Below the pieces are notes generated by a model. It worked only from the letters and a program-made list of their open reading frames with translations. It was not told the DNA's origin and did not search any database. From positions 1-64,000 of the forward strand of contig NZ_LAJC01000001.1 in assembly GCF_000981225.1 (NCBI RefSeq): a DNA stretch of 64,000 nucleotides. Reading direction: 5' to 3'. This DNA comes from Allosalinactinospora lopnorensis (GTDB lineage: Bacteria; Actinomycetota; Actinomycetes; Streptosporangiales; Streptosporangiaceae). Positions within the stretch are counted from its first letter, which is position 1. The number at the start of each line of letters is the position of its first letter. The translations under genes were made by a program, and so were the position numbers. Positions 1 to 64,000 of the stretch are shown here, piece by piece.

Positions 1-320
1 GGCGGCTCTACCGGGCGGTCCGGGCCGCTGGAGCGGCCGCTGGGGGCGCTCGCTCGATGGCCGTCCTGGCCGCGTCGCTGGCGACGACGGCCGGGCTGTG
101 GGGGCCGCGGCTGTCGCGGCACACGTCGGCGCTGGCGATGGCGGTGGTTCCGCTGGCCGCCGCCGCGGCCGTGGAGCTGCCGGTCGCAGCGGCGCCACCG
201 GGCACCCTCACGCTGGTCGGCACCGCGCTGGCACCGCTGGTTCCGGTCATGCTTTTTGGTCAGGTATGGCTTTACCGAATACTGCGCCGGCCACCTGCTC
301 TCCCCGGATTCTTCGGCTGA
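1..320 (+). CDS. C-terminal end of a multi-span membrane protein, possibly cytochrome bd oxidase subunit II
   Basis: The reading frame is open from the window edge (codons in phase with position 3) to the TGA at 318-320, so only about the last 105 residues are seen. They hold at least two hydrophobic Ala/Leu/Val-rich segments, then an amphipathic end reading LFGQVWLYRILRRP and a short basic/Pro tail. The PPGTLT start of the last helix followed by a helix ending in a Tyr/Trp-Arg stretch resembles the end of CydB (bd-type quinol oxidase subunit II), but the fragment is too short and too low in complexity to be sure. The alternative is any other multipass permease. The 5' end lies outside the window. 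Confidence 0.5.
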   Translation, partial: RLYRAVRAAGAAAGGARSMAVLAASLATTAGLWGPRLSRHTSALAMAVVPLAAAAAVELPVAAAPPGTLTLVGTALAPLVPVMLFGQVWLYRILRRPPALPGFFG

Positions 321-517
321 ACCGGCCGATCTCACGGTTTGCTCATCTTCGCCCTTGGTCAAACCTTGTTGGTGCGGATTTTCCGCATCCGGCCACACCG
401 GTTGGTGATCTTTTGTGGCGGGAACATCACACTACGTAAAGATGGCGCGTGGACGTCCGCACCCCGAGCGGGCCGCGGACACGCGCTGCAGCGAGCCGTG
501 GCTCACATGGAGGGACC

Positions 518-634
518 ATGCCCCAGTCCTTGTTGCCCACTCCCCCCGCTCTCGGGGGTTGCAGTTGCGGACCGAACTGCGGGTGCGGCTGCCAGAGCGG
601 CGGCTCCTGCAGCTGCGGAGGCGGCTGCGGCTAG
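518..634 (+). CDS. Tiny cysteine-rich peptide (metallothionein-like)
   Basis: A 38-residue open frame starts at ATG 518, preceded at a normal distance by the purine-rich GGAGGGA (509-515). After an N-terminal part MPQSLLPTPPALGG the peptide is almost only Cys, Gly, Ser, Asn and Gln, with eight cysteines in Cys-X-Cys pairs (CSC, CGCGC, CSC) and a final Cys. CXC-clustered small proteins of this sort bind soft metals such as Cu(I) or Zn(II) in bacterial metallothioneins; the present sequence is not one I recognise, so metal binding is inferred from composition. It stands alone, with no metal transporter or regulator adjacent. Alternatives are a ribosomally made peptide precursor or a chance GC-rich frame; the good ribosome site and strict Cys spacing argue for a real gene. 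Confidence 0.6.
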   Translation: MPQSLLPTPPALGGCSCGPNCGCGCQSGGSCSCGGGCG

Positions 635-939
635 CCGGACTCCGGTCGTCTTTCCGCACGACGGCGATCGACCATCCGCCCCCTCCGAGCACGGGCCTGT
701 CCCACGCCCCCCGGGACGGCCCGTGCGCTCGTGTCGGCGGCGCACGTTCGCAGTGACCGGACGTGCGCCGGACACGGGTCCGGACGGCATCCCGGCTCCT
801 GCCGGGTCGGCGCGACACACCGCGCCCCTGCGCGCCGCCGGCATTCCCTTTCTCTGCAACAATATGTAATGGAAGTTGTACTCTAAGTTACCTAGAGTGA
901 GATCGGGGCGGAGTCACCTCAGTCTGGGGGATGGTCATC
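635..939. other. Gene-free stretch with promoter/operator for the next gene
   Basis: No credible gene. The left 220 bases are GC-rich without a clear stem-loop. The right end drops in GC and contains the inverted repeat at 880-898 described separately, about 40 bases before the next start codon. Confidence 0.5.
880..898. promoter_or_regulatory. Inverted repeat upstream of small hypothetical gene
   Basis: ACTCTA (880-885) and TAGAGT (893-898) are perfect inverted arms around a 7-base centre. The stretch is AT-rich against its surroundings and lies 41 bases before the start at 940, the position expected for a promoter or operator. The decamer TAAGTTACCT inside it (884-893) recurs inside another inverted repeat at 31200-31209, and the preceding GTTGTACTC has a close relative at 12052-12060. 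Confidence 0.4.
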
Positions 940-1308
940 ATGTCGACTTCCAGCGTTTCGGCGTGCACGCCGGGACAGACCGGCGAGTACGAACGGCTCC
1001 GGCTGCGCGCCGAAGGGATCCGCGAACGCGCCACCAAGGCCGTGCCGTGGGCGCCCGAAACCGTCGGGCTTCCGCCGCAGGCGGTGGAGAACGCCCTGCT
1101 GCGCATCAACGACGTCGCGTTCTACGCCAACGCCCGTCAGGAGAGCATCACCTTCGCCGAGCTCTGCCTGAACCTGCTCACCCTGCACCGTCCGCGTGAC
1201 GGCGGCGGCCTCACCAGCGGGAACGCGCCGCCCGTACAGCGGTGCAGCTGCTGCATGCTGCGCTGGCCCTGCCCAACGGTACGCGAGATGACCAGCGCGC
1301 TCACCTGA
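940..1308 (+). CDS. Small hypothetical protein with Cys-rich C-terminal WPCPT motif
   Basis: About 122 residues. The ATG at 940 is chosen over the ATG at 931 because the purine-rich GGGGGATGG lies 7-12 bases before it but abuts 931. The N-terminal two thirds looks soluble and helical (EYERLRLRAEGIRERATKA). The C-terminal part ends in CSCCMLRWPCPTVREM, a Cys-Cys-Trp-Pro-Cys arrangement that resembles a motif I associate with small uncharacterised actinomycete proteins and which could bind a metal or form disulfides. I do not recognise a named family. The gene stands alone upstream of the FkbM gene and has an AT-rich inverted repeat in its promoter region. Coding is supported by codon bias and the ribosome site; function is unknown. 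Confidence 0.6.
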   Translation: MSTSSVSACTPGQTGEYERLRLRAEGIRERATKAVPWAPETVGLPPQAVENALLRINDVAFYANARQESITFAELCLNLLTLHRPRDGGGLTSGNAPPVQRCSCCMLRWPCPTVREMTSALT

Positions 1309-1390
1309 CGGCGCCCGCCTTCCGTGACCTCGGCGACCGATGCCGTTAGCCTGTGCCCATCCGCACTGGCCAGTGGCACGGAGAGCGATC

Positions 1391-2431
1391 ATGGCTCAAC
1401 GGACAACGGAGACCGGACAGGACCGTGTGGACCTCCCCGGGGCCCGGCCCGGCGACCCCCCGTCCACCGCTCACGCGACCGGCGAGGTCGACCACCGGAG
1501 CACCCGTACCGGCCGCAGGCGCGGCTGGTACGGCACGAAGAAGTACGTCAAACGCGTCCTGGGCTGGCGGCTGCCGAACCTCGCCATGCGCGGCTCCGTC
1601 CGGGTTGCGGCGCCCCGCCTCCGCGACACGGGGCGGCTGCCGGTTCCCGCCGCGACCCCGGAGGTCGTCGGCCGCGTCGACGGTGCGGAGTACATCATGC
1701 TGTCGCCTGCACGGTGCGTGGTGGCTGCGGAGCTGTACTGGGGCGAGGGGCGCCGACCGCACCCCGCCGACGACTTCGCGCTCGCGCTGTTCGCGAAGGC
1801 GGCCCGCCGGTCCGCCACGGTGTTCGACATCGGGGCCTACACAGGGCTGTTCACGCTGGCCTCCACGGCGGTCAACCCGAACATCCGGGCGCACGCGTTC
1901 GAGATCGTGCCCGAGGTCTTCCACGCGCTGTTCGACAACTGCGTGCGGAACCGGGTCCTGCACCGGACCACGCTGCACCACGTCGGTGTGGGCGATCCGC
2001 GGACGACCATCGCCATGCCCATGCGGTCCGCCGACTCCGCCCTGCCCTGCTTCTACTCCAGCACGATGACGTTCACCGACGGTATCCCGATCGGTGTCGC
2101 CGCGCTGGACTCATTCACCGAAGAGCCGCCCCCGGGAACCTCGACCGTGCTCAAAGTCGACGTCGAGGGAACCGAGGCCTCCGTGTTCGAACACGGCCAG
2201 GATTTCCTGGGCGCCCACCGTCCCGACATCCTTTGCGAGGTACTGCCGGGAGCCGACGGGGAACACCTGCGCACGCTTCTGGAACCGCACGGTTACCGCT
2301 TCCACCTCGTCGGGGAGCGGGCGCTCGCCCCCGAGAGCCCGATCGTCGGGCACGACCGGTTCCGCGACTGGTTCTTCACCACCCGCACCCGCGACGACCT
2401 GCAGCGGATGGGAATCCCTGTCGCCCCGTAG
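1391..2431 (+). CDS. FkbM family SAM-dependent methyltransferase
   Basis: About 346 residues. The ATG at 1391 follows GGAGAG (1380-1385) at a normal distance; an upstream in-frame ATG at 1340 lacks a ribosome site. After a basic Pro-rich N-terminus the core shows the Rossmann SAM-binding motif I (VFDIGAYTGLFTLA, about residues 140-153), an acidic motif II region (AHAFEIVPEVF) and the diagnostic FkbM segment near the C-terminus, LKVDVEGTEASVFEHG, followed by PDILCEV. FkbM enzymes O-methylate natural products or glycans, first known from FK506 biosynthesis. There is no biosynthetic cluster around it, so the substrate cannot be deduced. The family call is firm; the role is open. Confidence 0.88.
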   Translation: MAQRTTETGQDRVDLPGARPGDPPSTAHATGEVDHRSTRTGRRRGWYGTKKYVKRVLGWRLPNLAMRGSVRVAAPRLRDTGRLPVPAATPEVVGRVDGAEYIMLSPARCVVAAELYWGEGRRPHPADDFALALFAKAARRSATVFDIGAYTGLFTLASTAVNPNIRAHAFEIVPEVFHALFDNCVRNRVLHRTTLHHVGVGDPRTTIAMPMRSADSALPCFYSSTMTFTDGIPIGVAALDSFTEEPPPGTSTVLKVDVEGTEASVFEHGQDFLGAHRPDILCEVLPGADGEHLRTLLEPHGYRFHLVGERALAPESPIVGHDRFRDWFFTTRTRDDLQRMGIPVAP

Positions 2432-2709
2432 CGACCGCAGACGCCACCCGCCGGAGACGGGGCGCGATCCACCTCCGGCAGGTGACGCGATCCTGCCGTC
2501 CAGTCCACTCTCGGACCTGGGCGCCGGGCGCTCTTCGCGGGCCCCGGCTACGAACCGAAGCTAATAGTGCAACCTGTTCTAGCGCAAGACTCAAACCCGA
2601 ATTGGTTTCGGATTCTGCGCACGATGCCCACCATGCCGAAAAGGGCGGGAGGTGACAAGGGGAAAAGCGACCGGCGGGATCCGCCGGGCAGGTGCGGCGA
2701 GAACAGGGT

Positions 2710-3015
2710 CTATTCCGAGTCGGGGACGCTGAACTGCACGGCTGCGCGGTCGGCGAGCATCGGCTTGATGATTTGCAGCACGGCCTGGTGCTTGGGGTGG
2801 TCCCGGTAGCCGCGGAAACCGTCCTCGTCCGCGACGTCGGCGACCACCGCGAAGTCGTAGGTGTCCGCACCGATCCCCAGATCGGTCCCGAAGGTGTAGG
2901 CCTGAAGCTGCGGGATCACCGCCGGCAACCGCGCCAGCTCCCTTCCGACCTCCGCCACCTGGTCGGAGGTGACCCCGTCAGCCCAACGAAACAACGCGAC
3001 ATGCCGAATACCCAT
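2710..3015 (-). CDS. Dabb (stress-responsive A/B barrel) domain protein
   Basis: About 101 residues, essentially one domain. MGIRHVALFRWADG at the N-terminus is the typical first strand of the dimeric alpha/beta-barrel Dabb family; the middle helix contains VAEVGRELARLP and the end LQIIKPMLADRAAVQFS the last strand. The start is set at the Met preceding GIRHVALF; a GTG two codons upstream is also possible, and neither has a strong ribosome site. Family members are small dimeric proteins, some heat- or stress-induced and others acting as cyclases in polyketide pathways; nothing nearby indicates a substrate. It converges with the FkbM gene. Confidence 0.85.
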   Translation of the reverse strand: MGIRHVALFRWADGVTSDQVAEVGRELARLPAVIPQLQAYTFGTDLGIGADTYDFAVVADVADEDGFRGYRDHPKHQAVLQIIKPMLADRAAVQFSVPDSE

Positions 3016-3587
3016 ACCCACGAACCTATCTCGGTCGGGGCGCGCGCTCTCCGCCAGGCGGGCACCGGACCGGGGTTCCGGGCGAAACAAGAACCGGGCC
3101 CAGGGGCGGGGGACAGCCCCTGGGTCCGGCCGCGGGGAATGTAGGCGGCGCGGCCGCGCGGCCCGGGATGTGCGGGAACGGACCGCACAGGGGGCACCGT
3201 GTTCAAACGACGGTAGCGGCTCCGAGGTCACGCTGACGGTCTATTCAGGTAACCGAAATGTCTCAATTCGCCACGCAGGGAACTTCGACCGGACAAGCAC
3301 GGCCAGCGTGGATAAACACAGCGCCTACGGAAGTGAACGGGCTTCGCGGTCAACCGGCACGCTCACCGCCGGCCCTGCCTCACCCACCGCGGAGACGCGG
3401 CCCCGAACCGGCACCGGCGGTCCTTCCGACGCGCCGCGGAACGGGAATTCCCCGCCAATCTCACGCAGAGGCCGTCGCCGTTGTCCGGGCCGAAACGGCC
3501 CTCGCCCGCTCGCGGGGTGGGTGGGAACGACAACGCTCTCTTGCCGGGATCAACGGGGACGGGGCAAATGTGGGGAGTGCCATCGGG
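3016..3587. other. Long intergenic region without a supported gene
   Basis: Several long frames exist on the plus strand, but their products are Arg/Pro/Thr-rich with no domain-like pattern, as expected of random frames in GC-rich DNA, and one is the complement of the DUF6406-like gene. I see no convincing hairpin. The right half is somewhat less GC-rich than the flanks and leads into the AT-richer island around 3.6-4.1 kb. Confidence 0.4.
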
Positions 3588-3878
3588 TCAACTGACCCGT
3601 GTTGCGAGCAGATAGGCGTCGGGGGAATCGGGATCGACGATATCGGTGATTTTCCAGGTCTGCCCGCCGACCGTGAAGGTGTCACCCACATGGACGTCGA
3701 TCATGTTAGGGGGCTGCCATTCGCGCGGCCCGCCGATCTTGGCTGTAGGGCGGCCCTCACCGTCCACCCAGAACCGCCCTCCTCCTACGGGCCCGCCCTT
3801 GAACCGATCGTTCCGTCCGTACGTAATCTTCTCCTGTGCACCGACTTCGTGGGCCACGTGCAACTCTTCCTCTGTCAT
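3588..3878 (-). CDS. DUF6406-like small hypothetical protein
   Basis: 96 residues from the ATG at 3878. The C-terminal half, IDVHVGDTFTVGGQTWKITDIVDPDSPDAYLLATRV, matches the general shape of the DUF6406 family of small actinomycete proteins (a short beta-rich unit with a GDTF-V-GGQTW-K turn). No function is known for that family. No clear ribosome site precedes the ATG; GAGGAAGAG inside the first codons would suit an internal GTG start (LHV) and is an alternative. Third-position GC is lower than in neighbouring genes, suggesting horizontally acquired or weakly expressed DNA. It overlaps a second, unrecognised frame (3757-4089) in another phase. Confidence 0.65.
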   Translation of the reverse strand: MTEEELHVAHEVGAQEKITYGRNDRFKGGPVGGGRFWVDGEGRPTAKIGGPREWQPPNMIDVHVGDTFTVGGQTWKITDIVDPDSPDAYLLATRVS

Positions 3879-4089
3879 CCGGATGAACCCGTGTCATAAC
3901 CAACCGATCCGGAACTGTCGTACCGAACGATAATTTCACCTTGGCCCTCTGGACCTTACTCCCTTCCACAGCATTCGCATACGGCATGATGAGGAATGGA
4001 CGATTTACCGTAATCTCAGAGCGATGATCCGGTTGGGGTTTTCGTTCTGAGTAGAACAGCGTGGATTCCGGCGACGCATACCCGGTCAT
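3757..4089 (-). other. Unrecognised open frame or gene remnant in an AT-richer island
   Basis: The frame starting at the ATG at 4089 gives MTGYASPESTLFYSER and continues with plausible protein sequence (EITVNRPFLIMPYANAVEG, KVKLSFGTTVPDRLVM) until about 3890, then turns Arg-rich where it overlaps the DUF6406-like gene in another phase. Codon use is unusually AT-rich for this genome and includes a rare TTA codon. I recognise no family. The good-looking stretch ending inside the start of the next gene suggests either a truncated gene or one whose end is hidden by an indel. A ribosome site is not evident. Confidence 0.25.
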
Positions 4090-4173
4090 TCCAATAGGGA
4101 TCCGTTCTGCGCCCCCGGCGCCCTTCCGGCCCCGGGTGATCACCGCCCCTCCAGTGCCTCGCGTCGGCGGCCA

Positions 4174-5121
4174 TCACGGCTCGACCACGGTCCCGGCACG
4201 CCCGGCGAGCCCGGGTTCCAGACTCTCCAGCTCGGTGATCACCGCACGTTCGCCGCCTCCCTCGACGAACCGCAGGACCGCTTCGATCTTCGGCCCCATG
4301 CTGCCGTCGGCGAAGTGCCCCCGGGCCGCGTAGTCACGCAGGTCCGCAGCCCGGATCCGCCCGATCGGCCGGGCGCGCGGCCCGCCGAAATCCAGGAAGG
4401 CGTTGGGGACGTCCGTGACGATGATGAGCAGCCCGGCGCCCAGAACCCGGCCGAGCAGCGCGGCGGTCCTGTCCTTGTCCAGTACCGCCTCGACGCCGCG
4501 CAGGGCCCCGCCGGGGTCGCGAACAACGGGGATCCCGCCGCCGCCCGCGGCCACCGGCACCACATCCGCGTCGAGCAGCGCACGCAGGGCGGCGGCTTCG
4601 AGGATCTCCCGCGGCTCGGGCGACGGGACGACGCGCCGCCAACCGCGCGCGCCGAAGTCGGCCCAGTCCTGGCCGAGCCCGATGAACTCCGCGGCCTCGG
4701 CATGTGCGAGGTAGCGGCCTATCGGTTTGCTGGGGCGGGCGAACGCGGGATCGGCGCCGTCGACGACCGTACGGGTGACCAGCGCCGCCACGTCGCGCTC
4801 CCCCAGGCCCCGCCGGCGGAGCGCCGCCTCGAGCGCGCTCGCCATGGTGAACCCGATGGTGGCCTGGGTCTGGGCCCCGCACCAGTCGAGGGAGGCGGGC
4901 GGGACCGTCCTCGCGGCGATCTCGTTCTTCATGAGGAGGTTGCCGACCTGCGGACCGTTGCCGTGGGTGAGCACCACGTCGGTACCCCCGGCGATGAGGC
5001 CGGCCACGTGCTCCATGGTGCCCTCGATCGCCTTGCGCTGGTCCTCGGGCCGGGCGCTGCCGTCGGGAGTCGTCATGGCGTTACCGCCGAGAGCGACGAT
5101 GGCGCGGCGCGGTCTTCGCAT
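4174..5121 (-). CDS. arcC: Carbamate kinase
   Basis: About 315 residues, the usual size. The ATG at 5121 is preceded by GGGAGGAG at an ideal distance. Motifs of the amino-acid-kinase fold are present: IVALGGNAM at the N-terminus (phosphate-binding Gly-Gly-Asn), TDVVLTHGNGPQVGNLL (substrate site), VVPVAAGGGGIPVV in the middle, AVLDKDRTAALL, and FADGSMGPKIEAVLRFVE near the end. The enzyme makes ATP and carbamate from carbamoyl phosphate and ADP, normally the last step of arginine deiminase fermentation or of purine/allantoin breakdown. No arcA, arcB or allantoin genes are next to it, so it is an orphan here. It is transcribed as a single gene downstream of the secA2 promoter region. Confidence 0.93.
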   Translation of the reverse strand: MRRPRRAIVALGGNAMTTPDGSARPEDQRKAIEGTMEHVAGLIAGGTDVVLTHGNGPQVGNLLMKNEIAARTVPPASLDWCGAQTQATIGFTMASALEAALRRRGLGERDVAALVTRTVVDGADPAFARPSKPIGRYLAHAEAAEFIGLGQDWADFGARGWRRVVPSPEPREILEAAALRALLDADVVPVAAGGGGIPVVRDPGGALRGVEAVLDKDRTAALLGRVLGAGLLIIVTDVPNAFLDFGGPRARPIGRIRAADLRDYAARGHFADGSMGPKIEAVLRFVEGGGERAVITELESLEPGLAGRAGTVVEP

Positions 5122-5246
5122 CGATCTCCTCCCGGCGCCCTGCACCCACCCAGGGAGACGAGCGCTACCGCATTATCGTGCTCTGACATCCCCCGATTCG
5201 TCCAGCATGTCCGGCTGATCAGAGAGCGGATCCGCTCCGGAAGCGG

Positions 5247-7547
5247 CTACCCGCCCGTACGCCCCTGCCCCTTCATCTTGCCGACCACCGTCTCCAGGGC
5301 CGAGCTGAACGGGTGGTCGTGGACCATGTAGGTCCAGGTCATGGACGGGCGTTTGACGCCGACCCCCGCGACGTCGATACGGCCGTCGGCCACCTCGAGC
5401 TCGCTGAACGCCTCGGCCGCCCGTGCCCGGGCCTCGTCGAGAAAGCCCTTGAACGCCGGGACCGCGTCGCGGTTGAACTCGTCGAGCGGGTCGCGCCGCC
5501 CGAGGAAGCGCAGGTGGATGCCCTCCCTGAGTTCGGCGAGGAAGGCGTTGTGCTCGCTCCAGCCGCGGTCCAGGTAGTAGAGCGTGATCAGGCGGGCGGC
5601 CCGCGCCACCTCCTCGGCTCCGACCTCCTCGACCAGTTCCGCGTGCGTGGCCTCGCAGTCGACGGCGAGCTGGCGGTCACCGAGCCCGTTGCGGAGCACC
5701 TCTTCGCGCTGCTCCAGCACGACGCTCCGCTGCACGTCGATCAGCTGGTTGTAGCGCCACGTGTTGCGATGGACGTCCAGCAGCTGGTTCTCCGACACCC
5801 GCTGGGCGTGGTCGACCATCTCGCGCCAGCCCGAGTCCGCGATCTCTCCGTCGGCGCCGGCCTCGTAGCCGCGCGTCTCCGGGGCGTTGTTCATCACCAG
5901 GTCGTCGTCGACACTGACGAAGAAGATCGAGCTCCCGGGGTCGCCCTGCCGTCCCGCGCGCCCGCGCAGCTGGTCGTCGAGGCGGCTGCTGGGGTAGCGG
6001 CCGAAGCCCATGACATAGAGTCCGCCCACCTCGACGACGCGGTCGCGGTCGGACATGTCGCTGCCGCCGAGACGGATGTCGGTGCCCCGCCCCGCCATCT
6101 GAGTGGAGACCGTGATGGCGCCGAACTTGCCGGCCTCGGCGATGATGGCGGCCTCGTCGGCGTCGTTCTTGGCGTTCAGGACGACGCACTCCAGCCCATC
6201 GCCCGCCAGGCGCTTGGCCAGCAGCTCGGACTCGGCGACGTCCTGGGTGCCGATGAGGATCGGCCGCCCGGTCTCGTGTACCGACGCCGCCTCGGAGACG
6301 AGCGCGTCCTCCTTCTCCTCGCGGGTGGCGTAGAGGCGGCCCTCCTCGTCGACCCGGACGCAGGGCTTGTTCGGCGGGATGACCGCCACTTCGAGCTCGT
6401 AGAACTCGCGCAGCTGGTCGGCGACCGCCATGGCCGTACCGGTCATGCCGCAGCGGGTGGGGTACCGCAGGACCAGGGACTGCACGGTGATCGAGTCCAG
6501 CACCTCGCCGGTCTCGCTCACGTCGACCTTCTCCTTGGCCTCGACCGCGGCCTGCAGCCCGTCGGGCCAGCGCTGCAGGAGCGCTATGCGGCCGCGCGAC
6601 TCGTTGATCAGCCGCACCACACCGTCGCGGACGACGTAGTGCACATCGCGCTGGAGCAGCACTTGGGCGTGCAGGGCGAGGTTGACGCGGGGCAGCACCG
6701 ACGTGTCGTCCTCGTCATAGAGGTCGACGTCGCCAAGCTTCTCCTCGACGGCGTCGATGCCGGCGTCGGTGAGCTGGACGTTGCGCCCCTCGTCGTCGAT
6801 CTCGTAGTGGATCCCGGGCCTGAGCGTGCGGACCAGTTCGGCCATTTCGACGTCGGCCTCGGTGCTCTCCGCAGCCCCCGCCAGGACCAGGGGGACCCGG
6901 GCCTCGTCGACCAGGACGGAGTCGGCCTCGTCGATCAGCGCGATGTTCGGTTCGGGGACGACCTGCTCCGCCACATCGGTCACCATCCGGTCGCGCAGCA
7001 CGTCGAAACCCAGCTCGCTGACCGAGGCGTAGGTGACTTCGGCGGAGTAGGCCTCCCGGCGCTCCTCCCGCGTGGACTCCTCGCCGATCCAGTCGACCGC
7101 GACACCGAGAAGGTCGTACAGCGGGCGCATCCACTCGGCGTCGCGGCGTGCGAGGTAGTCGTTGACGCTGAGGACGTGCACGCGCTGCCCGCGGAGCGCG
7201 AACCCGGCGGCCGCCATCGCCCCGGCCAGGGTCTTGCCCTCACCGGTGGCCATCTCGGCGATGTGCCCGTCGAGCAGCGCCATGACGCCGAGCAGCTGCA
7301 CGTCGAAGGGACGCTCGCCAATCGTGCGCCGGGCGGCTTCGCGGCCCACCGCGCACAGCTCGACCAGGTCGCCGCGTTCGTAGGGGAGCTCGGCGTTGCC
7401 GAGCTCGGTGGCCTTCTCGGTGAGCCCTGCGTCGTCCAGCTCACGCAGTTCCGGCTCACGGGCCTCGATCGCTTCCAGCAGCTTTGTATAGGGCCGCAGG
7501 TCCACCGCGCCGGGTTTGCCCAGCACTCGGCGGACGCTCTCAACCAT
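5247..7547 (-). CDS. secA2: Accessory SecA-type preprotein translocase ATPase (SecA2-like)
   Basis: About 766 residues, shorter than housekeeping SecA (about 900 or more). Visible motifs are Walker A MATGEGKTLAGAMA near residue 100, Walker B/DEAD region ALIDEADSVLVDEARVPLVLAG, the GMTGTA segment, QMAGRGTDIRLGG, and DDQLRGRAGRQGDPGSS, all hallmarks of the SecA motor. The C-terminal zinc-binding SEC-C motif of classical SecA is absent and the protein ends in a short MTWTYMVHDHPF tail, as in actinobacterial accessory SecA proteins. It should couple ATP hydrolysis to export of a subset of proteins through SecYEG at the membrane. No SecY2 or obvious substrate gene adjoins it. The start is set at the Met before VESVRRVLGKPGAVDL, the family's usual beginning; a nearby upstream GTG is possible. 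Confidence 0.9.
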   Translation of the reverse strand: MVESVRRVLGKPGAVDLRPYTKLLEAIEAREPELRELDDAGLTEKATELGNAELPYERGDLVELCAVGREAARRTIGERPFDVQLLGVMALLDGHIAEMATGEGKTLAGAMAAAGFALRGQRVHVLSVNDYLARRDAEWMRPLYDLLGVAVDWIGEESTREERREAYSAEVTYASVSELGFDVLRDRMVTDVAEQVVPEPNIALIDEADSVLVDEARVPLVLAGAAESTEADVEMAELVRTLRPGIHYEIDDEGRNVQLTDAGIDAVEEKLGDVDLYDEDDTSVLPRVNLALHAQVLLQRDVHYVVRDGVVRLINESRGRIALLQRWPDGLQAAVEAKEKVDVSETGEVLDSITVQSLVLRYPTRCGMTGTAMAVADQLREFYELEVAVIPPNKPCVRVDEEGRLYATREEKEDALVSEAASVHETGRPILIGTQDVAESELLAKRLAGDGLECVVLNAKNDADEAAIIAEAGKFGAITVSTQMAGRGTDIRLGGSDMSDRDRVVEVGGLYVMGFGRYPSSRLDDQLRGRAGRQGDPGSSIFFVSVDDDLVMNNAPETRGYEAGADGEIADSGWREMVDHAQRVSENQLLDVHRNTWRYNQLIDVQRSVVLEQREEVLRNGLGDRQLAVDCEATHAELVEEVGAEEVARAARLITLYYLDRGWSEHNAFLAELREGIHLRFLGRRDPLDEFNRDAVPAFKGFLDEARARAAEAFSELEVADGRIDVAGVGVKRPSMTWTYMVHDHPFSSALETVVGKMKGQGRTGG

Positions 7548-7645
7548 TCGTCCGAACACCACGCAAGGGTAACGCCGCGAACCGCCCGGTGCGTTCCGCC
7601 GAGGGTCTACATCACGGCCGGTTTCCCGGAATCTCCATTTCCAAG

Positions 7646-7666
7646 CAATACGACAATGTCGAATGA
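7646..7666. promoter_or_regulatory. Candidate GylR operator in the gylR promoter
   Basis: ATACGACAATGTCGAATG (7648-7665) contains the dyad CGACA-A-TGTCG, 17 bases ahead of the gylR start. The reverse complement of 8509-8526, upstream of glpD, matches it with the shared core ATACGACA-TG-CGAA. Two near-identical dyads, one in front of the regulator and one in front of its presumed target, are what an autoregulated IclR-type system would show. Confidence 0.6.
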
Positions 7667-7682
7667 TGGGTAGGGTTGGCCC

Positions 7683-8426
7683 GTGCCAGGACGAATCCAA
7701 TCGCTCGAACGCGCGGCCGCCGTCCTCCACTCCCTCGCCGGCGGTCCCCGCCGGCTCGGCGTGGCCGAGCTCGCCGCCAGCCTCGACCTGCCCAAACCCA
7801 CAGTGCACGGCATCCTCAACACGCTCCGGCACGTGGGCTTCGTCGAGCAGGACGAGCAGAGCGGCAAGTACCGGCTCGGAGCGGCACTGCTGCACCTGGG
7901 CAACAGCTACCTGGACGTTCACGAGCTACGCACCCGCGCCCTGACCTGGTCCGACGCGCTCGCCGCGCGCAGCGGCGAGAGCACGCGGATCGGCGTCTGG
8001 CACGAGGGGGCCGTACTCGTGGTGCACCACGTCTTCCGCCCGGACGACAGTTTCCAGGTGTTGGAGGTCGGCACGCTGCTGCCCGCCCACGCGAGCGCCC
8101 TCGGCAAGGTGCTGCTGTCCTGCGAGCCGGGCTTGGAGCCCGACCGCGCACGGCGGAGCTTCACCGCGCACACGATCAGCGACAGCGCCGGACTGCGGGC
8201 GGAGCTGGCGCGCGTACGCCTTCAGGGCTGGGCGGCCGACGTGGAGGAACTGGCCGAGGGGGAGGTCTCCGTCGCCGCGCCGATCCGCAACGGGCGCGGC
8301 GCCGCGGTGGGCGCCATCGGTGTCACCGGGGCCGTCGAGCGGCTGTGCGAATGCGGCACGCCCCGCCGCGACCTCGTCGGCCAGGTACGCGACGCGGCAC
8401 GCGCGATCACCCGCGACATCTCCTGA
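7683..8426 (+). CDS. gylR: IclR family regulator of glycerol use (GylR-like)
   Basis: 247 residues from a GTG start. The N-terminal winged helix-turn-helix spans residues about 4-65 (IQSLERAAAVLHSLAGG ... LDLPKPTVHGILNTLRHVGFVEQD), followed by the IclR effector-binding domain with GVWHEGAVLVVHHVFRPDDSFQVLEVG, SALGKVLLS and AAPIRNGRGAAVGAIGVTGAVERL. The effector-domain wording, especially HHVFRPDD-QVLEVG, and the NSYLDVHELR linker are those of Streptomyces GylR, repressor of the glycerol catabolic operon, released by glycerol or glycerol-3-phosphate. The next gene, glpD, fits this role. The call rests on remembered family sequence plus context. The ribosome site (GGGTAGGGT) is weak. Autoregulation is suggested by the dyad in its promoter. 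Confidence 0.85.
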   Translation: MPGRIQSLERAAAVLHSLAGGPRRLGVAELAASLDLPKPTVHGILNTLRHVGFVEQDEQSGKYRLGAALLHLGNSYLDVHELRTRALTWSDALAARSGESTRIGVWHEGAVLVVHHVFRPDDSFQVLEVGTLLPAHASALGKVLLSCEPGLEPDRARRSFTAHTISDSAGLRAELARVRLQGWAADVEELAEGEVSVAAPIRNGRGAAVGAIGVTGAVERLCECGTPRRDLVGQVRDAARAITRDIS

Positions 8427-8905
8427 GGAACCGCGCCGCCGGTAATCGGGCCGGCCACCGAAACGAGGTTGACACCTCCCGCTTCCCGGGGGCACCATCT
8501 CTTCTAATGTTCGGCAATGTCGTATAACGGTCGACATCAACAACATAAGAGGCCACAGCGCCGGCGCCGGCCGCCACGGAGCACGGCCCTCCGACACGCG
8601 GCCACCCGCGCGGCACTGCGAGCCGGAACCTACTTGCGAGGGTTGTGTGGGCACCGATCAGTTCACCGCCGCGATCGGCCAGCGGATGGCGCCGTGTCGC
8701 CGCACCGCCGGCCGCATACGGCTCCGTGAGCGCCCCGATCCCGCCGCCGGCCCATCCCTCTCCGGTCCGCGGCCGACCCGGCCGCGGCGGTCCCGCGCGG
8801 CCCACAGCGCCGTACGGAACCGCCGGGAGGAGCCCGGCCGGACCGGGCCAGAGCAACCGACGAACAGCATCCGACCCCCTCACCCGGCTCGCACAGGGAG
8901 ACCCA
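8427..8905. other. Long glpD upstream/leader region
   Basis: 479 bases between gylR and glpD. The operator-like block at 8509-8537 lies near its left side, leaving some 370 bases of possible leader before the glpD start. That leader can be read in frame with glpD but gives an Arg/Pro/Ala-rich low-complexity peptide, so I treat it as noncoding. No glpF or glpK gene is present, unlike the gylCAB arrangement of Streptomyces. Confidence 0.5.
8469..8537 (+). promoter_or_regulatory. Candidate promoter and GylR operator upstream of glpD
   Basis: TTGACA at 8469-8474 is a consensus -35; the best -10 candidate TCTAAT (8503-8508) is 28 bases away, which is too far, so the exact promoter is uncertain. 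TTCGGCAATGTCGTATAA (8510-8527) is the near mirror of the dyad before gylR. A second dyad, ATGTCG (8518-8523) and CGACAT (8532-8537), overlaps it. Overlapping dyads over the promoter are consistent with repression by GylR. Confidence 0.5.
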
Positions 8906-10486
8906 GTGACGAACGCGATCACGATGCCCCAGCCCACTCACTCCACCCGGGAACAGGCGCGCGCGGAGATCACCCGCGGCACGTTCGACCTGCTCGTCAT
9001 CGGCGGCGGCATCCTGGGTACCTCCGTCGCGTGGATGGCCACGCAGGCCGGCCTGCGGGTCGCCATGGTCGACGCGGGGGACTTCGCCGGCGCCACCTCC
9101 AGCGCCTCCTCCAAGCTGGTGCACGGCGGGCTGCGGTACCTGCAGACCGGCAACGTCAAGCTGGTGGCGGAGAACCACCGCGAGCGGCGCGCCCTGGCCG
9201 GCCGCGTCGCGCCGCACCTCGTCAACCCGGTGCCCTTCCTGGTGCCGGTGTACAAGGGCGGCCCGCACGGGGCGACGAAGATGGCCGCCGGTGTCTTCCT
9301 GTACTCGGCACTGTCGGCGTTCGGCGATGGTCTGGGCCGGGTCGTGTCTCCCGCGCACGCCCGGCGTCTCGCACCGGGGCTGAAGACGGACGGCCTGAAG
9401 ACGGTCGCCACTTACCACGACCACCAGATGAACGACAGCCGTATGGCGATCATGACGGTGCGCGCCGCCGTCGAGGCCGGCGCGGTCGCGCTCAACCACG
9501 CCCGGGTCGTCGGGCTGCGCACCACGCACGGCAAGGTCACCGGGGCCGAGCTGCGCGACGGAGTGACGGGCGAGGAGTTCGGTGTGGACGCGCGGCTCGT
9601 GCTGAACGCGACCGGCCCGTGGGTGGACCACCTGCGCCGGATGGAGGATCCGGGCGCTGCGCCGAGCGTCCGGCTCTCCAAGGGGGTCCACCTGGTCCTC
9701 AGGACCGACCACCCGTGGCACGCGGCACTGACCATCCCGGTGGACAAGTACCGGGTCTCCTTCGCCATCCCGTGGGAGGGCCGCCTGCTGCTGGGGACGA
9801 CCGACGAGGAGTACACCGGGGACCCCGCTGAAGTCGGTGTCCTGCAGCAGGACGTCGACCAGATCCTCGGGGAGGCCGGGACGGCGATCGACGCCGCGCA
9901 CATCGCTCCCGACAGGATCGGCTACGCGTTCGCCGGGCTGCGCGTGCTCCCCGGCGGCACCGGCGGCACCAGCGCCGCCAAGCGCGAGACCGTTGTGACG
10001 CGCGGGCGCGGCGGAATGCTGTCGATCGCGGGCGGGAAGTGGACCACCTACCGGCATATCGGCCGCCTGGTGATCGACCGACTGCGCAAGGAGCGCTCGG
10101 TCCCGCTGGCCGAGGACATGTGCCCGACGCTGAAGACCGTCCCGCTACCCGGGCTCGGGCAGCCTGAGGCCGTCGCGCACCGGCTCATGGTCGACCAGGA
10201 GCCGCCGACCCGGATGGACCCGCTCGTTGCGCGGCACCTGGCCTCGCACTACGGCAGCGTTTCGCTGGACATCGCGGAACTGGTGCGCTCCGAGCCCGCA
10301 CTGGGCGAGCGGATCCACCCCGACGGCCCCGACATCTGGGCGCAGGCGGTCTACGCCCGGGACCAGGAATGGGCGGTCACCGTCGACGACGTCCTGCGCC
10401 GCCGGACCACGGTCACGGTCCGGGGCCTGGACACCCAAGAGGTACGCGATCGGACCTCGGCACTCCTGGGGAAGGTGGGCGGCTGA
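8906..10486 (+). CDS. glpD: Glycerol-3-phosphate dehydrogenase, FAD-dependent
   Basis: About 526 residues from a GTG at 8906, preceded by GGGAG (8896-8900). The N-terminal dinucleotide fold FDLLVIGGGILGTSVAWMA binds FAD; ATSSASSKLVHGGLRYLQTGNVKLVAENHRER is the GlpD signature after it; later come LVLNATGPWVDHL, KGVHLVL, GRLLLGTTDEEY and AGGKWTTYR. The C-terminal helical domain completes the usual length. The enzyme oxidises sn-glycerol-3-phosphate to dihydroxyacetone phosphate and passes electrons to the respiratory quinone pool at the membrane. It sits alone behind gylR, with the transporter and kinase genes of the pathway elsewhere. A bidirectional terminator follows. Confidence 0.95.
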   Translation: MTNAITMPQPTHSTREQARAEITRGTFDLLVIGGGILGTSVAWMATQAGLRVAMVDAGDFAGATSSASSKLVHGGLRYLQTGNVKLVAENHRERRALAGRVAPHLVNPVPFLVPVYKGGPHGATKMAAGVFLYSALSAFGDGLGRVVSPAHARRLAPGLKTDGLKTVATYHDHQMNDSRMAIMTVRAAVEAGAVALNHARVVGLRTTHGKVTGAELRDGVTGEEFGVDARLVLNATGPWVDHLRRMEDPGAAPSVRLSKGVHLVLRTDHPWHAALTIPVDKYRVSFAIPWEGRLLLGTTDEEYTGDPAEVGVLQQDVDQILGEAGTAIDAAHIAPDRIGYAFAGLRVLPGGTGGTSAAKRETVVTRGRGGMLSIAGGKWTTYRHIGRLVIDRLRKERSVPLAEDMCPTLKTVPLPGLGQPEAVAHRLMVDQEPPTRMDPLVARHLASHYGSVSLDIAELVRSEPALGERIHPDGPDIWAQAVYARDQEWAVTVDDVLRRRTTVTVRGLDTQEVRDRTSALLGKVGG

Positions 10487-10568
10487 CCCCTTCGCCGACT
10501 CCCGATGGGGCTACCCGCACGCCGCGGTCGTGCCTCTCGGACGGTGGGAGTGCCCTCCCAGAGCGCGG

Positions 10569-10606
10569 GCCCGCGGAGATCCTGTGCACCTTTTCTCCGC
10601 GGGCCG
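10569..10606. terminator. Bidirectional terminator between glpD and the monooxygenase gene
   Basis: GGCCCGCGGAGA (10569-10580) pairs perfectly with TCTCCGCGGGCC (10595-10606) around a 14-base loop. It lies between the convergent ends at 10486 and 10615, and a TTTT run is part of the loop. No external U tract is present, which is common in actinomycete terminators. Confidence 0.7.
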
Positions 10607-10614
10607 CGTTCGCC

Positions 10615-11877
10615 TTACTCCCCGCCTCCACGGGCACGTGCGGCCCCGCCGGCCGCCTCCGCCAGGTATCCAGCCGCACCCTCGGGGTCGAGGAACCAGG
10701 TCGCGAAGTCGGTGGGGTCGTCGAACCCGTTGGCGAAGCGATCGGCGACCGGCGCGTGCTCGCCCGCGGCCCCAAGCACCTCCAGCACGTGCGGGGGCGG
10801 CGGCTGCAGCATGGCATTGGTCCATGCGGTGACGTGGCGGGCGTACGACCAGTACTTCTCGAACGTGGCGCGCATGAACGCCTCGTCGAAAGGGCGGTCG
10901 CCGTGCTCGACGATCGCCGCATGGTAGGCGGCGGCGCACTTGGCGGCGCTGTTCGACCCCTGACCGGTGATCGGGTCGTTGGCCACCACCACGTCGGCCA
11001 TGCCGAACACCAGCGTGCCGTTGCCGAGTCTGCCGACCGGGTCGCGCACCAGGGGCGTGAAGCGGCCGGCGAGGACCGCGCGGTCGTCGGTCAGTTCCAC
11101 GCCGCCGCACCGCGCGTGTTCCCACGGAAGGTAGGTGCGCATCAGCTCCAGCATGCGGTCCAGGTGCTGCCGCGGGTCCTTGACCCCCTCGAAGACGTCC
11201 AGCGGACCGCCGGGGATCCCCTCGAAGAACAGGATGTCGCAGGGACCGCTCAACGTGTAGCCGGGAATGGCGAACAGCTCTCCCACACCGGGGACGAGGT
11301 TGCAGCGCACCGCCGGAAGCTCGGGATGCTCCGGCCGGCGCTCCTGGCCGTGCACGTACGCCACCGACAGCGCCCGCTGCGGTTCGCTGTACACCGTGCG
11401 CTCGTGGTTCACGTCGAACAGCTGCGTCAGCTCTCCCCTGCCCGCGGCCACGACGACGAGGTCGAACATCTCGGTGAAGCCCTCCAGGTCGGACACGGTG
11501 GCACCGGAGATGATGACCCTGCCGCCGTCGTCCTCGAAGGACTCCAGCCAGTCCGCCATCTTCACCCGCTGGTCGACGGACTGGGCGTAGCCGTCGAGCC
11601 GCCCCAGCCAGTCGATGGGCCGGGAACCGTCAGGGCCGGCCACCGATACGCCCACCCCTGCGATCTTCGGCGCGTCCTCCTCCCACATGTTGAGACCCAG
11701 GTCGCGCTCGTGCTGGAGGGCCGTGTGGAACATGCACTGGGTGGACATGACCCTGCCGGAGCGAATCTCCTCCGGGGTCCGCGCCGAGACCACCGTGACC
11801 TCGCATCCCGCGTCGAGCAGGCTGTGCGCGAGCTGCAGGCCCGACTGGCCGCTGCCAACGATGAGGATCCGTCGCAT
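10615..11877 (-). CDS. Styrene/indole monooxygenase-like FAD oxygenase (StyA family)
   Basis: About 420 residues starting at the ATG at 11877. RRILIVGSGQSGLQLAHSLLDAGCEVTVVSAR is the FAD-binding GxGxxG fold; MSTQCMFHTALQHERDLGLNMWEE and later NDPITGQGSNSAAKCAAAYHAAIVEHG are typical of the styrene monooxygenase oxygenase component, a two-component group E flavin monooxygenase that epoxidises styrene-like olefins or indole using FADH2 from a separate reductase. No StyB-like reductase is adjacent, so reduced flavin would come from elsewhere. The natural substrate is unknown. Its C-terminus is Ala/Gly-rich. It is a single gene, convergent with glpD. Confidence 0.85.
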   Translation of the reverse strand: MRRILIVGSGQSGLQLAHSLLDAGCEVTVVSARTPEEIRSGRVMSTQCMFHTALQHERDLGLNMWEEDAPKIAGVGVSVAGPDGSRPIDWLGRLDGYAQSVDQRVKMADWLESFEDDGGRVIISGATVSDLEGFTEMFDLVVVAAGRGELTQLFDVNHERTVYSEPQRALSVAYVHGQERRPEHPELPAVRCNLVPGVGELFAIPGYTLSGPCDILFFEGIPGGPLDVFEGVKDPRQHLDRMLELMRTYLPWEHARCGGVELTDDRAVLAGRFTPLVRDPVGRLGNGTLVFGMADVVVANDPITGQGSNSAAKCAAAYHAAIVEHGDRPFDEAFMRATFEKYWSYARHVTAWTNAMLQPPPPHVLEVLGAAGEHAPVADRFANGFDDPTDFATWFLDPEGAAGYLAEAAGGAARARGGGE

Positions 11878-12203
11878 GTGTCTTCGTCCGCTTTCCAACT
11901 ATCGGGGGCAGATCGGGACAAGCCGCTACTTGCTGCGGCGCCCGGGAGCCACCCGGAGCGGGAGCCGGGGGTGGGGACGAGCCCCCCCGGTCGCGGTGAC
12001 CGTGGCGCTCGGCCCCGGACCCTCTCACGGAGTCACCGGGACAACCAGGGAATTGTACTCAAATGTCGCCTTAGGTCACTAAAAGCGACCACACCAGAGG
12101 AGGAGCGACGCCGGAACCGGCCGTTTCCGGGCATGCCGACGTCGGGGGCGGCCGGAACCCGCACCGGCCTCCCCTGTGTGCTATCCCCGAACCCGCGCAG
12201 GGC
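11878..12203. other. Intergenic region with an AT-richer motif
   Basis: No gene is supported. The centre (12050-12090) is AT-richer and contains GGGAATTGTACTC (12048-12060), similar to GGAAGTTGTACTC at 871-883, followed by an imperfect dyad GTCGC (12065-12069)/GCGAC (12085-12089). It lies upstream of the monooxygenase gene, so it may hold that gene's promoter. Confidence 0.35.
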
Positions 12204-12785
12204 TCACGGGACCAGTTGGACCCGCTGGCGGGCCTCGATCGCCATGGCGTGCTTGACCAGAGTGACGAGCACGCCGACCACCGAATTGCGATCGCGCGCG
12301 TCGCACCCCATCACCGGGATCGTGGGCTCCAGGTCGAGGGCGTCACGCAGCTCCTCGGCCGAGTAGCGGGGCGTGTCCTCGAAGGTGTTGACCGCGACCA
12401 TGAACGGCACCCGGTACTGCTTCTCGAAGTAGTCGAGGGCCTGGAAGGACTCCTCCAAGCGCCGGGTGTCGGTCAGGATGATCGCGCCGAGCGCGCCTCG
12501 CACCATGTCGTCCCACATGAACCAGAAGCGCTGCTGGCCCGGTGTGCCGAACAGGTAGAGGGTCAGGTCGGTTTCGAGCGATATCCGCCCGAAGTCCATG
12601 GCGACCGTGGTACTCGTCTTGTCGGGGGTGTGGGAGAGGTCGTCGATCCCGGCGCTCGCGGCGGTCACGGCCGCCTCGGTGCGTACCGGGGGGATCTCGG
12701 AGACCGCACCCACGAAGGTCGTCTTCCCGGCGCCGAATCCGCCGGCAATGATGATCTTGGTGGAAAGCTGCGGTGAGTCGTTCAC
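12204..12785 (-). CDS. Conservon-type small Ras-like GTPase (CvnD family), orphan
   Basis: 193 residues. The P-loop GGFGAGKTTFVGAVSEI begins at about residue 15; TTVAMDFGRISL supplies the switch Thr region, LFGTPGQQRFWFMWDDMVRGALGAIILTDTRRL is the G3 region, and VAVNTFE stands where G4 NKxD would be, as in the CvnD/MglA-like family where the motif is weakened. CvnD GTPases normally end four-gene conservons (CvnA sensor kinase-like, CvnB Roadblock, CvnC DUF742, CvnD) that regulate development and secondary metabolism in Streptomyces. Here no CvnA, B or C is adjacent, so it is an orphan copy that may work with a conservon elsewhere. The C-terminal QVRLVP-like end matches family length. Confidence 0.85.
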   Translation of the reverse strand: MNDSPQLSTKIIIAGGFGAGKTTFVGAVSEIPPVRTEAAVTAASAGIDDLSHTPDKTSTTVAMDFGRISLETDLTLYLFGTPGQQRFWFMWDDMVRGALGAIILTDTRRLEESFQALDYFEKQYRVPFMVAVNTFEDTPRYSAEELRDALDLEPTIPVMGCDARDRNSVVGVLVTLVKHAMAIEARQRVQLVP

Positions 12786-13509
12786 TGGTTCTTCAGTCCT
12801 TGCGACACTGGCTCGGCGCAGACCGTTCCCGGGGGACGGAACGCTGCACCGTCAGGGGGGTTGGGGGCCGATACGATCGCCTGCGGACGCCAAGCAGCGA
12901 AACCAGCAAACTAGCACTTCGGTCCGCGCTGCGCGGCATTCGGCGCGTCTCTCCTCCGAAGATGGGAGGCGGCACACCCGCCGAGCAAGAGGGCCTTCGC
13001 CCTTTGCCGCCCGGCATGTCCGGAGGCACCGCGCGCCTCAGGATAGCGCGATTCATCCGAAATCCCTTGCGGATCACGGGTTCCGGACTTCCAGGCACGA
13101 TTCACGGCCGCGCGCCATAGGCTTTATGACATTGTGAGCGGCCCATTTCGGCCGTCGGGAAGGCTGTGCGTGTTGCGCATCGAGGTCTACCTTGAGGGAG
13201 AGGTCCTTCACTCGGCGGCCCTGCTCGCACTACCTGGCACGCGGCAGTCGGAGGTCGTCCGGTGTGCTGGTCCTCGCGGCGCATGGAGCGTGGGGCCGTT
13301 CGCCGGCGTCGCTGCGGCGACGCCGGCCCGCATCGGTCGACGCTCCGTGCGGCCGCTGTGCCCCGCCGGCCCGCGTAACCGTCCGCGCGGGCCGGGGGGC
13401 ACCCGCCATTTCCGCGCCCCGGCCGTTCGTTCGAGGTCACGGTTACCGAGGGCGTAATATTGGGCCGGTCCGAACCGCGGTGCCAGGCCGAAGGAGCCAA
13501 CCCGACCTC
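12786..13509. other. Long region upstream of hisS
   Basis: 724 bases with no supported gene. A short frame around 13134-13457 lacks a family pattern. The part before about 13130 is ordinary; a TATGACATT-like AT-rich patch near 13120-13135 could contain a promoter. The 13302-13395 interval forms two strong hairpins, listed separately. Confidence 0.45.
13302..13395 (+). other. Two strong hairpins in the hisS leader
   Basis: Hairpin 1 has GCCGGCGTCGC (13302-13312) and GCGACGCCGGC (13317-13327) around the loop TGCG. Hairpin 2 has CCGGCCCGCG (13366-13375) and CGCGGGCCGG (13386-13395) around a 10-base loop, with further CCCC/GGGG pairing outside a mismatch. Neither has a following T run. They stand 115-208 bases before the hisS start and may terminate upstream transcription or form a structured leader. 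Confidence 0.5.
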
Positions 13510-14832
13510 ATGTCCGATCAGCGCATCGTCCGCCCGACGCCCATCAGCGGCTTCCCCGAATGGTTGCCGGAGATCCGGTACGTGGAGCGGCGTTGGCTGG
13601 ACCATATCCGCACCGGTTTCGAGCGATACGGCTTCGCCTCGGTCGAGACTCCGTCGGTGGAGAACCTCGACGTGCTGATGGCCAAAGGCGAGACCTCGCA
13701 GGAGGTCTACACCCTGCACCGGCTGCAGGCCGACGCCGGCGACGACACCGACGCCAGGCTGGGCCTGCACTTCGACCTGACGGTCCCCATCGCGCGCTAC
13801 GTGGCCCAGCACTTCAACGAACTGGTCTTCCCGTTCAAGCGCTACCAGATCCAGCGGGTGTGGCGTGGGGAACGTCCGCAAGAGGGGCGCTACCGCGAGT
13901 TCACGCAGTGCGATATCGACGTCATCAACGTCGACCAGGTTCCGCTGCACTTCGATGCCGAGCTGCCGCGTATCGCGCACGAAGTGCTCTCGGGTCTGGA
14001 CATCCCGGCGTGGACGCTCAGCATCAACAACCGCAAGGTGCTCCAAGGCTGCTACGAGGGCCTGGGGATCGGCGATCCGCTCGCGGTGATCCGCGCCGTT
14101 GACAAGCTGCACAAGATCGGCGACGACGGCGTCCGGGACATCCTCACCGAGGACATCGGCCTGACCGAGGAGCAGGTCAAGGTCTGCTTGGAGCTCGCCC
14201 GCATCAAGGGGTCCGACACCTCCGTCATCGATGAGGTGCGCCGGCTCGGGGTCCACTCCGACCTGCTCGCCCAAGGGCTCGACGAGCTCGCGTTCGTCCT
14301 GGACTCGCTGTCGGACCTGCCTCCCGGCAGCGTCGTGGCGGATCTGTCGATCGCCCGCGGCCTCGACTATTACACCGGCACCGTCTACGAGGCCGCGTTC
14401 GACGACGATCCTGGCTACGGGAGCATCTGCGCGGGCGGGCGCTACGAGGACCTGGCGGGCCAGTTCATCCGCCGCAACCTTCCCGGTGTCGGTATCTCCA
14501 TCGGCCTGACCCGCATCTTCGCCAAGCTGGTGGCCGAGGGACGCATCCAACGCGGCCGGAGCTGCCCGACCGACGTGCTGGTGGCCGTGCCCGGGGTCGA
14601 GCGGCGCGCCGAAGCGCTGCGCACCGCTGCGCTGCTGCGCGGACGCGGTTTCAACACCGAGGTCTTCCACCAGGCGGCCAGGATCGGTAAGCAGATCCAG
14701 TACGCCTCCCGCAAAGGCATCCCGTTCGTCTGGTTCCCGCCCTTCGAGGACGGGCGGGCACACGAGATCAAGGACATGGCGACCGGGGAGCAGAGCGATG
14801 CCGACCCGGCCACCTGGACGCGCCCGTCGTAG
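13510..14832 (+). CDS. hisS: Histidyl-tRNA synthetase
   Basis: About 440 residues from ATG 13510; GAAGGAG lies 13 bases upstream, a long but usable spacing. Class II synthetase motifs are visible: motif 1 region WLDHIRTGFERYGFASVETP, motif 2 YQIQRVWRGERPQEGRYREFTQCDIDV (Arg-Glu-Phe-Thr), the HisRS-specific GLDYYTGTVYEA and the motif 3 segment PGVGISIGLTRIF, followed by the C-terminal anticodon-binding domain (TDVLVAVPGVERRAEALRTAALLRGRGFNTEVF). It charges tRNA-His with histidine in the cytoplasm. It is not in a ribosomal or relA context and its leader is long and structured, so it may be a second copy, but that cannot be told from this window. Confidence 0.93.
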   Translation: MSDQRIVRPTPISGFPEWLPEIRYVERRWLDHIRTGFERYGFASVETPSVENLDVLMAKGETSQEVYTLHRLQADAGDDTDARLGLHFDLTVPIARYVAQHFNELVFPFKRYQIQRVWRGERPQEGRYREFTQCDIDVINVDQVPLHFDAELPRIAHEVLSGLDIPAWTLSINNRKVLQGCYEGLGIGDPLAVIRAVDKLHKIGDDGVRDILTEDIGLTEEQVKVCLELARIKGSDTSVIDEVRRLGVHSDLLAQGLDELAFVLDSLSDLPPGSVVADLSIARGLDYYTGTVYEAAFDDDPGYGSICAGGRYEDLAGQFIRRNLPGVGISIGLTRIFAKLVAEGRIQRGRSCPTDVLVAVPGVERRAEALRTAALLRGRGFNTEVFHQAARIGKQIQYASRKGIPFVWFPPFEDGRAHEIKDMATGEQSDADPATWTRPS

Positions 14833-15092
14833 TATCACAGGGGACGCCGAACCGCCACAGCCGCCGGACCGCTCCGACGTACCCGCGCCACCTCGGAACA
14901 CAACTGCCGGCCCCCTCTTACCCAGGACCTATGCTCTTGGCGAACCGGCTGTCAACGCCCGGAACCGGCCACTGTGCAGACAATGACCTGTTCCGGGTGA
15001 AACACTGATCATCGGGCTCACGTCCGCGCCGGTGCACCGAGTCGGCGCGTTTGAGCAGCTCCGTAAAACGCGGTTGCCCAGTGAACGAGGCC

Positions 15093-17533
15093 ATGCCACC
15101 TCCCCGTCATAACCTCCCCAGGTCCGCCGATGACTTTGTCGGACGCGAGCGCGATGTCACCGATCTCTGTCAGCTCCTCAGCACCGCACGCATGGTCTCG
15201 CTCACCGGTACCGGGGGTATCGGCAAGACCCGGCTGGCGGTCAACGTGGCCGAGCGGCTGCTGCACCAGTTCGACGACGGCGCCCGATTCATCGACCTGA
15301 GCGACGCCACGACCGCGGAGCAGGTCGGTCGCACCGTGGCACGCGCGCTGCAGATCGTCGAGGGCCACCAGCATCCCGCGGCCGACACGGTCAACACGGC
15401 GCTGCGCTCGCAGAAAGTGCTGCTCATCCTGGACACCTGCGAGCGCGCCGTCCGCCCGATAGCCGACCTCTGCCAGGAACTGCTGGAGACCTGCCCGGAT
15501 GTGCGGATCCTCGCGACCAGCCGGCAGCCGCTGCGGATCCCCGGGGAGAGCATATGGCGAGTGCCTCCGCTCTCGATGCCCGTCCGGTCCGCGCCGACCG
15601 AGATGCGTGGCACCGCACTGGTGCCGCTCCCCCGCCGGGACGCCCTTCGTTACGAGGCCGTGCGACTGTTCGTCAACCGCGCGCACGCCGCCCGCACCGG
15701 CTTCAAGATGACCCGGGAGAACGCGGGGTACATCGTCGAGATCTGCCGGATACTCGATGGTGTCCCGCTCGCGATCGAGCTGGCCGCCGCCCGGATCCGG
15801 GTGCTCTCGGTGCAGCAGATCCTGCACCGCCTGGACGACCGGTTCCGGCTGCTCGCAACGGAGGGCCGGGAGCTTCCGGCGCGGCAGCGCACCATGCGGG
15901 CCGTCCTGGAGTGGAGCCACGCGCTGCTGAGCGAGGCCGAACAGACCCTGCTGCGGCGGCTGTCCGTGTTCTCCACCTGGCACCTGGAACTGGCGGAGGA
16001 CGTCTGCCGCGACACCTCCATCGAGCGCGAAAGCGTCCTGGAACTGCACAGCTCCCTGCTCGACAAGTCGTTGATCGTGCTCGACTCCGAAGTCGACCAG
16101 AGCGTGCACTACCGGCTGACCGACACGGTGCGCGCCTATGCCGCCGAACGACTGGCCGCCTCCGGCGAGGAGGAGGTCCTGTGGGACCGATACCTGAACA
16201 GCACCGTCACGTGGGTGGAGAAGATGGCCGCGAACGTCTCCGGCCCCCTTCCCTGGGCGGAGCGCCAGCGCTACCTGCACCGCCTGGACCACCATCGGGA
16301 GAACACCGAACGGCTGCTCGCCTGGGCGCTGGAGTACGGCCGGATCGACGGCGGGCTGCGCCTGTGCGCGGCGCTCCGGTCGTACTGGTTCGTCCGCGAC
16401 CTCCTCTTCGAAGGCAGTACTTACCTGCGCAGACTGCTGGACACCACCCCCGAGGCGCAGTCCCCCGCGGTACGCGCGCGAGGCCTGGCGGTGTACGCGG
16501 AGCTCTCCTTGGGGTTCGAGGGGCGCCGCGCCGTGAGCGCGGCGGCGACAGAGGCCCTGGGAACGGCCCGCGGCAACGGTGATCCCGGAACCGCCGCCTG
16601 CGCCCTGGTGACCCTCGCCGCCCTCACCCACCACACCGGCGACGACGGCGAGACGGGGCGGCGCCACGCCCGCGAGGCGCTCCGGATCTCCGTGCGCATC
16701 CCCGACCACGTCACCGAGATCGCCGCCCTGAGGGTCCTGGCGCGCCTCGCGCGGCAGCGCGGTGATACCGAGGAAGCCGGGAGAATCCTGAACCGGAGCA
16801 TCTCCGTGGCCGAAGGAGCCGGCGACAAGTGGAACGCTGCCCGCTGCCACAACGCTCTGGGGACCCTGGCTCTCCAGCGAGGCGACCTCGGCACCGCCTC
16901 CTCCCGGCTCGCCGAGGCACTGGAGATCTTCGACGAGCTCGGTGTGACGCCCGAGACCGCCCGCTGTATCGCCGCCCTGGGCCACGTGGACGCGGCCCGA
17001 GGGGATATCGCCTCGGCCCGCCGCCGACTCGCCGACTGCCTGCGGATGAGCGTGGCCTCCGGCCACAGGGTCGCCGTCGCCCGCGCCCTGGAGGCACTGG
17101 CCGAACTCGCGATCGTCGAGGGCCACCCGGAACGCGCCGCCGCGCTGGCCGGTGCCGGGACCTCGCTCCGCTCCATTTTGGGCCGGCCACCCCGAACGCG
17201 GGCCGGATCCGCACCCGGATCGAGCAGGACCTCGCACGCGACACCGTCGCCAAGGCGTGGGAATTGTGGCGGACCCTGCCACTGGAACAGGTGGTCGAGA
17301 ACACACTGGCCTTCCCCACGCTCCGCAAGCCCACATCGCCGGAACTGACCCGCCGGGAAAGGGAGATCACGGCCCTCGTCGGCACGGGCCTCTCCAACCG
17401 GCAGATCGCCGACCGCCTCACCATCAGCCAGGCGACCGCAGCACGACACATCGCCAACATCTTCCGCAAGCTGTCCTTCACATCCAGGGACCAGCTCGCG
17501 GAATGGGCCTGCCGGAACGGGTTCGACGCCTGA
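15093..17533 (+). pseudogene. Large ATPase-TPR-LuxR regulator, frameshifted near its C-terminus
   Basis: The start is taken at ATG 15093; a GTG at 15081 is an alternative. The main frame gives an AAA/NB-ARC-type ATPase with VSLTGTGGIGKTRLAVNVA (Walker A) and VLLILDTCER (Walker B), a winged-helix part (RTMRAVLEWSHALLSEAEQTLLRRLSVF), then TPR-like repeats (ARCHNALGTLALQRGDLGTASS). At about 17175-17195 the meaningful sequence moves to the -1 frame, which continues PNAGRIRTRIEQDLARDTVAKAW and ends with the LuxR helix-turn-helix LTRREREITALVGTGLSNRQIADRL. Without the shift the protein ends in a nonsense Arg/Pro/Ser tail at 17348 and lacks its DNA-binding domain. The junction contains T-TTG-GGC. 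One missing base would equally explain it. The family senses unknown signals and activates transcription. Confidence 0.8.
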
Positions 17534-17763
17534 CACGGCGGCCCCCACCCCCTTCGGATTCCCGCCGAGACACCCGTCACTACGCGTGTTCCTGGGGGTT
17601 CACTGAACGTGCCCGGAAGATTGCCGGTATCACTTGCATGGGGCCGGAACACCTAATAAGACAGAGCCCTAGGCACGAGCACGCACCACCCCGATCCCCC
17701 ATCGAACGCCCTTACCTCAGGCAAGGTGAGAGCGGCCCCCGACCGCCTACACGCGTGAAGGCC

Positions 17764-20216
17764 ATGGCACCACAGACCGCGCCCGCGCGGCAGAACCTTC
17801 CCCTCGAACCGACCAGCTTCATCGGCCGCGGACGCGACCTCAGCGATCTCCTCCGGCTACTCGGATCAGACCGGCTGATCACGTTATGCGGCGTGAGCGG
17901 GGTCGGTAAGACCAGATTGGCGCTACGGGTCGCAGCCCAGGCGATCGCTTCCTTTCCCGATGGCGTGTGGTTGGCCGAGCTCGCCGACGTTTCCACCCGC
18001 GAGGAGATCGTCTCGCGCATCGCGGCGGCCGTGGGGATAGCCGAGGAGGCCGACCGCGACCTGTCCGGGACGCTCTTCGACGCGCTGCGCGGGCGACACC
18101 TGCTGCTGGTACTGGACGGCTGCGACGCCGTCATCGGCGAGGTCGCCGCGCTCGGGCGGGCGCTGCTCGACGCCTGCCCCTCGACCTCGCTCCTTCTCAC
18201 CAGTGAGGAGCCGGCGCGCATCAGCGGCGAGGCGATCTGGCGGGTCCCCCCGCTCTCGCTGCCATCGCGGCAGGGCGATCCCGCCCTGGCCGACTCCGAG
18301 GCCGTGCGGCTGTTCATCGAACGCTCCCAAGGGCCCGGCTCCACTGTCTGCCCCCACCAGTTGCGCACGATCACCGATATCTGCCGCCGGCTCGACGGCA
18401 TCCCGCTGTGCATCGAGCTCGCCGCGGCGTGGATGCGGTTCCGCTCCCCCGATGAGATCGCCGATCTGCTCACCGCCCGCTTTCCGCAGCTGACCGATCA
18501 GGAGCGCGGTGTGCCCACCCGGCGGCGAATCCTGCACGCCGTCCTCGACTGGAGCAACTCGCTGCTGAGCGATTCCGAGCAGACGCTGCTGCGGCGGCTC
18601 TCCGTCTTCTGCGACTGGGACCTGGAGCTGGCCGAGCGCATCTGCTCTGATGAGGAGCTGCCCGAGGCGGAGATCCTGGACGCCGCCTCAGCGCTGGTGG
18701 ACCGCTCCCTGGTCACCCTCACCGGTGAGTACCAGGGCCGGGTCCGCTACCGGCTGCCCCGTGCTGTGCGCCGGTACGCCGCCGAGCACCTGGCCGCCTC
18801 CGGCGAGGAGGAGCGCTCCGTACCCGCCACTGTGGCCAGATGCTGCGGCTCGCCGAGGAGTTCGGGCACGTGGCCGTGCTCGGCAGGGCGATGCCCTGGG
18901 CAGAGCGGCACGGGTTTCGGCACCGCATCGCCGCCGAATACGACAACCTGCGCTCGGTCCTGCACCGATCCGCCGAACGCGGCGATACCGAAACCGGGTT
19001 GCGCCTGTGTGTGGGCCTGCGCGCGTTCTGGGTGAGCGGCCGCCACTTCTCCGAAGGCTCCCACTGGAGCGACCTCTTCCTGCGCATGGACCGCACCGAC
19101 CAGGGACTGCGCGGGCGGGCCATGGTGCGCCGCGCCGAACTCGCCTGGGCACAGAACGATTTCCGGCTCGCGAGGAAAATCGGAGAGGAGGGGCTGCCGT
19201 GGTGCCGCACGGCCGGTGACACCGAGTCGGTCCTCCTCACGCTGAACCTCCTCACCATGATGGACATCCGCGACAACGACCACGAGAGCGCCCAGGACCG
19301 GCTCAGCGAGACGCTCAAGCTCGCCCGCGAGAGCGGCGACCTGTGGAACGAGGCCCTCGCCCTTTGCGCGCGGGGAGCGCTCACCGCCCGCGAGGGCGAC
19401 TTCCCCGGCGCCGACGTGCTCTACGGTACGGCGCTGCTGATCCTGCGCGGCATCGACCATCGGTGGGGTGTCGGGGCCACCCTGATCGGCCACGCGAGTG
19501 TCGCCGAGTCGCAGAGCGACCTGGACGTGGCCGACCGCTGCTACCGCGAGGCACTGGACATCCAGCGCGATATCAGCGCCGTACCGGAGCTCGCGCGTTG
19601 CCTGGCCGGGGTGGGACGGGTCGCGCACGCCCAAGGCGCCGTCACCCAGGCATACGACTACCTCAGCGAGAGCCTCCTCCTCAGCCACAGCACCGGGCAG
19701 CGCGCGGGTGTGGCCCAAGCGCTCGCCACCATCGCCCGGCTGGCCGCCCACGACGGCTTCCCCGAAGGGGCGTGCCGCCTCGCGGGGGCGGCCTCGGCCA
19801 TCGGCGAGAGCGCTGGATTGCCCGCCTCCTCCTGGCCGCTGCGGGACGGGGAGTCCGGTTCCGATCCGAAGACGCTGTCGTCCTGGTGGGCGGAGGGGCG
19901 CGCCCTCGGGCTCGACGAGGCTGTCGCGATGGCGCTGCGCATCACCGAAGCCGGCCGGGTTCCGCGCCCCCGCACGCCGCCCGCGCCCGTGACCGCACCG
20001 CCCCCCGAGGAGACCCTGACCCCCCGTGAGCAGGAGGTCGCGCAGCTCATCGGCGGTGGCAAGAGCAACCGCGAGATCGCCGAGGCGCTGTTCATCACCC
20101 CGGCGACGGTCGCGCGGCACGTCGCCAACATCAACCGGAAGACCGGGTTCAACTCCCGCAAGCAGATCGCGGCCTGGATCGACGATCACCAGAACGGAGA
20201 ATCCGTCTCGTCCTAA
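17764..20216 (+). pseudogene. Second ATPase-TPR-LuxR regulator, frameshifted in the middle
   Basis: Starts at ATG 17764 with GAAGG just upstream. It is a paralogue of the preceding gene in the same order of domains: LEPTSFIGRGRDLSDL, Walker A LCGVSGVGKTRLALRVA, Walker B LLLVLDGCD, winged helix ILHAVLDWSNSLLSDSEQTLLRRLSVF, then TPR-like repeats and a C-terminal LuxR helix-turn-helix LTPREQEVAQLIGGGKSNREIAEALF. At GAGGAGGAGCGC (18805-18816) the frame shifts by -1: one frame reads AASGEEER and turns to nonsense, the other continues ALRTRHCGQMLRLAEEFGHV, the expected family sequence. One missing G restores GAG-GAG-GAG-GCG-CTC. As given, the coding sequence is two separate frames (to 19035 and from about 18810). 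Adjacent tandem position suggests duplication. Confidence 0.8.
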
Positions 20217-20653
20217 ACCCAATGAACCGGGCTGATCTGGGCATACGTCTACTACATACCGAAATCCACGAATCTACATATGCAACTGCACAAGTGTATG
20301 CATGTGCAGGAGTCGGGCGAGCGTTAGGGTTGCTCTATGAGATCGCACTCCGCCGTGACCCGAACGGTGATCGTCACGAGCGCGGCTCAGGCGCCCTTGG
20401 GCGCGAAACTCCGGGGACCCGCGGAGTCAACGGATGGAGACCGACCCGTCCTACACCCCGCCCCACACCTGTCGGGGGCGGAGGAACGTACGGTCCCCTT
20501 CCGTCCCGGGTCGACCTTGGAGACCGTGCCGCCGCGGGTGCGCAGAGGGGAGGCACCCGCGGCGACGACGGTCACAGCGTTACCGGGCTCGCCACGTGGA
20601 GGGGGCGTGACGGGCCCGGGCCGCGAGCACAGCGACGCGACCCTGGGGGACGC
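20217..20653. other. AT-rich promoter-like region before the ANL fragment
   Basis: 437 bases without a convincing gene. The left part (20235-20310) is distinctly AT-rich and contains CTACATA twice (20251-20279 area) and the dyad at 20286-20309. The right 340 bases are GC-rich and noncoding as far as I can tell. Confidence 0.4.
20286..20309. promoter_or_regulatory. Inverted repeat in AT-rich upstream DNA
   Basis: CTGCACA (20286-20292) and TGTGCAG (20303-20309) are perfect 7-base arms around a 10-base AT-rich centre. It lies between the second LuxR gene and the ANL fragment and could be an operator for the latter or for an unseen transcript. Confidence 0.4.
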
Positions 20654-21505
20654 ATGACGGGGAACCCGCTACCCCGCTCTCTCGCACCGCCGCACACGCG
20701 AGACACCGGCGCGGAGCCGATCGGCACTATCACAGGGGGCCTTCTCGATCGGCTGCGGCGTCGTGGCGGAAACGCCACGGTAAGCGACTCCCGCGGTCCG
20801 GCGACCGACGCCGTCGCGTTCGCGAGCACGATCGAACGCGCGGCCACCGGGCTGGGCCGCCGAGGGGTGTGCCCCGGCGACGTCGTGGGCGTCCTGGCGC
20901 CGGTATCGCCGGTCAGACTCACCGCGGTCTACACCGTCATGGCGGTCGGCGGAATCGCGCTACCGCTGGAGCTCGCCTCGGACCGGGAGACGCAGATCGA
21001 TGTCCTCACCGAGACGGACGCCCGGTTGCTCCTGGTCACCGCCTCCCTCGCCGGAACCGCGCTGGGGCTGGCCGAGCGGTCGCGGGTGCGCCAGGTCATC
21101 GCGTTCGGCGAGGCACCCGAGACCACCCCCTTCGAGGAGCTGCTGCTTCCCGGCACCGACAGCGGCGGCTACGATCCCGCCCGCGGCCTGTTCAACAACG
21201 GCATCCTCGACTACCAGGCCACCAGCGAGGGAGTCGTTACCACGCTGTACGGGCACACCGACCTCCTCAACCTGTTCCGCCGGTTCGGCGCCGAACTCGA
21301 ACTCAGCCGAAGCGATGTCGTAGCGGTGGAGCCGGGCATGGCCGAGCCCGCGCGGACCGCTCTCGCCGCTCTCGCCCTGTGGCAGGGAGTCTCCGTGGTC
21401 ACGACGGCGGCCGAGACGGAACCGGAGATCCGGCGCGACCTTGCGGCGGCCTGCGCCACTGTGCGCGGCGCTCCCGTTCCCACGCGCATGGCCGCACGCG
21501 GCTGA
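20654..21505 (+). CDS. N-terminal half of an ANL (acyl-CoA synthetase/adenylation) enzyme, no P-loop
   Basis: About 283 residues from ATG 20654 with TGGGGGA just upstream. The segment ERAATGLGRRGVCPGDVVGVLAPVSPVRLTAVYTVMAVGGIALPLELASDRETQIDVLTETDARLLLVTASLAGTALGLAE is the classic A1-A2 part of acyl-adenylating enzymes. Where the A3 P-loop (SSGTTGxPKG) should follow, the sequence reads YQATSEGVVTTLYGHTDLLNLF, so the Gly-Thr-Thr-Gly-Lys loop is lost. The protein then stops after what would be A4, without the A5-A10 motifs or the mobile C-terminal domain. It therefore should not adenylate. It may be a decayed gene, or a binding protein derived from the enzyme. The intact reading frame and ribosome site favour a translated product. 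Confidence 0.65.
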   Translation: MTGNPLPRSLAPPHTRDTGAEPIGTITGGLLDRLRRRGGNATVSDSRGPATDAVAFASTIERAATGLGRRGVCPGDVVGVLAPVSPVRLTAVYTVMAVGGIALPLELASDRETQIDVLTETDARLLLVTASLAGTALGLAERSRVRQVIAFGEAPETTPFEELLLPGTDSGGYDPARGLFNNGILDYQATSEGVVTTLYGHTDLLNLFRRFGAELELSRSDVVAVEPGMAEPARTALAALALWQGVSVVTTAAETEPEIRRDLAAACATVRGAPVPTRMAARG

Positions 21506-21533
21506 TCGCGTAGCGGCGGTCCCGGCCGGGCCG

Positions 21534-22031
21534 CTATTCGGGCACGTCGATCTCGAACCATGCGACGTGTGTACTCTCGGTCCAGTACTCGCCGCAGCGG
21601 GACGTGCAGCTCTCGATGATGAGCTTGCCTCGCCCGTAGTCGCCGTTCTCCTCGCGCTCCGTTCCGGTCGCACCGTCCGGGCCGCGGTTCTTCTCCCCCT
21701 GATCGGCCACGGCCACCCGAACCTGGTCGCGCTCGGTGCGGATGAACAGCGTCATCACGCCGCCGATCTGCCCTGAGCGCGAATGCAGCAGCGCGTTGGT
21801 GGCGAGTTCGCTGGCGGCGAGCTCGGCGTCGTCCACGAGGGAAGCGGGGTTGTCCGTCTTCTCCAGGAACTCGCGTACCCGGGCGCGGATCGACCGTACG
21901 GCCGTCAGGTTGCCGACACAGCTCCAGACCGTGTGATCGGTGGCGACCTCGGAGAGTTCAGCCGCGTCCAACGTGGGAGCATCGAACGGGTCAACAGCGG
22001 CGTATTCCTCCACTCGCTGCGAATCGGTCAT
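21534..22031 (-). CDS. RsbW-like ATP-binding protein (HATPase_c_2)
   Basis: About 165 residues from the ATG at 22031, with GGGAGTG upstream. A GHKL-type ATPase fold is visible: DDAELAASELATNALLHSRS (N-box), VRVAVADQGEKN (G1 box) and YGRGKLIIESCTSRCGEYW (G2 region). Such single-domain proteins resemble anti-sigma kinase RsbW and are abundant in filamentous actinomycetes, where they phosphorylate anti-sigma antagonists or bind sigma factors. The N-terminal 40 residues are acidic and unstructured. No partner STAS protein or sigma factor is adjacent, so its target is unknown. Confidence 0.85.
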   Translation of the reverse strand: MTDSQRVEEYAAVDPFDAPTLDAAELSEVATDHTVWSCVGNLTAVRSIRARVREFLEKTDNPASLVDDAELAASELATNALLHSRSGQIGGVMTLFIRTERDQVRVAVADQGEKNRGPDGATGTEREENGDYGRGKLIIESCTSRCGEYWTESTHVAWFEIDVPE

Positions 22032-22432
22032 CCGCGCGTCACTCCCAATCACCACCCGGCAGTAGCCGACGGCCTTCACCCTAGACAACCGCGCACCACG
22101 ACCAGGACAGCACATGGGGGCCCAACCGATCTCGAATACCCCACAAAACGCGGCCACATGTCCCTTACCGATACGGCAAAGGACACCTTAAGAAGCCGAA
22201 AAACACACCGTGACCTGCAACTCCGCCTCGGCGAAGCTCCAAGGGGAGACGCGGGGGCCGGGCGGTTCGCCCCCATCGAGGGACGTCGGCTCCAATTACG
22301 ACACAATCTGGTCAACTTCCCGCCGGCGAAAACCCCCGAAGATCGCGTTCGCCGACAAACCCGACAGCGGGAAAAGTCGGACCGGACGCGGCAGCCCGCA
22401 TCAGAGCCCGAGGCGGCAACGGAATGCGGGGC
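22032..22432. other. Intergenic region, nothing recognised
   Basis: About 400 bases between the RsbW-like gene and the GNAT gene. Two short frames give Arg-rich products and are not credible. I see no strong hairpin; the stretch should contain the promoter of the RsbW-like gene at its left end and the 3' flank of the GNAT gene at its right. Confidence 0.35.
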
Positions 22433-23275
22433 CTAGAAGAGCACCGACATAACAGCGTCGACCTCGCGGAACCCCACGCGGCTATAGGTGGCGCGGGCGG
22501 GAGTGTTGAAATCGTTGACATACAGAGTGACGTGTGGGGCGATCTCGGTCAGCGCGTACCGCACAACGGCCGCCATGCCCGCCACCGAGTAGCCCTGTCC
22601 CCGCAGGTCCGGATGCACCCACACGCCCTGGATCTGGCACGCGTGGGGAGTGACGGCTCCGACCTCGGCCTTGAAGACGACGCGGCCGTCCTCGATCCGG
22701 GCGAACGAACGACCGGTGCGCACGAGCTCCTCGACGCGTGCGCGGTACAGCGCACCGCCGTCGCCGGAGTCCGGCGGCACACCGACCTCCTCGGTGAACA
22801 TCGCGACGCAGGCCGGCAGGATGGTGCCGAGTTCGCCCATTCTCACCCGCCGCACCATAGGGTCGGGCTCGATCCGGGACGGCTCCGACATTTCCAGGAC
22901 CGGCTGGCGTGTCCGGATGGCGCGGGCCGGGCCCCACGACGGTCCGAGGCGCTCCCAGAATGCGCCCACGGCATCGATCGGACCGACGATCGAGGAACAG
23001 CGGCGCCCCTGCCAGCGCGCCTGCTCGGAAAAATGCCGGATGGCCACGGGGCCGGCGTTGACCGGGACCAGGTTGGCGCCCGAGTAGCACAGCGCGGTGA
23101 GGTTTCCGCGCTCGACGTATCCCCACACCTCAGCGCCGAGACGGCTGCTGTCGAGCCCTGATGCGCGCAGTCGGGAGCTGACGAAGACGTTGCCGACAGG
23201 ATCGGCGTCCAGCAGGGCATAGACGGAATCCCGGTCGCGTTCGCCGAGTACCCGCACCGATGAGGTCCGCAGCAC
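22433..23275 (-). CDS. DUF4081-GNAT N-acetyltransferase
   Basis: 280 residues. The N-terminal half (SVRVLGERDRDSVYALLDADPVGNVFVSSRL ... WGYVERGNLTALCYSGANLVPV) is the DUF4081 domain, itself a GNAT-like fold. The C-terminal half carries the acetyl-CoA site IQGVWVHPDLRGQGYSVAGMAAVVRYAL and ends with LYVNDFNTPARATYSRVGFREV. In many actinobacteria this gene follows dxr-rseP-ispG and precedes proS. Here it lies on the same strand as that block but is separated from ispG by about 3.8 kb of inserted genes. The substrate is unknown. The start follows family habit (LRTSSVRVLGERDRD). Confidence 0.9.
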   Translation of the reverse strand: MLRTSSVRVLGERDRDSVYALLDADPVGNVFVSSRLRASGLDSSRLGAEVWGYVERGNLTALCYSGANLVPVNAGPVAIRHFSEQARWQGRRCSSIVGPIDAVGAFWERLGPSWGPARAIRTRQPVLEMSEPSRIEPDPMVRRVRMGELGTILPACVAMFTEEVGVPPDSGDGGALYRARVEELVRTGRSFARIEDGRVVFKAEVGAVTPHACQIQGVWVHPDLRGQGYSVAGMAAVVRYALTEIAPHVTLYVNDFNTPARATYSRVGFREVDAVMSVLF

Positions 23276-23661
23276 CCCGCATCACCTCACCTGGTAGCAG
23301 CCGCCGCGAGTAACCGGACCGCCGCACGTGCCGTCATCGTAACCGGACCGCCTCCCGAACAGTCGTGAGCCTCACGCTTCCAGACTAATCGACCACCCCT
23401 CCATGGGATGACTGGACACTCTGCGGGTACGGCGGGTACGGAAGCACCGCCACCCGGTCGCGTTCGCGTTCCGCCTGCGGCGCTCCAGAGCATACGGGGA
23501 CGGCACGGCGGTTCCTCCCCGCGCGCTCCGACCGCTCTTCGAGGAGAGGCGGAGCCGGTGCGGTCGCAGCAGGCGGCCCGGCCCCATTCGGCCTTCGGCG
23601 CCCCTCTCGGCACTTCCGGCTCGATAGCATCGACTCCGAACGTCGGCACTAGGGAGCGACA
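23276..23661. other. Intergenic region between divergent GNAT and AsnC genes
   Basis: About 385 bases with no gene I can support; frames here are Arg/Pro-rich. It should carry the promoters of the minus-strand GNAT gene and the plus-strand AsnC gene. AGGGAG at 23650-23655 is the ribosome site for the latter. Confidence 0.4.
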
Positions 23662-24156
23662 TTGCGTTTGGATCGCGTCGACGAGCGGATCATCGCGATT
23701 CTCGGGGGCGACGCGCGCACGAGTTTCGCCGATATCGGAGCGGCGGTCGGCCTGTCAGCGTCGGCGGTCAAGCGGCGGCTGGACCGGCTCGTCGAATCGG
23801 GGGCCGTACGCGGGTTCACGGTGGTGCTGGAGCCTTCGGCGATCGGATGGACCACCGAGGCCTACATCGAGCTCTACTGCCGCGCGCGCACCTCACCAGC
23901 GGAGATCAGGTCGGGGCTGGCCCGGTACGCCGAGGTCACGTCGGCCTGCACGATCACCGGTGAGGCGGACGCTCTCGTCCACGTGCGCGCCCGCGACACC
24001 CACCACCTTGAGGAGACCATCGAGCGCATCTGCGCCGAGCCGTTCGTGGTCCGGACCAAGAGCACCCTCGTGCTGTCACGGCTGGTCGAGCAGCCCATGC
24101 TGGCGGGAGCCGCCGATCAGTCCTCCGGCAGCTCCACCGGCGCGAGTTCCTCGTAG
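23662..24156 (+). CDS. Lrp/AsnC family transcriptional regulator
   Basis: 164 residues from a TTG start with AGGGAG upstream. The N-terminal helix-turn-helix is RLDRVDERIIAILGGDARTSFADIGAAVGLSASAVKRRLDRLVESGAVRGFTV, followed by the RAM ligand-binding domain (SACTITGEADALVHVRARDTHHLEETIERI). Lrp/AsnC proteins sense amino acids. It converges on and overlaps by 40 bases the davB-like gene, and is the obvious candidate to regulate the amino-acid oxygenase/amidase pair next door in response to lysine or arginine. The C-terminal 15 residues, which lie in the overlap, are Ser/Ala-rich and nonconserved. The regulatory assignment is inferred from proximity only. Confidence 0.9.
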   Translation: MRLDRVDERIIAILGGDARTSFADIGAAVGLSASAVKRRLDRLVESGAVRGFTVVLEPSAIGWTTEAYIELYCRARTSPAEIRSGLARYAEVTSACTITGEADALVHVRARDTHHLEETIERICAEPFVVRTKSTLVLSRLVEQPMLAGAADQSSGSSTGASSS

Positions 24157-25817
24157 CGGTCCCCCGGACCGGGGTTGGCCCGGTCGGTTCCACCGCCGAA
24201 GTGGCGCATCACCCCCCAGACGGCGTTGAGAGCGCTCTGCACGGCGCCCTCGGCCCATCCGGCCGTCCAGGAGATGTCGTCCCCGGCGAGGAAGAACCCG
24301 CGGTGCCGCTCCTCCAGCAGGTCCTGTTTGAAGTGGGTGAAGAGCCGACGCTGGTACCGGTAGTGGCCGGGCAGGTTCGCCTTGAAGGCCCCCATGAAAT
24401 AGGGCTCGGCCTCCCAGGAGACCGTGACCGGGTCGCCGATGATGTGCGACCGGATGTCGACGCCCGGGTAGATCTGGCCGAGCGAGGCGAGCATGACCTC
24501 CATGCGCTCGTCCGCGGAGAGCGGCAGCCACTTCAGCGAGTCGTCGCACCAGGTGTAGGACAGGCAGATGGCCGCCGGCCCGTCGCCTTCGCCGTCGATC
24601 AGGTAGGTGCCGCGCGTCATGCGGTCGGTGAGCGTCATGCTCATCGTGTCGCGGCCGGTCGCGGGGTCCGCGTCCTTCCAGAACGGGCGGTCCACCGGGA
24701 CGAACAGCTTCGACGACTCCATGTAGTGCGTGCGCTCGATCGCGGTCCAGTGGTCGATCGGCAGCAGGCTCTCGTCGCAGGCGATCTTGCTCAGCAGCAT
24801 CCAACTCTGCGCGGTGAAAACAGCGGCCGGATAGGTCCGGATCCCGCCGGAGGCGTCGGTGACGGTCACGTTCTGCGCTGCTGTGCGCCGCAGGCCGGTG
24901 ACAGCGGGCCGGGGCCCACCGCCGTGCAGCGACGCCAGACTGGTGCCGTGCGGCCAGTGCACCGCCTTGGTCGGAACGCGTTCCCACAGGCGCAGCGGGA
25001 GCTGCTGGCAGCCGCCCACGATACTCCGGTGGTCGTCATCGGCCCCGGTGTAGGTGACCCGCAGGATCTCCAGGATGGAATTCGGGAAATCGGTGTCCCA
25101 GCCGCCGGTACCGAAGCCGACCTGACCGAAGATCTCGCGGTGGCGGAACGAGGAGAACGCCGGGGAGTCGCAGAGGAACCCGTAGAAGGTCTGGTTGTCC
25201 AGCCGGGCCACGAGCTCGTTCCAGATCCGCTTCATCCGGGGCACGTCGCGCTCCCGGATGGCGCGCTGCATCTCCGTGTGCCGCGCCCCCTGCCCCAGGG
25301 TCTCGCTCCAGGCCCGCGCGACCTCCTGAAAGACGTCGGGGAGGTCGTCGGTGGTGCGCGCGTAGTGCGTCCTGCCCTTGAGGTCGACGACGGTACTGGG
25401 GGTGACGGGCGCCAGCGGGTTGGGGAACGGGGTGGTCCGCAGTCCCAGCTTGTCGACGTAGTGGAACAGCGAGGTCGAGGACGGCGGGAAACGCATGGCG
25501 CCCATCTCGGCGACCACGCCCGCGCCGCCCGGGCGGCCGGGCAGCCGCTCGCTCCGGAGCCGGCCGCCGATCTCGCCGGCCTCGTACACCACCGGTTTGA
25601 GCCCCATCTTCATCAGCTCGTAGGCGGCGACGATGCCGGAGAGCCCGCCGCCGATCACGGCGACCTCGGTGCCGTGGCAGTCCGGCGGGACCGATCCGAG
25701 CCCGGCCGGGTGCGCAAGGTAGTCGTCGTAGCCGAACGGGAAGTCCGGACCGCACATGGTGAGCGGTCGCTCGGGCGACGGGCCGGCGGGCACAGAGGTG
25801 GGCACAGCAGACGTCAT
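24117..25817 (-). CDS. davB: Flavin monoamine oxidase family amino-acid 2-monooxygenase (DavB-like)
   Basis: 566 residues, the size of Pseudomonas L-lysine 2-monooxygenase. AAGGAGGAG precedes the ATG. Near the N-terminus MCGPDFPFGYDDYLAHPAGLGSVP and the FAD fold EVAVIGGGLSGIVAAYELMKMGLKPVVYEAGEIGGRL, then MGAMRFP, VGFGTGGWDTDFPNS and FFLAGDDISWTAGWAEGAVQSALNAVWG, match DavB closely as I remember it. DavB oxidatively decarboxylates L-lysine to 5-aminovaleramide; the close relative in Streptomyces acts on L-arginine to give 4-guanidinobutyramide. The amidase gene directly upstream would hydrolyse the amide. Which amino acid is used cannot be decided by eye. It forms a two-gene operon with the amidase (63-base gap) and its 3' end overlaps the convergent asnC gene. 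Confidence 0.87.
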   Translation of the reverse strand: MTSAVPTSVPAGPSPERPLTMCGPDFPFGYDDYLAHPAGLGSVPPDCHGTEVAVIGGGLSGIVAAYELMKMGLKPVVYEAGEIGGRLRSERLPGRPGGAGVVAEMGAMRFPPSSTSLFHYVDKLGLRTTPFPNPLAPVTPSTVVDLKGRTHYARTTDDLPDVFQEVARAWSETLGQGARHTEMQRAIRERDVPRMKRIWNELVARLDNQTFYGFLCDSPAFSSFRHREIFGQVGFGTGGWDTDFPNSILEILRVTYTGADDDHRSIVGGCQQLPLRLWERVPTKAVHWPHGTSLASLHGGGPRPAVTGLRRTAAQNVTVTDASGGIRTYPAAVFTAQSWMLLSKIACDESLLPIDHWTAIERTHYMESSKLFVPVDRPFWKDADPATGRDTMSMTLTDRMTRGTYLIDGEGDGPAAICLSYTWCDDSLKWLPLSADERMEVMLASLGQIYPGVDIRSHIIGDPVTVSWEAEPYFMGAFKANLPGHYRYQRRLFTHFKQDLLEERHRGFFLAGDDISWTAGWAEGAVQSALNAVWGVMRHFGGGTDRANPGPGDRYEELAPVELPED

Positions 25818-25880
25818 CAGTCGGCTCCTCCTTGGCGGAACGGCGAGAGGGCGGCAGAGGTCTCGGGGTGGGGACGGGGG

Positions 25881-26729
25881 TCAACCGGAGCCGGGCTCGG
25901 TGAGCGCCGCGTAGAGTCCGGGGCGCCGGTCGGCCAGGTAGGTGTTGTCCCGCCGCGCGGTGCGCAGCACGGTGGGATCGACGTCGGCGACCAGCAGCTC
26001 CTCGCCGGCGCCGGCCCGCAGCAGCTCGGTGCCCCCTGGGGCGACCAGGCAGCTCGACCCGCAGTAGTCGAGCTCGCCCTCGGTGTCGCAGCGGTTGACA
26101 TAGGCGATGTAGAGCTGGCTCTCGAAGGCGCGCGCGGGCACCAGCGAGGTCGCGATGCCGGTGTGCGGGTGCATCAGCGCGGTGGGAACGAGCAGCAGTT
26201 CGGTGCCCGAGAGCGCGTGCGCCCGCACCGCCTCGGGAAACTCGACGTCGTAGCAGATGAGCATGCCGAGGCGCAGCCCACCGAGCGTGGCCTGGACGAC
26301 CGGGTCGTCGCCCGGGCTGTAGGCGGCACGGTCGAGCTCGCCGAAGAGGTGCGCCTTGCGGTACCCGGCGAGTGGGGCACCGGCGGCGCCGACGAGCTGG
26401 ACGGCGTTGTAGATCCGGCCGCCGTCGCTCTCCGGGTAGCCGTACGCGATCGCCACGCCGGTCTCGGCGGCGATGCGGCCGACCTCCCGCGCGACCGGGC
26501 CGTCGGAGGGCTCGGCCAGCCGGGCGACATCAGCGCCGATGTTGTAGCCCGTCAAGGACATCTCAGGGCCGACCAGCAACCGGGCGCCGGCTTCAGCGGC
26601 CGCGCGGGCGACACCGGCGAGGCGGGTGAGCGCACCACGGGGGTCGCCCCCCGGAGCCGTGCCCTGGTCCAGCGCGATACGCAGGGGCACTGCACCGATG
26701 GCGGCCCCGGTGCCTCCGGACCGGCTCAT
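25881..26729 (-). CDS. davA: Nitrilase-family amidase (DavA-like, 5-aminovaleramidase)
   Basis: About 282 residues from ATG 26729, preceded by GGAAGGGGGAGG. The Glu-Lys-Cys catalytic triad of the carbon-nitrogen hydrolase superfamily is seen in LLVGPEMSLTGYNIG (Glu), YRKAHLFGELDRAAYSPGD (Lys) and LGMLICYDVEFPEAVRAHALSGTELLLVPTALM (Cys). The neighbourhood words TGYNIG, GELDR and CYDVEFPE are shared with Pseudomonas DavA, which releases ammonia from 5-aminovaleramide. It is first in the operon with the DavB-like monooxygenase, so it should hydrolyse the amide that enzyme makes (5-aminovaleramide or 4-guanidinobutyramide). The promoter region upstream is unusually AT-rich with two small palindromes. 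Confidence 0.86.
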   Translation of the reverse strand: MSRSGGTGAAIGAVPLRIALDQGTAPGGDPRGALTRLAGVARAAAEAGARLLVGPEMSLTGYNIGADVARLAEPSDGPVAREVGRIAAETGVAIAYGYPESDGGRIYNAVQLVGAAGAPLAGYRKAHLFGELDRAAYSPGDDPVVQATLGGLRLGMLICYDVEFPEAVRAHALSGTELLLVPTALMHPHTGIATSLVPARAFESQLYIAYVNRCDTEGELDYCGSSCLVAPGGTELLRAGAGEELLVADVDPTVLRTARRDNTYLADRRPGLYAALTEPGSG

Positions 26730-26786
26730 GCCTCCCCCTTCCGACGTCGTCAATCCTCCACTGTAATCGCAGAATCCCGCATTTTC

Positions 26787-26813
26787 TTTGCAAAATACGT
26801 GGCAATTATTGCC
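26787..26813 (-). promoter_or_regulatory. AT-rich palindromes upstream of davA, possible AsnC/Lrp site
   Basis: TTTGCAAA (26787-26794) and GGCAATTATTGCC (26801-26813) are palindromes within about 60-85 bases upstream of the davA start, in the most AT-rich stretch of the local 10 kb. Lrp/AsnC proteins bind AT-rich imperfect dyads, so this is a reasonable operator candidate for the neighbouring AsnC regulator. Confidence 0.45.
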
Positions 26814-27057
26814 TAATTACGCGGATATGAAGAATTTCGTTGCGTATATCTCCGCACGAACAGCGCATCGTTCCGCCCGCGAGCGGTCAAGGGGCGGTGC
26901 CGCCTTCGGTCGTCCGGGAGGCGCGGCGCATGTGCCGCCCCACTGATCAGGCCGGGGACTTCGCGGAAGTCCCGTCCAACGGTCCCGGCCTGGAGCCTGT
27001 CCCGGGTGGAGGACCCCCGCTGGGAGGCCGCTCTTGGGGACGCGGCATGACAGCAGC

Positions 27058-27085
27058 GGGGCGGGCGCCCGTAGGCGCCCGCCCC
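27058..27085. terminator. Intrinsic terminator of the ispG operon
   Basis: GGGGCGGGCGCC (27058-27069) and GGCGCCCGCCCC (27074-27085) form a perfect 12-base stem with loop CGTA, 13 bases beyond the ispG stop on the minus strand. Confidence 0.85.
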
Positions 27086-27098
27086 TGAACCAACGGGA

Positions 27099-28277
27099 TC
27101 AGCCCGCGATGGAGATGCTGGGTTCGCCGGAATCGGCGCCGGAGTCCTTCATCTCCTCGGCGATGCGCATGGCCTCGTCGATCAGGGTCTCCACGATCTT
27201 GGACTCGGGGACGGTCTTGATGACCTCGCCCTTGACGAAGATCTGGCCCTTGCCGTTGCCCGAGGCGACGCCGAGGTCGGCGTCGCGGGCCTCGCCGGGC
27301 CCGTTGACGACGCAGCCCATGACGGCCACCCGCAGCGGGACGTCCATTCCCTCCAGGCCGGCGGTGACCTCGTCGGCGAGGGTGTAGACGTCGACCTGGG
27401 CGCGGCCGCAGCTCGGGCAGGAGACGATCTCCAGGCCGCGCTCGCGCAGGCCCAGCGACTCCAGGATCTGGTTGCCGACCTTGACCTCTTCGGCCGGAGG
27501 CGCCGACAGGGACACCCGGATCGTGTCGCCGATCCCCTCGGCGAGCAGCGCGCCGAACGCCACCGAGGACTTGATCGTGCCCTGGAAGGCCGGTCCGGCC
27601 TCGGTGACGCCGAGGTGCAGCGGATACTCGCACTGCTCGGCCAGCTGCCGGTAGGCGTTGATCATCACTACGGGGTCGTTGTGCTTGACCGAGATCTTGA
27701 TGTCCCGGAAACCGTGCTCCTCGAACAGCGAGCACTCCCACAGCGCCGACTCCACCAGCGCCTCAGGCGTGGCCTTTCCGTGCTTCTCCAGCAGCCGCTT
27801 GTCGAGCGACCCGGCGTTCACGCCGATCCGGATGGGCACGCCCGCGTCACTCGCGGCCTTGGCGATCTCCCCGACCCGGTCGTCGAACTTCTTGATGTTG
27901 CCCGGGTTGACCCGCACAGCGGCGCAGCCGGCCTCGATCGCGGCGAACACGTACTTCGGCTGGAAGTGGATGTCGGCGATGACCGGGATCTGGGACTTCT
28001 TGGCGATGATGGGCAGTGCTTCGGCGTCATCGTTGGTGGGCACGGCCACCCGCACGATCTGGCAGCCGCTCGCCGTCAACTCGGCGATCTGCTGCAGCGT
28101 GGAGTTGATGTCGGACGTGACAGTGGTGGTCATCGACTGCACGGAGACCGGAGCGTCCCCACCGACGGGGACATTGCCGACCATGATCTGCCTCGATCTG
28201 CGCCGCTGAGCCACAGGGCGCGGACGGGCGGCGGGAATTCCAAGATCAACGGTCACGCGTTTCACCTCGTCGGCCAC
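27099..28277 (-). CDS. ispG: 4-hydroxy-3-methylbut-2-enyl diphosphate synthase (flavodoxin/ferredoxin)
   Basis: 392 residues. [42 protein letters not shown] is the usual N-terminal signature of the TIM-barrel; [29 protein letters not shown] and the C-terminal iron-sulfur domain with [12 protein letters not shown] and [20 protein letters not shown] carry the three cysteines that hold the 4Fe-4S cluster. It converts MEcPP to HMBPP in the MEP pathway of isoprenoid synthesis. It is the last gene of the dxr-rseP-ispG block and ends in a strong terminator. The start is a GTG with a poor ribosome site; a GTG a few codons further in is an alternative. Confidence 0.96.
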
Positions 28278-28427
28278 CGGATCGGCCGGCGGCGTCGTTG
28301 AGTCACAGAACAGGAGGGCCGCAGGGCAGGGTGCACCCCGGCGAACGTGCGGCGGGAGCGCCCGCGCACGCGCGGACGGTGCCCAGAATACCCGTCCCTA
28401 CCGCCTGACATGGTTGTTCCATCCGGT

Positions 28428-29786
28428 TCAGCCCAGAAGACGCACAGGGTTGACGATATCGGCGACCAGCACGAGCAGACTGAACATGATGAACGCCAGG
28501 AAGACCACGTATGCCATGGGCATGAGCTTGGCCACGTCGAACGGGCCGGGGTCGGGCCGCCGGAAGAGCCGCGCCAGGTTCCTGCGGAGCGACTCCCACA
28601 GGGCCCCGAAGATGTGGCCGCCGTCGAGCGGCAGCAGCGGCAGCATGTTGAACGCGAACAGGAACAGGTTGACGCTGGCCAGCAGGGTCAGCATGATCAC
28701 GGCCCGGTCGACGACCGGCAGCGGCTGGGACAGCACCTCGCCGCCGATGCGCGAGACGCCTACCACGCCCATGGGCGAGTCGGGCTGGCGCTGTTCGCCC
28801 AGGAACGCCGCACCGAACAGATCAGGCATCTTGGACGGCAGCGCGATGATGGCCTCTCCGACCCGCACCAGGGTGTCGCCCATGTAGACGGCGGTCTCGC
28901 CCGCGCTCATGGTCTGGCGCTCCTGGGCGAACGCGATGCCGAGGAAGCCCACCGTTTCGGTCTCGGGGACCAGGCGGCCCTGGTCGTCGAAGACCTCCCT
29001 GCCGCGCTCGTCCGTCTGGTAGACGATCTCGCCGTCCTCGTCGCGCGCGGGGAGCTCGTTCTCGACCAGAACGGGCTCAAGCGTGATGACGTCGCCGTCG
29101 CGCTCGACCTCGAGCTCTGTCGGACCCATATGCGTGCGGATCTGCTGGTTCGCCGTCTGCCAGTCGGGCGTGGACGTTCCGGCGACCGCGATGATCCGGT
29201 CGCCGGGCTGCACCCCGGCCTCGGCGGCCGGAGTGGGGTCGGCGTCCTCGGGGCACCCGGCGCCGGCCTCCTCAACGGACACCATGCACTCGGAGACGGC
29301 GCCCACCTCGTTGGTCTCCTGCTGGACGCCGATCCCCATCAGCACGGCGCTGAAGAGGAGGAGCGCAAGGATCAGGTTCATCGCCGGGCCGGCCACCATG
29401 ACGATGATCCGCTTCCACGGCGCCTGCTGGTAGAACTGCCGGTCCTCGTCGCCGTCCTGGACCTCGGAGTTGAACGCCTCGCGGGCGTCCTCGATCATCG
29501 CCCGCCAGCGCGACATCGGTCTGCCCGAGGCGTCCTGCTGGCGCTTGGCCGGCGGGGCCATACCGACCATGCGGACATAGCCGCCCAGCGGGATCAGTTT
29601 GAGGCCGTACTCGGTCTCGCCCCTGCGCGTGGACCACAGGGTCTTGCCGAAGCCGACCATGTACTGCGTGCAGCGGATGCGGAACATCTTCGCCGTGGCG
29701 AGGTGCCCCAGCTCATGCCAGGCAATGGAGAAGAGCAGCCCGAGAAAGAGAAGGATGACCCCGAGTGTGGTCAGTAACGCGACCAT
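28428..29786 (-). CDS. rseP: Site-2 protease, RseP/RIP metalloprotease (M50)
   Basis: 452 residues, integral membrane. The first transmembrane helix contains the zinc site FSIAWHELGHLATAKMF (HExxH); the second catalytic motif, normally NxxPxPxLDG, is FNMLPLLPLDGGHIFGALWE near the C-terminus. A PDZ domain lies between (AAEAGVQPGDRIIAVAGTSTPDWQTANQQIRTHMG), interrupted by an acidic insert. RIP proteases cleave anti-sigma factors or small membrane proteins within the bilayer. It sits between dxr and ispG on the same strand, with a 18-base gap to dxr, the standard actinobacterial arrangement, and is most likely cotranscribed with them. Confidence 0.95.
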   Translation of the reverse strand: MVALLTTLGVILLFLGLLFSIAWHELGHLATAKMFRIRCTQYMVGFGKTLWSTRRGETEYGLKLIPLGGYVRMVGMAPPAKRQQDASGRPMSRWRAMIEDAREAFNSEVQDGDEDRQFYQQAPWKRIIVMVAGPAMNLILALLLFSAVLMGIGVQQETNEVGAVSECMVSVEEAGAGCPEDADPTPAAEAGVQPGDRIIAVAGTSTPDWQTANQQIRTHMGPTELEVERDGDVITLEPVLVENELPARDEDGEIVYQTDERGREVFDDQGRLVPETETVGFLGIAFAQERQTMSAGETAVYMGDTLVRVGEAIIALPSKMPDLFGAAFLGEQRQPDSPMGVVGVSRIGGEVLSQPLPVVDRAVIMLTLLASVNLFLFAFNMLPLLPLDGGHIFGALWESLRRNLARLFRRPDPGPFDVAKLMPMAYVVFLAFIMFSLLVLVADIVNPVRLLG

Positions 29787-29804
29787 GTACCCCTGTACCT
29801 CTCC

Positions 29805-31085
29805 TCAAGCGAGCCGGGCGATCAGCTCCCGGGCACGTCCGCGGGCCCATTCGTCAGCGGCGTAGACATCGGCCAGGCTCAGCTCCGCTGCGCCTGGAGC
29901 CATCCGCTGGTGTTCTGAGACTACCCGCGCCACAGTGTCCACGATCGCGGTGAATGCCAGCCCCCCGTTGAGGAAAGCCGCGACCGCCTCCTCGTTGGCG
30001 GCATTGTAGACGGCCGGGGCGGTTCCGCCCACGGCTCCGACGTCGCAGGCCAGCGACACCGCAGGGAACGCCGCCGCGTCCAGCGGCTCGAAGGTCCAGG
30101 TGTGAGCCCTGGTCCAGTCCACGGCGGGGGCCGCCGAATCGACCCGATGCGGCCAGCCGATCCCGTAGGCGATCGGGATGCACATGCTCGGGGGGCTCGC
30201 CTGGGCGAGGGTGGACCCATCGGTGTACTCCACCATGGAGTGGATCACCGACTGCGGATGCACCACGACCTCCAGCCGGTCGAAGGGGATGTCGAAGAGT
30301 AGGTTGGCCTCGATGACCTCAAGCCCCTTGTTGACCAGGGTGGCCGAGTTCACTGTGATGACCGGGCCCATGTCCCAGGTGGGATGGTTCAGCGCCTGCT
30401 CCGGGGTGACCCCGGCCAGTTCGGCGCGTGACCGGCCGCGGAACGGCCCGCCACTGGCGGTGATGACCAGCTTGCGCACCTCGTCCAGGCGGGCGTGCAC
30501 CTGGCCCTGCGCCAGGCTGGTCAGTTCGCTGGCCCCCACGCGGGGAAAGCACTGGGCCAGCGCGAAGTGCTCGGAGTCCACCGGGACGATCTGGCCCGGT
30601 TGGGCAGCGGAGCGCACCAGCGGCCCGCCGATGATCAGTGATTCCTTGTTGGCCAGCGCCAGCAGACGCCCGGCGTGCAGCGCGGCCAGCGTCGCCTCCA
30701 GGCCCAGCGCTCCGGTGATCCCGTTGAGGACGACGTCGCACGGCCAGCCCGCCAGCTCGGCGATGCCTTCGGTGCCGGCGAACACCTTCGCCGCGTGGTT
30801 GCGCTCGCTCAGTCGGCGGCCGAGTTCGGCCGCCATCGCCGGGTCCGCGATCGCCACGGACTCCACGCCGAACCGGTTCACCTGATCGACCAGGAGGTCG
30901 AGGCGGCCGCCGCCGGCCGCGAGTCCTGCGACCCGGAACCGTCCCGGGTTGCTCGCGACGACATCGAGGGCCTGGGTCCCGATGGAGCCGGTGGATCCCA
31001 GGATCACGACCTCGCGCGGTCGTTCGGGGCAGGTGCCTTGAGCAAGGAGCTGTTCCGCGATTCGCACCCTCCCATTGTCACGCAC
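29805..31085 (-). CDS. dxr: 1-deoxy-D-xylulose-5-phosphate reductoisomerase
   Basis: 426 residues. The NADPH-binding fold is VVILGSTGSIGTQALDVVASNPGRFRV; the substrate and metal site shows LANKESLIIGG, IVPVDSEHFALAQCF and ITASGGPFRGRSRAEL, followed by HPTWDMGPVITVNSATLVNKGLEVIEANLLF. It converts DXP to MEP, the committed step of the MEP pathway. First gene of the dxr-rseP-ispG transcription unit. A GTG start is used; GGGAGG lies within the first codons, so a slightly downstream start is possible. The upstream gap of about 300 bases should hold the operon promoter. Confidence 0.96.
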   Translation of the reverse strand: MRDNGRVRIAEQLLAQGTCPERPREVVILGSTGSIGTQALDVVASNPGRFRVAGLAAGGGRLDLLVDQVNRFGVESVAIADPAMAAELGRRLSERNHAAKVFAGTEGIAELAGWPCDVVLNGITGALGLEATLAALHAGRLLALANKESLIIGGPLVRSAAQPGQIVPVDSEHFALAQCFPRVGASELTSLAQGQVHARLDEVRKLVITASGGPFRGRSRAELAGVTPEQALNHPTWDMGPVITVNSATLVNKGLEVIEANLLFDIPFDRLEVVVHPQSVIHSMVEYTDGSTLAQASPPSMCIPIAYGIGWPHRVDSAAPAVDWTRAHTWTFEPLDAAAFPAVSLACDVGAVGGTAPAVYNAANEEAVAAFLNGGLAFTAIVDTVARVVSEHQRMAPGAAELSLADVYAADEWARGRARELIARLA

Positions 31086-31380
31086 GCGGCGACCGGACAG
31101 CCGGCGCGGAAGAGCGCCGAACGCCGCCCCGCAGAATATGGCCGCCTCAGAAACACCCCCTTTACAAACCGGAACCCGTGGCTTAACTTGACTCCACTGT
31201 AAGTTACCTCACAGTAATTCTACCCGGAAGTAACCAACATCTCCGGCCGTGGCGCACATCGGCCGGGACCCGCAGGCAGCGCACCCCACTCGCTGCCCTA
31301 AAAAAGCGTTCCCATCCGCAGCGCCATGGTCCGTCCCCGCCCCATGGACCGCACGGTCCCGACTCCCCTCGAGGTTCCCC
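31086..31380. other. Divergent promoter region of dxr and the secreted hydrolase
   Basis: About 295 bases without a gene. The centre (31155-31225) is AT-rich and contains the inverted repeat at 31196-31215; the arrangement suggests promoters for both flanking genes. Confidence 0.45.
31196..31215. promoter_or_regulatory. Inverted repeat upstream of the secreted hydrolase
   Basis: ACTGT (31196-31200) and ACAGT (31211-31215) flank a 10-base centre that begins AAGTTACCT. TAAGTTACCT (31200-31209) is identical to the decamer inside the dyad at 884-893. Shared core with different arms hints at one regulator or one promoter class acting at both loci. Confidence 0.4.
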
Positions 31381-32979
31381 ATGCGGAGAACGTCCACGAC
31401 GCTGGCCGCCGTACTCGCGGCACTGCTGGCCTTCACCCTCCTCGCCCCGAGCGCACACGCCGGAAGCGCCGACGTCGAGTACGTCAGCGTCCCCGGCCAC
31501 GACGACGTCGAGATCAAAGCGAAAGTCATCACGCCCACCAACCACGAGGGCCCGCACCCGCTGCTCGTAATGCCCTCCGCGTGGGCCACGAACAACCTGG
31601 TGTACGTGGGCGCCGCCAAGAAGCTCGCCTACGAGTCCGGTTACCAGGTGATCAGCTATACCACCCGGGGCTTCTGGGACTCGGGCGGCGAGATCGAGGT
31701 GGCGGGGCCGAAGGACGTCGCCGACGCCAGCAAGGTCATCGACTGGGGCCTGGAGAACACCGACGCCGACCCCGAGCGCATCGGTATGGCCGCCATCTCC
31801 TACGGCGCCGGCATCAGCCTGCTCACCGCGGCCGAGGACGACCGGGTGAAAGCGGTCGGGGCGATGAGCGGCTGGTCCGACCTGATCAGCTCCCTCTATC
31901 CCAACGAGACGATCAGTTCCCAGGCCATCGAGCTCCTCATCACCACGGCCAGGATTACCGGCCGCGGGGGCGAGGCCCTGCAGGAGATCGAATCGGAGTA
32001 CCGCAAGGGGAACATGGATCCCGCGCTGGATCACTCCCCGGAGCGCTCTCCCGGGACCAAGATCGACCAGCTCAACGACAACGGGCCGGCGGTCATGCTC
32101 GCGCACGCCTGGAACGACGGCATCTTCCCCCCGTCAGGACTCATCGACTTCCACTCGCAGCTGACCGGCCCCAAGCGGCTCATGCTGGCCCCGGGCGAGC
32201 ACGCGACACCGGAGGCGTTCGGCGCGCTCGGCCTGCCGAACGAAACGTGGGAGGCCCTGACGCGGTGGTTGGACCACCACCTCAAGGGCGTGGACAACGG
32301 AGTCGACACCGAGGACCCGGTCCAGGTGAAGCCGAACAACGGCGGAGGGGACTGGACGACCTATCCCGACTGGGAGTCGGTCACCGAGAGCACCTCCACC
32401 CTCCACCTCAGCGAGCCCGAGCGCACATGGGAGCAGTGGCTGAGCACCGGCGGCCTGGAGGAGGAGCCCCAGACCGGCTGGGACTACAGCGTGCGGGCCG
32501 GGATCGGCACGACCGCCAACAGCGGGACGCTGATCGTGAGCGGCGCCCTGCAGCAGTTCGCCGATATCCCGACCGGTGTCGCGCTACCGCTGGTGGACCG
32601 CTACCGCGCCGGTGTGTGGACCGGGGACCCCCACCCTGACGGCGTGCGGGTCAGCGGGACACCGAAAGCGCACGTCGAGGTCACCCCGACCAGCGAGGAC
32701 CAGTCCCTGTACTTCTACCTGTACGCGACGAACTCCCACGGCATAGGTTCGCTCATCACGCACAAGCCCTACACGCTGCGGGACGCGGCACCGGGCGAGC
32801 CGGTGACGGTGGACGTGGACCTGGAACCGGTGGTGTGGGACGTTCCGGCCGGCCACCGGCTGGCGCTCGTCGTCGACACCCAGGATTTCCGCTACTCGAG
32901 CGAGAGCGACTTCGGCGAGAAGGTGAAGTTCGGCTCGCCGGAGGAGGCTCCGGCGACGCTGACGGTCCCCACCGCCTGA
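31381..32979 (+). CDS. Secreted CocE/NonD-type alpha/beta hydrolase (S15-like)
   Basis: About 532 residues from ATG 31381 with GAGG upstream. A Sec signal peptide is clear: MRRTSTTLAAVLAALLAFTLLAPSAHA, with cleavage likely after AHA. The hydrolase core shows YTTRGFWDSGGEIE and the nucleophile elbow AAISYGAGISLLTA (Ser in GxSxG-like form), later LAHAWNDGIFPP (Asp region) and PGEHATPEA (His region). The C-terminal third (VDRYRAGVWTGDPHPDGVRVSGTPKAHVEV ... DVDLEPVVWDVPAGHRLALVVDTQDFRY) is the jelly-roll domain of the CocE/X-Pro dipeptidyl-peptidase family. These act on esters, amides or Xaa-Pro peptides; the substrate here is unknown. It should work outside the cell. A terminator follows. Confidence 0.88.
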   Translation: MRRTSTTLAAVLAALLAFTLLAPSAHAGSADVEYVSVPGHDDVEIKAKVITPTNHEGPHPLLVMPSAWATNNLVYVGAAKKLAYESGYQVISYTTRGFWDSGGEIEVAGPKDVADASKVIDWGLENTDADPERIGMAAISYGAGISLLTAAEDDRVKAVGAMSGWSDLISSLYPNETISSQAIELLITTARITGRGGEALQEIESEYRKGNMDPALDHSPERSPGTKIDQLNDNGPAVMLAHAWNDGIFPPSGLIDFHSQLTGPKRLMLAPGEHATPEAFGALGLPNETWEALTRWLDHHLKGVDNGVDTEDPVQVKPNNGGGDWTTYPDWESVTESTSTLHLSEPERTWEQWLSTGGLEEEPQTGWDYSVRAGIGTTANSGTLIVSGALQQFADIPTGVALPLVDRYRAGVWTGDPHPDGVRVSGTPKAHVEVTPTSEDQSLYFYLYATNSHGIGSLITHKPYTLRDAAPGEPVTVDVDLEPVVWDVPAGHRLALVVDTQDFRYSSESDFGEKVKFGSPEEAPATLTVPTA

Positions 32980-32996
32980 TCGCTCGGGACCCGATC

Positions 32997-33030
32997 GGCA
33001 GGCGCCGCCCACCGCAGGTCGGCGCCTGCC
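32997..33030 (+). terminator. Terminator after the secreted hydrolase
   Basis: GGCAGGCGCCG (32997-33007) pairs perfectly with CGGCGCCTGCC (33020-33030) around a 12-base loop, 18 bases after the stop codon. Confidence 0.75.
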
Positions 33031-33078
33031 GCACGACACTCCGCAAGCACCCAAAGTAATCAAAAAAACACGTTCGGT

Positions 33079-33098
33079 ATGGAATGATCACGTTCCAT
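33079..33098 (+). promoter_or_regulatory. Inverted repeat spanning the protease start codon
   Basis: ATGGAA (33079-33084) and TTCCAT (33093-33098) are perfect inverted arms around TGATCACG, itself containing the palindrome TGATCA. The right arm overlaps the ATG at 33097. The preceding A7 run and AT-rich stretch (33058-33070) suggest a promoter immediately upstream, so a protein bound here could block initiation. Confidence 0.45.
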
Positions 33099-34149
33099 GA
33101 CCTCACCCATCATGTCGACGATCCTCAGCCCGCTCGCGGGGATCGTTCTCGCCATGACCGGCCTGCCGACCGCCGAAGCGTCATCCGCCGCCTCGCACGG
33201 CGATGACGCGGCACGTTCCGGGGCCCCGGAATCGCAGGCACCACCAACCGAGGACCGCGCCGCGCCCGAGGCCACCGGCACGGAGGGCATCGTGCGGCAG
33301 ACCGCGGCGGACACCGGGAAGCGCCGCAGCGCACTGGAGTACTGGACGAGCGAACGCATGGAGGCGGCACAGTCACGGGACCGGCTGCCGGAGGAGCCGC
33401 TCCCCGACTCCGCCCCGACCGGCGACGTGGACATTCCGCGGGCCGGCCTCCAGGGCGCCCGGAGCCCGAACGGCGAGGCGGAGCGCTGGACCTCCGGCGG
33501 CGGGATCACCAAGGCCACCGGCAAGGTCTTCGTGACGATGGCGGACCGCGACTTCACCTGCTCCGCAGCGGTGGTACCGGCGGAGAACCGGGACACCGTC
33601 ATCACCGCGGGGCACTGCCTGAAGGACGGGACCGGCGCCTGGGCCGACAACTGGACGTTCGTCCCGGGCTACGAGGACGGCGAAGCACCCTACGGGCGCT
33701 ACGTCGCCCGCGAGATGCTCGTGGCACCGGAGTGGTCGGAGGAGGCCGACGACAGCTTCGACTTCGGCATGGTCGTACTGCACGAATCCGACGGCGCCCA
33801 CGTGCAGGACGAGACCGGGGCGCAGGAGATCGACTTCGGCGACCACGAGGGGCGGCGGACGTACGCGTTCGGCTACCCGTCGATGGCCCCCTACGACGGG
33901 CGCCGGCTGCACTACTGCTCCGGGCGTCCCGAGGCCGACCGGGGGAAGACGACCGCGACCGGGATGGCCTGCGACATGACCGAGGGGGCCAGCGGCGGGC
34001 CCTGGCTGACCGACTTCGACGCCGAGAGCGGCGAGGGCACCATCACATCGGTGGTCAGCTTCAAGTACGCCGACGACTCCTCGACCCAGTTCGGTCCGCG
34101 CCTCGGTGACGAGGCCCGGCGGCTGTACGAGACCGCGGCGTCCCTGTGA
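33097..34149 (+). CDS. Secreted trypsin-like serine protease (S1, glutamyl-endopeptidase type)
   Basis: 350 residues. An N-terminal hydrophobic segment (IMSTILSPLAGIVLAMTGLP) is the export signal, followed by an acidic propeptide of roughly 100 residues. The catalytic triad is visible as VITAGHCLKDG (His), DDSFDFGMVVLHE (Asp) and MTEGASGGPWLTDF (Ser). FTCSAAVVPAENRD and CSGRPE..MACDM supply disulfide cysteines. The arrangement resembles small extracellular V8/SGPE-like peptidases of actinomycetes. It should be a secreted zymogen. No good ribosome site precedes the ATG; the leader may be very short or absent. An inverted repeat overlaps the start codon. A strong terminator follows the gene. 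Confidence 0.9.
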   Translation: MTSPIMSTILSPLAGIVLAMTGLPTAEASSAASHGDDAARSGAPESQAPPTEDRAAPEATGTEGIVRQTAADTGKRRSALEYWTSERMEAAQSRDRLPEEPLPDSAPTGDVDIPRAGLQGARSPNGEAERWTSGGGITKATGKVFVTMADRDFTCSAAVVPAENRDTVITAGHCLKDGTGAWADNWTFVPGYEDGEAPYGRYVAREMLVAPEWSEEADDSFDFGMVVLHESDGAHVQDETGAQEIDFGDHEGRRTYAFGYPSMAPYDGRRLHYCSGRPEADRGKTTATGMACDMTEGASGGPWLTDFDAESGEGTITSVVSFKYADDSSTQFGPRLGDEARRLYETAASL

Positions 34150-34162
34150 CCGCCGCACCGCG

Positions 34163-34193
34163 GAGCGGCCCCCGGATGATCCGGGGGCCGCTC
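34163..34193. terminator. Bidirectional terminator between protease and aldehyde dehydrogenase
   Basis: GAGCGGCCCCCGG (34163-34175) and CCGGGGGCCGCTC (34181-34193) make a perfect 13-base stem with loop ATGAT, between two converging genes. Confidence 0.85.
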
Positions 34194-34233
34194 GAACTCC
34201 CGGCCCCGAGCGGGTACGGCAGGGCTCACGCCT

Positions 34234-35658
34234 TCAGAGCCGCACCCCGGTCATGACCATGACACGCTCATAGCTCAGGTCGTCCATGGCCGACCGCACC
34301 CCTTCCCTGCCGACCCCGGACCTCTTGACGCCCCCGTAGGGCATCTGGTCGGCCCGGTAGGAGGGCACATCCCCGATCACGACACCGCCGACCTCCAGCT
34401 CGCGGTGCGCCCGGAACGCCACCTGCAGATCACGGGTGAACACCCCGGCCTGCAGCCCGAAGTCGCTGGCATTGACCTCGGCGAAGGCCTGGTCCACACC
34501 GCTGACGCGCTGCACCACGAGAACGGGGCCGAAGACCTCCTCGCACAGCACCTTCGACCCCGCGGGCGCCCCGGCGAGAACGGTGGGCGCGACCGTCACC
34601 CCGTCGCGCTCGCCACCGGTGAGGAGCTCGGCGCCGGCCTCGACGGCCTCCTGGACCCAGTCGACGACGCGGATCGCGGCCTCCTCGTTGATCAGCGGCC
34701 CCACTTCGGTGTCGGGATCACTCGGATCGCCGGTCGGCAGTTCCCGCACGTTCCGCACCAACCTGGTGACGAACTCGTCGTAGACCGCGTCCTCCACGAT
34801 CACGCGCTGCACGCCGATGCACACCTGACCCGCCGCGTTGTTACCGAAGAGGGCGATGCGCCGCGCCGCCCAGTCGAGATCGGCGTCGCCGAGCACGACC
34901 GCGGCCGCGTTGCCGCCGAGCTCCAGGGTGACGTGCTTGTGCGGAGCCAGCCGCTGCAGTTCCCATCCGAACTGGCCGCCGGTGAACGAGACGACCGGCA
35001 GCCGCGGATCGGTGATCAGGGAGGCGGCGCGCTCGTTCGGCATCGGCAGCACGGAGACCATACCGGGCGGCAGTTCGGTCTCGGCCAGGAGCTCACCGAG
35101 CGCCAGGGCGGTCATGGGCGTCGCCGGGGCGGGCTTGAGCACGATCGGCGCACCCACGGCGATGGCGGGCGCGATCTTGTGGGCGACCAGGTTGAGCGGG
35201 AAGTTGAACGGGGAGATGCCGAGGACGGGCCCCTTGGGCACCCGGCGGACCATGGCGATCCGTCCGGTACCGCCGGGGTCGGTGTCGAGACGCTGCAGCT
35301 CCCCGCTGTCGCGCCGGGTCTCCTCGGCCGCCCAGCGAAAAACCGAGACCGAGCGGCCGACCTCGGCGCGCGCCCACTTGATCGGCTTACCGCTCTCGGC
35401 GGTGATGATCCCGGCGATCTCCTCGGTTCGTTCGGCGAGCCGGCGGGACACGTGGGCCAGCGCTTCGGCCCTGGTGTGCGCGGGCAGCGCGGCGGCCTCG
35501 CGGGCCGCGGCGTCCGCGGCCGCGACGGCCTCCTCGATCTGCCCCGCGGAGGGCACCGACACGGTTGCGACGACCCGCCCGTCGTAGGGGTGGGTCACCG
35601 TGATCTCACTGTCGCCGGTGGCCGCAGCCCCGGACAGCCAAAACGGACGCGTAGACAT
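34234..35658 (-). CDS. NAD(P)-dependent aldehyde dehydrogenase
   Basis: About 474 residues from the Met at 35658 (MSTRPFWLSGAAATGDSEITVTHPYDG), where homologues begin. Motifs: the Asn of KGPVLGISPFNFPLNLVAHKIAPAIA, cofactor Lys in IVLKPAPATP, Glu in VTLELGGNAAAVVLGDADL and catalytic Cys in NNAAGQVCIGVQRVIVEDAVYD, then CEEVFGPVLVVQRV. The pattern FNFPLNLVAHK with GQVCIGVQR is that of the lactaldehyde/phosphonoacetaldehyde/non-phosphorylating GAPDH branch. The substrate is unknown. It lies 120 bases downstream of the P450 gene on the same strand and may be cotranscribed with it, in which case it could process an aldehyde product. Confidence 0.92.
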   Translation of the reverse strand: MSTRPFWLSGAAATGDSEITVTHPYDGRVVATVSVPSAGQIEEAVAAADAAAREAAALPAHTRAEALAHVSRRLAERTEEIAGIITAESGKPIKWARAEVGRSVSVFRWAAEETRRDSGELQRLDTDPGGTGRIAMVRRVPKGPVLGISPFNFPLNLVAHKIAPAIAVGAPIVLKPAPATPMTALALGELLAETELPPGMVSVLPMPNERAASLITDPRLPVVSFTGGQFGWELQRLAPHKHVTLELGGNAAAVVLGDADLDWAARRIALFGNNAAGQVCIGVQRVIVEDAVYDEFVTRLVRNVRELPTGDPSDPDTEVGPLINEEAAIRVVDWVQEAVEAGAELLTGGERDGVTVAPTVLAGAPAGSKVLCEEVFGPVLVVQRVSGVDQAFAEVNASDFGLQAGVFTRDLQVAFRAHRELEVGGVVIGDVPSYRADQMPYGGVKRSGVGREGVRSAMDDLSYERVMVMTGVRL

Positions 35659-35778
35659 GGGTGCGACGCTAGCCCGCGGCACGCTCCGGTTCCTTGTCCA
35701 CAATGGCCAAAACAGACGAGCGGACTCGCCTTCTTGGCTCAGCCGGCCCGCCGCCCCTGGCCGGAGACCGCCGCGGGG

Positions 35779-37218
35779 TCAGGGAGTTTGTCGCCCCCTT
35801 CCGCCGCCCACCTGCCGCCACCAGCGCAGCAACCGCCGGAGCAGGTCGTCCGGCTGCGACTCCGCCTCCGGTTCCCCGGTCACGGCCGCGGTGTCCTCCA
35901 CCTCGTCCTCCGGCTCCTCCCGGACCGGAACCGGCTCCGGAGCGAACACCACGGGGAGTTCCTCCAGCCCGCGCGGGAAGACCTCGGGGCGCCAGCGCAG
36001 CTCCTCCGGAGCAACGGCCAGCCGGATCCCGGTGAGGCGGGCGAGCAGCCGCTCGACCCCGATGTGCACGATCCGGGCCGCCACCGACTGCGCCGGACAG
36101 CGGTGCTCCCCCGCGCCCCACATGAGGTGGGCGTTGTTGTGCCCGGAGGGAAGGGGCGACTCGCCGGAGCCGCGGCGCTCACCGAGCCGGGGGTCGGCGT
36201 GCGCCGCGGCGAACCCGATGACCAGGGGCTCCCCCTCGGCGATCCGGGTTCCGGCGAGTGTGACGTCCCGGGTCGGGAACCGCGCCGCCAGCACCTGCAT
36301 CGGCGGCTCGGTCCAGATGACGTGGTTGACGACCTCCTCCAGCAGGAGGCCTCCAGCGGTGTAGTCCCGCGCCACATCGCGGTCGACGAGCAGCTCACGC
36401 AGTACGTTGCCCAGGAGGTTGGCCGTGGGCTGGTACGCCGCGCCCGCGAGCAGTACGAGCTGGTCGGCCATCTCCTTGTCGGTCAGCCCTTCGGGGTGCC
36501 GCATCATCCAGCTGGGCAGGTCGCCGCCGGGCGCCTTCCTCTTCCGCTGGACCAGACCGCCGAAGTAGTTGCGCATCTGCACGACGGCCTCGGCGCCTGT
36601 GGCGCCGTCATTGCTCCACAGGGCGGAGGAGAGCTCGCCGAGGACGTAGCCGTAGGTGTCCGACAGGCCGAAAAGGCGGTTCATCAGCATGGCCGGGAGC
36701 AGGGCGGCGTACTCTCCCATCAGGTCGGTCCGGCCCTGTGCGCAGAAGCCGTCGATGAGCCGGTCGGCGACCTCGGTGGCGTCATCGCGCAACCGCTTAT
36801 CGGTGAGCCGGGACAGCGCGTCGTTGATCGGCGCGATCAGCCGCGCGTGCTCGGCCCCGTCAGCGTAGAGCGCGCTGGCGCGGTAGCCCATCGTCGGGCG
36901 GAGCCCCTCGTTGAGCTCCCGGCGGCCGTCGCGGATCTCGTTCCAACGGCGGGTGTCGCGCGAATAGGTGTTCCAGTCCCGCAGCACCTCCAGGTTCTCC
37001 TGGTAGCCGAGAACCAGCCAGGCGACGAGGTCGGGTTCCAGCCGCACCGGGGCGACCTGGCCGAAGCGGGAACGCAGAGACTCCCAGAGGTTCTCCCGAT
37101 CGTTCTGCTGGACGTACTCGTACAGCGGGACGGCCTCGCTCTCCAGGGGGCACTGCCGGGGGGTGTCGGGTGGGTGATCCGTCAACGTTGCGCTCGCAAA
37201 CTTCAGCGGACAGGACAT
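35779..37218 (-). CDS. Cytochrome P450, CYP157-like, lacking the K-helix ExxR motif
   Basis: About 479 residues. The heme-binding loop HLMWGAGEHRCPAQSVAARIVHIGVERLLARL keeps the proximal Cys, and the I-helix is LVLLAGAAYQPTANLLGNVL. Where the K-helix ExxR should precede the WxxPP element, the sequence is EEVVNHVIWTEPPM, so Glu and Arg are Asn and Ile. Loss of ExxR is the known peculiarity of the actinomycete CYP157 family (EQSLW in the Streptomyces coelicolor member), whose genes usually sit in conservons next to a CvnD GTPase and a CYP156. The tail after the P450 fold is Glu/Pro/Val-rich and then basic (LLRRLLRWWRQ), an unusual extension. No conservon genes adjoin it, although an orphan CvnD lies 23 kb away. 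Heme protein with unknown substrate. Confidence 0.88.
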   Translation of the reverse strand: MSCPLKFASATLTDHPPDTPRQCPLESEAVPLYEYVQQNDRENLWESLRSRFGQVAPVRLEPDLVAWLVLGYQENLEVLRDWNTYSRDTRRWNEIRDGRRELNEGLRPTMGYRASALYADGAEHARLIAPINDALSRLTDKRLRDDATEVADRLIDGFCAQGRTDLMGEYAALLPAMLMNRLFGLSDTYGYVLGELSSALWSNDGATGAEAVVQMRNYFGGLVQRKRKAPGGDLPSWMMRHPEGLTDKEMADQLVLLAGAAYQPTANLLGNVLRELLVDRDVARDYTAGGLLLEEVVNHVIWTEPPMQVLAARFPTRDVTLAGTRIAEGEPLVIGFAAAHADPRLGERRGSGESPLPSGHNNAHLMWGAGEHRCPAQSVAARIVHIGVERLLARLTGIRLAVAPEELRWRPEVFPRGLEELPVVFAPEPVPVREEPEDEVEDTAAVTGEPEAESQPDDLLRRLLRWWRQVGGGRGRQTP

Positions 37219-37422
37219 GCGGGGAAAATGAGATTAGCGTCACGTTTCCCCCCAAGCCAAGACAACACTCCTGGTCCTGCCTTGGCTCTTCGCGGACAAC
37301 CGGCGACACAGCGTGTAGATTCCAGGGCGATATTCGGATACACGTCTACCCGCACCCGGCCGGTCTGGTAGAGCCAGCACCAGACCGCCCCCGCGCGCGG
37401 CACCCCCGGAGGAATCCCCCGC

Positions 37423-39027
37423 ATGCCGACCGACCGCCCCCTCCTCCGCTCCCCCCGTCCCAGTCCGCGCCGCCCGGCGACGGCTTTCACGCTCTCCGCG
37501 CTCACGGCGACCGCCCTCCTCGCCCCTATGGCGGCGCCCGCCGCGGCCGACACCGCCGACGGCGTGGAGGACCTGCGCAAGGACATCGACGCCCTGCTGG
37601 ACGACCCCGCTCTGGAGGGCGCCACCTCCGGCGTCCTGGTGGGCAGCCTGGACACCGGCGACGTGCTCTACGGGCGCGACGACGCCGTACCGCTGATCCC
37701 CGCCTCCAACACGAAGCTGCTCACATCGGCCGCCGCCCTGGACGTCCTCGACACCGACCACACCTTCAGCACCACCGTCTCCGCCTCGGAGGAGCCCGTC
37801 GGCGGCGTCGTCATCGGTGACCTCTACCTGACCGGAACCGGCGACCCCAGCCTCACGAGCGACGCCTTCGACCGGCTCGCCGCCGACGTCGCCGACAGCG
37901 GCGTGAGCGAGGTGACCGGGGACCTGCTGGCCGACGACACCTGGTTCGACTCCGAGCGCCTCCCCGAGGACTGGGAGACCGAGGACGAGCCCTACTACTA
38001 CGGGGCGCAGATCTCCGCGCTGACCGTGGCCGCCAACGAGGACCTCGACACCGGTGTCGTCAACGTCACCGCGGCCCCGGGGGAGACCGAGGACGAGCCC
38101 GTCGACGTGCGCCTGGCGCCGGCGGGCGACAACCTCGACCTCACGAACAACGCGAGTACGGGGCCGCCCGGCAGCGCCTCGACCGTGGACGTCACCCGCG
38201 AACTGGGGACCAACCGGTTCACCGCCGCGGGTTCCCTGCCCGCGGGTGGGGAGGACTTCAGGACCCTGCGCACCGTCCACGAACCCACCGACCATGCCGC
38301 CCATCTCTTCGCCGATTCCCTTGAGGACAACGGGGTGAAGGTGCACGGCGGCGTCGACCGCGGTACCGAGCCCGAGGGCGCCGAAGAGCTCGCCGGCCGC
38401 GAGTCGGCGGAACTGGGCGACCTGCTCGTCCCGCTAATGAAGCTCTCGAACAACGGCCACGCCGAGATCCTGGTCAAGTCGATGGGCCGGGAAGCGGCCG
38501 GCGAGGGCGGCTGGAAGACCGGCCTCGCCGAGGTGGAGGCGGCACTCGGCCGGATCGGCGTCGACCTCGAAGAGGGGGAACTGCACGACGGATCGGGCCT
38601 GGCCCGCACCAACCTGCTCACCGCCGGCACCGTCACCGGCGTCCTGGAAGCCGTCCGCGGCGAACCCTGGGCGGAGGTCTGGACGGAGTCGCTGCCCGTC
38701 GCCGGTGCCGAGGACCGCATGGTCGGCGGCACGCTCAGCCAGCGCATGCGCGGCACGGCGGCCGAGGGCAACGTGCGCGCCAAGACCGGGACACTGAGCG
38801 GGGTCAGCGCGCTGTCCGGCTACGTCACCGGTGCCGACGGGGAGGAACTGGTGTTCGCCATCATCAACAACGACTACGAGAGCGCCGCTCCCCGCGACCT
38901 CCAGGACGCCATCGCCGTCCGGCTGGCCGAGTTCTCCCGCGACAGCGGCGCGGGCGTCCAGCGCGAACCCCTTCCGCTGAACGCACCGGACGACGGGCTC
39001 GAATGCACCTGGGCCGAAACCTGCTGA
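37423..39027 (+). CDS. dacB: D-alanyl-D-alanine carboxypeptidase/endopeptidase (PBP4, S13)
   Basis: About 534 residues, GGAGG upstream of the ATG at 37423. A signal peptide follows a basic Pro-rich start (TAFTLSALTATALLAPMAAPAAA). The class C PBP motifs are intact: SxxK in LIPASNTKLLTSAAALDVL, SxN in LMKLSNNGHAEILVKSMG and KTG in VRAKTGTLSGVSALSGYV. The S13 insert (VVIGDLYLTGTGDPSL ... GDLLADDTWFD) is present. It trims pentapeptides or cleaves cross-links in peptidoglycan outside the membrane. The C-terminus ends ECTWAETC with two Cys. It is divergent from the P450 gene. Unlike the PBP at 48 kb its active site is complete. Confidence 0.94.
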   Translation: MPTDRPLLRSPRPSPRRPATAFTLSALTATALLAPMAAPAAADTADGVEDLRKDIDALLDDPALEGATSGVLVGSLDTGDVLYGRDDAVPLIPASNTKLLTSAAALDVLDTDHTFSTTVSASEEPVGGVVIGDLYLTGTGDPSLTSDAFDRLAADVADSGVSEVTGDLLADDTWFDSERLPEDWETEDEPYYYGAQISALTVAANEDLDTGVVNVTAAPGETEDEPVDVRLAPAGDNLDLTNNASTGPPGSASTVDVTRELGTNRFTAAGSLPAGGEDFRTLRTVHEPTDHAAHLFADSLEDNGVKVHGGVDRGTEPEGAEELAGRESAELGDLLVPLMKLSNNGHAEILVKSMGREAAGEGGWKTGLAEVEAALGRIGVDLEEGELHDGSGLARTNLLTAGTVTGVLEAVRGEPWAEVWTESLPVAGAEDRMVGGTLSQRMRGTAAEGNVRAKTGTLSGVSALSGYVTGADGEELVFAIINNDYESAAPRDLQDAIAVRLAEFSRDSGAGVQREPLPLNAPDDGLECTWAETC

Positions 39028-39107
39028 CGTCCGGCCCGTCCGCGCTCCCATCGGAGCACCGCTGCGGGGACGGGTGGCCGCCGGCTACGCGTTCCCGCGG
39101 GCCGGCG

Positions 39108-39518
39108 TCACGTCTGCTCCCGTGCCGCGGTGACGTCCATCCAGACGGCCTCCCAAAGGTGCCCGTCGGGATCCTGGAAACTCCGCGAGTACATGAACCC
39201 CTCGTCGATCGCGCCGATCGAGGGCTGCCCGCCCGCCGCCAAGGCCTTGTCGACCAGCTCGTCGACCTCTTCCCTGCGGTCGACCCCCACCGCCAGGATC
39301 GCCTCCGTCCCCCTTGTGGCGTCGACCAGTTCCTTCTTGGTGAACGAACTGAAGAACGACTCTTTCAGCAGCATGGCGTAGATGTCGTCGCCGATGATCA
39401 CGCACGTGGCGTTCTCGTCCGAGAACTGCGGATCGGTGGAGAAGCCGAGTTCGGTAAAGAAGTCGATCGATCTGCCGAGGTCCTTGACCGGGAGATTGAC
39501 GAAGATCTTCGTGGACAT
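39108..39518 (-). CDS. VOC (glyoxalase/extradiol dioxygenase fold) family protein
   Basis: 136 residues from ATG 39518 (MSTKIFVNLPVKDLGRSIDFFTELGFS). Two beta-alpha-beta-beta-beta modules are recognisable, ending in FMYSRSFQDPDGHLWEAVWMDV. The family covers lactoylglutathione lyase, fosfomycin and bleomycin resistance proteins and many unassigned members; the sequence type with FFTELGFSTDPQFSDENATCVIIGDDIYAMLL belongs to the common lactoylglutathione-lyase-like small proteins without a known reaction. Metal ligands His/Glu are only partly evident. Stand-alone gene converging with dacB. Confidence 0.9.
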   Translation of the reverse strand: MSTKIFVNLPVKDLGRSIDFFTELGFSTDPQFSDENATCVIIGDDIYAMLLKESFFSSFTKKELVDATRGTEAILAVGVDRREEVDELVDKALAAGGQPSIGAIDEGFMYSRSFQDPDGHLWEAVWMDVTAAREQT

Positions 39519-39683
39519 GGGATTTCTCGTTTCACGTGTCGCTCCCCGGATCCAGGCCGGATCCGCGCACAGCCTCAGCCTGCGTACAGCGGCCGGGGTT
39601 TGTAAATAAACACTCCTCTTCGGATTCACAGCCTCCGGTCAAAACGTGAGAAACAGCCCGTCTCCGACGTAGGCTGGGGCCCG

Positions 39684-40601
39684 ATGAGCACCGCTACGTC
39701 GCGCCCGGCCCGTTCCGCCGCCCGTTCGTGGCCCCTCCTGCGGCAGGACGAGTGGACCGATCGCGAAAACCGGCACCGCGAGCGCGTGGACGCGCTGCTC
39801 GAAAGCCATCTGCACCGGCGCCGGCGCGGAATCGCGCACCCGGTCGAGGACTTCCTGTTCACCTACTACAGCCATCGCCCGGCCCAGCTGCGCCGCTGGC
39901 ACCCGGGGGCGGGCGCCGGCCTCGCGGGCGAGGCGGCGCGGGTCCGGCTCGGCGACCCCTGGTACACCGAGCTCCCCGGCGGCGGGGTGGCGCTCGATGC
40001 CCCGTCCTTCCTGAGCAGGCGCGGATCCACCGTGTCCTTCGTGTCGTCCCTGCTGCGCGCGGTGCGCGCCCGCCCCGCCCACCTCGGCTGCTTCGGGCTG
40101 CACGAGTGGGCGATGGTCTACCGGCTCTCCTCCAATGACGTCCGCCATTCCCAGGTGCCGCTGCGACTGGGCCCGGAGGAGACCGACCGCGTCGTGGAGT
40201 CGCACCAGATCCGCTGCTCGCACTTTGACGCGTTCCGGTTCTTCACCGAGGAGGCGCGGCCCCTCAACCGGCTGCGGCCCACCCGCGAGGGGCAGGCGCG
40301 GATGGACCAGCCGGGCTGCCTGCACGCGACCATGGACCTGTACAAGTGGGCCTACAAACTCACCCCGGCAGTGCCGGGCGAGCTCGTGGTCGACTGCTTC
40401 AAACTCGCCCGGGACGTCCGCGAGCTCGACATGCGCGCCTCCCCCTACGACCTGAGGGAGTACGGCTACACCCCGGTCGCGATCGAGACCCGCGAGGGCA
40501 AGGCGCAGTACGCGGCGGCCCAGAAGCGCTTCGCGGAACGGGGGGCCGAACTCCGTACCCGGCTGCTGGAGGTCTGCCGGCTACTGGAGGAGCAGGGCTA
40601 G
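39684..40601 (+). CDS. Actinobacterial protein annotated as 3-methyladenine DNA glycosylase
   Basis: 305 residues. HPVEDFLFTYYSHRPAQLRRWHPG, HLGCFGLHEWAMVYR, ESHQIRCSHFDAFRFFTEEARPLN and QPGCLHATMDLYKWAYKLTPAVPGELVVDCFKLARDVRELDMRASPYDL are the conserved blocks of a family widely labelled 3-methyladenine DNA glycosylase in actinobacteria. I know of no experiment proving this activity and see no helix-hairpin-helix or AlkA/Tag signature, so the functional label should be taken with reserve. The conserved His/Glu/Asp/Cys residues suggest an enzyme. It is a single gene with no DNA-repair neighbours and ends before a hairpin. Confidence 0.8.
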   Translation: MSTATSRPARSAARSWPLLRQDEWTDRENRHRERVDALLESHLHRRRRGIAHPVEDFLFTYYSHRPAQLRRWHPGAGAGLAGEAARVRLGDPWYTELPGGGVALDAPSFLSRRGSTVSFVSSLLRAVRARPAHLGCFGLHEWAMVYRLSSNDVRHSQVPLRLGPEETDRVVESHQIRCSHFDAFRFFTEEARPLNRLRPTREGQARMDQPGCLHATMDLYKWAYKLTPAVPGELVVDCFKLARDVRELDMRASPYDLREYGYTPVAIETREGKAQYAAAQKRFAERGAELRTRLLEVCRLLEEQG

Positions 40602-40614
40602 CGCAGCGCCTCGG

Positions 40615-40656
40615 CGCCGCGCCGACAACGCCGCGGAATCGCCGGACGGCGCGGCG
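40615..40656. terminator. Candidate bidirectional terminator
   Basis: CGCCGCGCCG (40615-40624) and CGGCGCGGCG (40647-40656) pair perfectly around a 22-base loop, filling the 62-base gap between two converging genes. Confidence 0.5.
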
Positions 40657-40663
40657 GCCTCCT

Positions 40664-41428
40664 CTAGCCGAGGAAGGCCGAGACCGCCGCGTGGAAGTCG
40701 GCCGGCGACACCGCCGGACGGTCGTTCTCCCGCGTCGCCTCGCGGAGGGGGCGCAGGGCCGCGGCCACGGCCTGCTTCGCGGCCCGGACCGCCTCGGGCG
40801 GCTGGTCGGCTATGCGGGCCAGAACGGTCTCCGTTCGCTCGGCCAGCTCGCTCGCGGGCACGATCTGGTCAACGAGGCCGGCGGCGACCGCGTCCCGGGC
40901 GTTGAACAGCCGTCCCGTGTAGAGCAGCCGCCGGGCCACCGAAGGCCCGGCGAGCGCGACCAGCCGCGCCGCGAACGAGGGGCTGGCCAGGATTCCCAGC
41001 CGGGCGATCGGCATCCCGATCCGGGCGGAGTCGGCCATGTACCGCAGGTCACAGGCGAGTGCGAGCTGACATCCCGCGCCCGCCGCGACCCCGCGGAGCT
41101 CGGCCACCACCGGCACGGGGCACTCCTCCACCGCGCGGAAGGCCGCCTCCATCCGCGCGAACGAGTCCTCCACCGCCTCCGGATCCGACTCGGTACCGAC
41201 CCATTCGGTCATGTCCGATCCCGCGCAGAACGTCCTTCCCCGTCCGCGGATCACGACCACGCGGACGTGGTCGTCATGGCTGAGTTCGCGGACGGCCTGT
41301 TCCACGCTGCTCCACCCGGCGCCGCTGAGGGCGTTGTGCCTGGCCCCGTTGCCGATGGTGATCCGCGCGATCCTCTCGGCGGCGTGCACCTCGACGAGCG
41401 GGGCGGCCTCCCCGATCTCGGTGTTCAC
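40664..41428 (-). CDS. Enoyl-CoA hydratase/isomerase family protein
   Basis: About 254 residues from a GTG whose first bases overlap the TGA of the upstream CoA-transferase gene (GTGA), a sign of translational coupling. Crotonase-fold landmarks are HNALSGAGWSSVEQAV, VVVIRGRGRTFCAGSDMTEW (oxyanion hole), AELRGVAAGAGCQLALACDLRYMADSARIGMPIARLGI and GRLFNARDAVAAGLVDQIVP. In place of the two catalytic Glu of true hydratases the sequence has Ala-Gly-Cys at the first and Leu-Gly at the second, so a hydration activity is doubtful; isomerase, hydrolase or other crotonase chemistry is possible. It forms an operon with the CaiB-type transferase under the divergent FadR-like regulator. Confidence 0.9.
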   Translation of the reverse strand: MNTEIGEAAPLVEVHAAERIARITIGNGARHNALSGAGWSSVEQAVRELSHDDHVRVVVIRGRGRTFCAGSDMTEWVGTESDPEAVEDSFARMEAAFRAVEECPVPVVAELRGVAAGAGCQLALACDLRYMADSARIGMPIARLGILASPSFAARLVALAGPSVARRLLYTGRLFNARDAVAAGLVDQIVPASELAERTETVLARIADQPPEAVRAAKQAVAAALRPLREATRENDRPAVSPADFHAAVSAFLG

Positions 41429-42642
41429 CGGACCACCCCTCGCTCCCGCATCCGGGCCATCTGGTCCTCCCCCGCGCCCAGTGCGCCCAGGATGTCGGCC
41501 GTGTGCTCCCCGTGGCGGGGCGGTGCCGTGCGGACCTGCGGCGGGCTGGCCGACAGCTTGACCGGCGACCCGACCGCGCGCACGGTTCCGGCCTCGGTGT
41601 GCTCCACCTCGGTCACCATGTCCCGGGCGATGACCTGGGGGTGCTGGAGCGCCTGCTCGACGTTGTTGATCGGCCCGGCCGGGACCCCCGCCTCGGACAG
41701 GCGCGCGGTCCACTCCTCGGCGGTGCGCGCGGAGAGGGCCTCCTCGATCAGCGGTACCAACGCGTCGCGGTTGCGCACCCGGTCGGAGTTGCCGGCGAAC
41801 CTCGGTTCGTCGACCAGGTGGGCCAGCCCTACCGTTTCGGCGAAGCGCCGCCACAGCCCGTCGTTGCCCGCGGCGACCATGATCTGCCGATCGGCGGCCG
41901 GGAACGCCTGGTAGGGCACGATCGACGGATGTGCCGCGCCGTAGCGCTCGGGGACCTCGCCGCTGGCGAAGTACCCCGCGGCGACGTAGGTGAGCCAGGC
42001 GATCTGGCCGTCCAGCAGGGAGACGTCGACCCACTGCCCGCGCCCGGTCCGCTCCCGCTCGCGCAGTGCGGCCAGCAGGCCGATCGCGGCCCACATGCCG
42101 GCGGCGAGATCGGCACCGGACACCCCGATGCGCACCGGGGGCCTGTCTGGCTCCCCGGTCACGCTCATGATGCCGGAGAGCGCCTGGGCGATGGCGTCGT
42201 AGCCCGGCTGCGCGCTGTACGGACCGGTCTGGCCGTAGCCGCTGATGGAGGCGTACACCACGCCGGGGTTGTCGGCCGACACCTGCTCGTAGCCGAGGCC
42301 GAGCCGCTCCGCTGTCCCGGGCCGGAAGTTCTCCACGACGACATCGGCGGTGCGGGCCAGATTCCGCACCAGCTCGGCGCATTCGGGATCCTTCAGGTCG
42401 ACGGCGATTCCGCGCTTGTTCCGGTTGACACCGAGGAAGTAGGCGGCGTCCTCACCCTGGAACGGCGGCCCCCATCCCCGGGTGTCGTCACCGTTGCGGG
42501 GGTCCTCCACCTTGATCACATCGGCGCCCAGATCGGCCAGGGCCATCGTGCAGAACGGGCCGGACAGGATGCGGGAGATGTCCAGCACGCGGAGACCACC
42601 CAGGGCTCCGCCGTGTTCCAACCAGGGCGAGCGCTGCGACAT
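41425..42642 (-). CDS. CaiB/BaiF (class III) CoA-transferase
   Basis: About 405 residues from ATG 42642 with GGAGGA upstream. GGLRVLDISRILSGPFCTMALADLGADVIKVEDPRNGDDTRGWGPPF, NRNKRGIAVDLKDPECAELV, DVVVENFRPGTAERLGLGYEQV and ISGYGQTGPYSAQPGYDAIAQALSGIMSVTGEPDRPPVRIGVSGADLAAGMWAAIGLL are the family blocks; the catalytic Asp lies in the last (GYDAIAQA). These enzymes transfer CoA between organic acids, for instance succinyl, oxalyl, carnitine or mesaconyl CoA. The partner crotonase gene overlaps by four bases. Together with the divergent FadR-type regulator they form a small organic-acid catabolic unit of unknown substrate. Confidence 0.93.
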   Translation of the reverse strand: MSQRSPWLEHGGALGGLRVLDISRILSGPFCTMALADLGADVIKVEDPRNGDDTRGWGPPFQGEDAAYFLGVNRNKRGIAVDLKDPECAELVRNLARTADVVVENFRPGTAERLGLGYEQVSADNPGVVYASISGYGQTGPYSAQPGYDAIAQALSGIMSVTGEPDRPPVRIGVSGADLAAGMWAAIGLLAALRERERTGRGQWVDVSLLDGQIAWLTYVAAGYFASGEVPERYGAAHPSIVPYQAFPAADRQIMVAAGNDGLWRRFAETVGLAHLVDEPRFAGNSDRVRNRDALVPLIEEALSARTAEEWTARLSEAGVPAGPINNVEQALQHPQVIARDMVTEVEHTEAGTVRAVGSPVKLSASPPQVRTAPPRHGEHTADILGALGAGEDQMARMRERGVVR

Positions 42643-42690
42643 GCGGATTCCGTCCTCCAATTAAGGTGGATGAGTGGGTCATCCAGTAGT

Positions 42691-42730
42691 GGTTCAGCCA
42701 GTCAACCAGCTGACCAGTGGACTGTCAGCT
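42691..42730. promoter_or_regulatory. Candidate FadR-type operator between divergent caiB and gntR genes
   Basis: AGCTGAC (42708-42714) and GTCAGCT (42724-42730) are perfect 7-base inverted arms with a 9-base centre. Next to it GGTT (42691-42694) and AACC (42704-42707) give a shorter dyad. They lie in the 123-base divergent intergenic space, where a local GntR regulator would act on both promoters. Confidence 0.6.
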
Positions 42731-42765
42731 TGCTATCCTGATTCCCGGCCTGTCAAGGGGGTTAG

Positions 42766-43476
42766 GTGTCCGTCTCCGATTCATTCCGTCCTGCTGTACG
42801 TTCACGACTTTACGAACAGGTGATCGACCAGCTGCGAGAACACGTCACCGCTGCGGGACTGAAAAGCGGCGACAAGCTGCCCTCCGAACGCGAGCTGGCT
42901 GAACGGATCGGCGTGAGCCGGGCCTCGATCAAACAGGCGATCGTCGTCCTCGAAGTCCAGGGGCTGGTGGAGATCCGGCACGGCGGCGGCACCTACCTGC
43001 GCACGGACAGCCTGAGCCCCGAACCGATCGCGACGCTGGTCGAGCGGAAACGCCGGCTGCCCGACGTACTCGACGCGCGCGAGGCCCTGGAGACCAAACT
43101 CGCCGAGCTGGCCGCCATGCGCCGAACCGAGGAGGACATCGCCGAGCTCGACGCGGCCCTGGACTCGATGCGCACGGAGATCGCCGCCGGGGCACTCGGC
43201 GAGGAGAGCGACCACCGGTTCCACGCCGCCGTGACCACCGCCGCACGCAACGATCTGCTCGCCGAGTTCATGCGGGAGATCGCCGGGCAGATCGCGGAGA
43301 GCCGGCACGAGTCCCTGCAGCAGCCCGACCGCCCGCAGCAGTCGCTGGGCCAGCACCAGCGGATCGCCGAGGCGATCCGCCGGCAGGACCCCGAGGAGGC
43401 GGTGGCCGCCATGCGCGCCCACCTGCGGACTGTCAGCCGGGTACGGCTTCTCACCTGGCACCCCGAGGAGAGCTGA
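42766..43476 (+). CDS. GntR family regulator, FadR subfamily
   Basis: 236 residues from a GTG with AAGGGGG upstream. The winged helix-turn-helix is RSRLYEQVIDQLREHVTAAGLKSGDKLPSERELAERIGVSRASIKQAIVVLEVQGLVEIRHGGGTYL; the C-terminal all-helical FCD domain follows (DVLDAREALETKLAELAAMR ... DHRFHAAVTTAARNDLLAEFMREI ... HQRIAEAIRRQDPEEAVAAMRAHL), with the metal-site Asp and His residues in DHRFH and HQRI. FadR-type repressors sense organic acids. Divergent from caiB-crotonase with a palindrome between, it most likely represses that operon until its substrate or product accumulates. Confidence 0.92.
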   Translation: MSVSDSFRPAVRSRLYEQVIDQLREHVTAAGLKSGDKLPSERELAERIGVSRASIKQAIVVLEVQGLVEIRHGGGTYLRTDSLSPEPIATLVERKRRLPDVLDAREALETKLAELAAMRRTEEDIAELDAALDSMRTEIAAGALGEESDHRFHAAVTTAARNDLLAEFMREIAGQIAESRHESLQQPDRPQQSLGQHQRIAEAIRRQDPEEAVAAMRAHLRTVSRVRLLTWHPEES

Positions 43477-43625
43477 CCCGCCCGGCGGGCGTATGGCCGG
43501 GCACACCGCCACGATCCGCCGCACCGGCGGGGGCGCAGCATAGCGCCCGCCCCATTGACCGCTGCGCGGCGAGACGCCACGCTGGTCACCGCACGGCGCC
43601 CGGCCCCGGAGGCGAAGGCAATTGC

Positions 43626-44096
43626 ATGTCCGGCTATGAGCTCGGAAGTCTGACCGCGGTCTCAGTGTTCGAGGACTTTCCCGGCGACCCCGCGTACTGC
43701 CCCGAGGCGCGCCGGCTGGTCCGCACGGCGCTGAAGGACCACCCGCGCATCCTCGACGACGCCGAACTCGTCGTCTCCGAGTTGTTCGGCAACGCCTGCC
43801 GGCACACCCGCAGCGGGGAGGGCGGCACACTGAGCGTAAGCGTGAGCGCCCTGGTCACCGGCTTGGCCGTGATCTCCGTGACCGACCAGGGCCCCAAGTA
43901 CGACGACCGGGCCGCCGCGCACGACCCCGTGCCGCGGCTCAACCCACCGGACCCGGCCACCGGGGGATGGCGGGGGCTGCACCTGGTGACCGATGTGGCC
44001 GACGACTGGGGCTACGACGAGAACGAGAACGAAGGGCTCACCGTCTGGGCCGTCTTCGAGTCCCCCGTCCTCGCCCCCGCCCACCTGCTGGGCTGA
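43626..44096 (+). CDS. RsbW-like ATP-binding protein (HATPase_c_2)
   Basis: 156 residues, ribosome site GGAGGCGAAGG before ATG 43626. N-box ILDDAELVVSELFGNACRHTRSGEGG, G1 box LAVISVTDQGPKYDDR, and G2-like GGWRGLHLVTDVADDWGYDE identify the anti-sigma-kinase type ATPase. It is the second such protein in the window. Its D/E-rich C-terminal half and short N-terminus suggest a single-domain regulator that sequesters or phosphorylates a sigma or STAS protein encoded elsewhere. Confidence 0.87.
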   Translation: MSGYELGSLTAVSVFEDFPGDPAYCPEARRLVRTALKDHPRILDDAELVVSELFGNACRHTRSGEGGTLSVSVSALVTGLAVISVTDQGPKYDDRAAAHDPVPRLNPPDPATGGWRGLHLVTDVADDWGYDENENEGLTVWAVFESPVLAPAHLLG

Positions 44097-44114
44097 GACC
44101 GCGAGGCCGCGGCC

Positions 44115-45161
44115 TCAGCCGTCCCCTGTGGGAAGCGCCGCGTCCCGGAAGGTGGCCGCCTCCACCGGCTGCTCCCCCGGGGCGCCGGCCGCGTCGGCGA
44201 GGATCTCGTAGGAGCGCACGCGCGCGGCGTGGTCGTGGATGCCCGAGGCCACCATCAACTCGTCCGCCCCGGTGACCGAGACGATGCGCTCGATCTGCGC
44301 ACGCACCGTCTCGGGGCCGCCGACGACCGAGTACTCCAGCATGCGCGAAGCGCGCGCCTTCTCCTGCGGGGTCCAGTAGCCGTCGATGTCCTCGATCGGC
44401 GGCTGGAGAGGCCCCGGGGTTCCGCGCTGCAGGCGGGTGAAGGACTGCTGCATCGTGGTGAAGAGGAAACACGCCTCGGCGTCGGACTCGGCGGCGACGA
44501 CGTTCACCCCGATCATGGCGTGGGGCCGCTCCAGGACCGCGGAGGGCTGGAAGCCCTCGCGGTAAGCGGCCAGCGCCGGCAGGAGGGCGTCGGGGGCGAA
44601 GTGGGACGCGAAGGCGTAGGGCAGGCCGAGCGTCGCGGCCAGGTCGGCACCGAAGAGGCTCGACCCCAGGATCCAGAGCGGAACCTCGGTACCGGCGCCG
44701 GGGACCGCCCGGACCCGCTGGTCCGGGGCGGCCGGGGCGAGGAACGCCTGGAGTTCCCGGACCTCTTGGGGGAAGCCGTCCGCGGCGGCGCTATCGCGGC
44801 GCAGCGCGCGGGTGGTACGCGGATCGGTGCCGGGGGCCCGCCCCAGCCCCAGGTCGATGCGGCCGGGGTAGAGGGACTCCAGCGTTCCGAACTGCTCGGC
44901 CACCACCAGGGGCGCGTGGTTGGGGAGCATGATGCCGCCCGCGCCGACGCGGATGGTGGCGGTCCCCGCCGCCAGGTACCCGATGGCCACGGCGGTCGCG
45001 GAGCTGGCGACCCCTGTCATGTTGTGGTGTTCGGCGACCCAGTAGCGGCGGTAACCGAGCCTCTCGGTGTGCCGCGCCAGGTCGAGGCTGTTGCGCAGTG
45101 CGTCGCCGGGGGCGGAGCCCGCGGGGATCGGGATGAGGTCCAGCACGGAAAGGGGGAGCAT
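44115..45161 (-). CDS. Luciferase-like (LLM class) flavin-dependent oxidoreductase
   Basis: 348 residues. [111 protein letters not shown] is the typical TIM-barrel start of the MsnO8/alkanal-monooxygenase-like group, and [29 protein letters not shown] the phosphate-binding part. It uses reduced flavin to oxidise an unknown substrate. It is divergent from a frameshifted ArsR gene, and a 23-base perfect palindrome lies 40 bases before its start, so it is very likely the ArsR target. Confidence 0.92.
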
Positions 45162-45200
45162 GCGCGTGTCTTTCGGCTCTCTCCAGCGGAAATATTCTTG

Positions 45201-45223
45201 TTCGATGTTCGACGAACATCGAA
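45201..45223. promoter_or_regulatory. Perfect 23-base palindrome, operator of the ArsR/LLM divergon
   Basis: TTCGATGTTCG (45201-45211) and CGAACATCGAA (45213-45223) are perfect arms around a single A. The site is AT-richer than the surroundings, sits 40 bases before the LLM oxidoreductase start and 88 before the ArsR start, and has the long dyad form typical of ArsR/SmtB operators. Confidence 0.8.
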
Positions 45224-45310
45224 TGTACTAGAGTAGCCGCATGCGCGCCGTGACGCCCCGTCTCCCTCAGACCGGCCGCGGCCCCGAGGCGGCCACGGAA
45301 GCGGGCGGAC

Positions 45311-45621
45311 ATGCTCTCTAGAGACACCGTCCACCACCCCAGCCTCGACGATGTCGACCTCGTCACCGTGCTCTCCGCCATGGGCGACCCCGCCCGCATG
45401 GCGATCATCACAACGTTGTCGGAGGTGGGCGGCGAGCAGCCGTGGAGCCGGTTCGCCCTGCCCATCGCGCCGTCCACCCTGAGCCACCACGTCAAGGTGC
45501 TGCGCAACGCCGGCATCGTACACAGCCGCCAGGAGGCACCCGCTGCTTTTTGTCCCTGCGCGGCGACGAACTCGACGAGCGCTTCCCCGGCCTCCTCGAC
45601 GCCGTCCTGCGGGCCGCCTGA
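45311..45621 (+). pseudogene. ArsR family regulator, frameshifted
   Basis: From ATG 45311 the frame reads DDVDLVTVLSAMGDPARMAIITTLSEVGGEQPWSRFALPIAPSTLSHHVKVLRNAGIVHSRQE, a complete ArsR winged helix. At about 45532-45540 (AGGAGGCACC) it becomes nonsense, while the -1 frame continues GTRCFLSLRGDELDERFPGLLDAVLRAA to a TGA at 45619-45621, which is the expected ArsR C-terminus. Restoring one G (GAG-GGC-ACC-CGC) repairs the gene to about 103 residues. The sequence lacks the metal-binding Cys of arsenic sensors (no ELCVCDL), so it senses something else. It is divergent from the LLM oxidoreductase and probably binds the 23-base palindrome. Confidence 0.82.
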
Positions 45622-45702
45622 GCCCCGGATGAGCGGAGGCTCACCCCGCCGCGGGCCTCCGCCGGGGCCGCTCTGTGAACGGCCTGACCGAGACCAGCGC
45701 TG

Positions 45703-46075
45703 TCATCCCTGGTCCTCGTCCTCGCGGCGCCGCCGGGCCGCGCGCCGCTGCTCCTCGACGCGTTCGCGGAACCGGCGCCGGAACTCCGCCTCGTCGGCGG
45801 CGGTCGCGCGGGACGGAGGGGGCGGGACGCCCCCGGTGAGCGGGGCGCCCGGGACCGCCGCCGTTTCGCCGCGCGCCGCTGCGGACGGACTGTCTCGGAC
45901 GCCCTCCCAGCACCCACAGCAGGGACCCGATCCCGGGGATCAGCAGGACGACGCAGACCCACACCGCCTTGGGCAGGATCCGGCACTCGGCCTCGTCCGC
46001 CCTGATCGCGTCGACGACGTAGTACAGCCACAGCACGAAGCCGATCAGACCCATGCCGCCGTAGAGGAAGTGCAT
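45703..46075 (-). pseudogene. PLDc_N domain membrane protein, frameshifted
   Basis: GGAAAGG precedes the ATG at 46075. MHFLYGGMGLIGFVLWLYYVVDAIRADEAECRILPKAVWVCVVLLIPGIGSLLWVLGGRPR is a two-helix PLDc_N (phospholipase-D-nuclease N-terminal type) membrane anchor as found in many small actinobacterial proteins. After about 45905 that frame turns Arg/Gly/Pro-rich, but another frame reads DEAEFRRRFRERVEEQRRAARRRREDEDQG and stops at 45703-45705, the usual charged cytoplasmic tail. Joining them needs one extra or two missing bases between 45830 and 45905. The function is unknown. If the indel is a sequencing artefact, the intact protein has about 124 residues. Confidence 0.6.
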
Positions 46076-46144
46076 GCGGCGCCTTTCCGTTGCCGGGCCC
46101 GCTGGCCGGGCGGCCGGGGACGCCCGGAGACTACCGCAACCGGC

Positions 46145-47100
46145 TCACCCGGGCGGGGGCGCGGTGTAGCGCGCGGTCAGTTCGGCGCCGATCCGGGCGA
46201 GTTCGACCCGGACCGGTTCGGGCTCGACGACGTCGACGGTGGCGCCCCAGCCTGCGAGGTGCTGGGCGACCGCCAGGGGCGTCGGTGCCGCCACCCGGGC
46301 GCGGACCCGCCCGTCGCCGAGTTCGGCCTCGACCGTGCAGTGGCGGCCGAACTGGGCGCGCAGGACCGGCAGCAGTCCAGCGTCGATGAGCACACTCGCG
46401 GAGGTGAGCGAGCGTTGTCGCTCCACCTCCTCGACGACCCGATCCCACGCCCGCGGCAGCTCGAAACCAGCGGGCCGCTCCGCGGGAAGATCCGTCACGA
46501 CGCGTCGGCGATCCGGTCGACCCGGAAGGTCCGCTGCCCGTCCTCGGTTCCGGCCACCAGGTACCAGAGCTCGTCCTTGTCGACCAGGCCCCACGGGTCG
46601 ACGAGCCGCTCCGTCCGTTCCCGGGCCCGGTTCGCGTACACCAGTCGGACCCTGCGGCGGCGGACAACGGCGGTCTGCAGAAGCTCGACCAGGTCGGGGC
46701 GTTTCCGGCCACTCTCGCCCCACCGCGCCGGGTCGACCACGACGGCGCCGGCGGCCGCCTCGGCGTCGGTCCGGAACGTCTCGGGCAGGGCGCGCACGAG
46801 CTTGCGCAGCGCCGAGGTGACCTCCGGGTCGGCGGATGCCGCCGGGCCGGCGAGCAGGAACAGCGCCCGCGCCTCGGACGCGGTGAGCCCACTGAGGTCG
46901 GTCCGGGCGCCGCCCAGCAGCGACCACCCGCCGCCCCGCCCCGGCTGCGAATACACCGGGACGCCCGCGGTGGACAGCGCTTCGAGGTCGCGGCGGGCGG
47001 TGGCCACGGACACCTCGAGCTCGCCGGCCAGTTCGGACGCGGTCACCCGGCCGCGGGCCTGCATCAGCAGTAGGGCGGCGACGAGGCGGTCGGCACGCAT
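46145..47100 (-). pseudogene. WYL domain transcriptional regulator, frameshifted
   Basis: From ATG 47100 the frame gives an HTH_11 winged helix (MRADRLVAALLLMQARGRVTASELAGELEVSVATARRDLEALSTAGVPVYSQPGRGGGWSL), then the WYL domain (RRRRVRLVYANRARERTERLVDPWGLVDKDELWYLVAGTEDGQRTFRVDRIADAS) and stops at 46495. The next frame continues VTDLPAERPAGFELPRAWDRVVEEVERQ and the WYL C-terminal extension to 46145. At GCGTCGTGACG (46495-46505) one extra G, giving GCG-TCG-GTG-ACG, would restore a single gene of about 318 residues. WYL proteins bind nucleic-acid-like ligands and regulate many processes. Divergent from the VOC gene, a pairing common for this regulator type. Confidence 0.82.
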
Positions 47101-47208
47101 GAGTACAAGTCTGGCGGACAAAGTGCTCACTCGGTGCGCACTTTCCGGGCGGAGGATGGTCATACCACTCACCGCGGCGCCGACCGCCGCGAAGGGAAGG
47201 ATCCGCAG

Positions 47209-47625
47209 ATGTTGCGAGGACTCACGACCGTCACCTACTTCGCCGATGACCTGGCGGCGGCGAAGCGGTGGTACACCGAACTGCTGGGGATCGAGCCGTA
47301 CTTCGAGCACCCGATCGAGGGGCCTCCCGCGTATGTGGAGTTCCGCCTCGGCGACTACCAGCACGAGCTGGGGCTGATCGACAGCAGGTACGCCCCGCAC
47401 GGCTCGGCGGCCGGCCCGGCCGGCGCGGTGGTGTACTGGCACGTCGACGACGTGGCGGCGAGCTACGAGAGGCTGCTGTCCATGGGGGCGCAAGAGCACG
47501 AGTCGCCCGTCGACCGCGAGGCGGGCTTCGTCACCGCCTCCGTGGTCGACCCGTTCGGGAACATCCTCGGCGTCATGTACAACCCGCACTACCTGGACGT
47601 CCTCGCCACGGCCGGTAGGGCGTGA
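47209..47625 (+). CDS. VOC family protein (glyoxalase/bleomycin-resistance fold)
   Basis: 138 residues from ATG 47209, with GGGAAGGA upstream. LTTVTYFADDLAAAKRWYTELLGIEPYFE starts the first VOC module and VVYWHVDDVAASYERLLSMGAQEHESPVD the second; VVDPFGNILGVMYNPHY carries the terminal metal-site Gly/Asn region. Members with this pattern are small dimeric metalloproteins without assigned chemistry. Its divergent neighbour is a WYL regulator, which may control it. Confidence 0.9.
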   Translation: MLRGLTTVTYFADDLAAAKRWYTELLGIEPYFEHPIEGPPAYVEFRLGDYQHELGLIDSRYAPHGSAAGPAGAVVYWHVDDVAASYERLLSMGAQEHESPVDREAGFVTASVVDPFGNILGVMYNPHYLDVLATAGRA

Positions 47626-48180
47626 CCTGGGGTCCGGCCGGGGCGCCGGTGCCGCCCACCTCGCGCGCCCACGGCCTCGGCCGCTTCGGTGCGGCTGACC
47701 TCCTCGCCGCGGTCCACGACGTAGTGGTACAGGCGCCACCGCAGCGGGTGGAGCGTCCGGCTGCGCCGGCCGCCGGTGCCCCTGGACGCGCACGACCACC
47801 GCTACCTCACCACCAGGCTGGACCCGGTGACCAAGCCGATCGCCGAAACCCTGGAAGGGTACGCGTGGTAGCCCTCTCCCGGCGGGGCACACAAGATCCC
47901 CACCGCATCTTCATAGGTTCCTCACATTCGCCGTCCAGAGTGCGGGCGTTGGTTAAGGGCTCCCGGGGGAAGGGCGGCATGGGGACCAGAAGGCGCGCGA
48001 CGTCCGGCGGATTGCGGAGCTGGGCGGAGTACCGCCGCGGCAAGGCGGAAGAACGCCGCGGCGGACAGTGGAAGCCACGCGGGAACACGCGCCCCGAAGG
48101 CGGAACGGGGCGGGGCGGCCGATCGGCCGCGGCGTCGCCGCGATCGGGATCGCCCAGGCGAGCGCCCCCGATGGCGACGC
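47626..48180. other. Gene debris and unclear N-terminus of the following PBP
   Basis: The first 250 bases contain fragments of coding-looking sequence on both strands (separate entry). From 47979, with GGGGGAAGGG just upstream, an ATG-led basic frame begins (MGTRRRATSGGLRSWAEYRRGKAEERRGG) that looks like the cytoplasmic start of a PBP but is out of phase with the PBP frame, which itself reads plausibly from about 48110 (ADRPRRRRDRDRPGERPRWRRV). Confidence 0.45.
47640..47790 (-). pseudogene. Fragment of a winged-helix regulator
   Basis: On the minus strand one frame reads LHPLRWRLYHYVVDRGEEVSRTEAAEAVGA, the typical first helix pair of ArsR-like regulators (DPLRRRLYxYV ... VSRxEAAxAVG). It has no start codon in frame and dissolves into Arg/Pro sequence downstream. 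Just beyond it on the plus strand, DHRYLTTRLDPVTKPIAETLEGYAW before a TAG near 47870 also looks protein-like but follows an in-frame stop. Both are too short to be genes and may be remnants or victims of several indels. Confidence 0.4.
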
Positions 48181-50100
48181 GTGCTCTCGCGCACGTGGAA
48201 GGCCGCGGCGATCACGTTCCTGATCTGCGCCGGTACCGCGGGGGCCACCTTCGCCATCGCCTACCTGCAGACGCCCGACCCCGGGAGCCTGCGACCGCAG
48301 GCCAGCGCGGAACTGAAGGGCACCAGCATCACCTATGCCGACGGCAGCGAGGCGGTCGCCACGGGCGAGCTGCGCCGGATCCCGGTCAAACGGAACCGGA
48401 TACCGCCGACGGTGGTCAACGGGGTGCTCGCCGCGGAGCACCGCAACTTCTACACCGAGCCCGGGGTGTCCCCGGTCGGCCTGGCCCGCGCGGCGCTCTC
48501 CGGCGGCGCCTCCGGGGGCGGGTCGACCATCACCCAGCAGATGGCGCGCAACTACTATGACGTGCTCTCCCAGGAGCGCACCTACACGCGCAAGTTCAAG
48601 GAGATCCTGATCGCCATCAAGGTGGAGCGGAGCATGCCCCGCGACGACATCCTCACCACCTATCTCAACACGATCTACCTGGGCCGGCAGGCCTACGGGG
48701 TGCAGGCCTCCGCCCAGGCGTACTTCGGCAAGGACGTCGACGAGCTGGACCAGGCGGAGGGCGCGTTCATCGGCGCCGTCATCCAGCAGCCGGGCAACTT
48801 CGAGAACTTCGCGGCGGATCCGGAACTGGAGGAGGTCCTCCGGGAACGGTGGGACTACGTCGTGGAGGGCATGGTCGAGATGAACGAGGAGGACCCCGAT
48901 CTGGGTGTCCCCCGCGAGGAGGCCGACCGGCTGGAATTCCCCGACGTGGTCGACTACGACGCCGAAGGGCAGCTCGACGGTTACCTCGGCTACATCAAGA
49001 CCGCGGTGCAGAGAGAGCTGCGGGAACGGTACGGACTCTCCGACGCCGAGATCGCGGGCGGCGGTTACCAGGTGCGGACCTCACTGCGCGAGGATCTCAT
49101 GGACGCCGCCGAGGAGGCCGCGGACGAGGGCCTCGACGACATGCCGGAGCAGACCCGCGCCGGCCTCACTGCGGTCGACCCGCGGACCGGCGAGATCGTC
49201 GCGTTCAACGGGGGCGCCAACTCGCTCGAGGAGACGGACCCGTCCCTGACCGAGCGGACGCAGGCCGGAACGTCGTTCAAGCCCTACGTCCTGGCGACGG
49301 CCCTGGAACAGGGGCGAGACATCAACCGTCTGCTCAGCAGGGATGATGGCAGGGCCGCCAACGCGGAAGTCCCCAGAGGGCTGCTCCGGGGCGACAGCGA
49401 GACCGACGACGCCCTGTTCGTGAGTATGACCGAGGACGCGGGGCCGGAGGCGGTCGCCAACACCGCCAATTTCGCCGGTATCGCCCCGGAGCAGTTCGAG
49501 ACCGCCGCCCTGGAGCCGAGCATCGCCCTGGGCACCTACCAGGTCAGCGCCCTGGACCAGGCGAGCGGGTTCGCCACGTTCGCCAACGGCGGCGAGCACC
49601 GGCCCGCGCACATGGTCACCGAGCTGACCAGCGACGACGGCGACGTGCGCGAGCCCGCCGACGCCGCCCAGGTCCGCGACGGTGAGAACGTGGTGTCCGC
49701 GTCCACCGCGGCGGACATCACGCTCGCGTTGACCCTGCTCGCCGGGCAGGCGCGGTCCCTGTCGACGGAGCCGGACCCGATCGCCGAGCACGTGGTCGCC
49801 GGAATGCCCGGCAGCTACACCGGCGACCGCGCGGCCTGGTACGTCGGGTACACGCCGCGGTACTCGGTGGCGGTGAACCTCTTCCGCACCGACGGCGGCC
49901 AGTTGTCAGAACGCTTCTTCGCGCCTGACGTGGCGGGCAGCACCTGGACCTCGTTCATGGCCGCGGCCCTGGAGGGCGAGGAGCCGCAGTTCTTCCCCCA
50001 GCTGGACGCGTCCGGCGGGCAGGGCCCGCGTCCCCTGCCGAGGGCGGAGTCCAACACCGCCTCCCGCGCGACTCCGCCGGCCGGCGGGCGCACCGAGTGA
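48181..50100 (+). CDS. Class A PBP-like glycosyltransferase with a degenerate transpeptidase domain
   Basis: 639 residues from the GTG at 48181, but the true N-terminus probably lies upstream (see the preceding region). A transmembrane anchor (AAAITFLICAGTAGATFAIAYL) leads to a GT51 domain with AAEHRNFYTEPGVSPVGLARA, GGSTITQQMARNYY, RKFKEILIAIKVERSM and ILTTYLNTIYLGRQAYGVQASAQAYFGKD, so glycan-chain polymerisation looks possible. The transpeptidase domain is present in full length but its three motifs are gone: SxxK is TSFK in AGTSFKPYVLATAL, SxN is SMT in ALFVSMTEDAG with a short deletion, and KTG is MPG in VVAGMPGSYTGDRAAWYVGYTP. It should neither cross-link peptidoglycan nor bind beta-lactam covalently. 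It may act as a scaffold or regulated glycosyltransferase. Confidence 0.85.
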   Translation: MLSRTWKAAAITFLICAGTAGATFAIAYLQTPDPGSLRPQASAELKGTSITYADGSEAVATGELRRIPVKRNRIPPTVVNGVLAAEHRNFYTEPGVSPVGLARAALSGGASGGGSTITQQMARNYYDVLSQERTYTRKFKEILIAIKVERSMPRDDILTTYLNTIYLGRQAYGVQASAQAYFGKDVDELDQAEGAFIGAVIQQPGNFENFAADPELEEVLRERWDYVVEGMVEMNEEDPDLGVPREEADRLEFPDVVDYDAEGQLDGYLGYIKTAVQRELRERYGLSDAEIAGGGYQVRTSLREDLMDAAEEAADEGLDDMPEQTRAGLTAVDPRTGEIVAFNGGANSLEETDPSLTERTQAGTSFKPYVLATALEQGRDINRLLSRDDGRAANAEVPRGLLRGDSETDDALFVSMTEDAGPEAVANTANFAGIAPEQFETAALEPSIALGTYQVSALDQASGFATFANGGEHRPAHMVTELTSDDGDVREPADAAQVRDGENVVSASTAADITLALTLLAGQARSLSTEPDPIAEHVVAGMPGSYTGDRAAWYVGYTPRYSVAVNLFRTDGGQLSERFFAPDVAGSTWTSFMAAALEGEEPQFFPQLDASGGQGPRPLPRAESNTASRATPPAGGRTE

Positions 50101-50113
50101 CCGGTGCGCGGGG

Positions 50114-50129
50114 CACCGGGCGCCCGGTG
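50114..50129. terminator. Short palindrome after the PBP gene
   Basis: CACCGG GCGC CCGGTG is a perfect palindrome that can fold into a six-base stem with a GCGC loop, in the 64-base gap between converging genes. Confidence 0.4.
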
Positions 50130-50164
50130 GAAGCGCGGCGCGGGTCCGGGCCGGGTCGCCGCGG

Positions 50165-52096
50165 TCAGCCGGGCGGATTCCGGTCGTGAGCGGGTTCCAG
50201 CGGCAGCCGCAGGGTGAACGTGGAGCCCTCGCCCGGCGTGCTGGCCGCCTCGGCGCCGCCGCCGTGCAGTTCGGCGATGTTGCGGACGATGGCCAGGCCG
50301 AGTCCGCTCCCGCCGGTCTGCCGGTTGCGCGACTTCTCCGCCCGCCAGAACCGGTTGAAGACGTGCGGCAGGTGCTCCGGCGCGATGCCCGTCCCGGTAT
50401 CGGCCACTTCGATGACGGCGTCGCCGTCCGACCGGTGCGCGCGCACCGTGACCCTGCCGGGTGCGGGGGTGTGCCGCAGCGCGTTGCCCAGCAGGTTGCC
50501 GATGGCCTGGAGCAGCCGGGACCGGTCGGCGACCAGCGGGATGTTCCCGCTGACCTCGGTGACCAGCTCCAGCCCGGCCGATTCGGCGCGCAGCCGATGG
50601 CTGGCGGCGGCCTGCTCGACGAGGTCACCGGCGTCCACGGATTCCGGGGACAACCGGAGCTTGCCGGCGTCGGCCAGCGCCAGCTCCTGCAGGTCGTCGA
50701 TGATGCGCTGGAGCAGCTGCGCCTCCTCGACCAGCATCGTCATCCGCTCCGGTTTCAGGTCGGCGACGCCGTCCTGGGCGGCCTCCAGCCAGCCGCGCAG
50801 GTTGCTCAACGGCGTGCGCAGCTCGTGGGAGACGTCGCTGACCATGGCCTTGCGCTGCTCTTCCAGTTGCTCCAGGTGCTCCGACATCTCGTTGAACGCC
50901 GAGGCCAGCCGGCCGATCTCCCCGGAGTCGCGGACACGGACGCGGGTGGAGCCCTCCCCGGCGCGCATCCGCTGCACCGCGTCGGTGAGCGCGCGCACCG
51001 GGCGGACCAGCCGGGTCGACACGGTCACGCTCACCCCCACGGTCAGCATCAGTACCAGCAGCACCACGCCGAAAACCCGCAGCGCGCCCTCGCGCGACAG
51101 CGCCAGGCCGGTTTCCTCGTCCTCCGCCGGGTGGTCGATGAACAGCAGCGCGGCCGGGGCGACATGGGGATCCAGCTGTTCGCGCCGGCTGGAGTCGACG
51201 CAGGCGGCCGCCCGCGGATCGACCTTGGAGGCGGTCGAGCCCCGGCCGGTCGGCGGCTCCCCTGCGTAGGACGGCGCGGGCTGCCCTCGGGGCCCCTCGG
51301 GCACCGGGGGTTCCGGCTCCTCCGCCTGGGCCCTCGGGGTGTCGCGCGCCACGGTGACGCCCGTGCCCGCGGTGCCGTCGATCCGGTAGTCGACATCCCC
51401 GATGCCGTGCGGCTCGATGCAGGCGTCGATGAGCTCGTTCAGGTCGTCGAGCGCATCCTGCTCGCTGTCGGTGGGCCGGTCCAGCGCGCCGAGCCCGCAG
51501 TACGCCCACGCGTCGGCCTCCACCTCACCCTCCGGCAGCTCGATGGCGGGGCGGCCGGTGGGTCTGACCTTCACCTTCGCGGGCAGTCCGTAGACGCCGT
51601 CGAGGCAGTCCGCGTTGGCCTGCGCCATCTTGCGCAGGCGGGACCGGTCCTCCCCGTCCAGCGCGAAGGGGCCGACCGCGCGGGGGTCGATGCGGTCGGC
51701 GCCCTCGGAGGCCAGGGTCACGTCCACCGCCAGCGGATCGACGACCGACGACGTCCGGGCCGGCAGTGGGGCGTCCCCGGCAGCGGAGTCCGCGAGGGGC
51801 CGCCGGTTCTCCGTGGTCAGCACGATCCGCCGGCCCGTTTCGGCCGCCAGCTCCTCGACCGTTTGCCGCACTCCGCTCCAGTCCGGATGGGCGGCCGCGT
51901 AGCCGACCAGGGTGTCGTGGATCTGGGTGTCCACGGTCAGGGTCTGGCCCTGTTGGGTGCTGAGAGACTCCGACGTTCCCTGTACGGCCAGCCATGCGGT
52001 GGCGGTGATGGAGCACACGGCCACCAGGACGGAACTCGCCAGCATGCGGGCGAGCAGGCTGTGCCGCAGTTTGCCGCTAGGCCGAGAGGGCGTCAT
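50165..52096 (-). CDS. Two-component sensor histidine kinase
   Basis: 643 residues. An N-terminal membrane helix (LLARMLASSVLVAVCSITATAWLAV) and a second (ALRVFGVVLLVLMLTVGVSVTVS) frame an extracellular sensor region of about 310 residues that is rich in Asp, Glu and Pro and has four or more Cys. Then come HAMP (LVRPVRALTDAVQRMRAGEGSTRVRVRDSGEIGRLASAFNEM), the H-box VSDVSHELRTPLSNLRGWLE, N-box GNLLGNALRHTPAPG, G1 VADTGTGIAPEHL, F-box FNRFWRAEKSR and G2 GGSGLGLAIV. The ATG lies inside the end of the response-regulator gene (20-base overlap), so the two are coupled. The signal is unknown; the large sensor domain suggests an extracytoplasmic stimulus. Confidence 0.93.
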   Translation of the reverse strand: MTPSRPSGKLRHSLLARMLASSVLVAVCSITATAWLAVQGTSESLSTQQGQTLTVDTQIHDTLVGYAAAHPDWSGVRQTVEELAAETGRRIVLTTENRRPLADSAAGDAPLPARTSSVVDPLAVDVTLASEGADRIDPRAVGPFALDGEDRSRLRKMAQANADCLDGVYGLPAKVKVRPTGRPAIELPEGEVEADAWAYCGLGALDRPTDSEQDALDDLNELIDACIEPHGIGDVDYRIDGTAGTGVTVARDTPRAQAEEPEPPVPEGPRGQPAPSYAGEPPTGRGSTASKVDPRAAACVDSSRREQLDPHVAPAALLFIDHPAEDEETGLALSREGALRVFGVVLLVLMLTVGVSVTVSTRLVRPVRALTDAVQRMRAGEGSTRVRVRDSGEIGRLASAFNEMSEHLEQLEEQRKAMVSDVSHELRTPLSNLRGWLEAAQDGVADLKPERMTMLVEEAQLLQRIIDDLQELALADAGKLRLSPESVDAGDLVEQAAASHRLRAESAGLELVTEVSGNIPLVADRSRLLQAIGNLLGNALRHTPAPGRVTVRAHRSDGDAVIEVADTGTGIAPEHLPHVFNRFWRAEKSRNRQTGGSGLGLAIVRNIAELHGGGAEAASTPGEGSTFTLRLPLEPAHDRNPPG

Positions 52097-52793
52097 CGGC
52101 GGTTCCGGTCAGCTTGTATCCGACCCCGTAGACGGTGAGCAGCCGCGACGGCGCCCGCGGATCGGGTTCCAGCTTCTTGCGCAGGTTCTTCACGTGTACA
52201 TCGATGGTGCGTTCGGTGATGAACCGGTCGATGCCGTGGATGTGCTCCAGTAGCTGGGCGCGGGTGAAGACCTGTCCGGGCCGGGCCGCGAGCGCGGCGA
52301 GCATCTGGAACTCCGCGGGAGTGCACTCCACGGGCCTGCCATCGAGGAGCAGGGTGTGCCGGGCCGGGTCGACCGTGATCGGGCCCGCGCGCAGTATCCG
52401 GTCGGCGCCGTTCAGGAGGCCCTCCTGCCGGCGCGACCGGCGCAGCAGGGTGCGGACCCGGGCCATCAGCTCGCGCGGGCTGTAGGGCTTGGTGACGTAG
52501 TCGTCCGCGCCGAGGTCCAGCCCCGCCAGCAGGTCCTCCTCAGTGGAGCGCGCGGTGAGCATCAGCACCGCGACATCGGACTCGGCGCGCAGGACCCGGC
52601 AGACGTCGAGCCCGCTCATGCCCGGCATCATCACGTCCAGCATGATCAGGTCCGGGCGGCTGCGGCGGTTCTCCTCGACCACGGCGCGGCCGTCGTGAAC
52701 GGCGAGCACGAGATGTCCCTCGCGTTCCAGGTAGCGCCGGATCAGGTCGGCCTGGTTCACATCGTCCTCGGCGATCAGCACATGGGCGCACAC
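52077..52793 (-). CDS. OmpR/PhoB-type response regulator
   Basis: About 238 residues from a GTG at 52793 preceded by GGAGAG; an ATG nine codons upstream lacks a spaced ribosome site. Receiver domain: VLIAEDDVNQADLIRRYLE (acidic pair), LIMLDVMMPGMSGLDVCRVL (phospho-acceptor Asp), MLTARSTEEDLLAGLDLGADDYVTKPYSPRELMARV (Thr and Lys). The winged-helix output domain follows (LLLDGRPVECTPAEFQMLAALAARPGQVFTRAQLLEHIHGIDRFITERTIDVHVKNLRKKL). It is the first gene of a coupled pair with the histidine kinase. Regulated genes cannot be inferred. Confidence 0.94.
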   Translation of the reverse strand: MCAHVLIAEDDVNQADLIRRYLEREGHLVLAVHDGRAVVEENRRSRPDLIMLDVMMPGMSGLDVCRVLRAESDVAVLMLTARSTEEDLLAGLDLGADDYVTKPYSPRELMARVRTLLRRSRRQEGLLNGADRILRAGPITVDPARHTLLLDGRPVECTPAEFQMLAALAARPGQVFTRAQLLEHIHGIDRFITERTIDVHVKNLRKKLEPDPRAPSRLLTVYGVGYKLTGTADDALSA

Positions 52794-53176
52794 GTCGGCG
52801 TCTCTCCACTCTCTGCTCATACTCCAGTCGCGGCCCGGAGTGGGCGGGAGGATCGATGGTATGCGCCTTGTGCGGGGTGCCGGAGCCGGACGGGACGGAC
52901 GAGGCGAAAGCACCGGCGCCGCCGGAGGGCGCCGGGGCAGGTCGGGCCGACCGCCGCGCGCACTCGGGCACGGGGACCGGCCGCCACTCCGTCGGCCCTA
53001 CATGTGACTTTGTCCGAACGGGGTCCCTCGCCGAGAGCGCGCCCGGCGCCGCGGGGTGTGTACCGGATGCCCCGTCGCCGCTGCCTGTACCGGCCCGCCG
53101 TTCCAGGCAGCCCTCCGGCGACAGGGCCACGCGCGTGCGTTCGCCGGTCCCGGGGTCCCCGGGGCCGCCGGAACCG
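52794..53176. other. Intergenic region upstream of the two-component system
   Basis: About 380 bases, GC-rich, no supported gene; it contains the 5' side of the response regulator (52794-52860) and the 3' flank of the MazG gene. I see no clear dyad or terminator. Confidence 0.4.
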
Positions 53177-53494
53177 CTACCCGCCCGCCGGGAACCGGCC
53201 CTCGTTGATGGCGACCTTCTCCTTGAGGGCCGCCTCCAGGTCGACGTCGAGGACGTCGGCCAGCCGGAGCAGGTAGCCGAGCACGTCCGCCATTTCCAGC
53301 CGCACCGCCTCGGCCTTGGCGGGGTCCTCCATGACGCGGGCCGATTCCTCCTGGTCGAGCCACTGGAACTCGGCCGCCAGCTCGCCGGATTCCCCGGCCA
53401 GCGCCATGGCGAGGTTCTTGGGGGTGTGGTAGCGGCCCCAGTCGCGCCGGTCGGCGAAGTCGGCCAGGAGTCGCTGCATCGTCGAAACGCTCAC
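53177..53494 (-). CDS. MazG-like nucleotide pyrophosphohydrolase (dCTPase type)
   Basis: 105 residues from a GTG. STMQRLLADFADRRDWGRYHTPKNLAMALAGESGELAAEFQWLDQEE and EMADVLGYLLRLADVLDVDLEAALKEKVAINEGRFP supply the two Glu-rich helices (ExxE and ExxD) that hold Mg2+ in all-alpha NTP pyrophosphatases. YHTPKNLAMAL is typical of the dCTP pyrophosphatase 1/MazG-like group that hydrolyses noncanonical or excess dNTPs. Stand-alone gene. The length fits the single-domain members. Confidence 0.88.
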   Translation of the reverse strand: MSVSTMQRLLADFADRRDWGRYHTPKNLAMALAGESGELAAEFQWLDQEESARVMEDPAKAEAVRLEMADVLGYLLRLADVLDVDLEAALKEKVAINEGRFPAGG

Positions 53495-53668
53495 CGGTCA
53501 ACAACTACCAGGCGCGGCAGCGCCCCTCCACCTCGGGCCGCACCGGTGCGAGACCGACGTTCGGGAGCACAGCGCCCCGGGTATGCAGCCCCATGTACCG
53601 AGAGGGGACACGGCCCCTCGGACGAGCATCGAACAATTCCGCGAGAACTCTTCCTTGGGAGGCCAACC

Positions 53669-53863
53669 ATGCACGCAACTGTTGGGGACCAGTTGCACAT
53701 TCACGGCCGTATCGTCGGGGAGCGCGACCGCTTCGGGGAGATCCTGGAAGTCCGCGGCGAGAGCGGGGAGCCGCCCTACCTCGTACGGTTCGAGGGCGGT
53801 GACGAGAAGCTGATCTACCCCGGCCCCGACTGCGTCGTCGAACCCCGCAACCCGGTGGACTGA
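53669..53863 (+). CDS. DUF1918 domain protein
   Basis: 64 residues from ATG 53669, with TTGGGAGG at normal distance. MHATVGDQLHIHGRIVGERDRFGEILEVRGESGEPPYLVRFEGGDEKLIYPGPDCVVEP is the complete DUF1918 domain, a small beta-barrel (SH3-like) found almost only in actinobacteria. No function is established. The preceding AT-richer patch (53625-53660) may be its promoter. Confidence 0.9.
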   Translation: MHATVGDQLHIHGRIVGERDRFGEILEVRGESGEPPYLVRFEGGDEKLIYPGPDCVVEPRNPVD

Positions 53864-53929
53864 CCCGGGCCGCGCAGACTCCGGCCGCGCACTGGCGCCG
53901 CCGATCCCGCCGGCGCACGGCCGACCGGG

Positions 53930-54811
53930 TCATCGGCGCTGGCACACCGGGCACCGGTAGAGCGTCCGCCCGGCCAGCTCCTCCGCGCGGATCGCCGCCG
54001 CGCAGACGCGGCAGGGCTCACCGGTGCGGTAGCAGACGTAGAGGGCGTCCGAACGCGCCGCCGGGTCGGCGTCGGGGTCCGCGCGGTGCGCGGGCCGGGT
54101 CGTGACGATGGAGCCCGAGCCGACCCCCGCCTCAAGCAGTGTGACCAGGTCGGCCCAGAGAACGTCCCACTCGGCGCGCGCCAGCCCGCGGCCGGGCCGG
54201 TACGGGTCGATCCCGGCCCGGAACAGGGACTCGGCCCGGTAGATGTTGCCGATGCCGGCGATCACGTCCTGGCGCATCAGCAGTGCGGCGATCGCGGTGC
54301 GGGAGCGGCGGACCGTCCGCCACGCCTGTTCCGGGTCGGCGTCGGAGCGCAGCGGGTCGGGGCCGAGTCTGGCCTGCGCGGCGCGCTTCTCTTCGCCGTC
54401 CAGGACCTCGCAGGCGGACGGTCCGCGCAGGTCGGCCCATCCCGCCGCGCTGACCAGCCGGACCCGGACGGCGCCTACGGGCGGTGGCGGGACGACGAAC
54501 CCCTCGGCGTCGCGTTCCAGTTCCCGCCGCTGACCACCCTGTACCCGGGGCGCGCCGAGATGGTGTTCGCCGTGGGCGTCGCCGAACGTCCACGCCCCGT
54601 ACAGGCCGAGGTGCACGCGCAGCCATTCGCCGGAGTCGAACCCGAGGAAGAGCTGCTTGCCGTGGGCTTCGGCGTCGAGGAGACCTCGGGAGTCGAGCCT
54701 GCGGGCCCCGCCGGCGAAACGCCCCTGCGGGCTCGTCACGCGCAGCCGGGCGCCGCCGTAGTGCTTGGCGAAGTGCGCCGCCAGCCTGTGCAGCGTGTGT
54801 CCCTCTGGCAT
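53930..54811 (-). CDS. nei: Fpg/Nei family DNA glycosylase (endonuclease VIII type)
   Basis: About 293 residues from ATG 54811, with GGGGAGGGG upstream. MPEGHTLHRLAAHFAKHYGG gives the processed Pro-Glu N-terminus used for catalysis (PEGHT is the Nei rather than Fpg form). HGKQLFLGFDSGEWLRVHLGLYGAW holds the conserved Lys; MRQDVIAGIGNIYRAESLFRAGIDP is the helix-two-turn-helix; the zinc finger is ALYVCYRTGEPCRVCAAAIRAEELAGRTLYRCPVCQ. The enzyme removes oxidised pyrimidines from DNA and nicks the strand. Mycobacteria and streptomycetes carry two such proteins. It is divergent from the fructose operon. Confidence 0.93.
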   Translation of the reverse strand: MPEGHTLHRLAAHFAKHYGGARLRVTSPQGRFAGGARRLDSRGLLDAEAHGKQLFLGFDSGEWLRVHLGLYGAWTFGDAHGEHHLGAPRVQGGQRRELERDAEGFVVPPPPVGAVRVRLVSAAGWADLRGPSACEVLDGEEKRAAQARLGPDPLRSDADPEQAWRTVRRSRTAIAALLMRQDVIAGIGNIYRAESLFRAGIDPYRPGRGLARAEWDVLWADLVTLLEAGVGSGSIVTTRPAHRADPDADPAARSDALYVCYRTGEPCRVCAAAIRAEELAGRTLYRCPVCQRR

Positions 54812-54972
54812 GTGCGCCCCTCCCCTATCAGGCGGCCGCGTGCGTCGCGGAACCGGTGGGCACTCTATCCGCCGGCCCCGGCCGGTAGAGCCCCTCCCCA
54901 TCCCCGGATGCCCGTTTACGCCTGCCCCGCTTCTGATTCCCCCCGATTTCTGCTGCATTGCCGACCGAACCA

Positions 54973-55013
54973 TTGACATCCAAATACAAACGGACATAAT
55001 CAAATGGAAACAG
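54973..55013 (+). promoter_or_regulatory. Promoter and direct-repeat operator of the fructose operon
   Basis: TTGACA (54973-54978) and CATAAT (54995-55000) with a 16-base spacer form a near-consensus promoter. Within and over it lie two direct repeats: GACAT-CC-AAAT-AC-AAAC (54975-54990) and GACAT-AATC-AAAT-GG-AAAC (54993-55011). Direct repeats of this sort over the promoter are typical for DeoR-type FruR repressors, which are released by fructose-1-phosphate. The transcript start would fall at about 55007, which favours translation from the GTG at 55043. Confidence 0.65.
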
Positions 55014-55042
55014 ATCGGGCAGTGGTGGGGGTGGCATCCGCG

Positions 55043-55803
55043 GTGTACGCACCGGAACGGCATCAGCAGATTCTGAACCGCGCCCGTGAACGCGGCCGGA
55101 TCGAGGTCAAGGAGCTGGCCGAGGAGCTGGCTGTCACGCCCGAGACGGTCCGGCGGGACCTGACCGCGCTGGAGCGCCTCGGTGTGCTGCGCCGCGTGCA
55201 CGGCGGCGCGATTCCGGTGGAGCGCCTCCCGGTGGAACCCGCGGTGAACGAGCGCGAATCGGTCTCCACGGCCCAGAAGCAGCGCATCGCCAAGGCGGCG
55301 CTGGCCGAACTACCCGAAGGCGGATCGATCATCCTCGACGCCGGAACCACCACCGTCCTGCTGGCCGAGCAGCTGCCCACCGACCGCGAGCTCACCGTTG
55401 TGACCCACTCGGTCCCGGTGGCCGCCCTCGTCGCCTCCCGGCCCACCATCACGCTGCACGTCCTGGGCGGCAGATCCGCAGCCGCGCCCTCGCCGCCGTC
55501 GGCCACTGGACCCAGGAGGCCATCCGCGACCTGTTCGTCGACGTCGCGTTCATGGGCACCAACGGCATCACCCCGGACCGCGGCCTGACCACCTCGGACC
55601 TGGCCGAAGCCCAGGTCAAACGGTCCCTGATCAGGGCGGCGCGGCGCACCGTCGTCCTGGCCGACCACAGCAAGTTCGGCCGCGAGGAGTTCGCCCACGT
55701 CGCCGGCCTCGACGACGTGGACCTCGTCATCACCGACTCCGACCTCGCCGGTGAGATGGCCGACGAGATCACCGCGGCCGGTCCCCGGATCGAGCTCGCA
55801 TGA
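55043..55803 (+). pseudogene. fruR: DeoR family fructose operon repressor, frameshifted
   Basis: From GTG 55043 the frame reads VYAPERHQQILNRARERGRIEVKELAEELAVTPETVRRDLTALERLGVLRRVHGGAIPVERLP (DeoR winged helix), then the sugar-phosphate domain (GSIILDAGTTTVLLAEQLP ... VTHSVPVAALVASRPTITLHVLGG). At about 55463-55475 (CTGGGCGGCAGATCC) the phase shifts by -1: the next frame continues QIRSRALAAVGHWTQEAIRDLFVDVAFMGTNGITPDRGLTTSDLAEAQVKRSLI and ends at 55803. One missing base (GGC-GGG-CAG-ATC) explains it. The repaired protein would have about 254 residues. It overlaps fruK by ATGA. An alternative ATG start at 55004 would coincide with the transcript start. Confidence 0.83.
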
Positions 55804-56747
55804 TCCTCACCGTGACCCCCAACCCGAGCGTGGACCACACGCTTGAGATCGCCGCGCTCACCCGCGGCGACGTGCTGCGCGTCCAGCGATCGGGGCTGCA
55901 CGCCGGGGGCAAGGGCGTCAACGTGTCGCGGGTACTGCGCCGCAATGGGCAGGCCACGAGGGCCGTACTGCCCGTGGGCGGCCCCGAGGGCGGGCGGCTC
56001 ACCGCGCTGCTCGCCGAGCACGGGGTCGTCACCGTCCCGGTGCCCATCGCCGCGGCGATCCGCGGCAACGTCACCATCGCCGAAAGCGACGGGACCACCA
56101 CCAAGCTGAACGTCCCCGGACCGGTCCTCGCCGAGGACGAAGGGGCCGCTCTGCTGGCCGCGGTCGCGGCCGAACTGGCGCTCGGGCCCCGATGGCTCGT
56201 GGCCGCCGGCAGCCTGCCCTCGGGACTGCCCGCCGACTTCTACGCCCGGCTCGCCCGGATCGCGGCGGACAGCGGCGTGCCCATGGCGGTCGACTCCTCG
56301 GGGGCACCGCTGGAGATCGCCGCACTCGCCGGCGGGATCGACCTGCTGAAACCCAACCACGAGGAGCTCGCCGGGCTCATCGGCCGCGACCTGCCGACGA
56401 TCGGCGACGTCGCCGAGGCCGCCCGAGAGGTCCAGCGGTGGGGGAACAGCACGATCCTCGTCACCCTCGGCGGCCACGGCGCGCTGCTCGCCGACGCCGA
56501 GCACACCTGGTGGGCGGGCGCGCCCCCTCCTGTTCCGCGCAGCACCGTCGGCGCGGGCGACTGCGCGCTCGCCGGCTACCTCAGCGGCGACGCTCCACCC
56601 GCCGAGCGGCTGCGCCGCGCCGTGGCCTGGGGGACAGCGGCCGTGACCCTGCCGGGCACGACCGTTCCCGGCCCGGACGACATCGACCCCGGCGCGGTCG
56701 GGGTCGTCACCGACCCCGATCCGGCACTCGTGGTGAAGGAGCTGTGA
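55800..56747 (+). CDS. fruK: 1-phosphofructokinase
   Basis: 315 residues; the ATG overlaps the TGA of fruR (ATGA), indicating coupling. ILTVTPNPSVDHTLEI and GGKGVNVSRVLRRNGQATRAVLPVGGPEGG are the PfkB N-terminal signature; the catalytic Asp is in the C-terminal signature STVGAGDCALAGYLSG, and DLLKPNHEELAGLIG lies between. It phosphorylates fructose-1-phosphate, made by the PTS, to fructose-1,6-bisphosphate. Second gene of the fru operon. Its product-substrate link to the EII genes behind makes the assignment secure. Confidence 0.96.
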   Translation: MILTVTPNPSVDHTLEIAALTRGDVLRVQRSGLHAGGKGVNVSRVLRRNGQATRAVLPVGGPEGGRLTALLAEHGVVTVPVPIAAAIRGNVTIAESDGTTTKLNVPGPVLAEDEGAALLAAVAAELALGPRWLVAAGSLPSGLPADFYARLARIAADSGVPMAVDSSGAPLEIAALAGGIDLLKPNHEELAGLIGRDLPTIGDVAEAAREVQRWGNSTILVTLGGHGALLADAEHTWWAGAPPPVPRSTVGAGDCALAGYLSGDAPPAERLRRAVAWGTAAVTLPGTTVPGPDDIDPGAVGVVTDPDPALVVKEL

Positions 56748-56819
56748 CCGCATGCCGCTGACCATCGCGAGCGCTCCACGCGCGGCGCGTGGCCGAGACT
56801 TCCGCCAAGGAGCCCTGAG

Positions 56820-57284
56820 ATGAGCGAGCCGAACCGGCCACTGGTCACCGCCGAGCTGGTCGACACCGGACTCTCCGCGTCCGACCGCGACGACGCCGCG
56901 CGGCAGCTCGCCGCGCTGCTGCACAAGGCCGGCCGGGTGAGCGACCTCGACGGCTTCCTCGATGACGTGCGCGCCCGCGAGGCGCAGATGGCCACGGGCA
57001 TGCCCGGCCGGGTCGGGCTGCCGCACGCCCGCTCCGCGCACGTCGCCGTCCCGAGCCTCGCCGTCGGTATCTGCCCCGGAGGCGTGGACTTCGGCGGGCC
57101 CGACGGCCCGGCCCGGCTCGTCTTCCTCATCGCCGCCCCCGCGGGGAGCGACGAGGACCACATGCGGATCCTCGCCGCGCTCGCCCGCAAGCTGATCCAC
57201 GCGGAGTTCCGTGAGGCACTGCTGGAATCCCCCGACGCGCGGAGCGTCGCCGACACAGTGATCCGAGAGGTGGACGTGGCATGA
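56820..57284 (+). CDS. PTS fructose EIIA component
   Basis: 154 residues; its TGA overlaps the start of the EIIBC gene by four bases (ATGA). LVTAELVDTGLSASDRDDAARQLAALLHKAGRVSDLDGFLDDVRAREAQMATGMPGRVGLPHARSAHVAVPSLAVGICPGGVDFGG is the EIIA-Fru/Mtl fold; the phosphorylated His is in GLPHARS. It receives phosphate from HPr and passes it to the IIB Cys. In many actinomycetes FruA is a fused EIIABC; here IIA is a separate protein just ahead of IIBC. Its 72-base distance from fruK and same strand place it in the operon. Confidence 0.93.
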   Translation: MSEPNRPLVTAELVDTGLSASDRDDAARQLAALLHKAGRVSDLDGFLDDVRAREAQMATGMPGRVGLPHARSAHVAVPSLAVGICPGGVDFGGPDGPARLVFLIAAPAGSDEDHMRILAALARKLIHAEFREALLESPDARSVADTVIREVDVA

Positions 57285-58990
57285 AGTTCGTGGCGATCAC
57301 ATCCTGTCCGACCGGTATCGCGCACACCTACATGGCGGCCGAGGCCCTGGAGCAGGCGGCGAAGGCCGAAGGCCACGAGATCCGCGTCGAGCCCCAGGGC
57401 GCCGCGGGCGCCCAGGCACTCGGCGCCGACGTGATCTCCGCGGCCGACGCCGTCATCTACGCCGCCGATCTGGAAGTCCGCGACAAGGGCCGGTTCGCGG
57501 GCAAGCCTTACGTCGATGTCGGGGTGAAGGCCCCGATCAACGACGCGAAGGCCGTCCTGGCCTCAGCGGCGGAGGCCGCCCGTGCGCGGACCGGAGCCGC
57601 CTCCGGCGCGGCCGCCGCCGGTACCGGCGGCGCCGACGTGCCCACCCCCGAGACCAAGGTCGCGTCGGGCGCCGGCGTGGGCACCCGCGTCCGCCAGTGG
57701 CTGATGACCGGCGTCTCCTACATGATCCCGTTCGTCGCCGCGGGCGGCATCCTGATCGCCCTCGGTTTCATGATCGGCGGCTACGAGATCGCCGACGCCG
57801 AGCCCTCCACCGTCATCGACGACTTCAGCGTCGTCTCCGCGCACAGTTGGGGCGCCCTGCTGTTCCTCAGCGGCGACGCCCTGTTCGCGTTCCTGGTCCC
57901 GGTGCTCGCCGGGTTCATCGCGTTCGCGATCGCCGACCGCCCCGGACTGGCGCCCGGGTTCCTCGGCGGCGCGGTCGCGGTGACGGTCGAGGCGGGGTTC
58001 CTCGGCGGGCTGGCGGCCGGCTTCCTCGCCGGCTTCGTCGCGCTCGGGCTGGGCAGGATGCCCGTCCCCTCGGCCGTGCGCAGCATCATGCCGGTCGTGG
58101 TGACCCCGCTGGTGGCGTCGTTCGTCACCGGCCTGGTCATGTTCCTGATCCTGGGGCGCCCGCTGGAGGCCCTGATGAGCGGGCTCAGCTCCTGGCTCGG
58201 ATCGCTGACCGGCGGCAGCCTGATCCTGCTCGGCGCCGTCCTGGGCCTGATGATGGCCTTCGACATGGGCGGCCCGGTCAACAAGGTCGCCTACACGTTC
58301 GCCACCGCCGGGCTCGCCACGGTCGGCACGACGAGCGGCGACGCGGTGGAGTTCACGATCATGGCCGCCGTGATGGCCGCCGGGATGACGCCGCCCCTGG
58401 GTCTCGCCCTGGCGACGGTGGTCTGGCGGCGGCTGTTCACCCCGGCGGAGGTGCAGAACGGGAAGGCGGCCTGGCTCCTCGGCGCCTCCTTCATCACCGA
58501 GGGCGCGATCCCGTTCGCCGCGGCCGACCCGCTGCGCGTCATCCCCTCGCTGATGGTGGGATCCGGTGTCGCCGGCGGCCTCGTGGCGGCCTCCGGCGCG
58601 ACACTGCGCGCCCCACACGGCGGGGTCTGGGTGATCCCGCTCATCGGCAGCCCGCTGATGTTCCTGGCCGCGATCGCGGCCGGGAGCGTGGTGACCGCCC
58701 TGGCGGTGTGGGCGCTGAAAAGCGTCGGCCGTCGCTCCCGTCCCCCGGAAAGCGCCCCCACCGCTCCCCGCGGCCACCGCCGCTTGACTTCCCGCCTCCG
58801 ACCGCCCCGCAGAGAAGATCCAAGGAGAACCGAACCATGCCCCAGCGCACCGCGACGATCGGCTCGTCCGTCGGCCTGCACGCCCGCCCCGCGGGCCTGT
58901 TCGTGCAGGCCGCGATGGCGACCGGGCTCCCGGTCAGCATCGCCAGAGAAGACGGACCCGCCGGCGACGCCCGCAGCCTGCTCTCGGTGA
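57281..58990 (+). CDS. fruA: PTS fructose EIIBC permease
   Basis: 569 residues as read. The IIB domain starts MKFVAITSCPTGIAHTYMAAEALEQAAK with the phospho-Cys at position 9; after an Ala/Gly-rich linker the IIC domain begins near residue 125 (VRQWLMTGVSYMIPFVAAGGILIALGFM) and shows about nine hydrophobic segments and GASFITEGAIPFAAADPLRVIPSLM, the substrate-loop signature of fructose permeases. It transports fructose and phosphorylates it at C1. After about residue 485 (AVWALKSVGRRSRPPESAP) the frame becomes Arg/Pro/Ser-rich and runs 154 bases into ptsH out of phase. A TGA in a different phase at 58785-58787 would be a more natural end, so a lost base near 58740-58785 is possible, but the tail is not conserved and this is uncertain. 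Confidence 0.92.
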   Translation: MKFVAITSCPTGIAHTYMAAEALEQAAKAEGHEIRVEPQGAAGAQALGADVISAADAVIYAADLEVRDKGRFAGKPYVDVGVKAPINDAKAVLASAAEAARARTGAASGAAAAGTGGADVPTPETKVASGAGVGTRVRQWLMTGVSYMIPFVAAGGILIALGFMIGGYEIADAEPSTVIDDFSVVSAHSWGALLFLSGDALFAFLVPVLAGFIAFAIADRPGLAPGFLGGAVAVTVEAGFLGGLAAGFLAGFVALGLGRMPVPSAVRSIMPVVVTPLVASFVTGLVMFLILGRPLEALMSGLSSWLGSLTGGSLILLGAVLGLMMAFDMGGPVNKVAYTFATAGLATVGTTSGDAVEFTIMAAVMAAGMTPPLGLALATVVWRRLFTPAEVQNGKAAWLLGASFITEGAIPFAAADPLRVIPSLMVGSGVAGGLVAASGATLRAPHGGVWVIPLIGSPLMFLAAIAAGSVVTALAVWALKSVGRRSRPPESAPTAPRGHRRLTSRLRPPRREDPRRTEPCPSAPRRSARPSACTPAPRACSCRPRWRPGSRSASPEKTDPPATPAACSR

Positions 58991-59106
58991 TGGGATTGGG
59001 CGTCGAGAGCGGCGATACGGTCGTCCTGACCGCCGAGGGCGACGGCGCCGAGAGCAAGCTGGACGAGCTGGTCGCGCTCCTGGAGAGCGACCTCGACGCG
59101 ACCTGA
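58837..59106 (+). CDS. ptsH: Phosphocarrier protein HPr
   Basis: 89 residues from ATG 58837, with AAGGAGAA upstream at a good distance. ATIGSSVGLHARPAGLFVQAAMATGLPVSIA carries the active-site His in LHARPAG; ARSLLSVMGLGVESGDTVVLTAEGDGAESKLDELVALLESDLD completes the fold, with the residue equivalent to regulatory Ser46 in ARSLL. HPr passes phosphate from Enzyme I to EIIA. Being last in the fru operon it should be made with the fructose permease; Enzyme I is not in the window. Confidence 0.95.
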   Translation: MPQRTATIGSSVGLHARPAGLFVQAAMATGLPVSIAREDGPAGDARSLLSVMGLGVESGDTVVLTAEGDGAESKLDELVALLESDLDAT

Positions 59107-59129
59107 CCGTGAGCGGCGCCCCGTTATCC

Positions 59130-59381
59130 CTACTCGCGCCGTTCCAGATCGGCGATGAGGGTTTCGAGGTGCTCCTCCACCTGCCGGCGGTCGTAGCCGC
59201 GCAGCGCGATGTCGAAGGAGTGGGCGCGGGCCTCGTCGGCCGTGATGCCGCCGAGGGTCTCGCTGCCCTCGGCGAGGCTGATGGAGATGCGGTCGAGGAG
59301 GACGTCCACCTGCTTGCGGTTGTAGCCGCGGAGGATGACGGCGAACTCGACTGGGGGATGAGATGTCGACATAGTCGGCAT
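59130..59381 (-). CDS. Small DivIVA-domain protein
   Basis: About 83 residues. Two related helical units are seen: EFAVILRGYNRKQVDVLLDRISISLAEG and FDIALRGYDRRQVEEHLETLIADLERRE, each with the RGYxRxQV element typical of DivIVA/Wag31 N-terminal domains that precede coiled coils. The protein is hence almost a duplicated DivIVA anchor motif without the long coiled coil. Its role is unknown; DivIVA-type proteins target curved membrane at poles and septa. The Met at 59381 is chosen because GGAG lies upstream; one three codons later is possible. Separated by 76 bases from the PucR-type gene on the same strand. Confidence 0.8.
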   Translation of the reverse strand: MPTMSTSHPPVEFAVILRGYNRKQVDVLLDRISISLAEGSETLGGITADEARAHSFDIALRGYDRRQVEEHLETLIADLERRE

Positions 59382-59457
59382 TCTGCCAGGAACTCCGTAT
59401 GCCGCGCGCTGTCTCCGGCTACGGCGCCGGGACGCCTCCTCCGGTGAGGGGAGGGCG

Positions 59458-60928
59458 CTACCGGCGCCGCCGGGGCCCCTCCAGAGCGCGCAGGGAGATC
59501 CATAGGTCGGTCCGGTAGTCGGGGTCGTCCAGATCGCCGGGCAGGAGCTCCCGGATGCGGGTGATCCGGTAGCGGAGCGTGTGCCGGTGGACCCCCAAGG
59601 CGTCGGCGGCGGCGTCCCAGCGGCCGGCGGCGGCCAGGTAGGCGCGCAGCGACTCCAGGAGATCACCGGCCGAACGGTGGGCGAGCAGCGGACCCAGCAC
59701 CTCCCGGGCCAGGCCGGCGCCGGCCTCCTCATCGATCAGACCGAGGAATCCCCTGGGCAGGTCGCCGAAGCGGACCAGCGGCCCCGCGCCGCCGCGTGCC
59801 GCCTCCAGCGCCCGTTCCGCCTGGGCGCGGGCCGCGGGCAGGTCGCCGTAGCCGCCCGGTTCGCTGGCGCCGACCGGTCCCCCGGTGAGCCGGGCGAGCG
59901 CCTCGCCCGGGTCGGTGCTCCCACCGCCCAGCACGATGAGGTGCTCGCCGGTCTCGGCGGCGAGGCAGCCGTCCAGGTTCGGGTCCCACAACGGCGGCTG
60001 GTCTCCCAGGCGTCGGTGATGGCGAGGAGCACCGGCTCGGCCGGCAGTGCGGCGCGCAACCGCCCGGCCTGCTCCGACTCCAGTGCGACCGCGCCGCCGA
60101 TCAACGCCTCCAGCAGGCCCTCCTGCAGCCCCTCACCGCGCGCCGGAGCCGAGCGCTCCAGTTCCAGGGACAGCAGCGAGATCGCGGCGTTGACCAGGGT
60201 CCGCTCCTCCGAGCCGAGCCGGTGTCCGGTGCCAAGGGCGAGGAAGCCGCGGGTCCGCCCGCCGACGCCCAGCGGTTGCAGCGAGATGTGCTCCTCGCCG
60301 GTCGGCAGCGAGGCGCTCGCGCGCTGCCGGGAGTCGCGCAGCCGCCGCGCCTCGGCTTCCAGCGCGGGGGCGTGCGACGCGGCGCCGGCCGGGGCCGCGT
60401 ACCGGAGCGTCCCGTCCACGGCGAGCAGCAGCAGCCATCCGCCCAGTTCGCTCGCGAGACGGTCCACCACGGCCTCGGCCCCGCGCAGTGCCGCCCTGGT
60501 GAGCCGCCGCTGGGCGTCGAACGCCCGGGTCAGCCCCTCGTACTCCTCTTTGGCCAGCAGCCGGGACACCTCTTCGCCGACCGAGATGAAGGGGGTGGGC
60601 CGCGGCACGTCGATCAGCGGCAGGCCGAGTTCGGCGGCCGCCTCGACCAGTTCGGCGGGCACGTCCTCACGCGCGACGCCGCTGCCGAAGCCCAGCCCGG
60701 TGACCCCTCGCTCGATCAGCCGCCGCACGTACCGCGCGCCGCTTCCCCGCCCTCGTGCCAGCGCACCCCGGTGGTGAGCAGCAGCTCGCCACCGGCCAGG
60801 TAGGGCGTGGGGTCGGTGAGCTCGCTGACGGCCACCCAGCGCACCGGGCGGTCGAGCCGGTCTTCGCCGGTGAGGAGGCGCAGCCGGAGCTGCGGGGTGC
60901 GCAGTACGGCACCGAGTGTGGGCGGCAC
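59458..60928 (-). pseudogene. PucR family regulator, two frameshifts
   Basis: The first frame (GTG 60928, with AAGGAGG just upstream) reads [65 protein letters not shown], the PucR N-terminal domain. Near 60728-60745 the phase changes and the next frame continues [25 protein letters not shown] ... to LLAITDAWET. Near 59994-60006 it changes again, to QPPLWDPNLDGCLAAETGEHLIVLGGG and the C-terminal HTH_30 (AYLAAAGRWDAAADALGVHRHTLRYRITRIRELL). Both breaks fit one missing base each. The full protein would have about 490 residues. PucR-type GabR in Corynebacterium controls gabT; the divergent gabT gene here makes the same role likely. Confidence 0.82.
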
Positions 60929-61064
60929 TCCCCCTCCTTCCATCTCCTTCCATGGACACCGGATTGGCGAAAGCAGTCCCTGATCTTATCCAGTGCGTCG
61001 ATGACCGGCCCGCGCCGGAGACCGTATGGTCAAGGCCGATCACCACTCAGGGAGGACGGTAGTC

Positions 61065-62417
61065 ATGGCAACGCCCCAGGTCGCACAGGTTCGACGGCTC
61101 GTCACCGAGATCCCGGGCCCCAAGTCGCGGGCGCTCCAGGAGCGGCGGGAGCGCGCGGTGGCCGCGGGGGTGGGCAGCGTACTCCCGGTGTACGTCGAGC
61201 GCGCGGGCGGCGGGATCGTCGAGGACATCGACGGCAACTCGCTGATCGACTTCGGCTCCGGCATCGCGGTGACCAATGTGGGAAACGCCGACCCGGCGGT
61301 GGTGGAGCGGGCGTGTGAGCAGCTCACACGGTTCACCCACACCTGCTTCATGGTGACCCCGTACGAGGGCTACGTGGAGGTGTGCGAGGCGCTCGACCGG
61401 ATCACGCCGGGCGGCCACGAAAAGCGCTCCATGTTGCTGAACTCCGGCGCCGAGGCCGTGGAGAACGCGGTGAAGATCGCCCGCGGCGCCACCGGTCGGC
61501 AGGCCGTCGTGGTGTTCGATCACGCCTACCACGGCCGCACGAACCTCACCATGGCGCTGACCGCGAAGAACATGCCCTACAAGCAGGGGTTCGGCCCGTT
61601 CGCGGGCGAGGTGTACCGGATGCCGATGGCCTACCCGTTCCGCTGGCCCACCGGCCCGGAGAACTGCGGGCCCGAGGCCGCCCGCCAGGCCATCGCCCAG
61701 ATCAGCGCGCAGATCGGCGCGCAGATCGGCGCGCAGAACGTGGCCGCTGTGCTGATCGAGCCGATCCAGGGGGAGGGCGGCTTCATCGAGCCGGGAGCCG
61801 GCTTCCTGCCCGAACTGGCGGAGTTCTGCCGGGCCAACGGGATCGTGTTCATCGCCGACGAGGTGCAGACGGGCTTCGCCCGAACCGGCCACATGTTCGC
61901 CTGCGAGCACGAGGGGATCGTCCCCGATCTCATGGCGACCGCCAAGGGCATCGCGGGTGGGCTGCCGCTGGCCGCCGTGACCGGCCGCGCCGAGCTGATG
62001 GACGCCGTGCACGCCGGCGGTCTGGGCGGCACCTACGGCGGAAACCCGGCGGCCTGCGCGGCGGCGCTGGCCGCGCTGGAGACCATCGAGTCGCGAGGGC
62101 TGGTGCGGCGCGCCCGGGCCATCGGCGAAGTGGCGCTCGATCGGCTGCGGGGACTCGCCGAGAAGTACGACATCGTCGGTGACGTGCGCGGCCGCGGCGC
62201 GATGCTCGCGGTCGAGCTGGTCAAGGGGGGCGGCGACACCTCACCCAACACCGAGGCGCTGGGGCAGGTCGTCCGGTACTGCCACTCCCAGGGGCTGGTC
62301 CTGCTGACCGCCGGCAGCTACGGCAATGTCATCCGGCTGCTGCCGCCGCTGGCGATCGGCGACGATCTGCTCGACGAAGGCCTGTCCATCCTGGAAGAGG
62401 CGTTCGCCGGGATCTGA
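61065..62417 (+). CDS. gabT: 4-aminobutyrate aminotransferase (or 5-aminovalerate aminotransferase)
   Basis: 450 residues from ATG 61065 with GGGAGGA upstream. Class III aminotransferase features: NSLIDFGSGIAVTNVGNADPAVV, MLLNSGAEAVENAVKIARGATGRQAVVVFDHAYHGRTNLTMALT, VAAVLIEPIQGEGGF, FIADEVQTGFARTGHMFACEHEGIVPDLMATAKGIAGGLPLAAVTGR with the PLP Lys in TAKG, and GGTYGGNPAACAAALAALE. It moves the amino group of GABA to 2-oxoglutarate giving succinate semialdehyde; the close relative DavT uses 5-aminovalerate, the product of the DavBA pair at 24-26 kb. A 12-base tandem repeat is inserted at 61698-61733. Divergent from pucR. Confidence 0.94.
   Translation: MATPQVAQVRRLVTEIPGPKSRALQERRERAVAAGVGSVLPVYVERAGGGIVEDIDGNSLIDFGSGIAVTNVGNADPAVVERACEQLTRFTHTCFMVTPYEGYVEVCEALDRITPGGHEKRSMLLNSGAEAVENAVKIARGATGRQAVVVFDHAYHGRTNLTMALTAKNMPYKQGFGPFAGEVYRMPMAYPFRWPTGPENCGPEAARQAIAQISAQIGAQIGAQNVAAVLIEPIQGEGGFIEPGAGFLPELAEFCRANGIVFIADEVQTGFARTGHMFACEHEGIVPDLMATAKGIAGGLPLAAVTGRAELMDAVHAGGLGGTYGGNPAACAAALAALETIESRGLVRRARAIGEVALDRLRGLAEKYDIVGDVRGRGAMLAVELVKGGGDTSPNTEALGQVVRYCHSQGLVLLTAGSYGNVIRLLPPLAIGDDLLDEGLSILEEAFAGI
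61698..61739 (+). repeat. Twelve-base tandem repeat inside gabT
   Basis: Three in-frame copies of CAGATC(A/G)GCGCG (61698-61709, 61710-61721, 61722-61733) and a partial fourth encode QISAQIGAQIGAQN. GabT proteins normally have a single short QIGADN-like loop here before VAAV. Length variation by slippage would keep the frame. Confidence 0.8.
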
Positions 62418-62443
62418 GCCCCACCGGTACCCTCCGGCTACGT

Positions 62444-62468
62444 GCCCGCGCCCTTCCCGGGCGCGGGC
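62444..62468 (+). terminator. Terminator after gabT
   Basis: GCCCGCGCCC (62444-62453) pairs with GGGCGCGGGC (62459-62468) around TTCCC, 27 bases after the gabT stop and before the nitrilase ribosome site. Confidence 0.65.
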
Positions 62469-62528
62469 CGGCGCGGGCCGTACCGCCCGCCCGCCCTAGG
62501 GTGGGAGTCGGGCGCCGAAGGAGGGACC

Positions 62529-63326
62529 ATGGTGCACGTCGCAGTCGGCCAATTCGCACCGGGCGAGGACAAGCTGGCCAACCTCGCCGCAGCGGGCGAG
62601 CTCGTGACCGAGGCCGCCGGGAACGGCGCGCACGTGGTGCTGCTGCCCGAATACGCGATGTTCACCGCGCCCCGCGTCGATCACCGGTTCGTCGAGGCGG
62701 CCGAACCCCTGGACGGCCCTTTCACCGCCGGGCTCGCCCGGCTCGCCCGCGACCACGGGGTGCACGTCGCCGCCGGCGTGAACGAGGCGCTGCCCGGTTC
62801 CGGGCACTTTCTCAACACCTTCGTCGCCATCGACCCCCGCGGCGAGGTCACGGCCTCCTACCGGAAACTGCACCTGTACGACGCTTTCGGTGCGACCGAG
62901 TCGGAGGTCGTGCGACCGGGGGAGATAGAGCCCCCGCAGACCTTCACCGTCGAGGGCCTGACGTTCGGCCTGCAGACCTGCTATGACCTGCGTTTTCCCG
63001 AAGTGACACGGCGGATCGTGGATGCCGGCGCCGATGTGCTGCTACTCGGCGCGGAGTGGGTGCCCGGCCCGCTGAAGGAGGACCACTGGGTCACGCTCGC
63101 GCGGGCGCGCGCGATCGAGAACACCATCTACATCGCCGCTGCGGGGCAGAACGCTCCGACCGGCGCCGGGAACAGCATGGTCATCGACCCTATGGGCGTC
63201 CGCATAGCGGCGCTGGGCGAGGAGACCGGCGTTGCGGTCGCCCGGATCTCGGCGAAGCGTGTGGCCGAGGTGCGGACGAAGAACCCCGCCCTGCGCCTGC
63301 GCCGGTTCACCGTCGTCCCGAACTAG
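62529..63326 (+). CDS. Carbon-nitrogen hydrolase (nitrilase superfamily, Nit-like amidase)
   Basis: About 265 residues from ATG 62529, with GAAGGAGGG upstream. The triad is VVLLPEYAMFTAPRVD (Glu), ASYRKLHLYDAFGATESEVVRPG (Lys) and LTFGLQTCYDLRFPEVTRRIVDAGADVLLLGAEWVPG (Cys). The TCYDLRFPE motif is that of the Nit1/Nit2 branch (omega-amidase or deaminated glutathione amidase) rather than of the DavA-like enzyme at 26 kb. It follows gabT after a hairpin. Likely a repair or nitrogen-salvage amidase; substrate unproven. Confidence 0.92.
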   Translation: MVHVAVGQFAPGEDKLANLAAAGELVTEAAGNGAHVVLLPEYAMFTAPRVDHRFVEAAEPLDGPFTAGLARLARDHGVHVAAGVNEALPGSGHFLNTFVAIDPRGEVTASYRKLHLYDAFGATESEVVRPGEIEPPQTFTVEGLTFGLQTCYDLRFPEVTRRIVDAGADVLLLGAEWVPGPLKEDHWVTLARARAIENTIYIAAAGQNAPTGAGNSMVIDPMGVRIAALGEETGVAVARISAKRVAEVRTKNPALRLRRFTVVPN

Positions 63327-63533
63327 CGCTCCCGATTCCGGGAATGTCGCGACAAGCCGCGCCGGACCGGCTGCGCACCATCGACGTCCGACTACCCTGG
63401 GTTGCCATCTCCGAGCTGTGAGTTACAAAAATCGGTCAAGGCCGTTTCGGCTTCCCACGGCATCTGATTCAATAAAGAGCCGATAACTTTACGGCCCGCC
63501 ACACTGTCCTAAACCACGGGGGGAGCAAGGACG

Positions 63534-63794
63534 TTGAGCGGTCTGAGCATAATGTGCCAGCCAAGCACAGCAAATGCCGACACAACCGACATCTACATCT
63601 TCGATCCAGGGTCGCTGAGCAGCGTGCAGTGCATGGGGGATGCCTGCGCGATCTGCCACGCGAAATGGCCGCGGCCTCGCACGCCGCTGGGGGAACTGCC
63701 CGACGGCACCAGGGTCTACGGGTGCCGCGAGTGCGCCGACATCATCGCGTCGCACATGGCGCGGTCCGCGGAGCACGCGCTGGCGGCCCATTGA
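63534..63794 (+). CDS. Small zinc-ribbon-like hypothetical protein
   Basis: 86 residues from a TTG preceded by GGGGGAGCAAGG; an ATG six codons later lacks a ribosome site. GDACAICHAKWPRPRTPLGELPDGTRVYGCRECADIIASHM contains two CxxC knuckles about 24 residues apart, a zinc-ribbon arrangement with a Trp-Pro-Arg-Pro turn, which I associate with small uncharacterised actinomycete proteins. The N-terminal part (TANADTTDIYIFDPGSLSSVQCM) is Ser/Asp/Thr-rich. No function is known. The AT-rich stretch at 63421-63490 is probably its promoter, and a perfect terminator follows. Confidence 0.75.
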   Translation: MSGLSIMCQPSTANADTTDIYIFDPGSLSSVQCMGDACAICHAKWPRPRTPLGELPDGTRVYGCRECADIIASHMARSAEHALAAH

Positions 63795-63825
63795 GGGCGG
63801 CGCCCGCCCGCGCCGCCTGATCCGC

Positions 63826-63858
63826 GCACCGAAGCGGCTCCGCGAGCCGCTTCGGTGC
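63826..63858. terminator. Strong terminator hairpin
   Basis: GCACCGAAGCGGCTC (63826-63840) and GAGCCGCTTCGGTGC (63844-63858) form a perfect 15-base stem with loop CGC, 31 bases after the zinc-ribbon gene. Beyond it, to the window edge, I see no supported gene. Confidence 0.88.
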
Positions 63859-64000
63859 CGGTAAAAGAGCCGGAGAGCAGCGCCGGAGCATCTCGGCGGA
63901 CGGCGCCCGCCTCCAGCAGCGAACGCCCCCTCCGCGGCAGCACCGAAACCGCTCCCGGACCGGCCCCCGCACGAGCACCGGCATCCACCCCCGTCTCAGC

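Follow-up and report, generated by a model that had tools for sequence, protein, structure and literature searches.

Introduction

In actinomycetes, bifunctional class A penicillin-binding proteins (PBPs) such as Mycobacterium tuberculosis PonA1 combine a membrane anchor with a GT51 glycosyltransferase (GT) domain and a transpeptidase (TP) fold. L,D-transpeptidases cross-link the cell wall by another route, one that many β-lactams leave unblocked. Several departures from the bifunctional scheme have been described. In Streptomyces, 13 class A PBPs without the SxxK motif are named among 100 proteins from 24 species (names counted here); SxN and KTG are said to be 'mostly conserved' in these proteins, which in the author's view are able to act as PBPs (Ogawara, 2016; PMC6273383). 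In Escherichia coli, a TP-dead class A PBP has been engineered as a test of whether GT activity is enough by itself in the presence of β-lactams; this PBP1b(S510A), its TP serine exchanged, continues to provide the GT activity on which synthesis with the L,D-transpeptidase YcbB depends under these drugs (PMC5089857). Regulation of both enzyme types by one pathway is also known: in S. coelicolor, the envelope-stress two-component system CseBC acts on class A PBPs and L,D-transpeptidases through σE (PMC6767563).

Here we describe a class A PBP encoded in a 64,000-nucleotide stretch of the Allosalinactinospora lopnorensis genome (the window), in which the penicillin-binding motifs have been replaced and which, with its orthologues, we refer to as pseudo-TP PBP. 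It shares the membrane anchor and the GT51 and TP-fold architecture of PonA1 and of its own intact paralogues, but differs from them in being without the three penicillin-binding motifs, in the loss of the C-terminal tail of the paralogues and in its promoter. The SxxK-less Streptomyces proteins are set apart from it by their description, in which SxN and KTG are mostly kept and, in the section concerned, neither a promoter nor a two-component link is mentioned (PMC6273383). Monofunctional GT51 enzymes of the MtgA/SgtB type would resemble it in acting only as glycosyltransferases, but the window protein retains a full TP-fold domain. While the pairing of PBP1b(S510A) with YcbB (PMC5089857) concerns a laboratory mutant, the presumably dead TP domain of the window type is natural and conserved, and its L,D-transpeptidase partner is putative. 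Likewise, the CseBC link runs via σE (PMC6767563), whereas the regulator gene of the window type adjoins its putative target, a pseudo-TP PBP gene, in several genomes. Open-licence full-text literature, judged by titles and the beginnings of abstracts, yielded nothing on a pseudo-TP PBP or on this gene pair, nor on a selected loss of all three motifs or a link of such a protein to an L,D-transpeptidase regulon.

Domain Architecture and Motifs of the Window Protein

The gene is an open frame at 48181–50100 on the forward strand (GTG start, stop codon included) that encodes 639 amino acids and is free of internal stops. The GT51 domain (48367–48873, +) matches PF00912 with an E value of 2.9e-48 over residues 63–231 and contains two glutamates, E86 (48436–48438) and E141 (48601–48603), that are invariant in 43 aligned rows, which upholds the statement of the preliminary description that this domain is intact. 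Both correspond in the alignment to glutamates of PBP1A chains of known structure and are, we assume, the catalytic GT51 glutamates. The TP-fold domain follows C-terminally (49153–49980, +; residues 325–600, the span used for the rate tests). Its match to PF00905 is weak (E 9.1e-12; 45.2 bits with a cut-off of 22.1) and covers residues 437–579 only, against an E value of 5.5e-32 over residues 329–570 for an intact paralogue of the same genome.

In an alignment with 44 other rows, from which the motif columns were read, the SxxK position is occupied by TSFK (T364-S-F-K367; 49270–49281, +), the SxN position by TDD (T408-D-D410; 49402–49410, +) and the KTG position by MPG (M542-P-G544; 49804–49812, +). 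Counted on the sequences, the intact paralogue has 12 more residues between SxxK and SxN. The preliminary description had already read TSFK and MPG; the SMT that it assigned to SxN (residues 415–417), however, lies seven residues beyond the aligned motif. It had also called the domain wholly dead, and the loss of all three motifs agrees with this, the domain being catalytically dead as far as its sequence allows one to predict. By descent and architecture the protein is a class A PBP, with GT51 and both glutamates and with a TP fold C-terminal to GT51 (as indicated by PF00905, the structural model and the PonA1 match), but judged from its TSFK, TDD and MPG it is not a bifunctional one. It does not fall among the monofunctional peptidoglycan glycosyltransferases either, since it scores 85.4 bits with NCBIfam TIGR02070, below the cut-off of 182.65, and the TP fold is present. 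The source genome contains four GT51 genes. The long C-terminal tail of the paralogues, rich in proline, glycine and acidic residues, is gone from the pseudo-TP PBPs in the alignment.

An AlphaFold2 model of the window protein, computed from a 43-row alignment, has a mean pLDDT of 83.3. Within the TP region pLDDT exceeds 85 except at about 381–410 (39–59), 521–550 (71–83) and 571–580 (80); the model is poor at 388–400 and in the tail, and GT residues 101–140 reach just 67–71. The TP part of the model matches PonA1 (5cxw) with Z 38.9 and rmsd 2.6 over 324 residues, a likeness to be read with the bias toward the intact fold that comes from the intact relatives in the input alignment.

N-Terminus and Frame Break of the Window Copy

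Four of the six orthologues begin with MGNRRR, MGSRRR, MGRRRR or MGRRGR, matching the MGTRRR.. encoded from an ATG at 47979 of the window; such a start was not found in the two others, G072 and G101. From these orthologue starts, the N-terminus is probably encoded by 47979–48180 (+), in a frame that differs from that of the remainder. In fact, ATG 47979 and GTG 48181 lie in different frames (47979 mod 3 = 0; 48181 mod 3 = 1), so that either the window copy is frame-broken between about 48000 and 48180 or GTG 48181 is the start, and a protein initiated there would still be anchored. Two other genes of this draft assembly are frame-split as well: the WYL regulator upstream (46148–47892), with its HTH and WYL parts in 46498–47892 (−) and its WCX part in 46148–46927 (−), and a further class A PBP (L037:6800–8883, −), whose KTG region lies in a different frame from its SxxK and SxN regions. 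An assembly error is therefore plausible for the window PBP too, and the break is possibly a real mutation. An ArsR-type helix-turn-helix gene at 45311 (−) also appears shortened, by eye only, and this, the split WYL gene and the PBP frame break together suggest indel errors in the source assembly.

Distribution, Motif Loss and Phylogeny of the Orthologues

A profile scan of 341 genomes of the family, with scoring confined to the three top candidates of each genome, returned seven proteins with at least 1050 bits, the next scoring 892; six of the seven were rows of the profile and that of G190 was new. The seven holders belong to three genera: the window genome (G000), both genomes of a second genus (G021 and G075) and four of the six of a third (G072, G101, G008 and G190, of which G072 was taken as Nocardiopsis potens DSM 45234, G008 as N. 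suaedae LSu2-4 and G190 as N. endophytica RSe5-2). An even draw of 394 genomes of the class gave no new member among the matches listed, in which the three above 1,000 bits were already known and the next reached 876.

Motif loss is common to all members, with replacements that vary. The SxxK position reads TSFK in the window, TAFK in G072 and G101, PAFK in G008 and G190, ATFQ in G021 and ATFR in G075; its first residue (Thr in three members, Pro in two and Ala in two) is never serine. The KTG position is MPG in the window, G072 and G101, VTG in G021, VAG in G075, and VSG or GYG, depending on the alignment, in G008 and G190. The asparagine of SxN is missing from all seven. Of 78 named relatives, all but three have the full set of motifs (75), and those three belong to the pseudo-TP clade. 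Orthologues retaining SxxK and KTG would have spoken for a decayed single copy, as the preliminary description pointed out; in the rows examined, only paralogues keep these motifs. Two such intact paralogues lie side by side in each of the six other member genomes, whereas the single intact close paralogue in G000 is located on a different contig from the window gene.

Six members form a single clade both in a GT-only tree (96/91) and in a TP-only tree (99/99), each of 44 rows and built after removal of the second half of the frame-split L037 PBP. Within this clade TP branches are far longer than GT branches. All seven members have a full-length, stop-free TP region, and at two TP columns (E445 and S447) the residue fixed in these seven differs from the one fixed in 13 intact paralogues. 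A single decayed copy or a sequencing artefact in the TP motifs was rejected as an explanation because the losses are common to seven genomes, and independent losses in two branches are unsupported because both trees recover one clade, although the replacement residues differ.

Selection on the TP Domain

Selection was estimated by pairwise codon maximum likelihood with F3x4 frequencies, which were needed because third-position GC is 0.94–0.99; NG86 estimates, biased by this composition, were used for ranking alone. For the TP domain, ω is 0.258 in G072–G101, 0.081 in G008–G190 and 0.081 in G021–G075, and ω = 1 is rejected in these three close orthologue pairs, to which the quoted values are confined and none of which includes the window copy, with LR of 18.3, 104.6 and 116.1, respectively. 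For the intact paralogues in these pairs of genomes, ω is 0.030–0.173. Pairs of the window copy with G072, G008 and G021 also reject ω = 1 (LR 111.9, 139.6 and 134.1), but they are near or at full saturation and their ω carries no weight; several distant pairs, those of the window included, reached the upper limit of t and are not quoted. The dead TP domain is thus constrained, with constraint relaxed about twofold, and within the clade it evolves faster than the GT domain. With its occurrence in seven genomes of three genera, six members in one clade and purifying selection in three close pairs, the view that this is a maintained pseudo-transpeptidase is supported.

A Promoter Element in Common with L,D-Transpeptidase Genes

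The intergenic stretches of 15 two-component-linked L,D-transpeptidase loci have in common an element of three spaced CACA-type repeats and a conserved downstream block. A 48-column weight matrix was built from these 15 promoters only; in leave-one-out scoring they reach 31–62 bits, a range to be read knowing that the motif positions were set with the full set of 15, which includes several closely related sequences. Over both strands of the 64-kb window, the top site of this matrix is 47896–47943 (+), directly upstream of the PBP gene, with 35.5 bits, and the next non-overlapping site has 1.1 bits. Simulated controls (20 sequences of 64 kb) peak at 15.0 bits, none of 300 column-permuted matrices reaches 35.5 bits, and matrices from three subsets of the loci recover the same site. 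The window PBP gene is thus preceded by the same kind of element as the L,D-transpeptidase genes that lie beside two-component systems.

The same holds for the orthologues. For each of the six other PBP genes, the strongest site within 700 nt upstream is also the strongest of the whole locus, with 59.1 bits in G075, 36.7 in G021, 32.1 in G008, 31.2 in G190, 25.2 in G101 and 24.3 in G072. For the two weakest, a 32-column matrix gives 16.9 (G072) and 16.6 bits (G101) against a simulated maximum of 15.7 (20 sequences of 64 kb). In G021 the element is 22 bits below that of the sister genome G075. Across 93 other loci (3.09 million positions) just three sites exceed 15 bits, all before pseudo-TP PBPs and all in named copies of genomes already counted, and no element above 15 bits was found near the intact class A PBP copies examined. 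The distance from the end of the element to the start codon is 35 nt in the window (ATG 47979), 36 nt in G008 and G190, 88 nt in G075 and 90 nt in G021. A search with a 23-nt core, allowing at most three mismatches, finds two occurrences in the 5.9-Mb source genome, one of them the PBP promoter; it finds the core in 5 of 16 chosen genomes and misses five of the seven PBP genomes (G021, G072, G101, G008 and G190). The element at 47896–47943 may be a sigma-factor promoter instead of a response-regulator site.

The Two-Component Neighbour and the L,D-Transpeptidase Slot

Tail to tail with the PBP gene, their 3' ends 64 bp apart, lies a gene for a sensor histidine kinase with a long N-terminal region (50165–52096, −; HAMP, HisKA and HATPase_c by Pfam), followed by one for an OmpR-type response regulator (52077–52913, −; Response_reg and Trans_reg_C by Pfam). 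In G075, G008 and G190, relatives of this kinase and regulator also lie beside the pseudo-TP PBP gene, in divergent orientation, unlike the window, where the PBP is on the kinase side. The PBP is thus linked to a sensor kinase in four of the seven genomes. The PBP-linked two-component genes do not form one clade (20 rows, one outgroup; at least two changes), so that the linkage had more than one origin, unless the PBP gene or the two-component system has moved. Beyond the two-component system, no gene order around the PBP is conserved across the three genera in stretches of 20–26 kb (12 kb for G072).

Kinase relatives were sought in 36 chosen genomes, and 18 strong loci that are not beside a pseudo-TP PBP were examined. 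In 15 of these 18, the same divergent slot is occupied by an L,D-transpeptidase (YkuD) gene, identified by YkuD domain match in 8 cases and by similarity to those in the others, two having been scanned directly. The remaining three are L190 (genome G045; kinase only) and L199 and L200, which harbour less similar systems. This slot L,D-transpeptidase had no match in G000, G021, G075 and G008 among the 24 chosen genomes searched, and in G190 only a match of 26% identity (E 7e-4); it is present in G072 and G101, in which the PBP is unlinked to the two-component system. Other YkuD genes number two to three in each of G000, G021, G075, G008 and G190 (22 chosen genomes scanned). Among the 36 genomes, 13 have a close kinase relative and no pseudo-TP PBP, and G021 retains the PBP and has no close kinase relative; it shares flanking genes with its sister G075, yet is without the PBP-adjacent kinase and regulator of that genome.

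Possible Function of the Pseudo-TP PBPs

From what is known of GT51 and SxxK enzymes, a protein of this kind should polymerise lipid II and escape penicillin acylation. The element, the shared slot and the precedents from E. coli and S. coelicolor lead us to read it as an inducible polymerase, and, among the roles suggested in the preliminary description (scaffold, muropeptide sensor or β-lactam-insensitive glycan polymerase), the promoter and two-component evidence favours the last. We therefore lean, with modest confidence, toward the window protein being a stress-induced, β-lactam-blind glycan polymerase within an L,D-transpeptidase regulon. As such, the membrane-anchored protein would polymerise glycan strands via its intact GT51 domain and would no longer cross-link or bind β-lactams, the TP fold being retained, probably because it supports the GT domain structurally or allosterically. 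The gene would belong to the regulon of the adjoining OmpR-type system, whose usual target in relatives would be an L,D-transpeptidase, and it may have taken over, or may share, the L,D-transpeptidase promoter. On sensing wall damage, the kinase would make the cell produce a polymerase beyond the reach of β-lactams, while L,D-transpeptidases or other PBPs would provide the cross-links. Since the paired L,D-transpeptidase is missing where the PBP fills its slot, G072 and G101 are the only genomes in which the two could cooperate; in the others the two to three further YkuD enzymes of each genome would have to serve. This absence of the slot enzyme where the PBP has its place speaks against the reading, as do the G021 PBP without its kinase, the weak elements of G072 and G101, the five PBP genomes missed with the 23-nt core, the frame break of the window copy, the chance that the element is a sigma-factor promoter, and the faster evolution of the TP domain, which fits slow decay too. 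A more far-reaching proposal, possible but held only tentatively, is that the two-component system swapped its divergent target, an L,D-transpeptidase in most relatives examined and a pseudo-TP class A PBP in others, that both outputs serve β-lactam-proof wall synthesis and that the dead TP domain now regulates the GT domain of the same protein non-catalytically.

Slow decay, in which the gene survives for its GT activity while a roleless TP domain is on its way to being lost, leaving a monofunctional glycosyltransferase, would account for the much longer TP than GT branches in the clade, for a TP ω about twice that of the intact paralogues, for the weak Pfam match and the vanished C-terminal tail, and for the broken frame of the window copy. 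However, ω is 0.08–0.26 with neutrality rejected in all three close pairs, and each of the seven members has a full-length, stop-free TP region with two columns fixed differently from the 13 intact paralogues. The good predicted fold over most of the domain points the same way, though the input alignment includes intact relatives, and overall we consider decay unlikely. Constraint on a dead domain would equally be expected if the pseudo-TP domain were a sensor or scaffold that bound stem peptides, a hydrolase or the adjoining kinase non-catalytically and reported wall status to the two-component system, and the linkage to a sensor kinase in four of seven genomes, via two-component lineages that are not one clade, would fit this as well. 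Such a role is less probable still, because the PBP gene bears the promoter element of a target gene, because the 13 of 36 genomes with a kinase relative and no pseudo-TP PBP indicate that the PBP is dispensable for sensing there, and because the two are unlinked in G072 and G101. Residual catalysis, that is, acylation through Thr364 or Ser365 in a low-affinity, β-lactam-resistant transpeptidase, draws on the Ser365 and Lys367 that the window copy retains; with PAFK, TAFK, ATFQ and ATFR in the orthologues, none of the Thr, Ser and Lys residues is kept throughout, SxN and KTG are likewise lost, and we regard it as very improbable.

The pseudo-TP PBPs constitute a natural, selected lineage of class A PBPs predicted to be TP-dead, with intact paralogues in the same cells, that is, a counterpart of what was engineered in the E. 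coli mutant, and the promoter ties this lineage to an L,D-transpeptidase regulon. Two questions thereby become testable: what role a TP fold has without catalysis, and whether actinomycetes possess a dedicated β-lactam-blind polymerase. Moreover, annotation as 'PBP' from the domain alone can mask a protein that, to judge by its motifs, should not bind penicillin.

Further Observations on the Related Loci

The divergent arrangement of OmpR-type two-component genes and a YkuD gene, with its shared promoter element, is conserved at 15 loci (L183–L189 and L191–L198) in 14 genomes of the family and is itself a candidate module for wall stress. At one of them (L194:3149–5031, −; genome G158) a tandem pair of YkuD genes lies beside the two-component system. 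In G045, taken as Marinactinospora thermotolerans, no regulator or YkuD gene was found near the kinase relative of locus L190; beside this kinase lies a gene for a PF00905 protein (L190:8111–9046, −) with ETFE where STFK is expected, which is presumably class D β-lactamase-like.
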